A DNA stretch of 64,000 nucleotides from Liolophura sinensis. Taxonomy: Eukaryota > Mollusca > Polyplacophora > Chitonida > Chitonidae. The translations under genes were made by a program, and so were the position numbers. The notes under the pieces are model-generated. The model made no database searches. It saw only the letters and a program-made list of their open reading frames with translations, and had not been told where the DNA came from. This document shows positions 1-64,000 of this stretch, one piece after another; position 1 is the stretch's first letter, and every line of letters begins with the position of its first letter. The DNA is taken from assembly GCF_032854445.1 (NCBI RefSeq), contig NC_088300.1:10662001-10726000 (forward strand). The letters run 5' to 3'.

Positions 1-460
1 AAAATGTGATAGTTTCACCTTACAAAAGGCCCTGTAATTTACTCATTGTTTATAGCAGTTGCATGAAAACCAGTTAGCTGTTATCTGCATGGTTACTCAT
101 AGCTGGAATCTTACGGAATATTCCAAAATTATCTTAGAAAATGAGCTTGTGTAAGTTTCAAAGTATTACCTGAGATTACATATGATGAGGGTATATTTCT
201 GGAGGACATGGCGTATTCTAGATAACAAATGGAAATGATATGCTCCGAGATCTAGTGGTATGCTCCGAGTGCTAGAGAGATGCTCCGAGTGGAGTTCTGA
301 GTATTTTAAACTGGTGAGTGATCACTAGGGGGATGTGTTAGACTGCCTGTGTTCTATCAGCCATGGCTGTGTTAAGATACAACCCTGTTGTTAATGTCCC
401 CTCTCACTTGTCTTATCTCTCTCACTTGTCTTATCTCTCTCACTTGTCTTATCCTTACAG
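1..460. other. intron sequence of the PAS gene, with a triplicated 18-bp pyrimidine tract
   Basis: This is the 5' flank of the first visible exon and is presumably intron. At 232-292 ATGCTCCGAG is repeated three times. At about 405-456 an 18-bp unit containing CTCACTTGTCTTAT is repeated three times and runs straight into the TTACAG acceptor, so the pyrimidine tract itself is a small tandem repeat. Confidence 0.6.
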
Positions 461-567
461 GGGTGAACACTACCTGGGGCTTACAAACGACCAGATTTTC
501 AGAAAGTCCTGGTATGCCATGCTTCATCCGGAAGACTTAAGCGAAGCGCGGGAAAAGCACGTCCAAT
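461..567 (+). CDS. dysf: dysfusion/NPAS4-like exon, first half of PAS-B
   Basis: The acceptor TTACAG ends at 460 and the donor GTAAGT starts at 568. The exon is 107 nt, enters in phase 2 and leaves in phase 1, and encodes GEHYLGLTNDQIFRKSWY and then the HPEDL helix of a PAS fold. An open frame runs 5' of the acceptor from an ATG at 363, but that is intron sequence rich in CT repeats, not a start. Confidence 0.85.
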
Positions 568-3117
568 GTAAGTCCGCCTCCCGTCGCTTGATCCTTTAGA
601 TCTTTTTAACTTTGTCCTGGCAGTTTTTGTGACAGTATACAACCACCAACACGTACGTGATTTCTGGTGAGTTTCCCCTCTCACAGGTCAGCTATGCATT
701 AGTAGAAAAACAACAGAGCCCGCAACCTTTTGTGTCAATGTAAAACAATCTTGTTTCTTTATCAAAGTTTTGCTCTATTTCTGAAGCCTGGTGACCACCC
801 TCCCCCCTTTTACATTTAGGCGTTGTTTAAAACTGGTCGCAATTCCACAACTGAGCTGAATTTAGCCTGTAATTTTTATCTGACGTACCCAGGCTCTTTT
901 TTACGCAGCTACTAAGTTGTAATGATTTAATGTTTGTTCTCATGCCAGTGATCCGTTCGAGACATGAGATGGGATGTATGATGACAGTGCGCATGATCGC
1001 GGAAAATGGCGACTTGTTCTGGGTTAATGTTGTGATGCACGTACGTCAGGGACTGGTTCCCGGCAGTAACGACCCCGTTATCGTCTGCGTCAATCAAGTT
1101 GTCAGGTGAGTTGCCACACCTCTCAAAAAACCACCTGGGATTAAAAGGTCAAGGAGAAATGTAGTGGAATTATCGGTGTTAGACTTTTACAATATCTACA
1201 TGAAAATACCTATATGTTTAAATCTCCTGTATGTTTAAATCCCTTTTTGTTTAATTTAGTATCTTACTCGCCTTGATTCCTTTAGCTTAAGTTTCGTCTC
1301 TTCTTGTTTCACTTAAGGTTTCTCCCATTTTCCATTTTGTAACTGAAGATTTGTCTTTGTTTTGTCAGTGACCAAGAGGCTTACCACTTCAAGATTCAGA
1401 GCCAGCTGTATTCGCTTCACGCTACGCGAGGACCAGACTACTTTTGTCACCCTGGATATCCCGGAAGTAGCTCTCCTGGGATGGAGGGAGAGATGTACAT
1501 GCAGTCGTACCAGATCCCTGGCTACTATCCTCCTGCGGTCATGAGCTATCCTTCCCCATCCGGCAACTACGGTAACTACGTGGTGCCAGAGCAGTTCTCA
1601 GGAAGTTGCACCTTCAACCAGTCCGGTATAGCTGTGCCTTGTGGTGAACCAACCGACAAAAGGGAAAATTGTACCAGGAAAGCAGAGCACGCCCAGGCGG
1701 TGGAAGCCCTCAAGAGGAAGTTGGGAGAGAATGGACCTTGTCGGGGAAAGAAGGCCTCTGGAATGAGCGTGAGCCACAATGGCGGATACCCCCCGGGTGC
1801 TGGTCACTTTGGGTGTGTCTCCAATGGTCTTACGTCTCATAACCAGGGCTATCTGATCGGAGGAGTAGCCAACAACTACAACAACCCGACCCAGTCTTAC
1901 TCCTACGGCCCAACTCAGGTCATGGCGTCTCCAATGAACGGTCACATTCCTGACCTTTGCTTCTCTCTCAAGGGTGAAGTTCCAGATACTAGCACTCTGG
2001 CCACCTTCAAGGCATCTCCTGTACACACCAATATGTCCATGTCACCTGGTCTTCCACCCACCCCGGACCCGTCTCCTACCAGCAAGACCGCCACCGTCAC
2101 ACCAGGGATAATAAAGACGGAGACATCGAGCGAAGTCCTTCCAGACTGGTACCTGACCCCCGAGGCCTCTCCAGGCTCACCCTCCTCTGTCAGCGAGGAA
2201 GATGTCACGGCGTTTGCTAGGAAACTCGAGGCCAAAATTGAAGCTGAGCTGATAGGGTCCTGTCAACAACAGCAACAATCGCCATCAGTTTTTGCCATAA
2301 GTCTGGCTAAGAAGAGAAAGACAAACAGAGACTTACCAGTGATGGACGGATCCACTGTGGACAACTTCTTCGAAGCTGTTATCGGAGAAAAGCTGGAAAT
2401 CCTGCCACAAGCTTCCAAAGAGAACCCTCTGAAGATTCCCAAGAGGGAAATCCCCTTCATGGAGCCCATGGACATCGAGTCGTTCTTTAGGCAGTCCACT
2501 CAGCATGGTTTTCAGGGCGATCAGGCCAACCATTTGAGCAGACCGATTTCAGCAGATGTCCAGATCGTCCCTGACCAGTCTAACCCGTCCCCCAGCTACG
2601 GCCCTGCGTCTGTGGAAGGTGGGGACTACCTGGCGGATGAGATGTCCAGTGGAGGTATTGACCAGAGTCGAGTAACGATGACCGTCTCTGTAGCACTGGC
2701 AGAACCACACACCGTTGACCACACCATTAGCCACACCCTCGGAATCGAGGAGAACGATGAAATGCTTAATCAACTGCTGTCATGGGCATCCAATACTGGT
2801 GAGTGCTCGTACTGCTTTTTCAAGAACTCTGACAATAATCCATGTAGTATATATTGTTGTCGTCCTATCACAGGGTTCCATGAAAATGGTCCGGAAATGT
2901 TATGTCTATAGTTTATAGGAATGTTTCTCAGGCAAGTATGATAGCAATAGACAGATGACTCTTTCTGTGTTTTTCAGGCTAATTCATCTAGACAGAAATG
3001 CTGTTAAATGCTTATTCTCATTCTGAAAGATGTAATATCGACCTAGGAGATTGTTCTTATGTGAGATTTCTGTTGTACATTTCAGAGGCCCACCCCGCAC
3101 CAGACCCGAACCAGTAG
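461..3117 (+). CDS. dysf: bHLH-PAS transcription factor, dysfusion/NPAS4-like, 3' part of gene (PAS-B and activation region)
   Basis: Four exons with matching phases (461-567, 949-1105, 1369-2798, 3086-3117) encode the second PAS domain followed by about 450 residues of low-complexity activation region. The PAS part carries the conserved blocks KSWYAMLHPEDL and RHEMGCMMTVRMIAENGD, then FWVNVVMHVRQ and IVCVNQVV, which I recognise as the PAS-B fold of the insect dysfusion / vertebrate NPAS4 group. Such factors dimerise through bHLH and PAS domains, usually with ARNT-type partners, and act in the nucleus on E-box-like sites. The bHLH, PAS-A and start codon are outside the window to the left. The C-terminal part has a short Q run, a basic AKKRKTNR patch (possible nuclear localisation signal), two TP-x-x-S motifs and an IKTE sumoylation-like motif. 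The family call rests on motif memory, not an alignment. The last exon is uncertain because two acceptors fit. Confidence 0.82.
949..1105 (+). CDS. dysf: dysfusion/NPAS4-like exon, second half of PAS-B
   Basis: The exon lies between CCAG (ending at 948) and GTGAGT (starting at 1106). It is 157 nt, phase 1 in and phase 2 out, and encodes the beta-sheet half of PAS-B, including RHEMGCMMTVRM, WVNVVMHVR and IVCVNQVV. It is too short to stand out as an open reading frame, but its phases match both neighbours and its motif content is strongly conserved in the family. Confidence 0.88.
1369..2798 (+). CDS. dysf: dysfusion/NPAS4-like large exon, activation region
   Basis: The exon starts after TTTTGTCAG, keeps phase 2 from the previous exon and ends in phase 1 at GTGAGT (2799). 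It encodes about 477 residues. A short conserved-looking start (DQEAYHFKIQSQLYS) is followed by Tyr/Pro/Ser-rich sequence. At 2051-2077 and 2153-2173 are LPPTPDPSP and LTPEASP, both fitting the Cdc4/Fbw7 phosphodegron shape. IKTE at 2111-2122 fits the sumoylation consensus. Five glutamines lie near 2263-2278 and a basic patch at 2306-2329. Acidic/aromatic stretches such as DNFFEAV and DIESFF resemble activation motifs. An in-frame ATG at 1481 is internal and is not the start. Confidence 0.85.
3086..3117 (+). CDS. dysf: dysfusion/NPAS4-like terminal coding exon (alternative possible)
   Basis: The acceptor TTTCAG ends at 3085. Joining in phase 1 gives ten residues (EAHPAPDPNQ) and TAG at 3115-3117. 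A stronger pyrimidine tract with TTTTTCAG ends at 2977; using it would terminate the protein at once (G then TAA). Reading through the intron would instead add a tail of about 37 residues. I cannot choose between these from sequence alone. AATAAA at 3633-3638 could serve the 3' end. Confidence 0.5.
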
Positions 3118-4358
3118 GTCAGACGATGTAAGGCGAACCTTACAATGTATGGCATATTGTCATTATACCAACGCCTCAACGCTGTGGACAGCTGTTCTGG
3201 CAAAGAAAGAATATTATTGGTCAAGAGCGGACACCACTGCTGCGCAGCCGCGATCTCGTCCAATTACATATGAAAGCATCTCATGAATATGCATCGACGC
3301 GGTATCGTGGCTTCGCTGGCCGAACGCCACAACGTCGATGCATGCTCGATGAGCCCTTAAAGCACTTTGATTGAGGTTTTTCTTCCATTGTATTTCACCA
3401 GTTTAATTTTGACAGAAACTATCTTAGCTGTGCTTTGATAATTCTATGAGAAGGCCTTTTTTCTTGTTTTGGCCAAGCTTCAACGCTTTGTTTAAAAGCA
3501 GGTTCCATTTCGATTTGGTTATTTTTCTATGAACTGTCTTGGCAGCTTTGTGGTATGCTGGTCACGCCACGAGCGTGCTGATGACGTCACAGAAATTGAA
3601 ATAGGTAAACTAGGTAGAGTAAAGAGGAATGGAATAAAACCGATATCAGTTTGTTTTCTACTGAACTTTTTTTGGGTAGATTCTATTTCCGGTTGCCATA
3701 ATGTGAAAAAATGTGACCAGCCTGGTGCTGTAAGTCACACGGATTCACGTGGTCAAGAAAGAATCTGTTATATAACTTTGACAGTCAACGCGTCGCTCGC
3801 GGAGATAATTACGTCTGTCAGTCAAATCTATATTTAAAACATTCTCACTGGTGCTAGTGTGAGTACATTGCCTGTAGACTAGACTCGAATTTAAGACCAT
3901 ACTTTACGACCATGCCACGACAGTAGGGTTACTGTGGATTTGCACATACCGGTGCTTGTTAAGTAAAAAGTTCGGTACCCTAGCCAAATTCAGGCTTTGA
4001 GAAGAGAAAACATTTTCCCTACATACAGTCCAGCTTTGTGTGTTTTTTGCTGAAGTCGCTTTTTCGACTAATACACTCTTATTATATATAAGTTAATTGA
4101 TAAGGCAATCCTATCGATGTCAACTATATCTATATCATAGTCAATATAATGAGACATTGTTTTTCATCTCATTTATGTAATAGAAAAATATTTTTTAAAT
4201 CATTTGTTTCGATGTGTTGAATATATGGATTTTATGGCGTCTTTATGGTCCAAGTTCTGCGCAGGTCACTAATTTCGGAGTTACGTCACAGTTGTTACAG
4301 TTTGCTGTTGACTGTTGTTGAGTGAATTTCTCCAGCCACCTTTGTGATCTCTCTGGTC
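3118..4358. other. 3' UTR/intergenic sequence, no gene seen
   Basis: This stretch follows the PAS gene stop codon. It has AATAAA at 3633-3638 and is AT-rich afterwards. Open frames here (for example 3529-3837) show no motif or splice context that I would support. Confidence 0.5.
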
Positions 4359-4564
4359 TCGGGATCACGAAGCGATCTTAGACTTAAGTAAATCATAAAA
4401 TTTGGTATGTTCCTTTTCATTATTTTAGCTGAAGTTTGTTCTACAATAACTTGCCCAGATTTTAATTTGTCAAGCAAAATTTTGACCTTATAACATAAGA
4501 AACAACAATTTTAAAGAGATTTGAAATTTTGACTTAGGTATAAGTTCGCTTCGTAATCTCGGGG
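4359..4564. mobile_element. MITE-like palindromic element, copy 1
   Basis: The ends are inverted copies of each other. The left end reads CTCGGGATCACGAAGCGATC and continues into TTAGACTTAAGT. The right end, reverse complemented, reads CCCCGAGATTACGAAGCG and continues into an ACTTA..CCTAAGTC variant. A second copy with the same termini is at 10023-10283. It has no coding capacity, so it is a non-autonomous DNA element or foldback sequence. Confidence 0.6.
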
Positions 4565-5365
4565 CAAATAATAACTCAATACGTTCTTTTCTGCTTAAAT
4601 GACTACGCACCTTCATAACACATCACTAGTGTTAATGGCACAAGATAAAAACTGTTACCCACAGCGGAAATATGTTATTTTATGATTTTACTTTTTTGTG
4701 TTGTAAGTTTGTACCTAACTAAGTGTAGGATGGATTTCCACGCGATGGCGCTCGTTGCTGGACGACTTGACGTCATCGGTTGCGTCATGTATTACTCAAG
4801 GTGTCGACAGGATATGGAAGATGGGCTCTATTGGCACAAACGTTGCTGTGGAAATATTATTGTGCATTTTGTATTTAAAATATATTTTAGTGTTGTTCTC
4901 ATCACGATTTTCATTTCGCAAGGAAAGCTTTTATTACTGTACCATTTTCACACCATTTGTCATGTTGTCATCTGTTTGTTTTTGCATACTATAGACGTTA
5001 TAATGATTGTCACATGTCGTTTACATTTTCCTCTAATGTTGCATCGCTTAACGCTGATGATATATACACAGGTAGGCGCTGGTCGCCCCACCCTGTACGG
5101 CCGCTGGACGGTCTCAGAGATTTACACAATGGTCTGTTTACAGACTTAAGCGCTGCTGTGCGGTGTTTGTTTACCGTATATCTGTTGAAAAAAAAGCATA
5201 TATACAAACACATAAGTATATCTATATATTTGGCATAATTTTGCATGTTTTTAAAGGGTTGGTTCAATTTGTAAAGCCGTTGATCAGTGTAGATCACGTG
5301 ACGGCGATATACAGACAGCCAATAAACTGAATCATGTTTGTCACCAAACTCATGTTTTTTCTTCT

Positions 5366-5425
5366 TCTTCACCTTCTGGTTGTTTACGTACACCTTCTGG
5401 TTGTTTACGTACACCTTCTGGGTGT
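5366..5425. repeat. 21-bp tandem repeat, three copies
   Basis: The unit CACCTTCTGGTTGTTTACGTA is present twice perfectly and a third time with changes. Confidence 0.7.
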
Positions 5426-5767
5426 TAACGTGCAGGGGGGGAATTTGGTTGGTGATTGATTGTACCTGTTTGTTTTTATCCTAAATTGTTTGGTGTTAGG
5501 AGAGAAGTGCCAGGCGTATGACATAATCAGTTGAACCTATTTGGTATTTTGGCGAATGTATAATACTGTAGAGATTCCGACAAAGTCTGATTTCCCTTCA
5601 GCCAAATCTGGGTTTTCCCATTTCACATACACACATAAATTAGTTTATATGGCGACTCCATTCCATGGCATCATTTGCGCCAAGGCAATTCGATGTATTT
5701 CAAGGATTTAGGCTGTTGTAATCAACAATGGTCAATCCATAGAGAACTATTGTCACAATAATGTGGC

Positions 5768-6016
5768 CTAAACTCTATGGATCCTACATAAGTAATTCCC
5801 CAAAGCTTTAAAAACTAAACTGGCATTTTTAGGTGGACAAAGCACGGTCCTCCTTGCTGGGTTAACAATTCCAACGTCTACAAAGTCAGAAAGGAATATT
5901 TGTCTTTGAGCTGTGTACTGCGGACACTCGAGTAAAACATGATGAGTGATCTCCTCAGCCTGACAAACATTACACAGATCTGAATCTCCTACCTTGAATC
6001 TTTTTAAGCAGAACAA
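5768..6016 (-). pseudogene. non-LTR retrotransposon (LINE) remnant, 3' end of ORF2
   Basis: The minus-strand frame of about 80 residues contains DLCNVCQAEEITHHVLLEC followed by PQY and ends in a stop. This CxxC...H....C zinc-knuckle-like block is typical of the extreme C-terminus of reverse transcriptases of non-LTR elements. The rest of the polymerase, expected further right on this strand, is absent because minisatellite DNA begins there. It is a 5'-truncated dead copy and the clade cannot be told. Confidence 0.6.
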
Positions 6017-6149
6017 TGGAGGCTGTTATGAAGTTTGACAACCTGTGTGCACGAAAAAACAAACATTATGTAATTGTGAAAGAGGACATAAATGACGTCG
6101 ATTTCCAACTCGCCCGCCTTTGCTCACCGATGTTAACAAATGTGCAACA

Positions 6150-7815
6150 AATGAACCATTGTTCACTGGTGTTGATAGCACCATTGTATAAATAAGACAT
6201 TGCTCACTTATGGTGATATCTGTGTACAAATGAACCATTGCTCACTGGTACTGATATAGGTATGTACAAGTGAACCGTTGTTTCATCTGGTAAATGGATA
6301 AGTGAACAGGGAGTGTTATTAGCGAGTCAGGATTGTGGAGCTGTCTGAGTAGACCCTCACCAGCCTTAAGATGTAACACTGAAAACTGATATAGGTATAT
6401 AGGTGTGTACAAGTGAACCATTGCTCACTGGTTCTGAGATAGATATGTACAAATGAACCATTGCTCATTGGTACTGATATCGATATGTACAAATAAACAC
6501 TTGCTACCTGATATTGATATAGGTATGTAGAAATGAACCATTGCTCACTGTTACTGATATAGGTATGTACAAATGAACCATTGCTCACCAATACTGATAT
6601 AGGTATGTACAAAAAAACCATTGTTCACTGGTACTGGTAGAGGTATGTACGAATGAACCATTGCTCACTGGTGCTAATATAGGTATGTACAAATGAACCA
6701 TTGCTCACTGGTACTGATAGAGGTATGTACAAATGAACCATTGCTCACCAATACTGATATAGGTATGTACAAAAAAACCATTGTTCACTGGTACTGATAG
6801 AGGTATGTACGAATGAACCATTGCTCACTGGTGCTGATATAGGTATGTACAAATGAACCATTGCTCACTGGTACTGATAGAGGTATGTAAAAATGAACCA
6901 TTGCTCACTGGTGCTGATATAGGTATGTACAAATGAACCATTGCTCACTTGTACTGATAGAGGTATGTACAAATGAACCCTTGCTACCTGGTACTTATAT
7001 AGGAGTGTACAAATGAATCATTGCTCACTGGTACTGATATAGGTGTGTACAAATAAACCATTGCTCATTGGTGTTGATATAGGTATGTATGAATGAACCA
7101 TTTCTAACTGGTACTGATAGAGGTGTGTACAAATGAACCATTGCTTACTAATACTGATATAGGTATGTACAAATGAACCATTGCTCACCAATACTGATAT
7201 AGGTAAGTACAAATGAACCATTGCTCACTGGTGCTGATATAGGCATGTACAAATGAACCATTGCTCACTAATACTGATATAGGTATGTACAAATGAACCA
7301 TTGCTCATTGGTACTGATATCGATATGTACAAATGAACCATTTCTAACTGGTACTGATAGAGGTATGTACAAATGAACCGTTGCTTACTAATACTGATAT
7401 AGGTATGTACAAATGAACCGTTGCTGACTAGTACTGATAGAGGTATGTACGAATGAACCATTTCTAACTGGTACTGATATAGGTAAGTACAAATGAACCA
7501 TTGCTCACTGGTGCTGATATAGGTATGTACAAATGAACCATTGCTCACTAATACTGATAGAGGTGTGTACAAATGAACCCTTGCTACCTGGTACTTATAT
7601 AGGTGTGTACAAATGAATCATTGCTCACTGGTACTGATATAGGTGTGTACGAATGAACCATTGTTCACTGGTACTAATAGAGGTATGCACGAATGAACCA
7701 TTTCTAACTGGTACTGATAGAGGTGTGTACAAAAGAACCATTGCTCAGTGGTGCTGATATAGGTGTGTACAAATGAACCATTGCTACCTGGTACTGATAT
7801 AGGTATGCACAAATG
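6150..7815. repeat. 40-bp minisatellite, about 40 units
   Basis: The unit is built of AGGTATGTACAAATGAACCA followed by TTGCTCACTGGTACTGATAT. Spacing is exactly 40 bp over most of 6400-7800 (AGGTATGTAC recurs every 40 bases). Several minus-strand open frames of 64-115 codons here are just the array read in frame. Confidence 0.95.
6280..6390. repeat. about 105-bp flank repeat, left copy
   Basis: This block (from TCATCTGGTAAATGGATAAG to AACACTGAAAACTGA) recurs with about 90% identity at 7822-7933 in the same orientation, so the core of the 40-bp array is bracketed by direct repeats. Confidence 0.85.
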
Positions 7816-7821
7816 AGCAAT

Positions 7822-7933
7822 TGCTTTATCTGGTAAATGGATAAGTGAGCAGGGAATGTTATCAGTGAGTCATGATTGTAGAGCTGTGTGAGTAGACGCT
7901 GCACCAGCCTTAAGCTGTAACACTGAAAACTGA
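7822..7933. repeat. about 105-bp flank repeat, right copy
   Basis: This is the direct-orientation counterpart of the block at 6280-6390. It shares TCTGGTAAATGGATAAGTGA, the CACCAGCCTTAAG segment and AACACTGAAAACTGA. Confidence 0.85.
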
Positions 7934-9670
7934 GTGAAGGTGATTTACGTTTCGTGTTTGAATTGTAATCAAAAGTGGATTCTGAAGTCGGATCTATAAA
8001 GTGGTTCGTTGGATTAATTTGACTAATTTAAATTTGTTCTAAACTCTGGCCTTCGTGCAGCCTAGATTACTTTGTTTGACTAAAAGTCTCAGTTTCTTGA
8101 ATTTCAGCGGTAAAAAAGTCTCTGTCGCCTTACTTACCTCAGACGGTCAAACAACCGTCAGCCTATCACAAACATTTCACTTCTTAAGAATGAATATTAC
8201 CAAGAAGACTTAAGGATTCTCTACGGTAAAAATGTGACGATTTATAATATCAAGAAAAAAATAGCCGATGTCTTCTAAAATTATAGTTGATGTCTCTCCT
8301 TAAGTAAGTGTGCAATTAGGCCTACGCTTACAATTAATACATCTCTAAATTGTGCAAAACTTGATGAAACATTTCACACAGAAGAGACGCATTACACAGA
8401 GGGAATAAAACAAGGAACACAGTATTTGTCATAATAACAAAAAGTGCAAGCACAATGCATGTTTTATAGCTTCCCTCTCATGCAGGTGCGTGGTAAATTA
8501 CTTCATTGTGCTTACGCCTTTTCAAAAAACACAAAAAGAATGGTTAATAGAATAAATTGTATCCCGTCAAATGAAATCCAATATGCCTACATAATAATAT
8601 CCTCTATATAATAATAATATTACACTTAGGGGCCCTCTCCCTTTTTTTCACACAAATTTCCATATGACTATAAATACACACTGTGAAAAACAACGAACAT
8701 ATAGCATTATAGAAAAGTACCTGTGCAAAACGGGGATAGGTCCGGAGGTGGGCACTGGCCACTGGGAATCACAGGGCAGTGTTAATGGACATTAATAATT
8801 CATACAAAATCCAGGTGTTAATGGTGTGCAGAGTTACTCTATTCTCCCCACCTTTATTAAACATGTATAGGTAGCTGTGCATGCATTTTTTTTCGTCTGG
8901 GCTGCATAACTCATATCTGGTAAAGCATACATGTATATTTTCATGTTTACTGTACCCATACATCCATGCCAGAGTTGTATACATATGTGAATGGTGATCT
9001 ATTGGTATGATATAGCAATTACCAAACCCTCATTATTCATTGATCCGTAACAATCGAATTTGTTTATCATACTGATGTACTAAAGAGGAATGTCCAAGGT
9101 CAGATTATACAACTAATGTATACAGGTGATATGCTATATTTACCTGGACGACGCTTACAGATAACCTGTACTGTAGAGCTAGCGCTGTACATAGCCCTGT
9201 ATACGTATACAGCACCTATCCTGCTGTGAGTGGAAGGCATTCGCTTATGTATGTGAGGTATGAGACAGGTCGACTGTTCATAAACTATAAATATCACCAA
9301 TATTCACCAGTCTTGTAACTCTAAACATATTAGGCCCATGTTTGAGAGAGCTAGCTGTCACCGTAAATCTACACCTACTCTACATACACTTCAACGAAAT
9401 CTAATTCTCATAAAAGAGGTTGGACTTTATAAAATAAAATTGACATCCCACTGATTTAATCGCCATTTCATTTTTATAACGCATATTAGCAATAATAATA
9501 ATAATGTTAACAATTAGTTACTGAAGAACAGGACCTTATTACAATCATGTACTTTTCAGGGTCAGTCCTTATCAAAATTCTAATTTCATGTAGACCTACC
9601 TATTTCGCCATGACGTGACCGAAATATTGTCAGTGCATGAGTCGTTAGGCCCCATTGAGTTGTTCAGATA
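7934..9670. other. intergenic, no gene seen
   Basis: AT-rich sequence without supported exons. A perfect 14-bp palindrome TGTATACGTATACA is at about 9199-9212. Open frames are short and motif-free. Confidence 0.5.
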
Positions 9671-9678
9671 TCTCGATT

Positions 9679-10022
9679 CCCCAAGAAGTGATTGAGTGAA
9701 TGCTTGTTTAACGTCGTACTTAACAATTTTTCATTCATATGACGTGCGTGTAATGTACCTTATTGTTACAGGGCGAGTTTCCACCGCTCTTTTATCTAGT
9801 GCTGTTTCACTGAGACAACTGGGCCGTCCCGAGAAATTATACTGATGCGAGTCAACCCGTCGTTGCAATAACTCCCTTCATGCTGAACGGCAAGCAAGGA
9901 CAATACAACCTTCTCTTTTAACGTCTTAGGTGTGACCCGACCCAGGATTGATCCTGGATCTACCTCCTCACGAAGAGGACGTTTTGCCAACTGTGCTACT
10001 GGGGGCCTGTCGGGTACACGGT
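9679..10022 (-). mobile_element. tRNA-headed SINE, family B, copy 1
   Basis: On the minus strand the element starts near 10016 with a tRNA-like head: GTAGCACAGTTGGCA resembles an A box and the GGATCAATCCTGGG region a B box. The body runs left to TTTAACGTCGTACTTAAC and GATTGAGTGAATGCTTG. The copy at 10955-11322 is a clear homologue over the whole length. Confidence 0.8.
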
Positions 10023-10283
10023 TCACGAAGCAATCTTAGACTTAAGTCAGATTTAGTCTTAACTTATCGTATAATTCCTGAGTTTATTTTTTAACTGAAG
10101 CGTTAATTTATAATGGTTAATAGTTTTTTTATTGGGTATATCTGCAATTTTTTCATGAAAGTCAAGATCAACTCTATGTATTAAAAATTAAAATTCTTAA
10201 GATAAGTAACAATTTTAGAGCAATAAACTGTTTTGTTAAAACTAAGTCTGGCTTAAGCTTAAGACTGCTTCATGATCTTGGGG
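10023..10283. mobile_element. MITE-like palindromic element, copy 2
   Basis: The left end TCACGAAGCAATCTTAGACT and the right end (reverse complement ATCATGAAGCAGTCTTAAGC) are inverted copies. The same family is at 4359-4564. This copy abuts the head of the family B SINE. Confidence 0.6.
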
Positions 10284-10954
10284 TATTGGCGTGTTATTAG
10301 TATACATTATTAATTACTGTTAAGTAATTTCATGAAAAATAACCTAATACTCACTTAAATTTACAAAAGTTTTTACACCGTTTACGAGGAGAATAGTCTG
10401 CATAATAGACAGAGGGCACGTCACTTCTAAAATGTCTGTGTTTGAAGTGAATCGGCTGAATATTGTGTAGTATTTTGCGGTGTGAATTTTCCCCGTGAGC
10501 ATCACTCGTGAACGCCGTCTCTGTGAGCGACGTGTTGTAATGATGCATCATTCGCCTCTCTGACTGTACCATGTGTCTGTGAAGTGTGTGCATATAGCCC
10601 GGAGTGGGGGTGTGTATAAATTGACTAACAAAACATGCATATAGCGTACGATTAACTACCTCGACTGTACATAACTATTCATCCTAGGCGGTGTGCGTTA
10701 TTGGCTGCCAAATACTTACACGGTATGCTATAAACTATGGTAATGCTCTATTAGTCAAGGTAGTAAGTTCCCTAAGGCACAATCTGATGTAAACACTGAT
10801 ACAGTAATAACACATCTGTTTGAATGTTGAAAAATCGCCTTCATTAAGCATGATCCAAAAAGGCTGACAAATGGCTATATTATATATCTAAACAATGGTA
10901 AAATCTACAGCGCATGGCGTAAAATTTGGTGCAGCATTATGGGATAGGAAGTAC

Positions 10955-11322
10955 GAGTGAGTGAGTGAGTGCTTGGGGTTTAACGTCGTACTCAACAATT
11001 TTTCAGTCATATGACGACGAAGGAATCATTAGGGTGCATGCAAGTGTAATGTGCCTCCTTGTTGCAGGACGTTTTTCCACCGCTCTTTTATTTAGTGCTG
11101 CATCACTGAGACGACTTACCGAAGGCAAGTAAGCCGCCCCGCCCGAGCCATTATACTGATACGGGTCAACCAGTCGTTGCACTATCCCCTTCATGCTGAA
11201 CGCCAAGCGAGGAAGTTACAACTTCCTCTTTTAAAGTCTTAGGTGTGACTAGACCAAGGATTGATCCTGGATCTACCGGTCCCGAAGCGGACGCTCTACC
11301 AACTGTGCTATCCGGGCCGGTC
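10955..11322 (-). mobile_element. tRNA-headed SINE, family B, copy 2
   Basis: The minus-strand head reads CCGGATAGCACAGTTGGTAG then AGCGTCCGCTTCGGGACCGG, a tRNA-like A-box arm, followed by GATCCAGGATCAATCC as B-box region. The left end is GTGAGTGAGTGAGTGCTTGG then TTTAACGTCGTACTCAAC. It is better preserved than the copy at 9679-10022. Confidence 0.85.
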
Positions 11323-11329
11323 GAAGATG

Positions 11330-12360
11330 ATAGTCTAACAGCCAGAGAACTACAGCATTACGAGACAGGAAGTACTAACATGACAGTCTGGCTGTCAGAG
11401 GACTATATTTGCCCACGACTTAGTCACACTTCACGCACAATGAAAAAATAAGGCATGATAAAATGACAGTCTGTAGAAAAATGCACAACATTTTCAAAAT
11501 AAAGAATCTTTTTTTACAACAGATTGAACTCAATTAATGATTCCGACAGTAATGACATAAAAACTAATACTGCCCTCTCCATCGATGAATGCAGAAAAAA
11601 ACTAATTTGCAAAAAAGTACTTTGGACCAACAGTCTTCGCCAAAACTTCAGAAATGTTATGACTAATAGATTTTTTTTATTGGGTATATGTAAATATCTC
11701 TAGCGTACATTTATACGTAATTATGTTGTGAGAAAAACATATGAACATTTTTAGCACAAAGAATGAACGAATGAATGATTGTCACTTGTAAGTAGGAGTT
11801 CTAAAAATAGAACAGATATATATGGTGGGACAAAGAAATGTGAGTTATCTATTGGCGGATTTCTAATAAGTACCTGACTATGAAGGGGGATCACCCACAA
11901 AATCCCACTATGTAACAGCTTTATGAGAACATGTTTAGTGCGTCGTGCTTTCTATCAATCGGCCCGATCCTTACCCTTTGTGGAGAAACACATGTGGTTC
12001 TGGACTATCAGAATGAGACGGGACCGAATAGGATGTCAGACAATGAAAGCAGCGGAGGGTGTTGTGTGAAAACGCTAACTTCTCCCTGAACTGAGTGTCA
12101 GTTGCCAGTTAACCCCCCCAAACTAGTTTTTTGTTCAACTTACCTATACTGTTTCGTTACCGTAAAGTGAATATCAGTGACACTACAAACGTTATCGACA
12201 TCAGAGCCCGTAGGTGACTTTGCATCTGCATACATTAGGCGACAGAAAAGGGTTTTACGACAATGAAGTGATGAACTATGGAACGCCGTTTGATGATTAA
12301 TCTTACTGGCGTTCACTTGTTGTGTGCAACAGTTTCCGGTGAATTACCGGGTTAGATTAG
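11330..12360. other. intergenic, no gene seen
   Basis: AT-rich unassigned sequence with no supported exon, repeat array or RNA gene. Confidence 0.5.
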
Positions 12361-12615
12361 ATAATATGTGACACAAGGCTACCGACAGGTTAGGGGAGGG
12401 AGATAATGTGTGACACGTGGCTACCAACAAGTTAAGGGAGACAGATAGTGTGTGACATATGGCTACCGACAGGTCAGGGAATGGAGATCATGTGTGACAC
12501 ATGACTACCGACAGGTTAGTCATGTAATGTGTCACATGAGTACCGAGAGGTTAGGGGAGAGAAATAATGGGTGGCACATGGCTACCGCCAGGTTAGGAGA
12601 GGAGAGAGAGCAGCG
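12360..12615. repeat. minisatellite, about 40-42 bp unit, six copies
   Basis: The unit is GTGTGACACATGGCTACCGA followed by CAGGTTAGGGGAGGGAGATA with small indels. Confidence 0.85.
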
Positions 12616-12697
12616 AAGACGGTGTGATAGTTGACAAATTGTCACACGTACCCGTGAAATTCAGCCTCTTGTCTAATTATTCCGGTTATTAATTTTG

Positions 12698-12805
12698 TTT
12701 GATCGGTGTTTTCCGCCAAACTTAAGAATATTATACTTGTACGACACCGACCGGCATTATGGTGGGAGGAAACCCGTAGAGCCCGGGGGAAATTCACCCC
12801 AACAC
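12698..12805 (-). mobile_element. SINE family A fragment
   Basis: It contains the core seen in ten copies here: GGTGTTTT.CGCC, TACGACACCGACCGGCATTA, TGGTGGGAGGAAACC and GAGCCCGGGGGAAA. The tRNA head is missing. Confidence 0.65.
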
Positions 12806-13361
12806 TATGGCTTACCCAGAAATAGGTAAATGTAAGCCGTGATGTTAATTTCAAGCGTCACTGGTTTAAAACTAATAAAAGGATGTGTTGTGTTTGAGGA
12901 ACGTTGTTCACACGATGAACAGTTGTTACAGTTTTAGGAAGAAAATCCCTCAAATGTCACATAATACACATTTTCAACGAGTTGGCGTTAAAATAAATTG
13001 AGCAGAATAGCATTGTAATCATGTTTGTTTACTAAAGCTGTTTATAATCGGTGAGCGTTTGTGTTGCTTCTTCCTACTGACGTCACCTTCAAGGTCATAT
13101 TTCTGCAACGTCTTGTTTAAGTGCTGTAGAAATAGAAGATGTTATTTACGGTAAATTGCCATCGGCTGATTACTCTGCTGTGGTAGGTGGAGACGTGATG
13201 CGCACACCTACAAACTAAACCGTTGTCACTTGTTTCTGAGGGATAGAGCCCGGCGGTACACGTCACAACATTCAGACCTGGACACTTTGTCACTCTTACG
13301 ATCACCCTACAGCACTGACTCTCTGATCACTGTCAATATCACATAGTCAATCTATGTGTTT

Positions 13362-13572
13362 ATGTAAACATGACCTGTATTGCATCTTGATGACTGTCTC
13401 GAAAAAAACATGACTTGTACTGCATCTTGAGGACAGTCTCCAGAAAAACATGACTTGCATTGCATCTTGAGGACAGTCTCCAGAAAAACATGACTTGTAT
13501 TGCATCTTGAGGACTGTCTCCAGGAAAACATGACTTGCACTGGATCTTGAAGACTGTCTCGAGAACACACAT
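13362..13572. repeat. 40-bp minisatellite, five units
   Basis: CAGAAAAACATGACTTGCAT and TGCATCTTGAGGACAGTCTC recur at exact 40-bp spacing (13441, 13481, and so on). Open frames in all three minus-strand phases are array artefacts. Confidence 0.9.
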
Positions 13573-13629
13573 GCTAGCAAATAATTAATAATGACAAATT
13601 ACTTCCATTTCACTTATAATATGTCAATG

Positions 13630-13920
13630 TTTTCAAGGATGTTTCAGTAATAACAATTCTTTCAAGGGTGATAGTAATGATGTGTCTCTATTAATATCTT
13701 TCTCAAGAATATGCCTGTATTAATGTCTTTTTCAAGGATATCTGTGTACTATATCTTTCTCAAAAATGTGCCTGTATTAATTATTCTTTCAACGTTGATA
13801 GTAATGATGTGTCTGTATTAATATCTTTCTCAAGAATATGCCTGTATTAATATCTTCCTCAAGGATATCTCTGTATTAATATCTTTCTCAGGAATATGCC
13901 TGTATTAATGTCTTTCAACG
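13630..13920. repeat. irregular AT-rich tandem repeat, about 25-30 bp
   Basis: Variants of TGTATTAATATCTTTCTCAA and GGATAT/GAATATGCC alternate about ten times. Confidence 0.75.
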
Positions 13921-13959
13921 GAATATACGTGTATTACCTTGGACCTTTCCAGATACCAC

Positions 13960-14275
13960 AACATGCTGCTTCAAAGATAATCCCTCATGTCAGGGACACC
14001 AGCCACGACACTCCACAACACAATGCCTCTTGTCAAGAACACCTAACAGGACACCCCACAACATGCTCATTCATATCAAGTACACCTACCACGACACCCC
14101 ACGACATATGAGGACAATGAACTGGACACCCCACGATTTGTCTTCTCAAGTCAAAGACATCGAATACGATACCCCACAGCATGTTCCCTCATGTTAAGGC
14201 CACAGATCAGGACACCGCACAACGTGTTCCTCATGTCAGGGACACTGACTAGGACACCACACAAAATTCTGCAAG
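13960..14275. repeat. irregular tandem repeat (ACACCCCACAACATG-type)
   Basis: Blocks of GACACCCCACAACATG and CTCATGTCAGGGACACC recur six or seven times at variable spacing. Confidence 0.7.
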
Positions 14276-15354
14276 AGATAATGACCAATCCAACACGACG
14301 GAATCCAAGAGATACTCCGTGACTGTCACCTGTCACAATCATACCAAACAAGTTGCACGGTAATTTACTGTTGCGTTTCTCGTTGTATTTTTGATTGATC
14401 ATTTCAAAATGATTATGATCACAGCAATATAAAAAAAGAATCAAGATAACTGTCATTTAGGCAAAACATGTTGTTCATGAGACGGGCACGTGTAAGTGAT
14501 TTTCTACAAATAAAAACTTAACATCCTTGAACAAAACAGAGTAAACATGCTTACCCAGCCATAGACTACTACCTGCTAGCGTCATATATGAATTTGTGAA
14601 GGGTTAGGGGAGGGAGTCAATTCCACTAGCCATTACTAATCTGTAGAAAGTCTCTAATCTGACTAACCTTGTCTGCATATTCTCAGTACAACCGCAGGCT
14701 ATAGAAGTGTGCTCGAGGAATAAAGGTCAGTGATCATAGCCACCGGAAGTATATCCGATCGATTCAGCAAAACATAGGTCTACCTCACTAACTTTTGCAA
14801 ACTTTTTAGCACTGGATTTATCAACACGATAATCCATATACTTGTGACGTTTGGATACGGTTATTGACAAGTGAATTGCACGGATCACGTGGATTGTGGT
14901 GTAATTCCAGAACACTGGTCCAGCTTTCAGAAGCCGGTTCTGAGTTAGTCATTGTTGTCATGGTGTGAGGTACATGAATATAGGTGATTAACGCTGAATA
15001 TGACCTTATGTTTCCGACTTCCAACTCGTGGGTGAATAGTTCTGCACAAGCTCAAGCTGTTCTAAGACTTAGTACTCTAACATGCTTGATCATGTATATA
15101 GTTGTGTCGATCTCCGTATAACTGCTTCGATTTAGGTCACGGTGTGCTCACGTCCTTCACTAGGGCAGTCAAAAAATTACACTCGCTGAATTAACCATTC
15201 ATCTTTCTCGCTGTCCGATTAGTCAAGACGCTCTGCTAAACAAAATTTACAGATCACACTAACTAAGACGGCCCTGTTTTTGACTACAGTTCGATCCAAT
15301 CTGACGATGAATCCCAGCACTATTTATGTTTTACAGGATAACAATCAGCTAACA

Positions 15355-15525
15355 TAGTACGTTGACAGTCACTCTCTGTCTGTGAGATTCGCCCCTGCTC
15401 GATCATGTACGTTGACAGCCTCTTTCTGTCTGTGAGATTCTCCCCTCCTTGATCATGTATGTTGACAGCTCCTTTCTGTCTGTGAGATTTGCCCCTTCTT
15501 GGTCATGTACGTTGACAGGTGCATA
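15355..15525. repeat. about 52-bp tandem repeat, three to four copies
   Basis: The unit is TGATCATGTACGTTGACAGC, then CTTTCTGTCTGTGAGATT and CGCCCCT. Confidence 0.8.
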
Positions 15526-15609
15526 CAAAGAGTTACACCAGCTGAGGTAGGAGGAGTACCGATGAGGAGTATTACAACTACATAACCATAATACTTTGGC
15601 GTTACATTT

Positions 15610-15875
15610 AGTTTTTAGGTGCATACAAAGAGTGACATTTAGTCGCACTTGAATTCAAAGAGCTACATTCAATCATCACTAGCAAACAAGGAGTTACATC
15701 CAGTCGTCACTTGCATACAGATAGCTACATTCAGCCGTCATTCGTATGCAAATAGTTACATCCAGTCGTCACTTGCACACACACAGTTACATTCAGTCGT
15801 CACTTGCATACAAAGATATACGTTCAATCGTCACTTGTATACAAAGAGTTACATTCAGTCAGCAGAAGATACATC
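15610..15875. repeat. about 31-bp tandem repeat
   Basis: The unit is CACTTGCATACAAAGAGTTA then CATTCAGTCGT, about eight copies with drift. Confidence 0.85.
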
Positions 15876-15959
15876 GGCACAAGCGCTAGATAACAATCCT
15901 ACGCACAATAAGCGAGCCTCTTTCATGACTATGAAATATTTATATGTACATGTATAAGT

Positions 15960-17130
15960 AAAGTTGTAAAATGTACATTTATTTATTTGTAGCTTGCTTT
16001 TTAAAAAAATCTAGAGGTAGCGAAGTTTTAAAACGGTACGTAAACGTCTGCTTAAGGCATATTCACGATGCGGTGTGTAGAATTTATGGAAGCCCCCATG
16101 GACAAAATACGCAATATACTTTGGGATTGCCAAAGTAATCTATTCCTGGATTTTAAGGCATGCTAATTTAATCATAATTCTCTTGCTAAGAACATACATA
16201 TATTGACAAGTTTAATTAGTATGTAATTTGGACAGCGCCTCAGCGTTTTGCCATTCAAATAAGCTCAAGTTTTGTCCGTACGTAGCATGATAAAATGAAT
16301 CCAAAATTGAAAGATGTTCGAAAGAAATATAGGTGTTTGAAAGTGAATCCTAAAGCTCTCAGTTCAAAGCTGCACATAAGAAACAACAATGTGCTTTAAA
16401 GGACAAAAGAAAAAAGAGGTGAAAAAGTTAAATATGACCTTCGATATTGAATCTATTTAAAGGTATCAACAATGGTTCTCTTTTATACAGAAAAAAACTT
16501 GTTCCTCATAAGTTTATTACTCTTTTTTCCGCGTCAAAACTGCTGTCTTTTTACTCCCAAAGGCAGACATTAGAGAGAATAAAATGTATACATTTTGACC
16601 TTGCGCGGATATATAACCCAGAAGTACCTTTCTTTTGAGTGAGTAAACGAATAAGAATATGCGATATAAATGAAGCGTTTGAAGTCATATCTGTCTTTTC
16701 GTGCATGCTTGCCTGTTTTCGAAGTATACACTACTTGGTGTCGGCATTTTTCAGGCGCGATAACGAATTGTTACAAACAAACGAAACAGGTGGCCATATA
16801 TGACTATTTAAACAAAAGATCATGAAACAAGGTTGTTTTTGCAAGATTTTAGTGAAAATTCAATTCATGTGAAGTAAAGATGTTACGACTGGCCGGAAAC
16901 AGTAAAATTAAAATCCAAATAGAGATGAAAGAATGTTTATCGACACATTTAAACGTTCTGTATTGTGTACGTTATTGTAAGTGAGTTCAAAGGTCAGGGA
17001 TACAGGTGACATTTACTACCCTGGACAATAAAATGTAAGGATACATCACTGTACCACAATACTGTATCACATCATTGTACCAAATTACTGTACCACAAAT
17101 CACTGTAACATATCACTGTTATATCGGACG
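15960..17130. other. intergenic, no gene seen
   Basis: AT-rich sequence without supported exons. A few short CACTGTACCACA-type repeats occur at 17040-17120. Confidence 0.5.
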
Positions 17131-17387
17131 AATTTATTTACTTATTTATTTATTTGATTGGTGTTTTACGTCGTACACAAGATTATTTCACTCATACGAC
17201 GGCGGCCAACATTATGGTGGGAGGAAAGCGGGAGAAATTCACGACCATCCGAAGGTTGCTGACACACACTCCCCATGTACGGTAGGATGAAGCCAGCATG
17301 AAGTGGTTTTGGACAGTGATCACCTTTGCGACAGGCACGGTGGTTAGCAAAGCGCTGGCGTGCCAACTACATCAGTCACGGAGTCCT
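17131..17387 (-). mobile_element. SINE family A, nearly full length, degenerate
   Basis: The tail (TTTATTTATTTATTTG) is at the left, followed by GATTGGTGTTTTACGTCGTA, TTTCACTCATACGACGGCGG and CATTATGGTGGGAGG. A decayed tRNA-like head ends near the GGAGTCC at the right. Confidence 0.8.
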
Positions 17388-17984
17388 CTCATGAAGATTT
17401 TTCAGGCCTCCAGGGAGGACTTCAGCCAAGCAATACATGGCTGATCAGCTATTCCTGAACTCCACCCCCTTACGGCAGCCACCATCTAAAGAGGCCAAGG
17501 GCTTACGCGAACAGTAAAGAGTTAATATCTCTGTAAATATGTTCATGAACTCACAGTACCCCAGGTACTCTATATTTCCGGGTTTTGACAGCTATGCTAC
17601 TCAGCGAGTTGAGAGAGCGGCACTTTGCCAGCATCTACAGGTTTATAGCTTTTACAACTTCTGAGATGGACACAGAGACGTACTTCCGGATAACCCCCAT
17701 CGCGCAGGACCGACGGTAATGGAGATGTGTCGGGCATGTCACGCTCATCAACCGCCTCAAAAAAGTTTCCCCTTTCAGATAAAAAACAAAGAAAATGAAC
17801 AAATTCTTAAGATGATCCAAAATGGGTGTTTATAGTGAACATGAATCTGAACTCGAAGTTGGACTGAAATGTATAAGGGTTTAGACTATTTTTTGTCCTG
17901 TTAATAGATCAAGTAGACTAACAATGGTGTTTTTTATTTGTTATTATTTGTGCCAACTGACCAAACATTAACCCCTTAACCAGG

Positions 17985-18232
17985 CAGCTCTTCATTCATA
18001 GACGGCCCTCGCTGACACAGACGGAAAAAGCGTGAGCTCACCGCAGCAACATCAGTGCTTTAATCAGCCAGGTCGCGTGTTCAAATCTAACTCTCGCCTC
18101 GATGTAGTTAGGATTTGTCAGGTACCTGGCACAGGGTGATAGTTTACACCCGCAACTCCAGACCCATAAAGCACTGTCATATAGGTGAAAAGATTTTACG
18201 TGTAACGTTAAATTAAATAAATAAATAAATCT
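17985..18232 (+). mobile_element. probable SINE of a third type (C)
   Basis: GCGTGTTCAAATCTAAC near 18073 resembles a tRNA B box. The 3' end reads GGTGAAAAGATTTTACGTGT then AACGTTAAATTAAATAAATA, a retroposon-like tail. The head is too decayed to define the 5' end. Confidence 0.5.
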
Positions 18233-18581
18233 TTATTCGTGGTTACGATGCGTTCAATGGGTTTAAAAAGGGATATATACAGCTGTTAATCTAGCCTTAA
18301 CTCTCCCCTCAACCTTTATCTTTTATCTTCGTCAACCTTTATGCACATACTATGCATGCACTTCACGTCGGCATATAAGCAGATTTATCAGATTATCTTC
18401 CGTTATATTTCGAATGATTAAGAGAGCACTTGAATAAGTTTGCCACAGAAAAAAGGTTTGATTGATTGGTTGTTTTCTTTCTCAATGTTTGATTGAATGA
18501 TTGCTTGATTTATTGGGTGTGACGTCATAGCTGTGACTTCAGTTACAAGCTGTAGCCAATAATACAAACCTTTCTGCGAGC

Positions 18582-18843
18582 GGGGTCCTCTGTAAGTTGG
18601 TTAGCGCACTAGCGCAGGAGTCTCTCATCAATGCGGTCTCTGTGAGTTCAAGTCCAGCTCATGCTGGCTTCCTCTCGGGTCGTATGTGGGAATGTCTGTC
18701 AGCAACCTGCGGATGGTCGTGGGTTTCCCCCGGGCTCTGCCCGGTTTCCTCCCACCATAATGCTGGCCGACGTCGTATAAGTGAAATATTCTTGAGTACT
18801 GCGTAAAACACCAATCAAATAAATAAATAAATAAATAAATAAA
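18582..18843 (+). mobile_element. SINE family A, full-length copy with target-site duplication
   Basis: The head has AGTTGGTTAGCGCACTAGCG (A-box region) and GTGAGTTCAAGTCCAGC (B-box region). The core has GGATGGTCGTGGGTTTCCCC, CCTCCCACCATAATGCTGGC and CGTCGTATAAGTGAAATATT, ending in an (AAAT)n tail. The 11-bp sequence TTTCTGCGAGC at 18571-18581 is repeated at 18844-18854, a target-site duplication. This is the reference copy for family A in the window. The core resembles the deeply conserved central domains known from mollusc SINEs. Confidence 0.92.
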
Positions 18844-19379
18844 TTTCTGCGAGCAATCAAACATTGTGTATGTGAAAGTAGGTTAACAGTAGGTCACCAT
18901 TAATATGCTAGAACGCTGCATTGTGTCCAATAGAAAACGTATTGATATAACAGGCTACGGGAGACAGAGCAAAGCCAGATCAGCGACGGTTGTGTGACAG
19001 TTGGCAAAAGGTCAGACCACTTTACTTTAGTTAAGGTTTTGTTCCAAGAGTTCACGTAAATGCTTAAATAGTAATTTAATTTAAATTTCACACCCTATTG
19101 TAGCATGGCTTAATATAGGTTAAGAAAACCTATGCCATGATGTTCATTGCGATATATTATGTTATAGCCTGGAATAATACCCACAAAAATAGTTTGAAGA
19201 GAAATGTATATATTTATAATAGTCCAGGGTTATCAAGGAAAGCATTTCTCTCTGTGCGTATGTATATGATCAGGCCAGATAAACAGCGGTATTTCCTTCC
19301 TGATATATACCGGCATCTATATATAAACAAGGCCTATTCTTACTTCCTCCCATAAGGTTACAAGAGAACAGTTCAGTTT

Positions 19380-19710
19380 TATACCAAGCGAACAACTCTG
19401 TACACGTCACACAGAGTGTGGTCGTTGTGTTACATGTACCATAGATACAAGATCGAACAACTCTGCACAACTCACACAGAGCGTGGTCGGTCCGTTACCA
19501 TAGCTACAAGGTTGAACAACTCTGCACACCTCACACAGAGTTTGGTCGGTCTGTTACCATAACTACAAGGTTGAACAAGTTTGCACACCTCACAGAGTTT
19601 GGTCCGTTCGTTACCATAGCTACAAAGTTGAAAAACTTTGCACACGTCACACAGAGTATGGTCGTTCTGTTACACGTCACACAGAGTATGGTCGTTGTGA
19701 TACCTACTTC
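19380..19710. repeat. about 60-bp tandem repeat, five to six copies
   Basis: The unit is TCTGCACACCTCACACAGAG, then TTTGGTCGGTCTGTTACCAT and AGCTACAAGGTTGAACAAC. The copies at the right are shortened. Confidence 0.85.
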
Positions 19711-20869
19711 CACCTACTTTTGTGGATACACGTCACTTACCTGTGCTAGTGAAGGGGCAACCCTGCTGAAAATAGGCGGGGTTTACTGGTGATGTGCAAA
19801 CATTGATCTTTATAGCGGGGCTTTGCCTAGCCACTAGAAGCAAAATGTAGTTATATGAATTACGCTCTGCATATTCTAAAACGTGTTAAAAGCTATCATT
19901 AATAACAAGAAAGAAGACAAATGGGAATTTGAAAGTTAAAAAGCCGACAGTGTAGGATATGAGACAGGATACGTAGCTCTGTTTGCGCAAAGTGTCATCT
20001 CATTTTATGAGGCAAAGATTCTCAACAATAGAGATTAGTATAAATCGATATAGCCATACACAACGGTATATGTCCCGCAAATCGGCTGAAAATAGAATCC
20101 GTGCGGTGTGCAGTAAAAGTTAATGTGACATGCGATGGAGTTATGTGTGTGTCAGGAGAATGCAGTGTGTTATAACGCCGGTGCTGACGTAAGTGATGTA
20201 GCACAATGACGTAGGAAGCGAACTATACTGTGGCCGAGTTGGACGTAAGATCGAAAGAAACAAAGACATGACCAAATGACAGCACACACTGTGAACACAT
20301 AAAGATATAGAAAACATTTTGATGTAAAGTATTCGGCTTTACCTGTCACGGCTCACTTCATTGATATGTCATAAGCACCACTTGATATTCTTAATTATGC
20401 GTTACCTTATCAGGATCATATTCATCATACATGCTTTGGTGAAATGGACCTGGATTATTCATTACTATACATGAGGCTATGCATAAACATAAACATGGTA
20501 TCCGGGATTTGGGTCAAAGGTCACCGGCTGGTTTCGTCCCATGATACTGAATGATATAGATCTAGATACATGTATGTCATCTGGGATACATGATATAACA
20601 GATATACTTTACACTTGCTAATTAATCGGCAGGTAAACCGCATGTGATTGGTAAGGATACCTCCCCCCCCCACCCCGCCCCACACACACATTCCCAATTT
20701 TCCTCACACTACTAAATCCTTCACCCGCAAAGGCCATGACCTCTGGTACCCTCGCAAGGCTGAGTCAATGCTCTCTATTCATAAGAGCTTCAGTACTTCG
20801 TATGCAAATAATCATATAGCATATTGCAGCTAATCTTTATAAACATGATCTAATTAGCGTTCATTGCTG

Positions 20870-21245
20870 TGGGCTATAATGTATAAAATAGGTTCATTTT
20901 TCATGGGCCACAAACTATAGGACTAGGTTCGTTTTCATGGACTGTAAACTATAGAACTACGTCATCTTGCACTGGCTGCAAACCATAGAACTAGGTTCAT
21001 TTCGAAGGGCTACAAACTGTAGAACTAAGTCCATTTTGGGGTGGGGGTGAGGGGCTACAAACTATAGAAATAGATTTAATTCACGTGCTAAAAATATGAA
21101 ACTATGTTCAGTTTTAGGGGCAGCAAACTGGAGAACAAGATGCATCACTGTAGGTTACAAACTGAGTGTATGGAACTAGGCTCATTTCAGGGACTGCAAA
21201 TTATTGAACTAGGCTTGTACGGTTTGCACTGTATAGAACTAACTC
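20870..21245. repeat. degenerate tandem repeat, about 35-45 bp
   Basis: GGGCTACAAACTATAGAACT and AGGTTCATTTT recur about nine times with much drift. Confidence 0.65.
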
Positions 21246-21269
21246 ACAGTTTCTTTTTATGGGCTCTAA

Positions 21270-21475
21270 AAAGTTCGCCAGTCGTTGACCAATGATGTCG
21301 TTAGTTCGAATCCACGTTCGTTTGACTGCGGCCCTAATGTTGTAATTAAGGCACCTGACCATGTGTTGTGGTTTCCCCTGGCTGTGTTGAATTTCTTCCA
21401 ACTTAAACTGGCCGTCATCAAGTTATTTTTTCTTATGTGTGCATTAAAAACCGTTCAAATAAAAAAGTTCATTTT
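21270..21475 (+). mobile_element. SINE family A, degenerate copy
   Basis: GTTAGTTCGAATCCACGTTC is B-box-like. It is followed by GTGGTTTCCCCTGGCTGTGT, TTCTTCCAACTTAAACTGGC and an A-rich tail. Positions match the core of the copy at 18582-18843. Confidence 0.55.
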
Positions 21476-21479
21476 ATTC

Positions 21480-22775
21480 AAATGGATCAAACACTCAGCC
21501 CAGATGTGACCACGCGATGTCCATCAACGTCAGTCAATGATTCAACACGCTTAACTGTTACTTCGACGACACCACACGTCCCGCTCACATTCACTTGCCC
21601 CATCCCCAGTTATTCCCAACGTTTGAACAGTTATACTGATCAATAGCTGATTGGAAGCCTGTGCTGTAGGTTTCTTTTTTGTTGAAACACATATACTCTT
21701 TATCTGAATTTAAACAGGCATTCTCGGTTTGCATTGCGATTAGCCTGCGTGCAGACGATAGTATGAGCTGAGTCCTTTCGTCAAATGTCACCGCTGCTTC
21801 AGTCAGGCTCATCTCTCTTGAAGTAACTGCAAATATGTCGATTTCGCTGACGTTCCCATGGAAATTGACATTCCTCACGGCTGGCAGTTACAGACTAAAG
21901 TCGCGAATTACCCGAACTGACTGACACCTATAAGTTTTAGGCTTTCAACAAAACACCTTTGTATTACCTGGGATACCTGGTTGAACTGGGCCGTTGGCCT
22001 TAATGATGCTGCGCTAAATTGATTCGGCTAAATCTCTGTTGTTTGTGTTAGTTGACTCGGGTCGAATAGTACAGCTTTGTGGACACAGCCTTCATTGTTT
22101 GAGGGTTAAAAGGTTTATAGAATTAATGGTATGACCTAAATTAGCGATTTTTTCCTTCACCGCTTTATATATACGGACAATAATTTTCCGTCATCTCGTT
22201 CACCTTAATTCATCATGTTATCTTCTTTTATTTCAACGTTTATTCTCTGAAATTTTTGATATTTCTGTCGATCAAAACAAGTTTTTCAGGTGGCCCAGTA
22301 TAATTTAAGACAAGGTGATTTATTCATTTGATAATCCTTAAGCATATCTCGTTCACTTCCCAATGAGACAAGAACCGGTTTCTTGGCTCTATGGCATTCT
22401 AATTACACTTCAGTTCTGGGATTTCTTTCTGTCAGTTTTGCGGATGTATATTTTCTAAGCGATGACTAAGACAACATTAATATTGTTATAATTTCCAGCA
22501 CATTCTTTTTTTTCAGAATTACTAGATACATGCGTGAATGTTTCACATAAGCGGTAAATAATAATCACTGAGAAATCTCTCTCACTATTTGTTGTCAAAT
22601 AGTGATGTTAAGAACCGAAACACTAGCCTGACTGGTTTCTGTTGAGACTGGCTGTTTTATCAGCTATACGGGATAGGAGAGAAAAGGCCTAATGGTACTT
22701 ATATCGAAAGCATCGAAAGCTGTCTCGCATATAGCACAAATGAAACAGCAGTGAACAAGACCCCGATACCATAAG
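21480..22775. other. intergenic, no gene seen
   Basis: A minus-strand frame at 21591-21878 has plausible composition but no splice or motif support. Nothing else is visible. Confidence 0.4.
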
Positions 22776-22778
22776 TAC

Positions 22779-23114
22779 ATGAAGGGGCCTGGTATTGCGA
22801 CAGTGGGCTATCCCCTGTGGCGCGGAACTCTCTACTGCATAAGAATAATCCTCACAGGGACCCTATTAGTACTTCCGTTTTTCGTCAATATAATTCTGTG
22901 TATGTTAGTTTATGAAATCTTTTTTTCGCGGCTTGTCGGCCTTTTGTGGGTGTACGGGTACATGCCTGCATACAAAAAAAACCCGCCAGAAATTGCAGGT
23001 TTGAGTTTTATTGACGAAGGTTTGAAATTCTTGGCGAGAGGACACAAAGTGTCATGTACTGATGAGGCTGCGAGTGACGTCCCTTTGTCGTTGCAAGATA
23101 ACCAGCCAATCTGA
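22779..23114 (+). CDS. hypothetical small membrane protein, doubtful
   Basis: A 111-codon frame with ATG and stop codes for a hydrophobic stretch (TGTLLVLPFFVNIILCMLVY, about residues 27-46) and a hydrophilic C-terminal half. I recognise no family. Codon choice is not obviously random, but no splice, promoter or homologue evidence is available. It could equally be a chance frame. Confidence 0.2.
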   Translation: MKGPGIATVGYPLWRGTLYCIRIILTGTLLVLPFFVNIILCMLVYEIFFSRLVGLLWVYGYMPAYKKNPPEIAGLSFIDEGLKFLARGHKVSCTDEAASDVPLSLQDNQPI

Positions 23115-23828
23115 TATGCGGAGGGACATCCGTATTTGACGGTCAACCTATGCTAGGATTCTTATGGCTTTTTGCTCACAAGTTGGCCATGGTATAGGCA
23201 TCAATGCTTATTTGCCATGGAATAGTATAAAGCAAAAACGGCTGTCTATTAAATGTAATGTGGTCCTTGTCTCACACCAACGTTTCGAGCTATCTTGTTT
23301 ATTGTACAAGGTACCCTGTGAGCCAGGAACATATTTAGAAGCCAATTCATTAATGCCTCCCAGTTCTGGCCAATCAGGAAGCAGCGTGTCGCAACTTCGA
23401 CCAATTGTGCTCCACCCGTAAATCACGTGACAAGTTCAAACATTTCCCATATCGTTATCAGATAGCATTCCCGGTAAAGGGATATCGGGACATTATGTTT
23501 ATTGAGGTTATTCAGAACACATTTGCGACATAACTACCTCTCCCATTCTGGGTACAATTCCAACGGTCCATGTGATCTCATCACTTGTCTTTTATCTCAG
23601 TTGTGGCGTCAATGAAGGCGGTGGCCCCGTGTTTGCCTTAGAAGTGGGTGTTTCCACCTGGTTTGACAATTGTTCAGGTTGCTATAGGAGAGAGATAATC
23701 GAATCAAGTCTCGCAATCAAGAACGTCATTGAGAGATATAGACACGGAAATGCTTGGTTATTTTATTACACAGGCTTGGTTACGTGTTTTGCAACGATAT
23801 ACGTATAGCAGTTACACACAACAGTTTT

Positions 23829-23873
23829 ATTATCTATATCTGGCCAATTTTTATCTATATCTGGCCAATTTTC
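23829..23873. repeat. 21-bp direct duplication
   Basis: TTTATCTATATCTGGCCAAT occurs twice in tandem. Confidence 0.8.
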
Positions 23874-23999
23874 TTGACATTTTAGGTAAACTGGCGATTT
23901 CATAGGCCTACCACACAAATGTGTCATGAAAACGTGAAAAATAAATGTTTGTACAGGCCTATCGCATGAAGGATAGATGGATGTTTTGCTGAAAATCAC

Positions 24000-25045
24000 T
24001 TCCGTTTTGGCTCCATAAATACATCATTGTGCCGGAAGGTTTAGGCATTATTCTGCGCCATCCTAAACTAGAAGCCATCGTACATCACACGAGAGAAAGG
24101 CTGAAAACAAATACAAAAATGTTGTATCGGCTGGGTATATCATTTATTCAGTTAAATTTATTTACAAATTAAATATCGAGGATAACCTTAAATAAACCCA
24201 CTTCTTGTGATTGTGTTACACGGATTTCACCACACCTTTTCAGTGGTTGGACACAATACACGTCTTGTCATGATTCCCACTGACCCGTTCAGTGTACAGG
24301 CCACCTGTAAAGACTTGAGAGAATAAATAAATACATGCTCAAGCACAGGTGAACTCTGTGAATACGCCCGCGTGCGTGTTGTGCAATGAATGCTGTGCAG
24401 GTGATTTAACCTGAGGGGATTACCCCCCACAGTCTGTAAGTTTCCATACTATGTCTTCTGGTATTTGCTACCATGAAAGTGTTGTGACATTAAAAAAAAA
24501 TCGCTTTTTCTCACCAGGTATGAATTATCGTGCTGTATTGGTTATTACCTAATCTTGACACAGATACCACCCCTAGAGTTACCTTGATAAACATCTTAGT
24601 CATATTTTTGTTTGTTGATGCGATCGGATGAATCGCCGTGTCGAATAATAACATGCAGATTTCTGAACGTGTCCACTGACAATCGTAAAATATCGTGAAT
24701 ATAGTAGATGCAAACTGTCGTAACGTGCAAACTGACATTACATTTTTGTTGAATTCAACAATTTGAAAAAATTTTCAGTCAACAAGACTCATGTGAAAAC
24801 TTGCGGCACCAACGATGCTGAAGGCATCGTAAACGGCACAATCATGCATATAAACCTTACATCATGTAATCGAGCAACGTTGTGGCGTTGTGTCAAAGCC
24901 GGTCATGCGTGTTATATGATTTACACAGTCAGAATAACATTGACACCACGCTTGGAATACGTCAAGTTTTGATGGTGACTTCTTCCTTACACCAATGTAA
25001 GTGTAAAACAACTCAACATCAAAGGCCACCATTAATAGACAGACT
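24000..25045. other. intergenic, no gene seen
   Basis: No supported exon or repeat array is visible. Confidence 0.45.
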
Positions 25046-25047
25046 AC

Positions 25048-25118
25048 TAAAGACTGTGTTTACACTTCACGAAGACTGTGTTTACACTTCACGAAGACTG
25101 TGTTTACACTTCACGAAG
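25048..25118. repeat. 22-bp tandem repeat, three copies
   Basis: GACTGTGTTTACACTTCACG plus AA occurs three times in a row. Confidence 0.85.
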
Positions 25119-25150
25119 CTGAAGCTTAGGCTTACATGTATATGCTTACT

Positions 25151-25395
25151 TACTTATTTATTTATTTGGCGATTGTTTTACGTCGCACTCAAGAACATTT
25201 CACTTATACCACGGCGGCCAGCATTATGGTAGGAGGAAACCGGGCAGGGCCCGTGGGAAAACCACGACCATCTGCAGGCTGCTGACAGACCATACCACGT
25301 ACGACGGAGAGGCAGCCGGCATGAGCTGGACTTGAACTCACAGCGTTCACTTTGGTCGCACTGGTGTGCTAATCACCTCGGACACGGAGGTCCCT
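25151..25395 (-). mobile_element. SINE family A, nearly full length
   Basis: Left tail TTATTTATTTATTTGG, then TTTTACGTCGCACTCAAGAA, CACGGCGGCCAGCATTATGG and AAACCGGGCAGGGCCCG. At the right is the inverted head (GAGCTGGACTTGAACTCACA is the complement of the B-box region). Confidence 0.88.
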
Positions 25396-25399
25396 ATTT

Positions 25400-26640
25400 G
25401 TATATAGACGACCAGCCAAAGGTAGACTAAATTCTATACAGCTTCTCTCAAATTCGGACAGTTTCTCGAGGTACCATTAGACTTGAATAGCCTTCACATT
25501 TTTGTTCACAGAATAAGTGCATTAGACATATCTTGCTGAGATATAGGATGTGATATGTTCTCGTCATATGACGAGACTATGTTACGACCTCAGGCATAAT
25601 ATTATTGGACTACTGTGCATCAAAACTGACATTCGTGTAGGGCGTACCATGCAGCCGTCAACCAAAATGCAAATTCTCGGTTAATAATCACAGGGCTAAT
25701 TCCCAAAAGGACGTTCAACACAAAATACCTAGAAACTATAATTAGGAAGTATATAAAGTACGAAATTAGTAAGGATTCATGGAAAGAGAAGCGGTCAATA
25801 GTTTTCAGCGATGACTGACAGACGCAAGGAATGTTCTAGGCGAATGAATGAAATCTATAGGCAAAAAGTGTACCATAAGATGTCGATAATCAACATATGT
25901 ATCTCAGTTGCGCTTTGGTGGAATACATGACTATCCAACATGGCGATCTAATTTAACACTGGCACTAGCCTCACGTTAAGCGGAACCAGAGACAAGTATA
26001 AAGCAGAGTGCCAGAGATTCTGGACACTCTGTCCATATTTACTTCAGTTACAAGAGAATGATACCCATTGTAAGTTGTTAGAAACTTCTGTTAGCCTGAA
26101 GACGTTTGATGGAATAACATTGACACACCAGTTTGCATTAAGAATAAGATTTCAAAGCTCAATCAGTGTTTAATACCGCTAAATTTTTCCCATATGTCAA
26201 CTGACAAATGTTTATAAAACTGAATACAAATAACATTTGGACTTCTGTTAGTTCTGATAGCCAAACAAAATGATGAAATAAATGTCTGTGTTCTAAATAC
26301 GCCATACCTTACATCTAGCGAATATAGCGGTACACATTTGTAGAGGCTATAATACTTTCCAAATTTAAAAAGGCAAAACATTCTAATCTGGAATAATCTT
26401 CGACCTACTTACGTTATCAAAATTTCCCCACATAAATGGTTGTGAAAGCAGCAGATGCTTTAATCTTTCATAATCTAAACGAGTATGTGTGTGATATGAA
26501 CAATTGCTTTCTTGATTTATGTGGTCTTGCTGAGTAGAACTGAGCTATCGTGTACTGATGAATGTGGAGCAGTCGGTCAGGCGCCAGATGCTGGCTACCA
26601 TTCAAGGCGCATGCGTCACGTGCTCTCTCACCATCTCGTC
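25400..26640. other. intergenic, no gene seen
   Basis: AT-rich, unassigned. Confidence 0.45.
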
Positions 26641-26661
26641 ATAAAGTGGGGATGAGGACTA

Positions 26662-26931
26662 TTGGTGGTCCAAATTTGCAGGCCTTATCCTGATTTAATG
26701 GACTGCTGGTGGACGAGATTTGTCGTGGACCGACATTCTATTGATTCCATCGAGATTCATCATTTAGATCGTGGAAATGAATCGTACAAAATCCCAACTA
26801 ACCTCCAACAAACTAAACTGACCATCAGACTGAAATTCAGCAAATTTAAAATTGGTACAGACCCAGTGGCATTCCAGGAGTGTTTGTGTTCGGCATATGT
26901 CAGAGATAAATGTTCTCATTTAAAGGATTAG
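26662..26931 (+). CDS. hypothetical exon-like frame, unknown
   Basis: About 80 residues run from an acceptor-like CCAAATTTGCAG (ending near 26680) to TAG. The frame includes DCWWTRFVVDRHSIDSIEIH and a C-terminal Cys cluster (ECLCSAYVRDKC). It reads more like protein than its surroundings, but I know no matching family. It may belong with the frame at 27027-27431. Confidence 0.25.
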   Translation: MVVQICRPYPDLMDCWWTRFVVDRHSIDSIEIHHLDRGNESYKIPTNLQQTKLTIRLKFSKFKIGTDPVAFQECLCSAYVRDKCSHLKD

Positions 26932-27026
26932 GTCAGTAGGTCATTCAAAAGGATGGGAAACATTGCGTCAAAGGCCATCTACAAGCCCTGACGTAGATGT
27001 GGAAGTTTTTGCGTTAAATATGAGCT

Positions 27027-27431
27027 GTGTTCTCAAGATATATAAATCTAATCTTAAATTTATCCTTGACCTTTGTCATAGTTGAAAATCTGAGTCATTT
27101 CACTCTGATAAATTATAGGGCGTTTCCAAATTTCAGGACAAAACCTTATCTCAGGTGCGTATCATTTGACGCGAGCTACTTGAAGTCACATGTGGGTATC
27201 AACTGGCACGAGTTGCCTCAGTCTGATAACTACGCCTATAGGGGTCTGCTACAGTGTGAGATGGGTCAGCTAGATGAAATTTCAGGACAAAACATTACAT
27301 TACACGACAACAAAGGAAACCGAATATCTATGTTAAATGGTAGCGAAGTGAGAAAGAAATTTGCAAGTAAAAAGGCAGATACATCTGACAAGAAAAAACA
27401 AGTATTTTTTGTTGTTCCACGTCAGCTTTAG
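27027..27431 (+). CDS. hypothetical terminal exon-like frame, unknown
   Basis: From a possible acceptor TTCCAAATTTCAG (ending near 27137) the frame stays open for about 97 residues to TAG at 27429-27431. It includes VGINWHELPQSDNYAYRGLL, a polar middle and a Lys-rich end (KKADTSDKKKQVFFVVPRQL). The part 5' of the acceptor is probably intron. No family was recognised. Confidence 0.28.
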   Translation: MFSRYINLILNLSLTFVIVENLSHFTLINYRAFPNFRTKPYLRCVSFDASYLKSHVGINWHELPQSDNYAYRGLLQCEMGQLDEISGQNITLHDNKGNRISMLNGSEVRKKFASKKADTSDKKKQVFFVVPRQL

Positions 27432-27590
27432 AAATGTTATATAAACTTTAAACCGAAAACTTGGTAAAGGAAACAGTGGGTGAAAAAATTCATGACAACA
27501 GATATGTATTGAATAGAAACCCAACTATCAGGGCGGTTGATATAAATAAATTACGTAAATAGATAGACACCCTTTGTAGGTATTACAAAC

Positions 27591-27846
27591 TTTTATTTAT
27601 TTTATTGCTATTTTACGCCATACTCAAGAATATTTCACTATACGATAGCGGCCAGCGTTATAATGGGAGAAAACCGGACAGAGCCTGAGGGAAACCCAGC
27701 CTGAGGGTTGTTGAAGACTATTCTAGATACGTCTGGAGAGGAAACCATCAGGGGCTAGATTTAAACTAACAGCCACCGCATTGGCGAGGGTCTCCTAGGT
27801 GATTGCACCGCGCTGGCGCGCTAACCACCTCGGCCACGGACGCCCC
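27591..27846 (-). mobile_element. SINE family A, nearly full length
   Basis: Tail at left, core (TTTTACGCCATACTCAAGAA, TATTTCACTATACG, GGGAGAAAACCGGACAGAGC) and an inverted tRNA-like head at right (GCGCGCTAACCACCTCGGCC is the complement of the A-box arm). Confidence 0.88.
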
Positions 27847-27869
27847 TTAATCATAGTTTTTAATTACGT

Positions 27870-28320
27870 AGCTCGATAGACACGCACTGCATGTGTTCAT
27901 AGTTTTTAACTGCACAAGGAGATAGGAACACTTTGCAACTATCCATAGTTTGTGATTATGTAACGATAAAGGAAAATATTGCAAGTATCCATAGTTTGTG
28001 ATTATGTAACGATATAGGGACACTTTCCATGTATCCATAGTTTGTGATTATGTGACGATAAAGGAAAATATTGCAAGTATCCATAGTTTGTGATTATGTA
28101 ACGATATAGGGACACTTTCCATGTATCCATAGTTTGTGGTTATGTGACGATAAAGGAACACTTTGCATGTATCCATAGTTTGTGATTATGTAACGATATA
28201 GGAACACATTGCACGCATCCATAGTTTGTGATTGTGTAACGATATAGGAACACATTGCATGTATCCATAGTTTGTGATTGTGTAACGATATGTGAACACT
28301 TTGCATGTAATCATAGCTTG
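27870..28320. repeat. about 46-56-bp minisatellite, nine units
   Basis: TATCCATAGTTTGTGATTAT is followed by GTAACGATATAGGAACACTT and TGCATG. A longer two-unit period is visible at 27945-28135. Confidence 0.9.
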
Positions 28321-28462
28321 TAAATTTTACCTGACCGTTTTCAAGTGTTCGTTGACGAAGCAGAAAATTGTGTGTTATAGTATAGCAGCAATCAAGTAAC
28401 AAGCAAGGTCTGATGGGTGAATTTCTCGTCTTGTAGTCACAGATGTGAAACTGGAGCCTTAC

Positions 28463-28599
28463 ACTGAAAACTGCTCTGGCATAGGTCGTGCACTGGGTGG
28501 GGGGTAGGAGCTTGTCAGTGTTGCCGTCCATGTTCGGCGTGCCAGGCCGGCGGTACACGTGTGGTGGTGGCAAGGCCAGCGCGTCCGATTGTTCCACGC
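28463..28599 (-). CDS. isolated candidate exon, unknown protein
   Basis: On the minus strand the acceptor GGGTATTTCAG and the donor GTAAGG bound 137 nt that stay open in one frame (phase 1 in, phase 0 out). They encode a Pro-rich stretch including LPPPHVYRRPGTPNMDGNTD and a Cys. GC content is clearly higher than the flanks. No partner exon was found on either side and the plus strand is also open, so this stays tentative. Confidence 0.3.
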
Positions 28600-28699
28600 C
28601 TGAAATACCCAGCATTCATCAGCAGCCACTGACACATGCTAGAGGCATGTTGGCGGCGAGGTTAGAACCAGTGTCATTTACGACATAACTCACCAGCCG

Positions 28700-30265
28700 A
28701 GGGTAAAAGCCAACCACGACCTTCAGCCACAAGAAGGGAAGAAAGGCTTCAGTACAATATGCGAAATTATAGCCGTGAGGATAAGCCATGTATCCTCTTC
28801 AGCTAAAGCAGGTGTAAGTTTTCTGCACTAATTATGGCATATTAGCGCTAGAAGGTGAAATTGACAAGGGATAAGGGACATGAAGTAAAGCTAGGTGAAG
28901 AAAAAGGTGGCAAATGTTAAAACATGAACAATGGAACTCTAAAGCATACGGAAACAAGCGTAAATTCTCAATAGCTGTAAAGCCCCTCCCCAAAAGTCGA
29001 ATGATGTCTTGCACTCAAGTCCCTCGTTAGTTGAACTGCCCATGATAACAAAATAAGATATCACAAATTTGACTGACAGGTCATTCGACTGACCGACCGA
29101 CGGATGGACGGACGGACAGACAGACAGAAGGACTTATATATCTGCTGGTCGCAGCTGAAGATAATCCATTTTGTCTTCTTCAGAAATTGCACATTGAATT
29201 GTGGTATTATATGGGATTGTACAAGCAGTCATATCGACCTCAAATTATAAACGCCTATAGGCTTCAAAAGCGTATTTACACTGTTATATTTTTATGTTGA
29301 TGTTGTATTGCAGTTCGTGTTGGTGGCCATGGGACGCCATGTATTATCTAACCCCCCCCCACCCACACACACACACTAAATCAACACTCTAATTCACTCT
29401 TCTTCTTTAGTGTGTGAGAGCATTATGATAGACATGACATCAGAATGGTGCATGCAAACTATATTTTCAGCAGGAGACTCAGTTAAACAAGCGTGAAGTT
29501 CTTAATTTTGCGGCGTACATAAGCCGCTGAGTAAAGCTAATGTACCGGCAGTAACGGGCCCAGACAATACTTTCATAAACCACTGTCTAGATACGGAATT
29601 ATGGCGAAAACGCTACGCTGTCATTTGGTTTTGTCGCAATATATTTTCTTTTACCAACTTTATCAAGGTTTCTGGAAAATATTTGTTTCGCACCTTTTCT
29701 GCTGTTTTAAAACAATACCTTCCGGTTGACGTAAAGATGTATTTGCCTTGTACGTCTGAGAAGCCTTCAGTATTGAGGAGAACTTAGACTCGTGCCTAGT
29801 CTATACAGTTCAGTATCGGAGCATTTGGCTCCATTAGATTTATAGATCACCCCTATGCTATTATTCATTTTGTTGTATAAAATGTAATTATGGGAACTGC
29901 CAGCATTTACTTCATAGATGAAGCGCTTTATCACTTTGTGTAAAATAACAAATTTATGACAATGTATCATATTTTACAGGTACATGTACTCTTGACAAAT
30001 GTACTCTTGACAAAAATACTCTTCAGTTTTCCTATCGACAAAAAGGCTGAAAATTAACACTCCGAATTCAAAGCTCGAAATGATTACCTCATTACACTTC
30101 TGATGACCAACCGTTTTCTAATCATCAAAATAATTCACTACACATCTTAGCTACATGCGTCTGGCGAGCCACGGATTGCTGGGTACAGAAAGGAGCGGTA
30201 CTGCATACCGTTTTTTCTGCGGTATGAAAAATTTCTGTGATGAATTGCGATTATGTTGGCAAAAA
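28700..30265. other. intergenic with simple repeats
   Basis: Contains a GACC/GACG/GACA-type simple repeat at 29085-29130 and C-run/CA repeats at 29350-29380. No gene seen. Confidence 0.5.
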
Positions 30266-30269
30266 CCCC

Positions 30270-30800
30270 TTTCACACACCGTCAACATCACGGAGAACCT
30301 CTGTCCCAAACTATCAACAAACCGTCAACACTCGAGAGTCGGATGGTTTACTATAAATAGTCAACAAATCCCTTAACACCAGGGAGAAGTTCTTCCGCAA
30401 ACTGTCAGCAAAATCGCAAACACTGGGGAAAACCGCTTCCACAAACCGTCAACAAAAACTATTAACACCAAGAAGAACCTTTTCCACAAATCGTCAACAA
30501 AACTGTAAATACCACGAACCGTTGACTAAACCGTCAGCACCAGGAAGAACTTCTTTCACAAACCGTCAACAAATCCGTGAAACTCCATGGACAACCTCTT
30601 CAACACACCGTCGACAAAACCATCAACAGTAGAGAAATCACCTTCCACAAACCGTCAATAAATCCGTCAACACCCAGGGAACCGCTTTCACAACTGTCAA
30701 CAAATCCGTCAACACAAGGGAGAACCACTTCCACAAACTGTCAACAAATTCGTCAACACCAAGGAGAACCACTTCCATAAACCGTCAACCAAACTGTGAA
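30270..30800. repeat. about 40-45-bp minisatellite, twelve or so units
   Basis: The unit combines AACCACTTCCACAAACCGTC, AACAAATCCGTCAACACC and AGGGAG with frequent indels. Confidence 0.85.
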
Positions 30801-32780
30801 CAAAACTGGGAAACATAAAAAGGTAATACCATATTAATGGAAGAGAAATAGCCAGAACGAACGTCCATCCGTTGTTGTCCCTGAGGCCACACGAATATTG
30901 CGGAATCTATTAATTTCCTGGCCATGGCCGGTGTAGAACCCGAGCCTCGTGAGCCAGCGATTATAGCTAATCTAAACGTGGAGATTAGTCAAGTATCACT
31001 ACTGTAAGGACCTAGAGTAGTTTCCCGGCTTTGGGGTAACTATAACCTACAGTTAGCAGTGTGGCAAAAGCTAGGGCTGTCTAACCAGCAACAACTTTCT
31101 CTATTCTGGAGACATCACTGTTAATCTGTCCACCTGTCAACACAAGAATGGCAACAATTTCTTTCAACGGTGTCTTTTGTTTTAAGACTCAGATGAGACT
31201 TAGAACAGCTTTACTTGTAATCCGACATATCTTTATCCCATATCAGTCTTGCTTAAATTTGTAAGAACTAAATTCGCCGTGCATGTTTTTTTACACGCTT
31301 TGCATGTGTATATGCATGGGTAGACGTTGAGTTAACCAGTAAAATTAACATGCGATTCTATGTGCATGTATGTTATGTACCTCTTCAGCTATTGCGCTAA
31401 ATGCAAGAGTAAGACATAAGTCCCTAGACTGTAATCAGGAGCCATCCATTAAAATATAGGACAGTACACAGCTCGTTCAGAAAACTCTCTATTACAAATC
31501 CCTTAGAAAATTATTTGTAAAAACATTAAAGGCATAGACAAGTATCATCAGCAAGCGTCACTAGTTAGCAGGAAAAGGGAACCAGGACGGCTTGGAAGTG
31601 TAGCATTGATATACATGCACACGAAAATTAAGAAAGGAACATAACGTCTTTTACGCATTTTAATCCTGCATTTTTCATTGTTCTCCCGAAAATAGGTTGC
31701 AATTTCGTCTAGAAATTTTTTTTCTTCTAAGTAACAGTTTTTATTTTCTGCATTTTAGATTAACAAATTAAAAGCTTGTATTCAGCTAGTTTAGCCTAGA
31801 AAGGTGAGCTGTAGTCAACTGGCTGACAACAGATATGTATCCTGTTGTATTTAGCTTTGTCATTTGCTTACACATATGCTGGCTTAGGAAAGGTGTATAT
31901 GCACCAGCAAGCCCACATATATACACTGTACCTCCATACATCGCTTTATGCAACAAGCGGGGGATTCTCCTGTGGCATGTATCCGATATATGTGCTTGTA
32001 GTTTGTCATATAGCATTAATTCATGGGCTGAAGACATTTGTAGCTGTCCCAGGAGACGTTCGTTTTTCATGCAAACTATATACATGTGCAATTCAGCCGC
32101 GTTAAAAGCAGCGTATATTCTGGCCTACTTTAATTCTCTCAAAAGTCGATGACATCGGTGGATGCATAGCAAACACATGTGCTCTGTACAGTAGCAAAAA
32201 AAAAACCCTCTTCTCTCTTGAGATTAATACGTCAGTGGCTGCGGCCCGGGTACAGTATATCAGGTTAGGCCTACGTCATTTCATAACCTGGCCGAACTTT
32301 GTATTGTCACCAGTTGCTGCGTTCACAAGGCGGCCCAGTTAAAGCTTGGTATACACATACTCATTTGCTATAAAGCCCGCACTAGCACAGTATTTAGACA
32401 ATACCAAGGCCAGCTACATTACACAACATTATGATATTTCACCTAAACGTGCGTCAGGAAACTTTGTGCTCAACGTAAAGAAATAAAATCTATATAAAAG
32501 TTTAGCGAAAAGAAACTGATACTAAATTGCGCCGTATCAATTCTCGACATTCAGCCTCGAGACCCTCAACCTCTAACTCCGCCCCTTTTTTCGGCCGAAG
32601 TAGGTTAACAGTTGACAAGCAGGTGGTGACGTTTAACAGTGTTCGAAACACAAATTACCCTTGCAGTAGGCCTACATGTGTGGAGAGTTTCTGAGAAAAA
32701 CCAAAAACTCTACATTAAAATATAAATATATACGAACAAAGATTTGAAGGTCGTGTGCGTCTCTTTAGAGGGCGAGTTTA
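30800..32780. other. intergenic, no gene seen
   Basis: The frame at 31835-32152 is open on both strands and has no motif. Nothing is supported. Confidence 0.45.
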
Positions 32781-32799
32781 TCCTGCCTCAGGGGCTCTG

Positions 32800-33590
32800 A
32801 CGGTCATGTTTCGTCTGTCTCATCAGTTTTGTTATGATGTCTCGTCTATCTCAGTCACCTTGACAATGATGTGTTGTTTGCCTCCTTGACCTTGACATTA
32901 ATGTCTTTTATCTCTCAGCCCTTTTGGCAGTGATATCTCGTCTGTCTCATTCACCTTGACAATAGTGTCTTGTCTGTCTCAGTTACCTCGTCAATGATGT
33001 CTCATCAGTCTCATTCACCTTGACAATGTTGTCTCGTCTGTCTCAGTCACAATGACAATAATGTCTCTTCTGTCTCAGTCGCGTTGACAATGATGTCACA
33101 TCTGTCTCATTCACCTTGACAATGGTGTCTCGTCTGTCTCATTCACCTTTACAAGGGTGTCTCTCTTGTCTCAGTCTCCTTGACAATGATGTGTTGTTTG
33201 CCTCCTTGACCTTGACATTAATGTCTTTTATCTCTCAGCCCTTTTGGCAGTGATATCTCGTCTGTCTCATTCACCTTGACAATAGTGTCTTGTCTGTCTC
33301 AGTTACCTCGTCAATGATGTCTCATCAGTCTCATTCACCTTGACAATGTTGTCTCGTCTGTCTCAGTCACAATGCCAATAATGTATCTTCTGTCTCAGGT
33401 GCGTTGACAATGATGTCACATCTGTCTCATTCACCTTGACAATGGTGTCTCGTCTGTCTCATTCACCTTTACAAGGGTGTCTCTCTTGTCTCAGTCTCCT
33501 TGACAATGATGTCTCGTCTGTCCCAGTCACCTTGACATTAGTGTTTCGTCTGCCCCGGTAAAAATGACAATGATGTATGGTCTCTCGCAG
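32800..33590. repeat. about 32-bp minisatellite with a 320-bp higher-order repeat
   Basis: The basic unit is CACCTTGACAATGATGTCTC plus GTCTGTCTCAGT. A block containing GTGTTGTTTGCCTCCTTGAC at 32871 recurs at 33191, exactly 320 bp apart and nearly identical to its end near 33505. Confidence 0.92.
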
Positions 33591-33599
33591 GCTGTGGTA

Positions 33600-35200
33600 A
33601 CCAGCCAATAACACCTTGAACTAGACGGGTAGTCAGTCAGTCAGTCAATAACAGCGTGGACTAGACAGGTAGACAGTCAGTACAGGTAAGTCAGTCAATT
33701 ACAGCGTGGTCTAGACAGGTACACAGTCAGTCAACAACAGCTTGAACTAGACAGGTAGTCAGGCAGCCAGTCAATAACAGCGTGGACTAGATAGGTAGTT
33801 AATAAGTCGATCAGTAACAGCATGGAATAAACAGGTATTCAAAATCAGTCAGTAACAGCGTGGACTGGACAAGTAGCCAGTAAGTCAGTAAATAACAGCG
33901 TGAACTAGACAGGTAATCAGTCAGTCAGTCAATAACAGCATGGACTAGTCAGTCAGTCAGTCAGTCAGTAAATAACAGCGTGAGCTAGACAGGGAATCAG
34001 CCAGTCAGTCAATAACAGCGTGGGCTAGACAGGTAGCGAGTCAGCCAGTCAATAACAGCATGGACTAGACTGTCAGTCAGTCAGCCAGTCAGCCAGTCAG
34101 TCAGTCAGTCAGTCAGTCAGTAAATAACAGCGTGAGCTAGACAGGGAATCAGCCAGTCAGTCAATAACAGCGTGGGCTAGACAGGTAGCAAGTCAGCCAG
34201 TCAATAACAGCATGGACTAGACAGGCAGTCAGTCAGTCAGTCCATAGCAGCGTGGACTAGAAAGCTAGCCGGTCAGTCAGTCAATAACAGTCGGTCGGTC
34301 GTTCGGTCGGTCGTTCGGTCGTTCATAACAGGGACTAGACAGGCAGTCAGTCATCAATAACACAGACTAGACACTCAGTCGATAACAGCTTGGACCAGAC
34401 AGGTAGCCAGCCAGTCAGTCAGTAATAACGGGGACCAGACAGGTATGCAATCAGTCAGTCAATAACAGTGTGAACTAGACAGGTAGTCAGTCAGTCAGTC
34501 AGTCAGTCAGTCAGTCAGTCAGTCAGTCAGTCAGTCAGTCAGTCAGTCAGTCAGTCAGTCAGTCAGTCAGTCAGTCAGTCAGTCAATAACAGGGTGAACT
34601 ACATAGGTATCCAGTCAGTCAGTCAATCAATTACAGCGTGGAGTAGACAGGTATCCATTCAGTCAGTCAATAACAGCGTGGACTACATAGGTATCCAGTC
34701 AGTCAGCCAATAACAGCGTGGAGTAGATAGGTATCCAGTCAGTCAGTCAATAACAGCGTGGAGTAGATAGGTATCCAGTCAGTCAGTCAATAACAGCGTG
34801 GACTACATAGGTATCTAGTCAGTCAGCCAATAACAGCGTGGACTACATAGGTATCCAGTCAGTCAGTCAATAACAGCGTGGACTACATAGGTATCTAGTC
34901 AGTCAGCCAATAACAGCGTGGACTACATAGGTATCCAGTCAGTCAGTCAATCAATAACAGCTTGGGCTTGATAGGTATCCAGTCAGTCAGTCATGAAAAG
35001 CGTGGACTAGACAGGTGGTCCGTCAGTAAGTCAGTCAATAACAGCGCGGACTAGATAGGTAGTCAATCAGTCAGTCAGTCAGTAACACCCTGGACTAGAC
35101 AGGTACCTAGTCAGTAACAGCGTGCACCAGACATGTAGGCAGTCAGCTAGCCAGACAGCCAGCCAGCCAGCCAGTCAATCAGTCAGTCAGTCAGTCAGAT
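33600..35200. repeat. GTCA-rich minisatellite (AATAACAGCGTGGACTAGACAGGTA type)
   Basis: Units hold AATAACAGCGTGGACTAGAC, AGGTA and a variable number of CAGT. From about 34600 to 34950 the period is exactly 40 bp (GTATCCAGTC at 34691 and 34731). The number of CAGT steps differs between units, as expected from slippage. Confidence 0.95.
34484..34585. repeat. (GTCA)n microsatellite, about 25 units
   Basis: Uninterrupted AGTC tetranucleotides over about 100 bp inside the larger array, apparently an expansion of the CAGT steps present in every unit. Confidence 0.95.
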
Positions 35201-35689
35201 TTTCGAATGGTGGTCGTCATTCGACTCGACCCCCTGAATTTCCTGATCTACACCCTGATGTCCTCCTGTAAAAGTTTGACAGGACCTGTATACGGTCCTG
35301 TGACTCACACTTTACAATACCGGTACAGCTTTAATATGGCCAGGGAGTTTCGCAATGCCCACAGTTTGGTTATTTATGTATACCCTACAAAACACTTCTG
35401 ATCGTTCAACCCTATTAGGCTTGTCCCAATAAGAAACCTATACACGGCATATTTTACGGTAGGGTGAACTTATCATCTGTACATAGAAAACTGTAACGTT
35501 CTCAAATACTGGACACGATATAAATGGCATTTACGAGAGTGACACAGTTAACGCAATAAGAAGCTTGTCGTTTACACCCAAAACAACGTGCCCACACGCG
35601 GAGCAGTTTTCACCTAACTGATCATGGTAAGGTGATACATCGTCAAGAATACATCTCCGTAGTTGAGAATAATAACTTCATCGTCTAGA

Positions 35690-37500
35690 ATACAACTATA
35701 TCGTCCAGCATACAACTATATCACCGAGCATACAACTGTATCGCCGAGCATACAACTATATCGTCGAGCATGCAACTGTATCACCAAGCACACAACGATA
35801 TCGCCCAGCATACAACTATATTACCGAGCAAACAACTATATCGTCCAACATACAACTATATCACCGAGCATACATCTGTATCGCCGAGCATAAAAACTAT
35901 ATCACCGAGCATACAACTATATCGTCGAACACATAACTATATCGCCCAGCATACAACTGTATCGCCGAGCATACAACTATATCGTCCAGCATAAAAACGA
36001 TATCACCGAGCATACAACTATATCGTCCAGCATACAGCTATATCGTCCAGCATACAACTATATCACCGAGCACACAACTATATCGTCGAGCATGCAACTG
36101 TATCATCGAGCATACAACTGTATCGTCGAGCATGCAACTGTATCGCCGAGCATACAACTGTATCGTCGAGCATGCAACTATATCACCGAGCACACAACTA
36201 TATCGTCGAGCATGCAACTGTATCATCGAGCATACAACTATATCGTCGAGCATGCAACTGTATCATCGAGCATACAACTGTATCGTCGAGCATGCAACTA
36301 TATCACCGAGCACACAGCGATATCGCCCAGCATACAACTATATTACCGAGCACACAACTATATCGTCAACATACAACTATATCACCGAGCATACATCTGT
36401 ATCGCCGAGCATAAAAACTATATCACCAAGCATACAACCATATCGTCCAGCACATAACTATATCGTCCAGCATACAACTGTATCGCCGAGCATACAACTA
36501 TATCATCCAGCATATAACTATATCACCGAACACACAACTATATCGTCGAGCATGCAACTGTATCACCGAGCATACAACTATATCGTCAAGCACACAACGA
36601 TATCACCCAGCATACAACTATATTACCGAGCACACAACTATATCGTCCAACATGCAACTATATCACCGAGCATACAACTATATCGTCCAGCATACAACTA
36701 TATCGTCCAGCATATAACTATATCACCGAGCATACAACTATATCGTCCAGCATAAAAACGATATCACCGAGCATATAACTGTATGGCCGAGCATAAAAAG
36801 TATATCGTCCAGCATACAGCTACATCACCGAGCATACAACTATATCGTCGAGCATATAACTGTATCGTCGAGCATACAACTATATCGCCCAGCATACAAC
36901 TATATCACCGAGCATACAACTATATCGTCCAGCATACAACTATATCGTCCAGCATATAACTATATCGTCCAGCATACAACTGTATCACCGAGCATAAAAA
37001 CTATATCACCGAACATACAACTATATCGCCCGGCATACAACTATATCGTCCAGCATAAAAACGATATCACCGAGCATATAACTGTATGGCCGAGCATACA
37101 ACTATATCGTCCAGAATACAACTATATCACCGAGCATACAACTATATCGTCGAGCATATAACTGTATCGTCGAGCATACAACTATATCGCCCAGCATACA
37201 ACTATATCACCGAGCATACAACTATATCGTCGAGCATGCAACTATATCACCGAGCATACAGCTGTATCGCCGAGCATAAAAACTATATCACCGAGCATAC
37301 AACTATATCGTTCAGCATACAACTATATCGTCCAGCATATAACTATATCGTCCAGCATACAACTATATCACCGAGCACACAACGATATCGCCCAGCATAC
37401 ATCTATATTACCGAGCACACAACTATATCGTCCAGCATACAACTATATCACCGAGCACACAACGATATCGTCGAGCATTCAATTCTATCTTCTAGCGTAC
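35690..37500. repeat. 20-bp minisatellite, about 90 units
   Basis: The unit is CATACAACTATATCGTCGAG with variants (ATCACCGAG, ATCGCCCAG, CATGCAACTG, and A-rich units ATAAAAACTAT that add 1 bp). Open frames up to 207 codons (36132-36755) follow from a stop-free 60-bp reading cycle and are not genes. Confidence 0.95.
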
Positions 37501-37509
37501 AACTTTAAA

Positions 37510-40240
37510 GGCATGGAAATTAGATTTAAACCATTGTGATATGTGTACAGAGTACTTCACAAACTATGTCTTACTGAACGATTTACATCCTACATCTTAT
37601 GGAACTATTTCAATAACATGCTCTCAGCAGAAAAATAAAAATAATCTGTTCAGTTTAACAGGAAAACTGTTGTTTGAGTGATGCTAAAATGTGTTCTGTT
37701 GTTGTGGCAGATTATTCTGTTAAATATAACCTACACATTCCAAAAACTCAGCATAAAAACCATAAACTTACAGAAACGTGCACGATAATCTGATAATCTA
37801 GCGGGAATTTAGCTGGAGAAGCTTCGTTCATCTCATGTAAATGAACAATTTAGGAATGATAAATTGATGTGTTGAAACACATTTGAATACACATCTAGAC
37901 ATAAATTTGCATGGACACACGTTAATATGTACATAAAGGATTACAAACACACGCATAATATAGATAACAAATAATAATTTAAAAAAAAAACAAATAATAA
38001 AAAAGACGAAAATAGCGAAACACATGGAATCAGTTATTTTCTAGGGTAAATTAATTGCCTTCGACCAAAAGAGTGATTGAATCTTGTGAGATAAAAGTGT
38101 ATTCCATTTTGCTGGAAGGAGATCGGTGTGGGTGCAGTTATGCTACAGAGAAAATATTTAGCTTAAAATGTTTGGTATTTTCATTATTAACATTATTCGT
38201 GCGAAGGTTGCCTTTCAGTGCTCCATGAACTCTTTCATCAGCACCAGACTGTGATTTCGCAATGCTCACAATGACTGATTTGGTAGAGTACATGCCGGAT
38301 GTATGGCATTGGGTTCACATATTTCACACCATCAAATCCAGCTCCTTCAGACTTACTATGCTAGTTAACCGCCTTTAATCGCTCTTTTTATATGACGGAG
38401 ATTAGTTTTCACATTCGCCTATCAAATCAATTTTTTGTGCATTTTTTAAGAATAGCTCAAATTATTGCCTTTAATAATTTTCAGATTCACACCTGTACTA
38501 ATTACAGGATCAAAACGATTCTAAAATTTGAAAGGGTTATAATGTGACCCGCCGCGTACATTATTGGAACTTTATTGCTGAGTGTGAACGATATCATGTA
38601 TACCCTATACACAGCTGATATTTGTTAAAGTTAATTATTTCGTATATTCTACAATAATAGCAAAAATTCGATTGGATTTGTCCTGATCGATATATTTACC
38701 AAAAATCTACGCTTTAGCCTTTTTAATTTCATTTATTTTATCCAATAATTAACCGACGCCTTACGCTACATGGAGAGGATTTTGTTTGTATCTCTTAGCG
38801 CTTGTCTACCGACCTATAGATCTATAGACAAAAGTGAAAGCCCCGAGCACGGACTCACTCTCTCACTCACTCCACCCGCCTGTCACGTTAGGCTCCGGTG
38901 CTTACCAAATGATGCCGCTTTGTAAAAATAAAGCAAACTTTGAACTCTGGGTATGAATAAAAAGTATGTACATAAATTTCATGTAAACTTAAATCACTGT
39001 GTTAGTAATAGGATGATATCATATCTAATCCCTTTGAAACTTATGAATAAAATGGGCCTCTTTCAATTTCCTTCCTCTATGATTGTCCATTATTCATTTG
39101 ATTACTCAAGCTTTAGAAATGTGTTCATACGCTTGTCGTAACCTGACAGTATACAATGTCTCATCCAGTGTTGGATGATACGCTGGGATTTTCAGCGAGA
39201 ATACATGTATGTATGACGATGCATATTTCGGGACCTCATCACAAAGCCTGTACAGATTTAAGGCCGGCGCGGGTAGGTCCGGACTGCTTTAGCGTCACTC
39301 TGAGTAACACGAGGTGAAAACCCGGCGTGGGGCGGATACAGTCGGCCGATTAACCCGCAAATAACCTCCTAATAACCGTATAATCCGTTTACTATTAAAA
39401 CTTTTAATTATATCCAGTTTTATCCCTTATGATAGGCCTACGTTTTTTAGTGGTAAACCTCATTGTGAAACAGTTTAATACGTTGTTGACAACTCATATT
39501 GTGTACTGTATATAATTTATGACAGAGATCCTTGAATGAGCACGTATGCCTACTACAGGAATGTGGGCAGCGCATTCGAAAAAGAGTCTGGAGACCAGAG
39601 GGGCTTTAATACCCGACCAGCCATTTTTTTCTCTCTAAAATCCAGCCTCTATTCATATTCATACCTTCTCATAAATTGCTACTTAGCCGCCCCCAGAACT
39701 TGCTCATTATTATAGCAGTTCCGGTTACCAGGAGACTTGACATAAATGTTAAAAATAAACCAGTTATGAAAAATCCATTTGCCCTTAAATGCCGTAGTTC
39801 CAATCGGTTTTAAATAGTTAGTTCACGATCGTTAAACTACCAGTTAAGTGTCTAGTGTTATTTAATCGCATCATCCTCAGTTCATGCTGAAAGCGTTACC
39901 ATGAAGACAATGACTTCCTGAATTTTTAGCCTTACTATCATTTATTTCCACCTGTTGATTGATTGAAGCCGATCATTGCATGTTGTAAATGGTGTCAAAG
40001 CACTTGTGTCATATCCATTGGCTATATGCTGTTAATGGTGTCAAAACACTTGTGTTGATCATATCCCAGAACTTTGGATTAGAGGTCAATAGCTTGTGTG
40101 CTTATGTGTTCATGAACCAAAAGTTTCAGTCGTTCATAATAGCCTAGTAAATCAATTATATAATATCAACAACGTGATCAAAACTTTACTGGCGGAGATA
40201 TTTATACATGTGCACGAGTAGCTAAAAAAATTGTCCTTAA
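37510..40240. other. intergenic, no gene seen
   Basis: AT-rich. Short open frames without motifs. No array or SINE core recognised. Confidence 0.45.
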
Positions 40241-40249
40241 ACGCCAACC

Positions 40250-42290
40250 AGCAGGCAGTGGATATTACGCTCCATGCATTCTCCTGATCGGAAGACATGC
40301 ACTCATGCAGTCAAAACACTCGCCTGATCTGAAGACATTAGACATTACACACCATGCACTCACGCATGAAGACAGTGGACTTTGCGCCTCATGCGATCAT
40401 GCAGTCAAAACACTCCCCTGTTCAGAAGACAGTGGACTTTGCGCCTCATGTACTCGTGCAGTCAAAACACTCTCCTGACCAGAATGCAGTGGGCATTGCG
40501 CCTTATGCACTCGTGCAGTCAAAACACTCTCCTGACCAGAAGACAGTGGACTTTGTGCTTCATGCAGTCGTGCAGTCAAAACACTCTCCTGACCAGAATA
40601 CAGTAGACTTTGCGCCGCATGCACTCATGCAGTCAAAACATTCTCCTGACTAGAATGCAGTGGGCTTTGCGCCCCATGCACTCATGCTGTCAAAACCCTC
40701 GTCCGATCAGAAGACAGTGCCCTTTGCGTCTCATGCTCTCATGCTGTCAAAACTCTCTCCTGACCAGAATACAGTGGACCCCAAGTCATCGAAGCATTCT
40801 TCTGATCAGAAGACAGAACTCTTTGCACATCCTGCACTCACGTAATCAAAACACTGTCCTGATCAGAAGACAGTGGACTTTGCGCCCCATGCAGTCGTGC
40901 AGTCAAAACACTCTTATGACCAGAATGCAGTGGACTCAATGCAGTCAAAACACTCTCCTGATCAGAAGACAATGAACTTTGCACCCCATGCACTCAATGC
41001 AGTCAAAACACTCTCCTGACCGGAAGGCATTGCACTTTGCACCCCATGCACTCAATGCAGTCAAAACACTCTCCTGACCGGAAGGCAGTGCACTTTGCGC
41101 CCCATGCACTCATGCTGTCAAAACACTCTCCTGATCAGAAGACCGTGGACTTTGTGCCTCATGCAGTCGTGCAGTCAAAACACTCTCCTGACCAGAATAC
41201 AATGGACTTTGCACCCCATGCACTCATGCAGTCAAAACATTCTCCTGACCAGAATGCAGTGGGCTTTGTGCCCCATGCACTCATGCTGTCAAAACCTCTT
41301 CCGATCAGAAGACAGTGCACTTTGTGTCTCATGCACGCATGCTGTCAAAACTCTCTCCTGACCAGAATACAGTGGACCCCACGTCATCAAAGCACTCTCC
41401 TGATCAGAAGACAGAACTCTTTGCGCCTCATGCACTCACGTAATCAAAACTCTCTCCTGATCAGAAGACAGTGGACTTTGCGCCCCATGCACTCATGCTG
41501 CCAAAACACTCTCCTGACCAGAACACAGTCATCATTACGCCCCATAAACTCGCGCGGTCAAAACACTCTCATGACCAGAAGACCGTGAACTTTGCGCCCC
41601 ATGCACTCATGCAATCAAAACACTCTCCTGATCAGAAGACAGTGCACTTACTTTGCGCCCCATGCACTCATGCTGTCAAAACCCTCGTCTGACCAGAACA
41701 CAGTGCACTTTGCACCCCATGCACTCATGCTGTCAAAACACTCTCCTGACCAGAATACAGTGGACCCACGTCATCAAAGCACTCTCCTGATCAGAAGACA
41801 GAGCACTTTGTGTCTCATGCACTCACGTAATCAAAACACTGTCCTGATCAGAAGAAAGTGCACTTTGCGCCCCATGCACTCAATGCAGTCAAACCACTCT
41901 CCTGACGAGAACACAGTGGACATTGCGCTCTATGCACTGACGCAGACAAAACACTTTCTTGATCAGAAGACAGTGGACTTTGCACCCCATGCACTTATGC
42001 AATCAAAACACTCTAATGACCAGAATATAGTGCACTTTGCGTCTCATGCGCTCACGTAATCCAAACAATCTCCTGACCAGACGACAGAGCACTTTGCGCC
42101 TCATGCACTCGCTTAATCAAAACACTCTCCTGTTCAGAAAACAGTGGACTTTGCGCCTTATGCACTCATGCTGCCAAAACACTCTCCTGACCAGAACACA
42201 GTCATCATTACGCCCCATAAACTCGCGCAGTCAAAACACTCTCATGACCAGAAGACGGTGTTCATTACGCCCAATCCGTCATGCAATTAG
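40250..42290. repeat. about 57-bp minisatellite, about 35 units
   Basis: The unit is CACTCTCCTGACCAGAATAC, AGTGGACTTTGCGCCCCATG and CACTCATGCAGTCAAAA. Variants form longer repeats: the CACGTCATCAAAGCACTC variant recurs at about 40790, 41390 and 41770. Open frames up to 183 codons are array artefacts. Confidence 0.95.
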
Positions 42291-42953
42291 AGAAACTGGG
42301 TCTTATGCCGGCTAGGAGTAACCTAGATATGCATATTACTGATACTGCTATGTAAACGCATTTCTTCCATAAATTATACCAACGGGTGTTATGTGACCTA
42401 GGCCTATATTTGGAGGCATTTATCAAACCTAAAACGACCATACAAATGCATCTCGCTGAGATGAAGTTACACGTGATAATGCATCGAGCGCCATGATTAT
42501 GCATTGTGTTTCCTGACGTGCATAACGTTTCATGATAATGCGAGGTGATTCAACTGTTATGACCATAGCTTAGCTAGGAGTCTTCGCCGAATAAAATACG
42601 CCTAGTGCAGTTACAGTTTAAGGGCTCTCTGATTTCTAATTTTCTGTTTTGTACTACATTGTAAAATGTTTAAGATAAATAAATTTAGGAGCATAAAATA
42701 AGGTGACGAACAACTCCTAAGCCTTTGCCATCCAAGTAAAATCATGTAATCATTTTTTTAATAATAATAAGTGACTCTTACGCATTTCCATTATATTTAT
42801 TTTATTAAATTATTCTATCGATTTTAAACGTTGTTGATAATAAAATGTAACTTAAATAAAGTGAATAATTAAGTAGAATACAATGAGATTCAGTTGGCCA
42901 TCTCAGTATTAGATGGCGCCAGGAATTTTGCCAATGCGGTGTAAACGTCTGTC

Positions 42954-43067
42954 ATTGATTCGGTCATTCTGAACACCTTACAGAATTCCTCTCGGTGTCA
43001 TTACAGAAGAATTCGGTCATTCTGAACACCTTACAGAATTCCTGTCGGTGTCATTACAGAAGAAAAC
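42954..43067. repeat. about 53-bp direct duplication
   Basis: TTCGGTCATTCTGAACACCT, then TACAGAATTCCT and CGGTGTCATTACAGAAGAA, is present twice in tandem with one or two differences. Confidence 0.9.
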
Positions 43068-43069
43068 TC

Positions 43070-44365
43070 TTTTGTTCATTCATCACAGTTGATTCTTTGA
43101 CACGCTCACTTGAAAATTGTTATCTTTTCAATGTGAGAAGATGTAGAAAAATAAAAATAAAAATGAATTTATATTCCCTGACGTAAGGTTATTTACATTT
43201 TCAGCTATACTTCGGCAGCCAAATATGCATGAGGAATGTATTTTATGTCTTTGTAAAACAAAATCCACAATATCTTAGACAGAGTTGATCCACGTGACAA
43301 CGTCATGTCACTTATAGCGGCGCTCCAGTCATTCAGTGTAGAACATCTGCTATACCGGAACTGTTACACTCTACAAGGCCTCGATGAAAACATTCCAGGA
43401 ATTTTCTTCCACACCCGATTTTGGCGGGGAGAATTTGGCACACTTCTGTCTGGAGATGTTTCCGTTTCCAAAGCAAATGTCCAAATATGAGCAAAACGGG
43501 TTTTGCATGAGAGCAGAACTAAGCGACCGGGGATAGCCGGTAAAATCCACGGGCGCTGTGTACGTGCTGTCAACTCAGCGACCAGTTCGTCCTGCGGCAC
43601 TCTCACACACTCCGCGGTCTAACTCAAAACACATGGGCCATATACAGTCAGCTCCACGTTGCTTATAATATACAATACTAATACACATTACTTATAATTT
43701 GACGACAAATGTGGTTTACATTATGATCTGTCGTAATCACTGGTGTAACTGATATACCAGCATCTGCGAACAGACATGGATAATGGCATATTTTTCGAAG
43801 CGTTACCATTTATGCAATGTCTCCTTCTACACTGGGCTACTCGAGTTTCTATCATATTTCATTAGTGTATATGGATGCCGATGGAAACAAATTGCGCCAA
43901 CCCGCCACTCAAAACACACTCTCTCCATTTTGGCAGACCTGTACCACTTCTGGTACGAATACGACCGTAGACACACGCTTTTGAAGAGTAACCTTTATTA
44001 AGATCGTTCTTTGTCATTTACTTGAGGGTACATGCATACAAAGATGATTGACTAGCTTTAAATAATATGGCAGATATGGCAAATTATGGCAAAGAAATAC
44101 ACCCACCTTCGGTGGCTTTGCGGAAAAATACAGATTTTCCAGTTGTTATCTTACCTAGCCTTGTACTTGAAAAAAGACGATGACGACTTCCTGTCACAGC
44201 GACAAGACTTTTAGATGTGACACTTTTAATTATTCTTACTATATAATAGCCATATGCAGATCTGTGACGATTATAATCAACGGTGGAAGTTACATACATT
44301 GCTTCAAACACTGGGGGGAGCGGGGGGGGGGGGGGGTGCTCCGTGGCCACCTGAGAAAGTCATGC
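43070..44365. other. intergenic, no supported gene
   Basis: Frames on both strands around 43305-43606 are open in GC-richer DNA without splice or motif support. A long G run is at 44313-44337. Confidence 0.4.
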
Positions 44366-44370
44366 AGCAA

Positions 44371-44488
44371 AATGCGGATGGTCGTGGGTTTCCCCCGGGC
44401 TTCCTCCCACCATAATGCTGGTCGCCGTCGTATATCTGAAATATTCTTGAGTACGGCGTAAAACATAAATCAAATAAATAAATAAATC
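44371..44488 (+). mobile_element. SINE family A, 5'-truncated
   Basis: Starts inside the core (GCGGATGGTCGTGGGTTTCC) and ends with an (AAAT)n tail. It lacks the tRNA head. Confidence 0.88.
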
Positions 44489-44546
44489 AAACACTGGTGT
44501 GTCAAAGATACTCCCTCAAACGCCTTAGTTTTAAATATCGCATATT

Positions 44547-44686
44547 TTACGGCACCCTGTAATAAGTATAACTTTCTTGTGCCACTGCCAGCAATCTCTG
44601 GCGCACTGCTTCATCGTTGTGTCTGCATGTACTTTGCCTTGGACACGTACGGGTAACTGCATCCCACTGAATATAATCGCAGGGGT
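44547..44686 (-). CDS. isolated candidate terminal exon, Cys-containing, unknown
   Basis: On the minus strand a long pyrimidine tract (GTTTGTTTGTTTTCCTGTCC) and CACAG precede a phase-1 frame of 46 codons to TAA. It contains CDYIQWDAVTRTCPRQSTC and a Glu/Arg/Gln-rich end. The spaced Cys and Trp suggest an extracellular module, faintly PAN-like. It lies about 520 bp beyond the peptide gene's AATAAA. I found no partner exon. Confidence 0.32.
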
Positions 44687-45228
44687 CTGTGATTGGACAG
44701 GAAAACAAACAAACTTGCCGCGTTACCCATTCTATCATTAGCAATTAGTACAGATCAATAAAGTCATCCATGAATCAATCAATTAACCAGTCAGTCAGTT
44801 AATTACTCAATAAAGTATTAAACGGATGCGCCCACAAGGCAAAACTGGAGTAAAGTCACTTTTGGGAACCTTTATTCTTTATACTTCAAGTATTTAAACA
44901 AACATAGCGCATGATGTTAAAATATTGAAACTGTATGAGAACGATGCAATAGAATGTACAAAAATAGAAGAAACCAAAAAAGAAGAAGAACCAAAATCAA
45001 AATAAGCAATCCCCCCCTCCCCCCAAAAATGAACAACTGTGCAATAAATGTTAATTTCTGTTGCAAAGTATTTATTTACGCTCTACATAGCAAACGGTAT
45101 GCCGAAAAGAAACTCTTGAAATAACTGAATGTCACAAAATACACTTAGAAACACCACGCAATAGTAGTACAACTCTTGAAGTAAGTAATAATAATTACAA
45201 TTTAAAAGCAGTGTACACTTGCGAGATG

Positions 45229-45234
45229 TTTATT
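45229..45234 (-). other. polyadenylation signal AATAAA
   Basis: The hexamer follows the stop codon of the CS-alpha-beta peptide gene by about 120 nt on the same strand. Confidence 0.65.
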
Positions 45235-45360
45235 GAGGATGGTTTTGGTAGTGCAGATCACGGATCTACGACAATGATGTGAATGGTGGAAGGGCCGCTA
45301 CTCTGGACTGCAAGGGACCTAACCCCTGATACCTCCGCCCATCTCTGCTTTTGCTAGGTC
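45229..45360 (-). CDS. CS-alpha-beta peptide exon 4: last codons, 3' UTR and polyadenylation signal
   Basis: TGCTTTTTCAG ends at 45361. The exon begins GACCTAG, which completes a Lys codon, adds Thr and stops at 45356-45354. AATAAA lies at 45234-45229 on the minus strand, 120 nt downstream of the stop codon. The coding part is only seven bases; the rest is the 3' UTR. Confidence 0.72.
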
Positions 45361-47855
45361 CTGAAAAAGCATCGAAATGAGTTACAGTTCTCAATTCGAT
45401 ACGTTTTAAGCGTATACGTTTGAGCTAAAATGCACTCTACAGTCAATTAAGCTTGTGCATGTACAAATAAGTTAAAATCAGTATATTTCACTCATAATTA
45501 GCCACTAAGGCGCAAGTGCATTGATCAAAACTGGTATACAATATTAATATAAGGCCTAATTTTATTAACACTGTTATTATTGTTAATAAGATCAGTAGTG
45601 TATCGGTTAAGTAATGAAAGGCAGCTGCTAAAATCCGTTCAGGGAGTCATACTATCCTGTTCATACTGTCCGAGCTCTTCGCAGCAGAGGCTCTTCACGG
45701 ACGGAAATATCATTTCCATTCCATATGTACTTACAAATCCACTTACTGTTCTACTTATCTCCCTAGACACTAATCAATCCACTTAATGTTCTACTTATTT
45801 CATTATGCACTAATCAATTCACTTACTGTTCTATTTATCTCACTAGACACTAATCAATTAACTTACTGTTCTACTTAACTCACTAGGCACTAATCAATCC
45901 ACTTACTGTTCTACTTATCTTACTAGGCACTAATCAATCCACTTACTATTCTATTTATTTCACTATGCACTTATCAATCCACTTACTGTTCTACTTTTTT
46001 CACTATACACTAATCAACTCAGTCACTGTTCTATTCATCACACTAGGCACTAATCAATCCACTTACTGTTCTATTTATCTCACTATGCACTAATCAATCC
46101 ACTTACTGTTCTACTTATCTCACTAGGCACTACTCAATCCACTTACTATTCTATTTATTTCACTATGCACTAATCAATCCACTTACTGTTCTACTTATCG
46201 CACTAGGCACTAACAAATCCACTTACTTGCATTTACACTTGCCGCTCACACATTTCCCTCTCCATGTATTTTCCCAGACGTAGCAGTACATACTGCAGAT
46301 GTGACCAGAACAACCTCCCAAAGGAGTCTGACCTGTACTGGCTGAAAGGAACAGCAACATCCATATTGAGAGTCCTGCCCAACTTCGGTGTTTAGTTCGA
46401 GAAATCGTTCCAATGGATGACGAAGTATTAAGAGACCGCTTAAGTGTCACACAGTCCATACATGACCCACAGCCTAAGCAGCGAGTTAAAATCCAGTTTA
46501 AACATATTAAAGTTCTCAGGTTCCAATTCAGATTATAGATCACATCAACGCTACCCAAAGATAATCCCAACGAGTTTTTGGCACTTATAAATAACATTCC
46601 CATAAGTGTACTAACTAGAGGTCTGCCTACAACTGTAAGTACACAGGGTAACTTACCTGCTTCAACGACCATCTGGGGATTCAGATCTATACCTAAAATG
46701 AAAACAATACTGGCTTCAGCAGAGTATGTATTTGCATTATATTATAAAACGTGGCGTTGAAACAACTGATTACATTTATCTTATAAATAATAGTATGAAG
46801 GAGAAAGAGCAAGGACACGTCGCTTCCTGTCCGAAGCATTGCAGACTGCTCTCACTGGCCATTTTTTGTTGCGCCTCTGATTATGTCGCATGACTTAGTA
46901 AGTGCGTGGCGAATGCTTGTTCTGTCACATTAACTTTAAAGGTTTCAAGGTTAAGAAAACCAGGGGTTTTTGTAGCTATAGTATGTATGAAAACTAGATA
47001 CATCGATTGGCTTTGAAGTGTACCATGCCCACTATTTACTGTAGTTTACAGATGTTTATATAGATCTTTCAAACGAAGGAAGAATGAGTGAACACCACGT
47101 ATATACCTTTATATGATCTATAAAGTCAATCTGTTATAAATATTCCAAAACATTATCTGCGAGAACGTTGACATTACAAGGTTCAAATCTCATGTCTAAT
47201 TCAGGCGACCAGTAATGAGGCTTTGACAATTAAGTTTCTGCAATATTGTTCTATCATGTTGATCAAAACCGTGTATATTTAAACCAACTCTGGCGTGTTT
47301 ATGATGAAAGACATTAGCACAGAGTATATCACCGGCCCTAAGATATATTGCTGTTCTTGCATTATTGGATACTTAAAATATCTAGCGATATCTTAAGTTA
47401 TATTAGAAAATACTAAGTAAAATGATTATTATTATGTTCGGGAATTTTACACATATGGGTGAGGGAATATAGGTACTGCGGCTTTACAACACCAATGGGG
47501 TTTTCCCGGGCTGTGATCAGTTTCCTCCGTCCATAAACCTGACATCTTTCGTACATGTGAAATAGTTTTGATACGGCATTACACTCCAACATATATAAGT
47601 ATTTAAATTGCTCATGTAGGCCTGTAATATTAACCCAAAGTAAACAAAGTAACAAACAAATAACATTGATAGACAATTGCATTAAATCCCACCTGTTTGG
47701 TAGGTAATGTTGATGTAACGGTACAGCAAATAAGGCATGGAAAGGTGATAAATAAGAGAAGAAAGTTTTTTTTTCATGACGTATAAAGAGATGTATGGTA
47801 ACTTACTTGTGAATAGGGAGATCACCATCAATGCAGAAACAAGCGAGGAACGCAT
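45354..47855 (-). CDS. secreted six-cysteine CS-alpha-beta peptide (defensin / K-channel-toxin-like fold), complete four-exon gene
   Basis: Exons 47855-47807, 46692-46657, 46341-46227 and 45360-45354 (coding parts) join with phases 1, 1 and 2 to 207 nt, 68 residues plus stop. Residues 1-17 form a hydrophobic signal peptide. Residues 18-29 are a short linker from a 36-nt exon. Residues 30-68 carry six cysteines at 39, 44, 48, 59, 64 and 66. The pattern C-x4-C-x3-C-x10-C-x4-C-x-C, with CxxxC, GxC and CxC, is the CS-alpha-beta signature (pairing 1-4, 2-5, 3-6). The loop lengths and an RGKC tetrad resemble short potassium-channel-blocking toxins more than classical eight-Cys mollusc defensins, and the Lys of RGKC sits where those toxins have their pore Lys. 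The role is unproven: antimicrobial peptide, channel ligand or signalling peptide are all possible. No named family member was recognised. Confidence 0.82.
45710..46226 (-). repeat. 40-bp minisatellite starting at the exon 3 splice donor
   Basis: On the minus strand 13 units of exactly 40 bp begin at 46226 with GTAAGTGGATTTGTTAGTGC and continue as GTAAGTGGATTGATTAGTGC, CTAGTGAGATAAGTAGAACA. The first unit's GTAAGT is the donor of peptide exon 3. Ten or eleven further units keep GTAAGT. Confidence 0.93.
46227..46341 (-). CDS. CS-alpha-beta peptide exon 3, mature six-cysteine domain
   Basis: The acceptor TTGCTGTTCCTTTCAG is strong. The exon encodes all six cysteines, with Trp and Tyr in the helix-loop part and a Lys-rich C-terminus. 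It ends AA before GTAAGT. If unspliced, the same bases give Lys and an immediate TAA (46225-46223), so both outcomes make nearly the same peptide. The 40-bp minisatellite starts at the very next base. Confidence 0.85.
46657..46692 (-). CDS. CS-alpha-beta peptide exon 2, 36-nt micro-exon
   Basis: TTGTTTTCATTTTAG precedes and GTAAGTTACC follows. The exon is symmetric (phase 1 on both sides) and encodes a 12-residue linker (IDLNPQMVVEA plus a split Ala), probably part of the leader or a propeptide. Its donor decamer is identical to that of exon 1. Being symmetric, it could be skipped without changing the frame. Confidence 0.75.
47493..47610 (+). mobile_element. SINE family A, degenerate, inside intron 1 of the peptide gene
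   Basis: GGGGTTTTCCCGGGCTGTGA, CAGTTTCCTCCGTCCATAAA, TCGTACATGTGAAATAGTTT and TACGGCATTACACTCCAACA follow the family A core in order with many changes. Confidence 0.6.
47807..47855 (-). CDS. CS-alpha-beta peptide exon 1, signal peptide
   Basis: The ATG at 47855-47853 has AAG before it (A at -3). Sixteen codons follow, then one base before GTAAGTTACC. The hydrophobic core is Leu/Val/Ile-rich with Ser and Thr toward the end. The phase-1 donor matches exon 2, and the start is chosen because it is the first in-frame ATG preceding the hydrophobic run. Confidence 0.8.
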
Positions 47856-47879
47856 CTTCTCTGCAGCTAGGTGGCTAGT

Positions 47880-47888
47880 GTATATAAA
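47880..47888 (-). promoter_or_regulatory. TATA box of the CS-alpha-beta peptide gene
   Basis: TTTATATAC on the minus strand lies about 25-33 bp before the ATG. At usual spacing, transcription would begin almost at the start codon, so the leader would be very short, or a different upstream start is used. Confidence 0.5.
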
Positions 47889-47892
47889 GACA

Positions 47893-47901
47893 GGAAGTCC
47901 C
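47893..47901 (-). promoter_or_regulatory. Rel/NF-kB-like site of the CS-alpha-beta peptide gene
   Basis: GGGACTTCC on the minus strand fits the kB consensus GGGRNTTCC and lies five bases upstream of the TATA box. Immune peptide genes of invertebrates are often driven by such sites. Regulation by Rel is inferred from the motif alone. Confidence 0.5.
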
Positions 47902-47999
47902 GAACACAGTTGGTCGGATCGAGTGCCTCTCAGTTCTGATCGCCACAGAGGGAATGACGGGTGAGTTATACACTTTGATCTCGCCCGTAAACTGTAAGC

Positions 48000-49200
48000 T
48001 GGTGGTGTGTTTAGAATGGGCAGATTCCGTTTAGGAATGTTTGCGGTAAATTACTTTTATATTTGCTTACGCGACCAAGTTAAACGCATGTCTATAAATT
48101 ACCTGTAGCGAACGAAAGGTACACTAATTATCTCATTAGTTTAATTGTCTAGTGTGTTTACCTGAGATAGGCGAGATAATACCGGGGTGTTCCAAGCACC
48201 AAGTTTCAGGATAAATGATTAGAAGCCATTCAGTGTGCACTCCATTATTTAACTTTCCAAATATAGCCTCTAAGCGTGGGCTGAGAGGATGGGACACTAA
48301 CATACCTGTGGGACAGAGTCCGAGCAATCAGGATCATTTAGTAGCTTTCTGTCTCAGTATGCGTAGAAGCTTTCTGCCACAGTATGTGTCAATGTTTACC
48401 TGAATGTTAAAGATGCATTTATATTTCATATGGCAATTGTAGGCCTGTCGATATATTTGGAGAATTTTTAAAACTGGTTTGCAATTTATACACTTCACTT
48501 CGATTAACGCAAAGTTTGCAGTTACGTTCATCGTAAGTAGATCATTATTAATCAATACCCCCAAAAATCAATGCCATAAAAACTATAAAATTCCCAAAAT
48601 GTTTTGTATCTGAAGAAGTTTCCCTTCCTTATTCTAAATACAAACCTATTCCACTAACATGATCAGTACAAGTAAGTGTTTACAAAAACAATGACTGACT
48701 AATTTTGTTAAAACCGCGAGTCCGCGGGGTCGGAAGATCGCGGTCAAAAATGGACATTCAGCCATGACGGAAGTTAAACTGTCTGAAAAGTGCCTAAAGA
48801 TTTGCTCGTTGTTGTTGTGTGGTGGAATAATTTGACAGAAAACTAGGTGGATCGACATATGGGTCTTACTAAATTTTTTTCTTTGAGATTCTAAATCAGA
48901 ATTTGAAAACTGGGGTCGTTATCAAGTTAATATTGGACCACAAATCACTGTTTTTTAGACATATTTTGAACATTTTGATACAAAAAGTATATTTTTGAAC
49001 ATTAGCACATGCTGCAAGGTATAACCTAAGATGTTACATGGGATTATTTTGGTAATTTAAGGGTATTTTCCATCGTTAATTCGCATGCTCTGAAATTGCG
49101 ACATTGCAAAAGGTGTCATTTTGTTTTCCATGGCTAATGCATAGGCTGTGAAATTTGATTAACGCTATTGGTTTTCTTTCAAAGTTAGTTCTGGACAGCT
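48000..49200. other. intergenic, no gene seen
   Basis: AT-rich sequence upstream of the peptide gene, without supported exons or arrays. Confidence 0.45.
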
Positions 49201-49205
49201 TAACT

Positions 49206-49330
49206 GCAACCTGCGGATGGTGATAGGTCTACCCCCCCTTCCACCGGCTCTGCTCGGTTTGCTGATCGCCATAGTATAAGTGAAATATTCTTGCACAAAT
49301 CAAATAAATCAATAAATAAATAAATAAAAT
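49206..49330 (+). mobile_element. SINE family A, 5'-truncated
   Basis: AACCTGCGGATGGTGATAGG, GCTCTGCTCGGTTTGCTGAT and ATAAGTGAAATATTCTTGCA are followed by an (AAAT)n tail. Confidence 0.8.
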
Positions 49331-49404
49331 CAGCAGATTTAAATACTGTGTCTTAATACCCTAATGAAATGTTTCTTCTACTTCCATTCAGCATTTATTG
49401 AAAT

Positions 49405-50990
49405 TTACACAGGGCTATATATGATTACTCTGTTGATATTGCTGACATGATACTCTGTATGATTGTACATAGGGCTATATATGATTACTCTGTTGACATT
49501 GCTAATATGATACTCTGTATGATTGTACATAGGGCTATATGTGATTACTCTGTTGACATTGCTGACATGATACTGTGTATGATTGTACATAGGGCTATAT
49601 ATGATTACTCTGTTGACATTGCTAACATGATACTCTGTATGATTGTACATAGGGCTGTATATGATTTCTCTGTTGATATTGCTGACATGATACTGTGTAT
49701 GATTGTACATAGGGCTATATGTGATTACTCTGTTGACATTGATAACATGATACTCTGTATGATTGTACATAGGGCTATATGTGATTACTCTGTATGATTG
49801 TACATAGGGCTATATGTGATTACTCTGTTGACATTGCTAACATGATACTGTGTATGATTGTACATAGGGCTATATGTGATTACTCTGTTGACATTGCTGA
49901 CATGATACTCTGTATGATTGTACATAGGGCTATATGTGATTACTCTGTTGACATTGCTAACATGATACTCTGTATGATTGTACATAGGGCTATATGTGAT
50001 TACTCTGTTGACATTGATAATATGATACTTTGTATAATTGTACATAGGGCTATGTGTGATTACTCTGTTGACATTGCTGACATGATACTGTGTATGATTG
50101 CACATAGGGCTATATGTGATTACTCTGTTGACATGGCTGACATGATACTCTGTATGATTGTAAATAGGGCTATATGTGATTACTCTGTTGACATTGCTAA
50201 CATGATACTCTTTATGATTGTACATAGGGCTATATGTGATTACTCTGTTGACATTGCTAATATGATACTCTGTATGATTGTACATAGGGCTATATGTGAT
50301 TACTCTGTTGACATTGCTGACATGATACTGTGTATGATTGTACATAGGGCTATATATGATTATTCTGTTGACATTGCTAACATGATACTGTGTATGATTG
50401 TACAAAGGGCTATATGTGATTACTCTGTTGACATTGATAACATGATACTTTGTATGATTGTACATAGGGCTATATGTGATTACTCTGTTGACATTGCTGA
50501 CATGATACTGTGTATGATTGTACATAGGGCTATATGTGATTACTCTGTTGACATTGCTGACATGATACTCTGTATGATTGTACATAGGACTATATGTGAT
50601 TACTCTGTTGACATGGCTGACATGATACTCTGTATGATTGTACATAGGGCTATATGTGATTACTCTGTTGACATTGCTGACATGATACTGTGTATGATTG
50701 TACATAGGGCTATATGTGATTACTCTGTTGACATTGATAACATGATACTGTGTATGATTGCACATAGGGCTATATATGATTACTCTGTTGACATGGCTGA
50801 CATGATACTGTGTATGATTGTACATAGGGCTATATATGATTACTCTGTTGACATTGCTAACATGATACTCTGTATGACTGTACATAGGGCTATATATGAT
50901 TACTTTCTTGACAATTGCTGACATGATACTCTGTATGATTGTACATAGGGCTATATGTGATTACTCTGTTTGCGCTATTAAATTGATACT
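49405..50990. repeat. 60-bp minisatellite, about 26 units
   Basis: The unit is GATTGTACATAGGGCTATAT, GTGATTACTCTGTTGACATT and GCTGACATGATACTCTGTAT, exactly 60 bp. One shortened unit at about 49785-49800 shifts the register. Two opposed frames of 375 and 379 codons (49794-50921 and 49785-50924) result from a period divisible by three. Confidence 0.97.
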
Positions 50991-50999
50991 CTGTCAAAT

Positions 51000-51690
51000 C
51001 TTCACACTTAACCATGATAGCTCTTACTGATTACCGTTGCTTTATAATTTCGTTCTGACACGTCTGCTGTAAAGCGTATAAAACATATTTCGTCCACAGC
51101 CACTCACATTTCCCAATCCTTGAAAGTGAAGAGGTATTGATTAACCATGTATACAACTATCTTCCTTTATCTCATTTAATAATTTATAGGTATGTTGTTG
51201 CTAAAGTAGACGCTAGTGCAGAAAATCGACCAGCTGTACGTGCTGCTTAAGCAAAAAATTTGTATAAGTTTGATATCTTATCAGTAATTAAGGGCGAGTG
51301 GTTGTGTACCTGTGTGCAAACTATTATTGGAGAGCGGATATTTGACAGTGAAACCGCTTTACAAAGACCACATATGTGCGCGAGACAAATATCTGCACTT
51401 TAAGCGCGCGCACACATGCCTGTCACGAACGCTATCCTTTGGGTCAGGCGGATGAAAAACTTTTTGTTTGTACAGATTATTTGTGTTTCGACCTTCAGCA
51501 AAGACAAATGGACTTCTTGATAAGGTTCATCCAGTCAGTTTTGTCGCTTGATACATTCTGTAAGGACAGTGGTCAATGAGGTTTCAAAATCGATAAAGTT
51601 ATTCACAATGGTATAAGTAGCATTCATCCAGTCTTTAGACGCTTAAAATGAGCCATGGAGTGAATGATTGATTATTCTTAACATCATTAA
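51000..51690. other. intergenic, no gene seen
   Basis: No motif-bearing frame or repeat found. Confidence 0.45.
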
Positions 51691-51703
51691 CTAGATAGAG
51701 CAC

Positions 51704-52535
51704 AGGGTCGGATACAGCCTTCTAATTTGGGCACCCTTTCAGCCGAGGTCTAGGGACCGCCGGCCCCGTTCGGTCCAGGGCAACGCCCTGGTGGGAGGTT
51801 TATGGGGTTGAAGCCCCCCTAAAAAATAGCGTAAAATTTTGAATGACACAGTCGAAGTACAATGGTTTTCTGTACCTGTTTATCCAGGCCTCAGTGCTCT
51901 TTAATTGTTGAAAAAATATATATATATATTTACAGTATTGAAGTTTGCACAGTATTTTTAATACTGATCTACATGTATGATCTATGAATGGCTTATAGAT
52001 TTAAGAAGGTGTAATGGCTTTTTCTGTAAGACAGACCTCGCCCCTGGGGTTAAATTTTTATGGGAGAGATGGGTAAAAAACTGGCTCCGAGTCCGACGCT
52101 GCCGTCTGCGTTTTTTTCTTTTTCGGGACCGTTAGATGAAATCAAATCGGCAGTACGTTTCACACAGTGGACATAGCTAGATGGTATATTGTGCGATCGG
52201 CCGGTTGTTTTCGGTCTACTATTTTCTCGTCACTCAAAACGAGGCTACACCTTGTTCCTGAGCGCCTCCAGAGTCATTAGCTTGTACACAAGAACCACCA
52301 GACGGAAGTAAACAAAGACTGAGAATAAGGTAAAACGTTGCGTAGTAGTCGACGTACGACTGTACGACAAACGGAGGCCACGAAAACCGCTCATTAAATT
52401 TTCTCATCTTTGCCAAATGTAAATGTGAAATGTTCTTCTAATTTGGGCTCTTTTGTTAAGTTTATATGGGCGTTTGGGGTTATTTCTTAATTTGGGCGCC
52501 GGTAACCGGGATGAAAATCGTTCTGTATCCAACCC
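51704..52535. mobile_element. hAT-like non-autonomous DNA transposon
   Basis: The left end AGGGTCGGATACAG and the right end (reverse complement AGGGTTGGATACAG) are inverted repeats. They are flanked by an 8-bp duplication differing at one base: TAGAGCAC at 51696-51703 and TAGAGCAG at 52536-52543. TAATTTGGGC occurs three times near the ends (51723, 52440, 52488), as in subterminal repeats. The 832-bp interior shows no transposase. Confidence 0.72.
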
Positions 52536-52825
52536 TAGAGCAGCAAGATTAGGCAAGTGTAATAGGTGTATCGCGACCATATTTGTTTGATATAAAGATG
52601 TTCATTTTATGGTGAACGCCCTGATCAGATTAAGATGACGAACTCACTTCATTCAATAACGATCACTTTTTCTTTAAACTTTTAAAAATCATGTTAATAA
52701 GGTCATACCGGAGTTTTTTGGTAAAAAAATCGATCAGCGCAAGTCCAATCAGTTTTTTTCATAGAATAAACAAAATAATTACCATTCACAAAATATCAAC
52801 CTCATCTGTGCACGTGACCGGACCC

Positions 52826-52880
52826 GATGGCTCAGTTGGTAGAGCGTCGGCTCCGGAGGAGGTAGATCTTCGGTGTAGCT
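52826..52880 (+). mobile_element. SINE family B head fragment (tRNA-like)
   Basis: GATGGCTCAGTTGGTAGAGC then GTCGGCTCCGGAGGAGGTAG resembles a tRNA D arm and anticodon arm. It matches the head of the copy at 10955-11322. The rest of a tRNA cloverleaf is missing, so it is not a tRNA gene. Confidence 0.6.
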
Positions 52881-52989
52881 TCTTTAAGTATGGATTTCTT
52901 CATCTATGCAGATAATAAAGTTGATCCACAATAGTGTCATTCGGTAAAATATGGAAGCCGAATGCGGCCATATAGCCCTACTTACCCTA

Positions 52990-53154
52990 AACCAGTAACG
53001 ACGATATTTGAACAGTACTGCTAAATTTAGTCGAGATTAGGCCAAGATAAGGACGAGAACGTGACATTGTAACAAGATTCCAACGAGACTCCAACGACAT
53101 TCCGAATTTCATGTAAATCTCGCGCCCCCGTTCTAATCTCGCATGTGTAACCGA
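52990..53154. mobile_element. partial foldback/MITE element ending in GCATGTGTAACC
   Basis: It has TAGTCGAGATTAGG, AACGAGACTCCAACGA and CTCGCATGTGTAACC, the same sequence style as 53669-54175, and ends in the inverse of that element's GGTTACACATGC terminus. Confidence 0.45.
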
Positions 53155-53668
53155 CTGTTGATATTCCTTATGCATGTGACAGGGTAATATTATTCTTCGT
53201 GAACACTGCCATACTGTATATATGTACCTTTTTTTCATTTTTCAAAGAAATGTTACCGGCGAAAGTCCGATTTTCGTATTTTGGGTGACTATCATGTAGC
53301 TTGAGCAGGTATGTTGATGTCATAAAATGTGTTTCACAACTTTGATAATAGTAGGTCGAATTAAGGCGAGTATAATGAACAGTGTTTTGTTGCTGCATTT
53401 TGACTAATCCTGTTAAACAAGTTTTGCGGTGTAGCGACGCCAGGTCTAGAATGTTAAAGTTACTGGCGCGAACTATTCAGTTGCGATGCGCATACCAGCA
53501 ATGCAATCTGTTTTGTAATTTTGAATTTGAAGTGTTTTGACTTTTACCAAAACACGTGTGTCCGAGACGGACGATGTTGTTTCACTCGCCGGGTTTATTC
53601 TGTAAATAAACCTTTTTGCAGATACCACTCTGGGGTCCTGTCGTGTGTGTCACTAGCAATTTAAGGAG

Positions 53669-54175
53669 GGGTTACACATGCTCGTTCATTTCTCAACCAA
53701 ATCTGGTCTGAATCTCGACCAGTTTTCGCGCAGTCCATTGGTTTTCGACTTAATCTCGTCAGAATGTTATGGTGTCCTCGAAAAATTCTCTTTGTCTAAG
53801 GTTAAATATCAACTCAGCTCAAGAAGAGCAACATTCGGGCGACAAAGCGAGATTTCGTCGAGATTTAGTATGCAACGCGAGATTGAGTCAAAACGCACCA
53901 TATCTCTGAATATCGCAGTCTACGAAAGTGGTGCACTAATCTGGTTTGAATGTCGCCCCCTTTTCCGAGTTACGTCCTAATCTAGTGTTGTCGTCAGAAT
54001 GTCGCTCTTCCCAAGTTAAGTTTGGGCAAATACATCAATTACTTCGAGGATACCGTAACATTCTGACGATATTAAAAGTATAGGCGACATTCTGACGAGA
54101 TTTAATCCAATCAATGTACTGTGCCAGATTTGGTCGAGATTCAAACGGCATCTGGTCGAGAAATGAAAGATTTTC
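53669..54175. mobile_element. foldback/MITE element with long inverted repeats
   Basis: TTCATTTCTCAACCAAATCT, GAATCTCGACCAG and CAGTCCATTGG (53686-53743) return in inverted order at 54103-54166 (TTCATTTCTCGACCAGAT, GAATCTCGACC, CAGTACATTGATTGG on the minus strand). TCTCGTCAGAATGT continues the pairing inward. The left terminus is GGTTACACATGC. Open frames inside are not coding. Confidence 0.68.
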
Positions 54176-54179
54176 GACT

Positions 54180-55220
54180 AAATGTCGCACTATCGTTCAA
54201 ATGTTGTCGTTCCTGTTTTGGGGAGATTGTGTATGAGAGAGCATCGCCGTATCCGGTTTCCATAGCAAAACGTGTCAACATCGTGAAATTATTGAAGGTT
54301 GTACACTTCTGGAAGAGACCTTTGTAACAAAACTCGACCTTTTTTTTAACTCCCATTAGGAGAGCTAATTTCTGCGTGTGAGGGTATACTTTTCTGATAC
54401 GGTCAGCTCACCACGTACAGTACCACGAACAAAAAGACGGGTAAACAGAAATAATAATTAGACAAAGAGAAACTTCGTACACCAGCTACGCATTTGTCCC
54501 CCGTTAAAGAGATAAAAAGTCAAACCACTTATATCCTTAGATAGGTTTTACACTGATGTAAAGCAATTTGCCCGAGAATCTGCCGACAATTTTAGTTGGA
54601 AAACCCCAATACCGTTACATAAGACTCTATGTGGAAATTAACGCTCGTTTCTGGGGAAAATCTAAATATATGGCAAGGTATCACGAGTGTTACAACGGCC
54701 TTTATTGTTTAGTCAGTTACACACATTTTGTATCATCACAGTGTGATATAGAGTCACATAAAAGTCTGAAATAACAACTGCTCGCACCACTTGAGGCATG
54801 AGCTAACATTACTTGACAGTGAATTACATATTACTTCATTGAAACAGTTAGCATTTACAAAGGGAGAACAAACTGACAGTTTACTTTGGGCCTTTCTGGC
54901 TTACCAATGTAGTAAATTCTCACCCAGTCGTATCGGCCATTTAGATATTTGCCTTACGTACTGAAACGCCATTTCTTCCTACACGTAGGCCTACAGTGAC
55001 GCTAGAGAGTTGCAACAATGTGGACGTCTGCTACGTCCCATCAAAGGACTCTATCAAATCATTCAGCATACAGGGAAGATGTGGTATCACATATCCCAGC
55101 CACTGTGTCATGTCTACAAAGTGTTAAGAAAATGAAACAATAGCCGTAGGAGGAGATGTTGACAAGGTAATGATTACGGACAGGTGGAATCACTGACAGA
55201 CTGACAACTATGTCCTCCAG
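54180..55220. other. intergenic, no gene seen
   Basis: No supported exon, array or element. Confidence 0.45.
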
Positions 55221-55224
55221 CATT

Positions 55225-55300
55225 ATATTTATTTATCTCGTTGTTGTTTTACGCCGTACTCAAGAATATTTCACTTATACGATGGCCACCAGGTTTGCTA
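55225..55300 (-). mobile_element. SINE family A, 3' fragment
   Basis: TTTATTTATCTCGTTGTTGT, TTTACGCCGTACTCAAGAAT and ATTTCACTTATACGATGGCC match the tail end of the family A core. The rest is missing. Confidence 0.8.
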
Positions 55301-55677
55301 GCAGACCTTTGGAAAGTACGACCTAAGAGGAAGCCAACTTTGACTTGAACTTTGATAAAACCATCACAATATGTTCTATTTGTTTCCAAAGCGAACACTC
55401 AGTTCATCAAATACACAGTTTACTCATTGCACATTTAAACGCCAAAATCCCCTACTGTTCAAATGACATGCTTTACTTTGAAAACACTTTTTAAAAAAGT
55501 CAAATACTTTTACTTTCTAAGCACAACTATCTAATCAAATGTCATTTCTTCGGACTGCAGTGAGTGTTTGTGGTATTAACGATAAGTCATTCAAGCGAAT
55601 GTCATGGATCCACATTGGACTAAGTGTTTACCATTTCAATAATCGACTGTCCAAGGAAAATGTCATCCAAACATATC

Positions 55678-56150
55678 TTAAGGTTTACTTGGTGTGTTTG
55701 TGTTTTCTTCAATAGGTCGGACTTTTCTCTTCCCGTAACCATAGCCACGGCTGGACGCTGTCATCGATGATTTGCCGTGGAGGAAAATGTCAGAAAACAG
55801 CACCACGCCATACAGAGCTAACAAAACCCCCACCCACACGCTGCCCAAGGTCACGGGTACGGCTCGCCGTTCATACACACTGCTACGTCTTCTTCTGTTT
55901 GACGACAAATTAGCTTTACTAATTTCCAGTCCTTGCACCAACTCCTCTATAAACTTCTGTTTTGTGATATTTTTCTTGGCAATTATCCGCCCACAAGGAC
56001 ACCAACAGGTGGGCTTTCTTGTCGTCGTTATTATTGCTGACGTTGATGACTCTGTTGTAATCAAGTGATTCAATGAAGACGACGCTTCTGTAACCTTGCT
56101 CTGCTTTGCCGATGTCTCTGCAAGGCAAATGGTCAACGTGGTCTTAGTCA
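55678..56150 (-). CDS. C-type lectin gene exon 6, juxtamembrane region, transmembrane helix and tail
   Basis: The acceptor CGTCTTACAG (56151) gives 473 nt to the stop at 55680-55678. An alternative acceptor, TTTGCCTTGCAG about 35 nt in, has the same phase. The exon encodes more Ser/Thr-rich stalk, CWCPC, a Lys/Asn-rich segment, RRRR, a 25-residue hydrophobic helix (VWVGVLLALYGVVLFSDIFL) and a basic tail with YGYGKRK. CWCPC followed by such a segment and a membrane helix recurs at the end of many bivalve receptor-like proteins as I recall them. Confidence 0.85.
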
Positions 56151-59100
56151 CTGTAAGACGAAGGCTGCCTCGTTAATAGCATACAATGAAACTAACTGGT
56201 CATTTTTAGACATACTACGGTGTAGCATTCTAATTAGCTAGACGTACGTCAGTCTTCCAAAACTTCTGACTGTTAGCACTCAGAAATTAACTGACGGTGC
56301 AACAGTCTCCCACAGCTGATGGCTGTCAGAAATTAACTGAAGGAGTAGCAGTCTTCCACAACTAGCGATTGTTAGCACTCAGAAATTAGTTGAAGGTAGA
56401 AGAATGTTCCACAACTATCGGCTGTTAGCACTCTGAAATTAGCTGAAAGTGTAACAGTCTCCCACAGCACACGACTGTCAGCACTCTGAAATTAGCGGAA
56501 GGTGTAACAGTCTTCCACAGCTATTGACTGTTAACATTCAGAAATTAAGTGAAGGTGCAGCAGTCGTCCGGAAGTATAGACTGTTAGCCTTCTAAACCTA
56601 GCTGAATTCTCAGCAGCCTTTCGCAACCAGCGACAGTTAGCACTCAGAAATTAGCTGAAGTTACAGCAGTTTACCGCAATTAGCAACTGTTAGCACTCAG
56701 ATATTATCCAAAGATGCAATGGTCTTCCGCAACTAGTCATAGTGAGCACTCAAAAATAAGCTGAAGGTGTGGATGTCTTCCACAACTAGCGACTGTTAGC
56801 GCTCATAAATTAACACAGATGGCCTCTTGTTTGGAGAGGTCCACTTTTACAACTTATAATAAACTAGTACACCTCAAATATATACTTTGCACACTCCACG
56901 AATTTGCCTTGATGGTATAGTATATTATAATCAACTTGTAAATACCGCTAATATGGAGAGCATGTTATGGGGCCACTAATACAGTTAATCCTAAAATGTG
57001 AGATGGTCGGTTGTATTATTCTGTAAGGAATTCTTTTTTTCTTTAACTAATCGCGATTGCCTCACCATAAAATAAGGCAACCACACACCCCACAATATAT
57101 CTGCTTCGCCAGTGTCCTCAAATACCATGTTTATGTAGGCCTTTTATTCAGATAACAATTCCTCAGGAAGAGCGTTGACGTAAAGTTAATTCTGGACTGT
57201 TTTTGTGACACCTTAGTTTAGAGGCGCTCTTAAAGAAGGCAAAGTGCTAATTCCAGATGTTTAATAGGTTGAAGTTAACATCTCTGTACTTTTCATGGCT
57301 TAAGCGATGTTGGTAGGTGGTGCAGAAGGTAATATCACTTAAGCATTTAAAGTAACAGTTAGAATAAAACGCTAGCTGAAGTGAAGTGACAAGAGATCGA
57401 TTACGCTAGTTACGTGTGACCAATTGCCAGCTACATGTAACATACTGTCGTTGTTGCTCTGGTTTCACTCTTTTATATGATCAATTTACCTGAGGGTACA
57501 GTTGTTGATATAATGGGTGTCCATTGTGTCGTGGAGACTGGTTCCACCGAGTAACTGTCCCTTGTGGAGGTGAGAGCCACCGATGGGTTTGGACGGGCGG
57601 ATTGACTGGACATCCAGTATGTCCTTGGCTTGGCGCTAGATGATGTCGTGAACGGACGTGATGTGGTTGCCTTCTCCGAAATTGATGAGTTGAAACAAGG
57701 GGTGTTCGGGTATTGATCTCCCAGCGAAGACGCTCCATCGTCCTCATTAACAGTTACTGTAGACCAAGAGTAAAACTGATTGTAGGCATATCTAGGACAG
57801 TAAAAGTCGAGAGTGCCCCAAGCTCAAGAAAACATTGCACATGTTAACTTAGTTAAGCTCCCTGCTGGGCACCACACACGGTGTTATTCAACACCAAGTT
57901 TTACTGTTGTGATTGAATGCCATGAACATAACGTGTAATGCAAAATACAAGAGGTCTGTTCAACTTATTATTGACGATTAACACTTTGATCTTATTAAAT
58001 CAGAACTTACTCCTGAAACCGTAAACAAACTAAGTTGAACTGGGTGAAAACTAGGTAGGTGTATGGTGTCGGCTTGGGCCCAAAGTGATGCCTAGTCGCG
58101 TCGGCTTGGACCAAAAGTGATGCCTAGTTGCGTCGGCTTGAGCCAAAAGTGATGCCTAGTCGCGTTGGCTTGAGCCAAAAGTGATGCCTAGTTGCGTCGG
58201 CTTGGGCCAAAAGTGATGCCTAGTCGCGTTGGCTTGAGCCAAAAGGGATGCCTAGTTGCGTCGGCTTGAGTCAAAAGTGATGCCTAGTTGCGTTGGCTTG
58301 GGCAAAATGATGCCTAGTCGCGTCGGCTTGAGCCAAAAGTGATGCCTAGTTGCGTCGGCTTGAGCCAAAAGTGATGCCTAGTTGCGTCGGCCTGAGTAAA
58401 AAGTAATGCCCAGTAGCGTCGGCTTGAGCCGAAAGTGATGCCTAGTTGCGTCGGCCTGAGTAAAAAGTGATGCCTAGTCGCGTCGGTCTGAGTCAAAAGT
58501 GATGCATAGTCGCGTCGGCTTGATCCAAAAGTTGATGCCTAGTCGCGTCGGCTTTCGCCAAAAGTTTATGCCACCAACTTTATTTATACTGTGTATTTTT
58601 ATAAGAAATTTTTCATTACAAACATAGCTATAATGTAAGCATTAGTACTTTAGTGGAAATCGAGACAAATAAAACTACATGTAAAGGTGCTTAGGTGCGT
58701 AGCGTATGGGCTTTTGGTCAGTTTGGGGGCTTAGTATACCAGCCTTTCATTCATTTATTCATTCATTATAGCGTCCCCCCTCCCCACACCACCCCATCTC
58801 TTGGCACAAAGGTGGCGCTCGAAGAACACACAGTTTTAGGCCAATCATATATCATATGGTGGGAACACAAACTGTGATGAAAAGTGTGTATCACATATAT
58901 AACTTTGTCCTGTTCACACATATCTTGTTTGTGTGTAAGATGTGTGTCTGTATGTATCTGTGTTAGCCTGCACTCATGATGTGTCTTGGATTAGCTTTTA
59001 TCCCCGTGAATGGACCTGACTGATAATATGTTTGAGAGTACTTACTTTGAAAGCAGTCTTTAGTCTGCAGTATGGAGTTGTAGTCAGTTACATGGTAGTT

Positions 59101-62100
59101 TCTCGTCAGTAAGAACGGATCCTGGAGATAGTACAGCTTGCACTCTTCTCGTTTATTATTATAGGTTAAGGCCCAGCATTCCAAGCCGGACCGAGTTTGT
59201 GATGTACAATACTGTGTACAATTCGCTTGGCTGACTGCATACATCTCGCTAGCTACAGTGGTGACAGACAGGGCAGTTTTTGCCTTGGTTTTAAATGAGC
59301 AGGGCGCAGCTGAAATATGAAATAAAAAACAAATGGCGCAACAAGATTAAGACACTGGCCAGAAAAGACACCTATCAAAGATGGTACCTACCAGAGACAA
59401 CACCGACCAGAGATTACACCGACCAAAAATTACACCGGCCCGAGACCATAGCGACCAGAAATTACACCAACCAGAGACCACAGCGACCAGAGATTACACC
59501 GACCAGAGACCACAGCGACCAAAGATTACACCGACCAGAAATTACACCGGTCAGAGATTACACCGACCAAAGACCATACAGACCAGAGATCACACCGGTC
59601 AGAGATTACACCGACCAGAGATTACACCAACCAAAATACCATACCGACCAGAGACCACACCGACCAGAGACAACGCCGGCCAGAGGCAACACCGATCAGA
59701 AACCACACCGATCAGGGAATACAGCCAACAGAGATTACGTTGACAGGAGACCACACCGGCCAGAGAAGACTCTGTCATAAGGTCGCAAAGAACAGAGACC
59801 ACACCGTTCTGAGAAAAGAACGAACACAGAAGACACTGACCAGAAATCACACCGACCAGAAAAGACACCGACCTAAGACCACACAGGCCAAAGACCACTC
59901 CGGCCAGAGACTACACCGACCAGATATTAGACTGATCAGAGACTACACTGACCAGAGATTACACCGACCAGAGACCACACCGACCAGAGACCAAACCGGC
60001 TAGGGACTACACCGACCAGATATAAGGCTGATCAGAGACTACGCCGACCAGAGATGGCACCGGCTAGAGACTACACAGACCAGAGATTACACCAGCCAGA
60101 GACTACATCGACCAAAGACTACACCGACCAGAGACCACACCGGCGAGAGACGATACCGACCAGATATTACACTGACCAGTGACGACACCGGCCAGAGACC
60201 ACACCGGCTACAGACTACACCAACCAGAGACCATACCGACCAGAGTGTACGCCAGCCAGAGACAACACCGATCAGAAACCACACACACCAGGGAAGACAC
60301 CGAACAGAGATTATACTGACCAGAGACCACAGCGACCAGAGACTATACACGGACATCAAACTACACTGATCAGAGACGACACAGACAAGAGACCACACCG
60401 ACCACAGATGAAACCTACCTCAGATGACAAAGGTATCAAACTACACTAACCAGAGACGACACCGACCACAGGTCACGTCGAATACAGACTACAGCGAACA
60501 TAGACCACACAGACGATACTGCCAAGGGGTCACGCCGACCAGAGACCACACTGACCACAAACTACACCGACCAGAGGAGACACTGACCTGAGACCACCGA
60601 CCACAGACGATACCAATCAGAGAAGAAACCGACCATAGACAGTGTAGCGGTCTACACACAGTAAGCATACAGCGGTCCATACACATCGTAGCACACAGTA
60701 GGACGATATTATGAGAATTCACCAAAGAAAAGGCTTCTCACCTCTTTGATGCATACAAACATAACTTTCCTTCTGATTACATTTTGTTGTCCGCCATTCG
60801 AAGCCTTCCTGGCGTCCCCACGTAGTATAAGTACATATCCGGATGCAGAAGTCTGAGTTCAGTAAGTTGGGTTCGACTCCATGGAAATCAAGATATGTCA
60901 CTGGACTACAGCCATTCACCCATACCACATGTCGCTGGCCAGGCGTTGCGAGAATCATGTTCATCCATATCTCCATGGACCGACTGTAAAGACAAACACA
61001 AAAAGACATTACAAGAATCATGTCAATCCATATTTCCATTGTCTTAATGTAAAGACAAATGCCCCCCCCCCCCCACCAAAAAAAAAAATTTGTCTTTTCA
61101 TCCCTGTTCATTCATATCTTGATCGCCTGACTGTAAAGACAAACGCAAAAACATTACGAGAATCTATCCATTGTGTGACTGTCAAAGTCAGGAATATGGC
61201 CTTATCTGCATCTTATTACTCAAAAGGTAGGTGTAAAACTCAGGAAAATGATCCATATCTTCATCTCATGACTGAAAAGAAAGACGTGAAACTCAGGAAG
61301 ATGATCCGTATTTGCATCTTATGGCTTTAAAAAGAGATGTAAAAAATCAGGATATTTTCCACATCTGCATCTGATGAATGTGAAGGGACAGATAGTAGTC
61401 TAACACAAGACATTATTAAACTAAAATAAATTTATGGTTTTCTTTTATCTTGGTGTAGTCCGAACCCCCACTGAAAAGAACGCAGAGAGAGGGTATCTAC
61501 CCTTCAGCAGGTCCCTGACTAAGCCGCCTACATTAAAGCCACAGCCCGAAGGTCAATCCCAATTTCTAATGTAAAACAACCTTCACTTTTTTAACACTTA
61601 CAGTGATGTTTTCCTCCTTAGCTCTTTCAAAATAGATTTGATATACATGTATTCCCTTTTCGTTTCCGGTTGCATCAGACGGCCCCCGCTCGCCACACAT
61701 CTCTTCCGAGCTTCATTCCATGGGAAGACATTTACGAAATACTGGACATCTGTGCGAGTCGTTGGAATACCGGAAGCTTGTACTGACCCTACACCGTCAA
61801 GAACAGTTTAGCTTTAGTGGTGTAAAAGGAAAACTTTAGCTGATAGTTGTCATGTGACTAGCTCTAGACGTGACCGGTAGATATTGCAAAGCAAATAAAA
61901 AATGTGAATTATTTATTTCTTAAAACGATAAATACCGAAGTTTGAAAAATATATACAATAGAGGCTGGTATGAAATAGTTATATCTCTTTTAGTTGCCGT
62001 ATCATCCCAGTGAAGGGCAGGAATTTCGCATATACCTCGAACAGAGTAGTGTAGTGCCTGTTATCGCAACTGCAGCAAACATCTAAGTATATAGCAAGTC

Positions 62101-62159
62101 TTACCCTGTCTCCTAAACATAAACACGAAAAGTGTCGTAACAAGTATGGAGATCATCAT
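55678..62159 (-). CDS. type I membrane C-type lectin with PAN/apple-like module and Ser/Thr-rich stalk, complete six-exon gene
   Basis: Exons 62159-62105, 61788-61602, 60983-60742, 59252-59046, 57756-57490 and 56150-55678 join with phases 1, 2, 1, 1, 1 to 1,431 nt (476 residues). Order: signal peptide (1-about 18); C-type lectin domain (about 33-160) with WNEARKRC and GGRL in its first half, EPN at 118-120 and cysteines at 49, 127, 149 and 157; PAN/apple-like segment (162-230) with CTQYC, CWALTY and CKLYY; Ser/Thr/Pro-rich stalk (231-365); CWCPC at 368-372; basic RRRR at 405-408; transmembrane helix about 418-443; basic tail of 33 residues. EPN is typical of mannose-type lectins, but the usual WND is WRT here, so calcium-dependent sugar binding is doubtful. 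It is probably a cell-surface recognition receptor. No polyadenylation signal is obvious. Confidence 0.85.
56240..56820. repeat. about 56-60-bp minisatellite in lectin intron 5
   Basis: The unit is GACTGTTAGCACTCAGAAAT, TAGCTGAAGGTGTAACAGTC and TTCCACAACTAGC, ten copies with drift. Confidence 0.88.
57490..57756 (-). CDS. C-type lectin gene exon 5, Ser/Thr-rich stalk
   Basis: 267 nt, phase 1 on both sides, between TGGTCTACAG and GTAAAT. The correct frame gives a Ser/Thr/Pro-rich sequence (for example TTSRPFTTSSSAKPR and STTQWTPIISTTVPS), probably O-glycosylated. A longer ATG-started frame in another phase (57747-57481) is a shadow. Confidence 0.78.
58060..58570. repeat. about 31-bp minisatellite in lectin intron 4
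   Basis: The unit is AGTGATGCCTAGTCGCGTCG and GCTTGAGCCAA, about 16 copies. It is CpG-rich compared with its surroundings. Confidence 0.92.
59046..59252 (-). CDS. C-type lectin gene exon 4, PAN/apple-like module
   Basis: 207 nt, phase 1 on both sides, between CACCACTGTAG and GTAAGTAC. It encodes ANCTQYCTSQTRSGLECWAL, CKLYYLQDPF and a final DCF. The Cys spacing and the aromatic/Cys pattern fit the PAN/apple fold, though it is short for a full domain (about 69 residues). The symmetric exon suits module shuffling. Confidence 0.8.
59385..60650. repeat. short-unit minisatellite (ACACCGACCAGAGATT type) in lectin intron 3
   Basis: The basic step is about 15-16 bp, ACACCGACCAGAGACC with variants, for about 1.27 kb. 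Open frames up to 161 codons rich in RPET/RDH residues are array artefacts. Confidence 0.92.
60742..60983 (-). CDS. C-type lectin gene exon 3, C-terminal half of lectin domain
   Basis: Follows TTTGTCTTTACAG. It is 242 nt, phase 2 in and phase 1 out at GTGAGA. It has VVWVNG, GVEPNLLNSDFC, EWRTTKC and SYVC, the canonical second half. Extra cysteines at residues 106 and 131 could pair with each other. The first 35 or so coding bases belong to the same repeat unit as the upstream intron array. Confidence 0.88.
60945..61400 (-). repeat. about 58-bp minisatellite spanning lectin intron 2 and the start of exon 3
   Basis: On the minus strand the units share TTTGTCTTTACAGTC..., ATGGAGATATGGATGAACAT and GATTCT. 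The copy nearest the gene includes the real acceptor and the first codons of exon 3. Others lie at about 61000-61060 and 61085-61150, and more degenerate ones (TTTTCAGTCATGAGATGAAG) run to about 61400. Confidence 0.78.
61602..61788 (-). CDS. C-type lectin gene exon 2, N-terminal half of lectin domain
   Basis: Lies between GACGGTGTAG and GTAAGTG. It is 187 nt, phase 1 in and phase 2 out. It encodes VFPWNEARKRCVASGGRLMQ and an alpha-helical stretch, the usual first half of the fold. The first acceptor AG (61789) is chosen; an alternative CAG six bases downstream keeps the frame. Confidence 0.83.
62105..62159 (-). CDS. C-type lectin gene exon 1, signal peptide
   Basis: Starts at the first of two adjacent ATGs (62159-62157) and encodes MMISILVTTLFVFMFRRQ plus one base before GTAAGA. 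The hydrophobic core followed by RR looks like a signal peptide or signal anchor. An upstream ATG at 62257 opens a different frame that overlaps this start and stops just before the donor, so it would act as an upstream ORF if transcribed. Confidence 0.72.
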
Positions 62160-62259
62160 TGTCTGTCTGTTGACAGTCGTTCAGTACAGGAGGCACAAAG
62201 TCTGACACAGAAAGTATCACAGCATGTTGGGAGAATGGTGTCATAAACCAACAGACGAA

Positions 62260-63280
62260 GATCATTGCCTAGTAAACAGAAGTTATTATGTGGTTAAGCT
62301 TGCTTTCAACTGTGATTTAATATTAAAACGAATCAACAATTCTCCTCACGTAACACGTAACAGGTTTTGTAACAAGATAAGACACCTTACCTGACCGAAG
62401 ATAGCAATGCCTGGCGTCTGTAGCCCGTCACGACAGGGAGCACTTCTTTCAGAATCAACCTTGATGGATTATCGACTAGTTTGTTTAACATTATGCATAA
62501 TAACCGATCACTGTGTAACCTGTTGACCCTGTATCAAAGAATGGTACCGTCCTATGACCTTGAAGCGCGATTAGCTGTCCCTAAACAGTTATGATGAAGC
62601 TAGCTCTGAAGGCATGCACAACTAGCGCCTAAGATTTAAATACTGCTAAACTGCGCATTGTCGAAATTCTAATATTTACTTTACACTGATATATTTAAGT
62701 GATCAAGGTATATGTGAATATTGTTTTCTACTTGACAAGAATAATTTTTTAATCAACACTTTATGGGGCCTAAGATTTCACAGGTTTGTAATATATTTGT
62801 GCATTTTGGGCATTTCTTCATCAAAGTCCCCATCGTGTCATATCTTATAGTGCCAGACAATTTCGATTAATATACTATTACATGGATGGAGCTTTCAAAC
62901 ACAATAATACTGTTCACATGACGCACCAATATTATGTCCCATGATTGAACAGTGAAAAGCAAATTGCTGACAGCATGGTCCTTGCACACGTGAGTACAAT
63001 GATAACCGAGAAAAACGTGCATATACCAACATGATACGTGATCGTAAATATCATCTGTAACTGATATCCCTACCTTCAGTTTGCTACTTCTGAGATAGTA
63101 AATAGATCTTGGTCGTGCACATCTTCATCTTTATGGCATAATTACTGTCCTATACCCTATACTATTCTCATAACATAATATGACCCTTACATTCCCATGG
63201 TACTCCAAGAGAGAATTGGAAAATAACGCTTGTTTACTGCTAATACTGGTATCGATGACACTAAGGGCAAAGGGCTTTGT
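62260..63280. other. 5' flank of the lectin gene, no further gene seen
   Basis: AT-rich sequence upstream of the lectin start. No convincing TATA or coding exon. Confidence 0.45.
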
Positions 63281-63289
63281 TGTTTGTAC

Positions 63290-64000
63290 TCTTATCCACT
63301 CATTCAAGGGAGAACGGAAAATGACCAATGTTTTACTGTCAGAACTCGTTACACGCACCTATGCGAGTGGGAAGATGACCAAGGGGTTACCGTGAGTAGT
63401 CGTATGCACGCGTTCAAGAGAGGGGGGAAATAGCAAATGCGTTGCTGTTAGTGTTGGTAAGCAATGCAGCCAGGGGAGAAGGGAAATGACCAAATGTTAG
63501 CATTTGTAATTAACACCGCCATGGGAGAAGGAAAAATGACTAGTGGGTTACTGTTACTACTGGTAAACACTTATCCAAGGGAGAAGGAAAAATGAACAAT
63601 GGGTTACTATTAGTATTCGTTATCAACACAGCCATGGGAGAAGGGAAAATGACCAGTGGGTTATAGTTTTAGTATTCGTAAGCAACGCAGCCATGGGAGA
63701 AGGAAAAATGAACAATGGGTTACCGTTAGTACTCGTATGTACCCATCCACGGGAGAAAGGAAATTAGCCAGTGGGTTGTTGTTAGTATTCCTAATCCATG
63801 CATCCAAGGGAGAAGAGAAAATGACCAATGGGTTCTGTTAGTACTGGTATACACGCATCCTGAGGAGAAGGGAAAGTGACCAACAGGTTACCGTTTGTAG
63901 TCGATAAACGCGTCCAATGGAGAAGGAAAAGTGACCAATAGGTTACCGTTTGTAGTCGATAAACGCGTCCAATGGAGAAGGAAAAGTGACCAATAGGTTA
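63290..64000. repeat. about 50-60-bp minisatellite, continues past the window end
   Basis: The unit is CCATGGGAGAAGGGAAAATG, ACCAGTGGGTTACTGTTAGT and ACTCGTAAACAC, twelve or more copies. The last two units (from about 63885) are nearly identical at 57-bp spacing. Confidence 0.9.

Follow-up and report, generated by a model that had tools for sequence, protein, structure and literature searches.

Six-cysteine defensins and short scorpion toxins were placed together in one cysteine array by Tarr, according to whom the six-cysteine spacing alone cannot separate a toxin from an antimicrobial peptide, and a KCXN signature combined with a short n-loop is a likely sign of a toxin (PMC5116183). Block of Kv1.3 has been reported for some true defensins (PMC12894229). 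An unsplit cysteine exon with a preceding phase-1 intron is described as common to mollusc and arthropod defensin genes, those of scorpions consisting of two exons separated by a single phase-1 intron (PMC6435467). Chitons belong to Aculifera, which has been described as sister to all remaining molluscs (PMC9366239), and the one chiton defensin that came up in the literature is a big-defensin transcript reported in Chiton olivaceus (PMC7203481). Among the listed titles and abstract openings on chitons or Polyplacophora and defensins or antimicrobial peptides, no six-cysteine chiton defensin was evident.

We describe here what is very probably a gene on the minus strand of a 64,000-nucleotide stretch of the Liolophura sinensis genome (C6:10662001-10726000; hereafter the window, in whose numbering coordinates are given). 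The coding part of exon 1 (47855-47807, 49 nt) holds the start codon ATG (47855-47853), the putative signal peptide MRSSLVSALMVISLFT and one further base, leaving the exon in phase 1. Exon 2 (46692-46657, 36 nt) is symmetric (phase 1-1) and encodes the linker SIDLNPQMVVEA, which is possibly skipped. Exon 3 (46341-46227, 115 nt) contains the complete cysteine domain, with the six-cysteine core CSGHICSMYCYVWENTWRGKCVSGKCKC at 46312-46229 and a GKC gamma-core inside it. Putative exon 4 (45360-45229) finishes the Lys codon AAG, continues with ACC (Thr) and TAG, and carries AATAAA at its 3' end (45234-45229). The predicted introns measure 1114, 315 and 866 nt, and splicing of the four exons would give a precursor of 68 residues, MRSSLVSALMVISLFTSIDLNPQMVVEAASTGQTPLGGCSGHICSMYCYVWENTWRGKCVSGKCKCKT. 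The initial annotation had proposed this exon chain, and all of its coordinates and phases, the stop codon and the AATAAA proved to be present as claimed, with predicted splice sites; its cysteine array, C-x4-C-x3-C-x10-C-x4-C-x-C with RGKC, was likewise found in exon 3. When GT and AG sites on both strands of the window were ranked by matrix score, the donors of exons 1, 2 and 3 stood 65th, 4th and 65th among 8516, and the acceptors of exons 2, 3 and 4 stood 68th, 39th and 38th among 7457.

The strict six-cysteine motif occurred once in the six frames of the window, the scan revealing no second copy, and not at all in 200 dinucleotide shuffles. Under filters chosen post hoc, neither strand of the window held any signal-like first exon in phase 1 with a strong donor other than exon 1; when the 3 kb that lie upstream of exon 3 were shuffled 1000 times, 4 of the shuffles yielded a comparable signal exon, a frequency that is optimistic because of the same filters. 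The claim that a signal exon and a six-cysteine exon of CS-alpha-beta type form a gene here is thus supported beyond what the shuffles produce. That splice-like sites came together by chance round a random motif, or that the gene is dead, we consider improbable: the search for close annotated relatives returned none and the loose form of the motif gave 2 matches in the 200 shuffles, as such an account would have it, but the strict motif and the signal exon go beyond the shuffles, and there are three good donor-acceptor pairs with compatible phases. The codon usage of exon 1 looked non-coding in a weak test whose training set was a single neighbouring exon. Just upstream of the ATG (47881-47901, minus strand) lie a TATA-like element, TTTATATA, and the sequence GGGACTTCCT (47901-47892), which we take to be kappaB-like; kappaB-like matches number 26 in the window, with 0.04 expected per 100 bp, and these weak elements could be due to chance.

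Exons 1 and 3 form the solid part of the gene model, and exons 2 and 4 are doubtful. Without splicing, exon 3 reads TGC AAG TAA and stops immediately after Lys, so that exon 4 adds just a terminal Thr. The donor of exon 3 is also where a 40-bp minisatellite (45736-46227, minus strand) starts, with GTAAGT repeated 11 times; translation that continued into this repeat would likewise finish at that Lys. Exon 2 inserts 12 residues between the hydrophobic core of the signal and the mature peptide, and is in doubt because its inclusion worsens the predicted signal cleavage: the best score with exon 2 was 4.0, against 8.6 between STG and QTPL when it was skipped. Skipping keeps the frame and would shorten the precursor to 56 residues. 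A transcript of this kind, with exon 3 possibly as the last coding exon, has a little under an even chance in our estimate and is compatible with a defensin-type product. It is favoured by the cleavage scores, by the direct termination of the exon 3 read-through and by a gene on contig C10 (L003b; see below), in which exon 1 is joined directly to the cysteine exon with a cleavage score of 9.8; against it, the donor of exon 2 is among the very best in the window and its acceptor is good.

A feature absent from the initial annotation is an open frame of 172 codons (46741-46226, minus strand) that runs unbroken from exon 2 through intron 2 into exon 3. Were this frame coding, the peptide could begin in intron 2 with a leader of its own, RTKHRSWAGLSIWMLLFLSASTG followed by Q, which received a cleavage score of 10.8. 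The stretch through intron 2 is free of stops for 105 codons, as were only 0.3% of 4000 sampled stretches presumed to be non-coding, and open frames of 172 codons, which arose in 8 of the 100 shuffled versions made of the non-repeat window, were also counted in favour of such a start. The codon usage of the frame is, however, not coding-like (85% of the 4000 sampled stretches scored at least as high), Pfam gave no match to it, and the letters of the hydrophobic leader coincide with a polypyrimidine tract that belongs to a strong acceptor. We read the open frame as chance plus the polypyrimidine tract, and hold a coding start in intron 2 to be highly improbable.

Liolophura sinensis is classified in the Chitonidae, within Polyplacophora. 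The assembly comprises 609,464,459 bases; the genome paper, in which the species is called L. japonica, gives a size of about 609 Mb (PMC11068029), and a correction notice states that the species was previously believed to be L. japonica (PMC12441733). A DNA search of the genome with the peptide gene gave one match, and the corresponding protein search gave one full match and one weak match (E = 0.57) with two internal stops. The gene is single-copy in the 609-Mb genome. No annotated relative of the precursor was found in a database that includes the NCBI proteins of this species, by a search that needs three shared 5-letter words and a length of 0.55-1.75 times the query and that misses distant relatives; the gene is therefore probably unannotated, as had been suggested. 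Elsewhere in the window, an open frame of 522 residues (1343-2908) is, over 92% of its length, 100% identical to the NCBI protein LOC135468411 isoform X2 from Liolophura sinensis.

Judged from its sequence, the gene would encode a secreted, cationic six-cysteine CS-alpha-beta peptide of the invertebrate defensin type, most likely serving host defence; we favour this reading with modest confidence. Exon 1 would supply the signal peptide. The mature domain would come entirely from exon 3 and is probably QTPLGGCSGHICSMYCYVWENTWRGKCVSGKCKCK(T), with a net charge of +4 and a pI of 8.9. The mature peptide would be oxidised to form three disulfides (C1-C4, C2-C5 and C3-C6), and the cationic hairpin with the GKC gamma-core may then act on microbial envelopes. 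The cysteines conform to the six-cysteine array of Tarr (C2, C3, C4, C6, C8 and C9, with an n-loop of 4-16), the GXC gamma-core at the fourth cysteine is present as GKC, and the mature domain lies in an unsplit exon behind a phase-1 intron (predicted splice sites). The published defensin pattern CX4-15CX2HCX6-9GX1CX4-9CX1C (PMC6435467) failed on the peptide, in which Tyr replaces His before the third cysteine, and matched once the His was relaxed. The initial annotation had proposed an HMM search against CS-alpha-beta families; no profile was matched at its cut-off, the best weak match being a toxin model rather than a defensin model, and this counts against the defensin-type reading. NCBIfam gave no match, and Defensin_2 (PF01097, cut-off 20.4) was not listed at E <=10 in a Pfam scan whose filters drop most weak matches.

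A leaning toward channel-blocking scorpion peptides had been read from the same cysteine spacing, and has to be weighed against controls. The best Pfam match was Toxin_2 (PF00451), with 14.7 bits for the mature peptide and 11.4 for the precursor against a cut-off of 25.1, and the best chains in a PDB search were scorpion potassium-channel toxins (E = 0.08). As controls, 29 scrambles with fixed cysteines were run against Pfam, and two of them, picked before their results were known, against PDB. Toxin_2 was listed for three of the 29 (17.3, 11.6 and 9.8 bits), which left the real peptide second of 30, with one scramble above it. Both scrambles run against PDB had scorpion toxins at the top (BmTX3, E = 0.024; alpha-KTx 3.6, E = 0.082), and because these matches were roughly equal to those of the real peptide, we attribute the toxin likeness mainly to the cysteine frame and composition. 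Toxin homology was dropped as evidence once the cysteine-fixed scrambles had matched it. Although the n-loop is short, KCVS stands where the toxin signature would have KCXN. Of the leaning toward toxins, the naming of potassium-channel toxins among the best PDB chains thus stands, and the rest is weakened by the sub-threshold Toxin_2 score, the scrambles, the missing KCXN and a spacing shared with defensins (PMC5116183). The sequence does not support a channel-toxin claim beyond spacing and weak similarity.

Two further accounts of the peptide itself need to be set beside the defensin-type reading. It could be a ligand of ion channels that works like the short potassium-channel blockers, its RGKC lysine serving as a plug in the pore. 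Its spacing, four-residue n-loop and RGKC are as in charybdotoxin, whose kind supplied the best-named PDB matches; Toxin_2 was its best Pfam match, beaten by just one scramble; and Kv1.3 block is known for some defensins (PMC12894229). We nevertheless put the chance of such a ligand low, with Toxin_2 10 bits below its cut-off, two PDB-tested scrambles about as good as the peptide, and KCVS in place of KCXN. In addition, short potassium-channel toxins follow a dyad rule that calls for an aromatic residue after the last cysteine, a position taken here by Lys, and venom families are typically multi-copy, unlike this single gene. Chitons graze and are not known to possess venom, and it strikes us as distinctly improbable that in a mollusc class of this kind a potassium-channel-blocking surface (RGKC and the short n-loop) arose independently on a defensin scaffold; if it did, the surface would be used against predators, parasites or the animal's own hemocyte channels.

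The other account, a six-cysteine secreted peptide with a different fold or with an endogenous (regulatory or mineralisation) role, is unlikely in our judgement. The initial annotation had made a structure prediction without the helix and sheet a reason to reject its own reading, and two AlphaFold2 models, built for 38 and 31 residues from a single sequence, indeed showed three strands and no helix; their pLDDT was low (61.5 and 68.7), and because of this and of the single-sequence input the absence of the helix decides nothing. Foldseek on the second low-confidence model returned one meaningless match (E 9.5). Round the second and third cysteines the mean helix propensity was 0.87 and the strand propensity 1.20, compared with 0.89-1.03 and 0.78-1.15 in four peptides from contig C10, and this low helix propensity counts weakly against a CS-alpha-beta fold. 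The full cysteine array and gamma-core, on the other hand, are those of CS-alpha-beta peptides as Tarr describes them (PMC5116183), and argue for the defensin-type reading over a different fold.

Profile searches of the genome drew attention to contig C10. With Toxin_2 there were 18 matches at E <=10, none over the cut-off, of which seven lay on C10 at 14.85-17.82 Mb; control genomes also gave matches (5 of 14, none above the cut-off), so that weak single matches mean little. Defensin_2 gave nine matches, one of them above the cut-off and located on C10 (25.8 vs 20.4), and matched three of the 14 control genomes, never above the cut-off. A protein search started from this C10 cluster of defensin-like exons returned six matches including itself, all on C10. 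The cluster comprises the entries L002-L007 and L009, and six entries were scanned as peptides: Toxin_2 was matched in four at 20.4-24.0 bits, below its cut-off, the remaining two both being L003b, and Gamma-thionin reached up to 22.8 bits, also below its cut-off. L009, which is without the first cysteine, exceeded the cut-off of Defensin_2, the arthropod-defensin family of Pfam, with 27.2 bits. All four C10 exons tested missed the published defensin pattern, solely at the His. Against PDB, the C10 profile matched 68 sequences at E <=1; a 'designer toxin' (2.4e-6) and alpha-KTx chains headed the list, plant defensins appeared from 2.6e-4 on, and a profile that included the window peptide behaved likewise. 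These toxin-led matches speak against taking the cluster for plain defensins; PDB is rich in such toxins. A signal-like first exon was predicted at the correct place in two of three 10-kb stretches of C10, whereas none was present upstream of L002 under the filters used. In L003b a predicted 49-nt coding exon 1, a phase-1 intron and a cysteine exon repeat the predicted layout of the window gene, and a second C10 gene has the same predicted layout with an exon 1 of 55 nt; this counts in favour of the defensin-type reading of the window gene. Two candidates for annotated relatives of the family came up, none at E <=10, and the cluster is apparently unannotated. Close kinship of the window peptide with the cluster was rejected, since 311 of 999 scrambles scored equal to or better than the peptide against the C10 family profile.

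From the sequence evidence, the window gene probably adds a member to the known kind of gene that encodes six-cysteine CS-alpha-beta peptides, and comes from a mollusc class for which we found none described. If so, it would, together with the C10 cluster, which matters as much as the window gene itself, extend these peptides to chitons and bear on whether mollusc defensins began with six or with eight cysteines. The two would also suggest that the annotation publicly available for this genome lacks such genes.

The comparison with described systems can be drawn as follows. One close likeness is to the reference array of Tarr and to the scorpion BmKDfsin genes: the six cysteines come in the same order, the n-loop of 4 lies within 4-16, and the GXC gamma-core, the cationic character, the signal peptide and a mature exon that is unsplit and follows a phase-1 intron are shared (the splice sites and signal of the chiton gene being predicted). 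The window peptide differs from six-cysteine invertebrate defensins in having no His before the third cysteine and no Defensin_2 match; its gene may contain an additional 36-nt exon, and its fold is presumed. With the alpha-KTx toxins of Toxin_2 it has in common the cysteine spacing, the short n-loop and the RGKC before the fourth cysteine, but it carries KCVS and lacks an aromatic residue after the last cysteine. Mussel mytilins and MGD defensins are likewise mollusc CS-alpha-beta peptides, and mytilin genes are described as having four exons and three introns (PMC7168163), like the full gene model proposed here; these mussel peptides have eight cysteines in place of six, and the acidic C-terminal extension of mytilins is absent from the window peptide. 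The C10 cluster shares with the window gene a signal exon (predicted for two of its genes), a phase-1 intron and a six-cysteine exon, and its array, C-x5-C-x3-C-x9-C-x4-C-x-C, departs from that of the window peptide by one residue in each of two loops.

The donor of exon 3, the cysteine exon of the predicted defensin-like peptide gene, is copied in the repeats of a minisatellite with 40-bp units (positions 45736-46227), so that eleven consecutive GTAAGT sites stand in this array, all upstream of a single acceptor. Minisatellite sequence makes up about one quarter of the window, with 48,126 of the 64,000 bases lying outside the masked arrays; most of the units are 16-60 bp long, and arrays of 1-2 kb are present at 6.4, 33.6, 35.7, 40.4, 49.8 and 59.4 kb. 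An open frame of 172 codons (46226-46741, minus strand) takes in exons 2 and 3 together with the whole of intron 2 between them, and carries a leader-like stretch immediately upstream of the cysteine domain.

Elsewhere in the window, a plus-strand coding exon (1343-2908) belongs to LOC135468411 isoform X2, a protein by which the species was identified as Liolophura sinensis and whose Pfam domains are PAS domains. A PAN-domain exon (Pfam E value 5.3e-6) lies at 58963-59346 on the minus strand. Beside it, a frame near 60719-61111 may be C-type-lectin-like, judging from its sequence; a Pfam search of this frame returned no model confirming the lectin reading. An Rfam tRNA match of 32.8 bits was detected at 11246-11317 (minus strand), where ARAGORN called no tRNA, and the element is perhaps a tRNA-derived repeat.

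The locus L031 (5074-6590 in its own coordinates) has one predicted signal exon (5074-5122) followed downstream by two differing cysteine exons, near 5824 and near 6468, both ending in a GKR-containing tail. The pair may have arisen by tandem duplication, or the two may serve as alternatives to each other for the mature part; a search for a strong acceptor at the second cysteine exon found none. Defensin-like exons are clustered at seven loci (L002-L007 and L009) between 14.85 and 17.82 Mb on contig C10 of the same genome, apparently without public annotation; the cysteine spacing of the cluster is C-x5-C-x3-C-x9-C-x4-C-x-C. One of these, L009, scores above the cut-off (20.4) of Defensin_2, the Pfam arthropod-defensin profile, despite the absence of the first cysteine.
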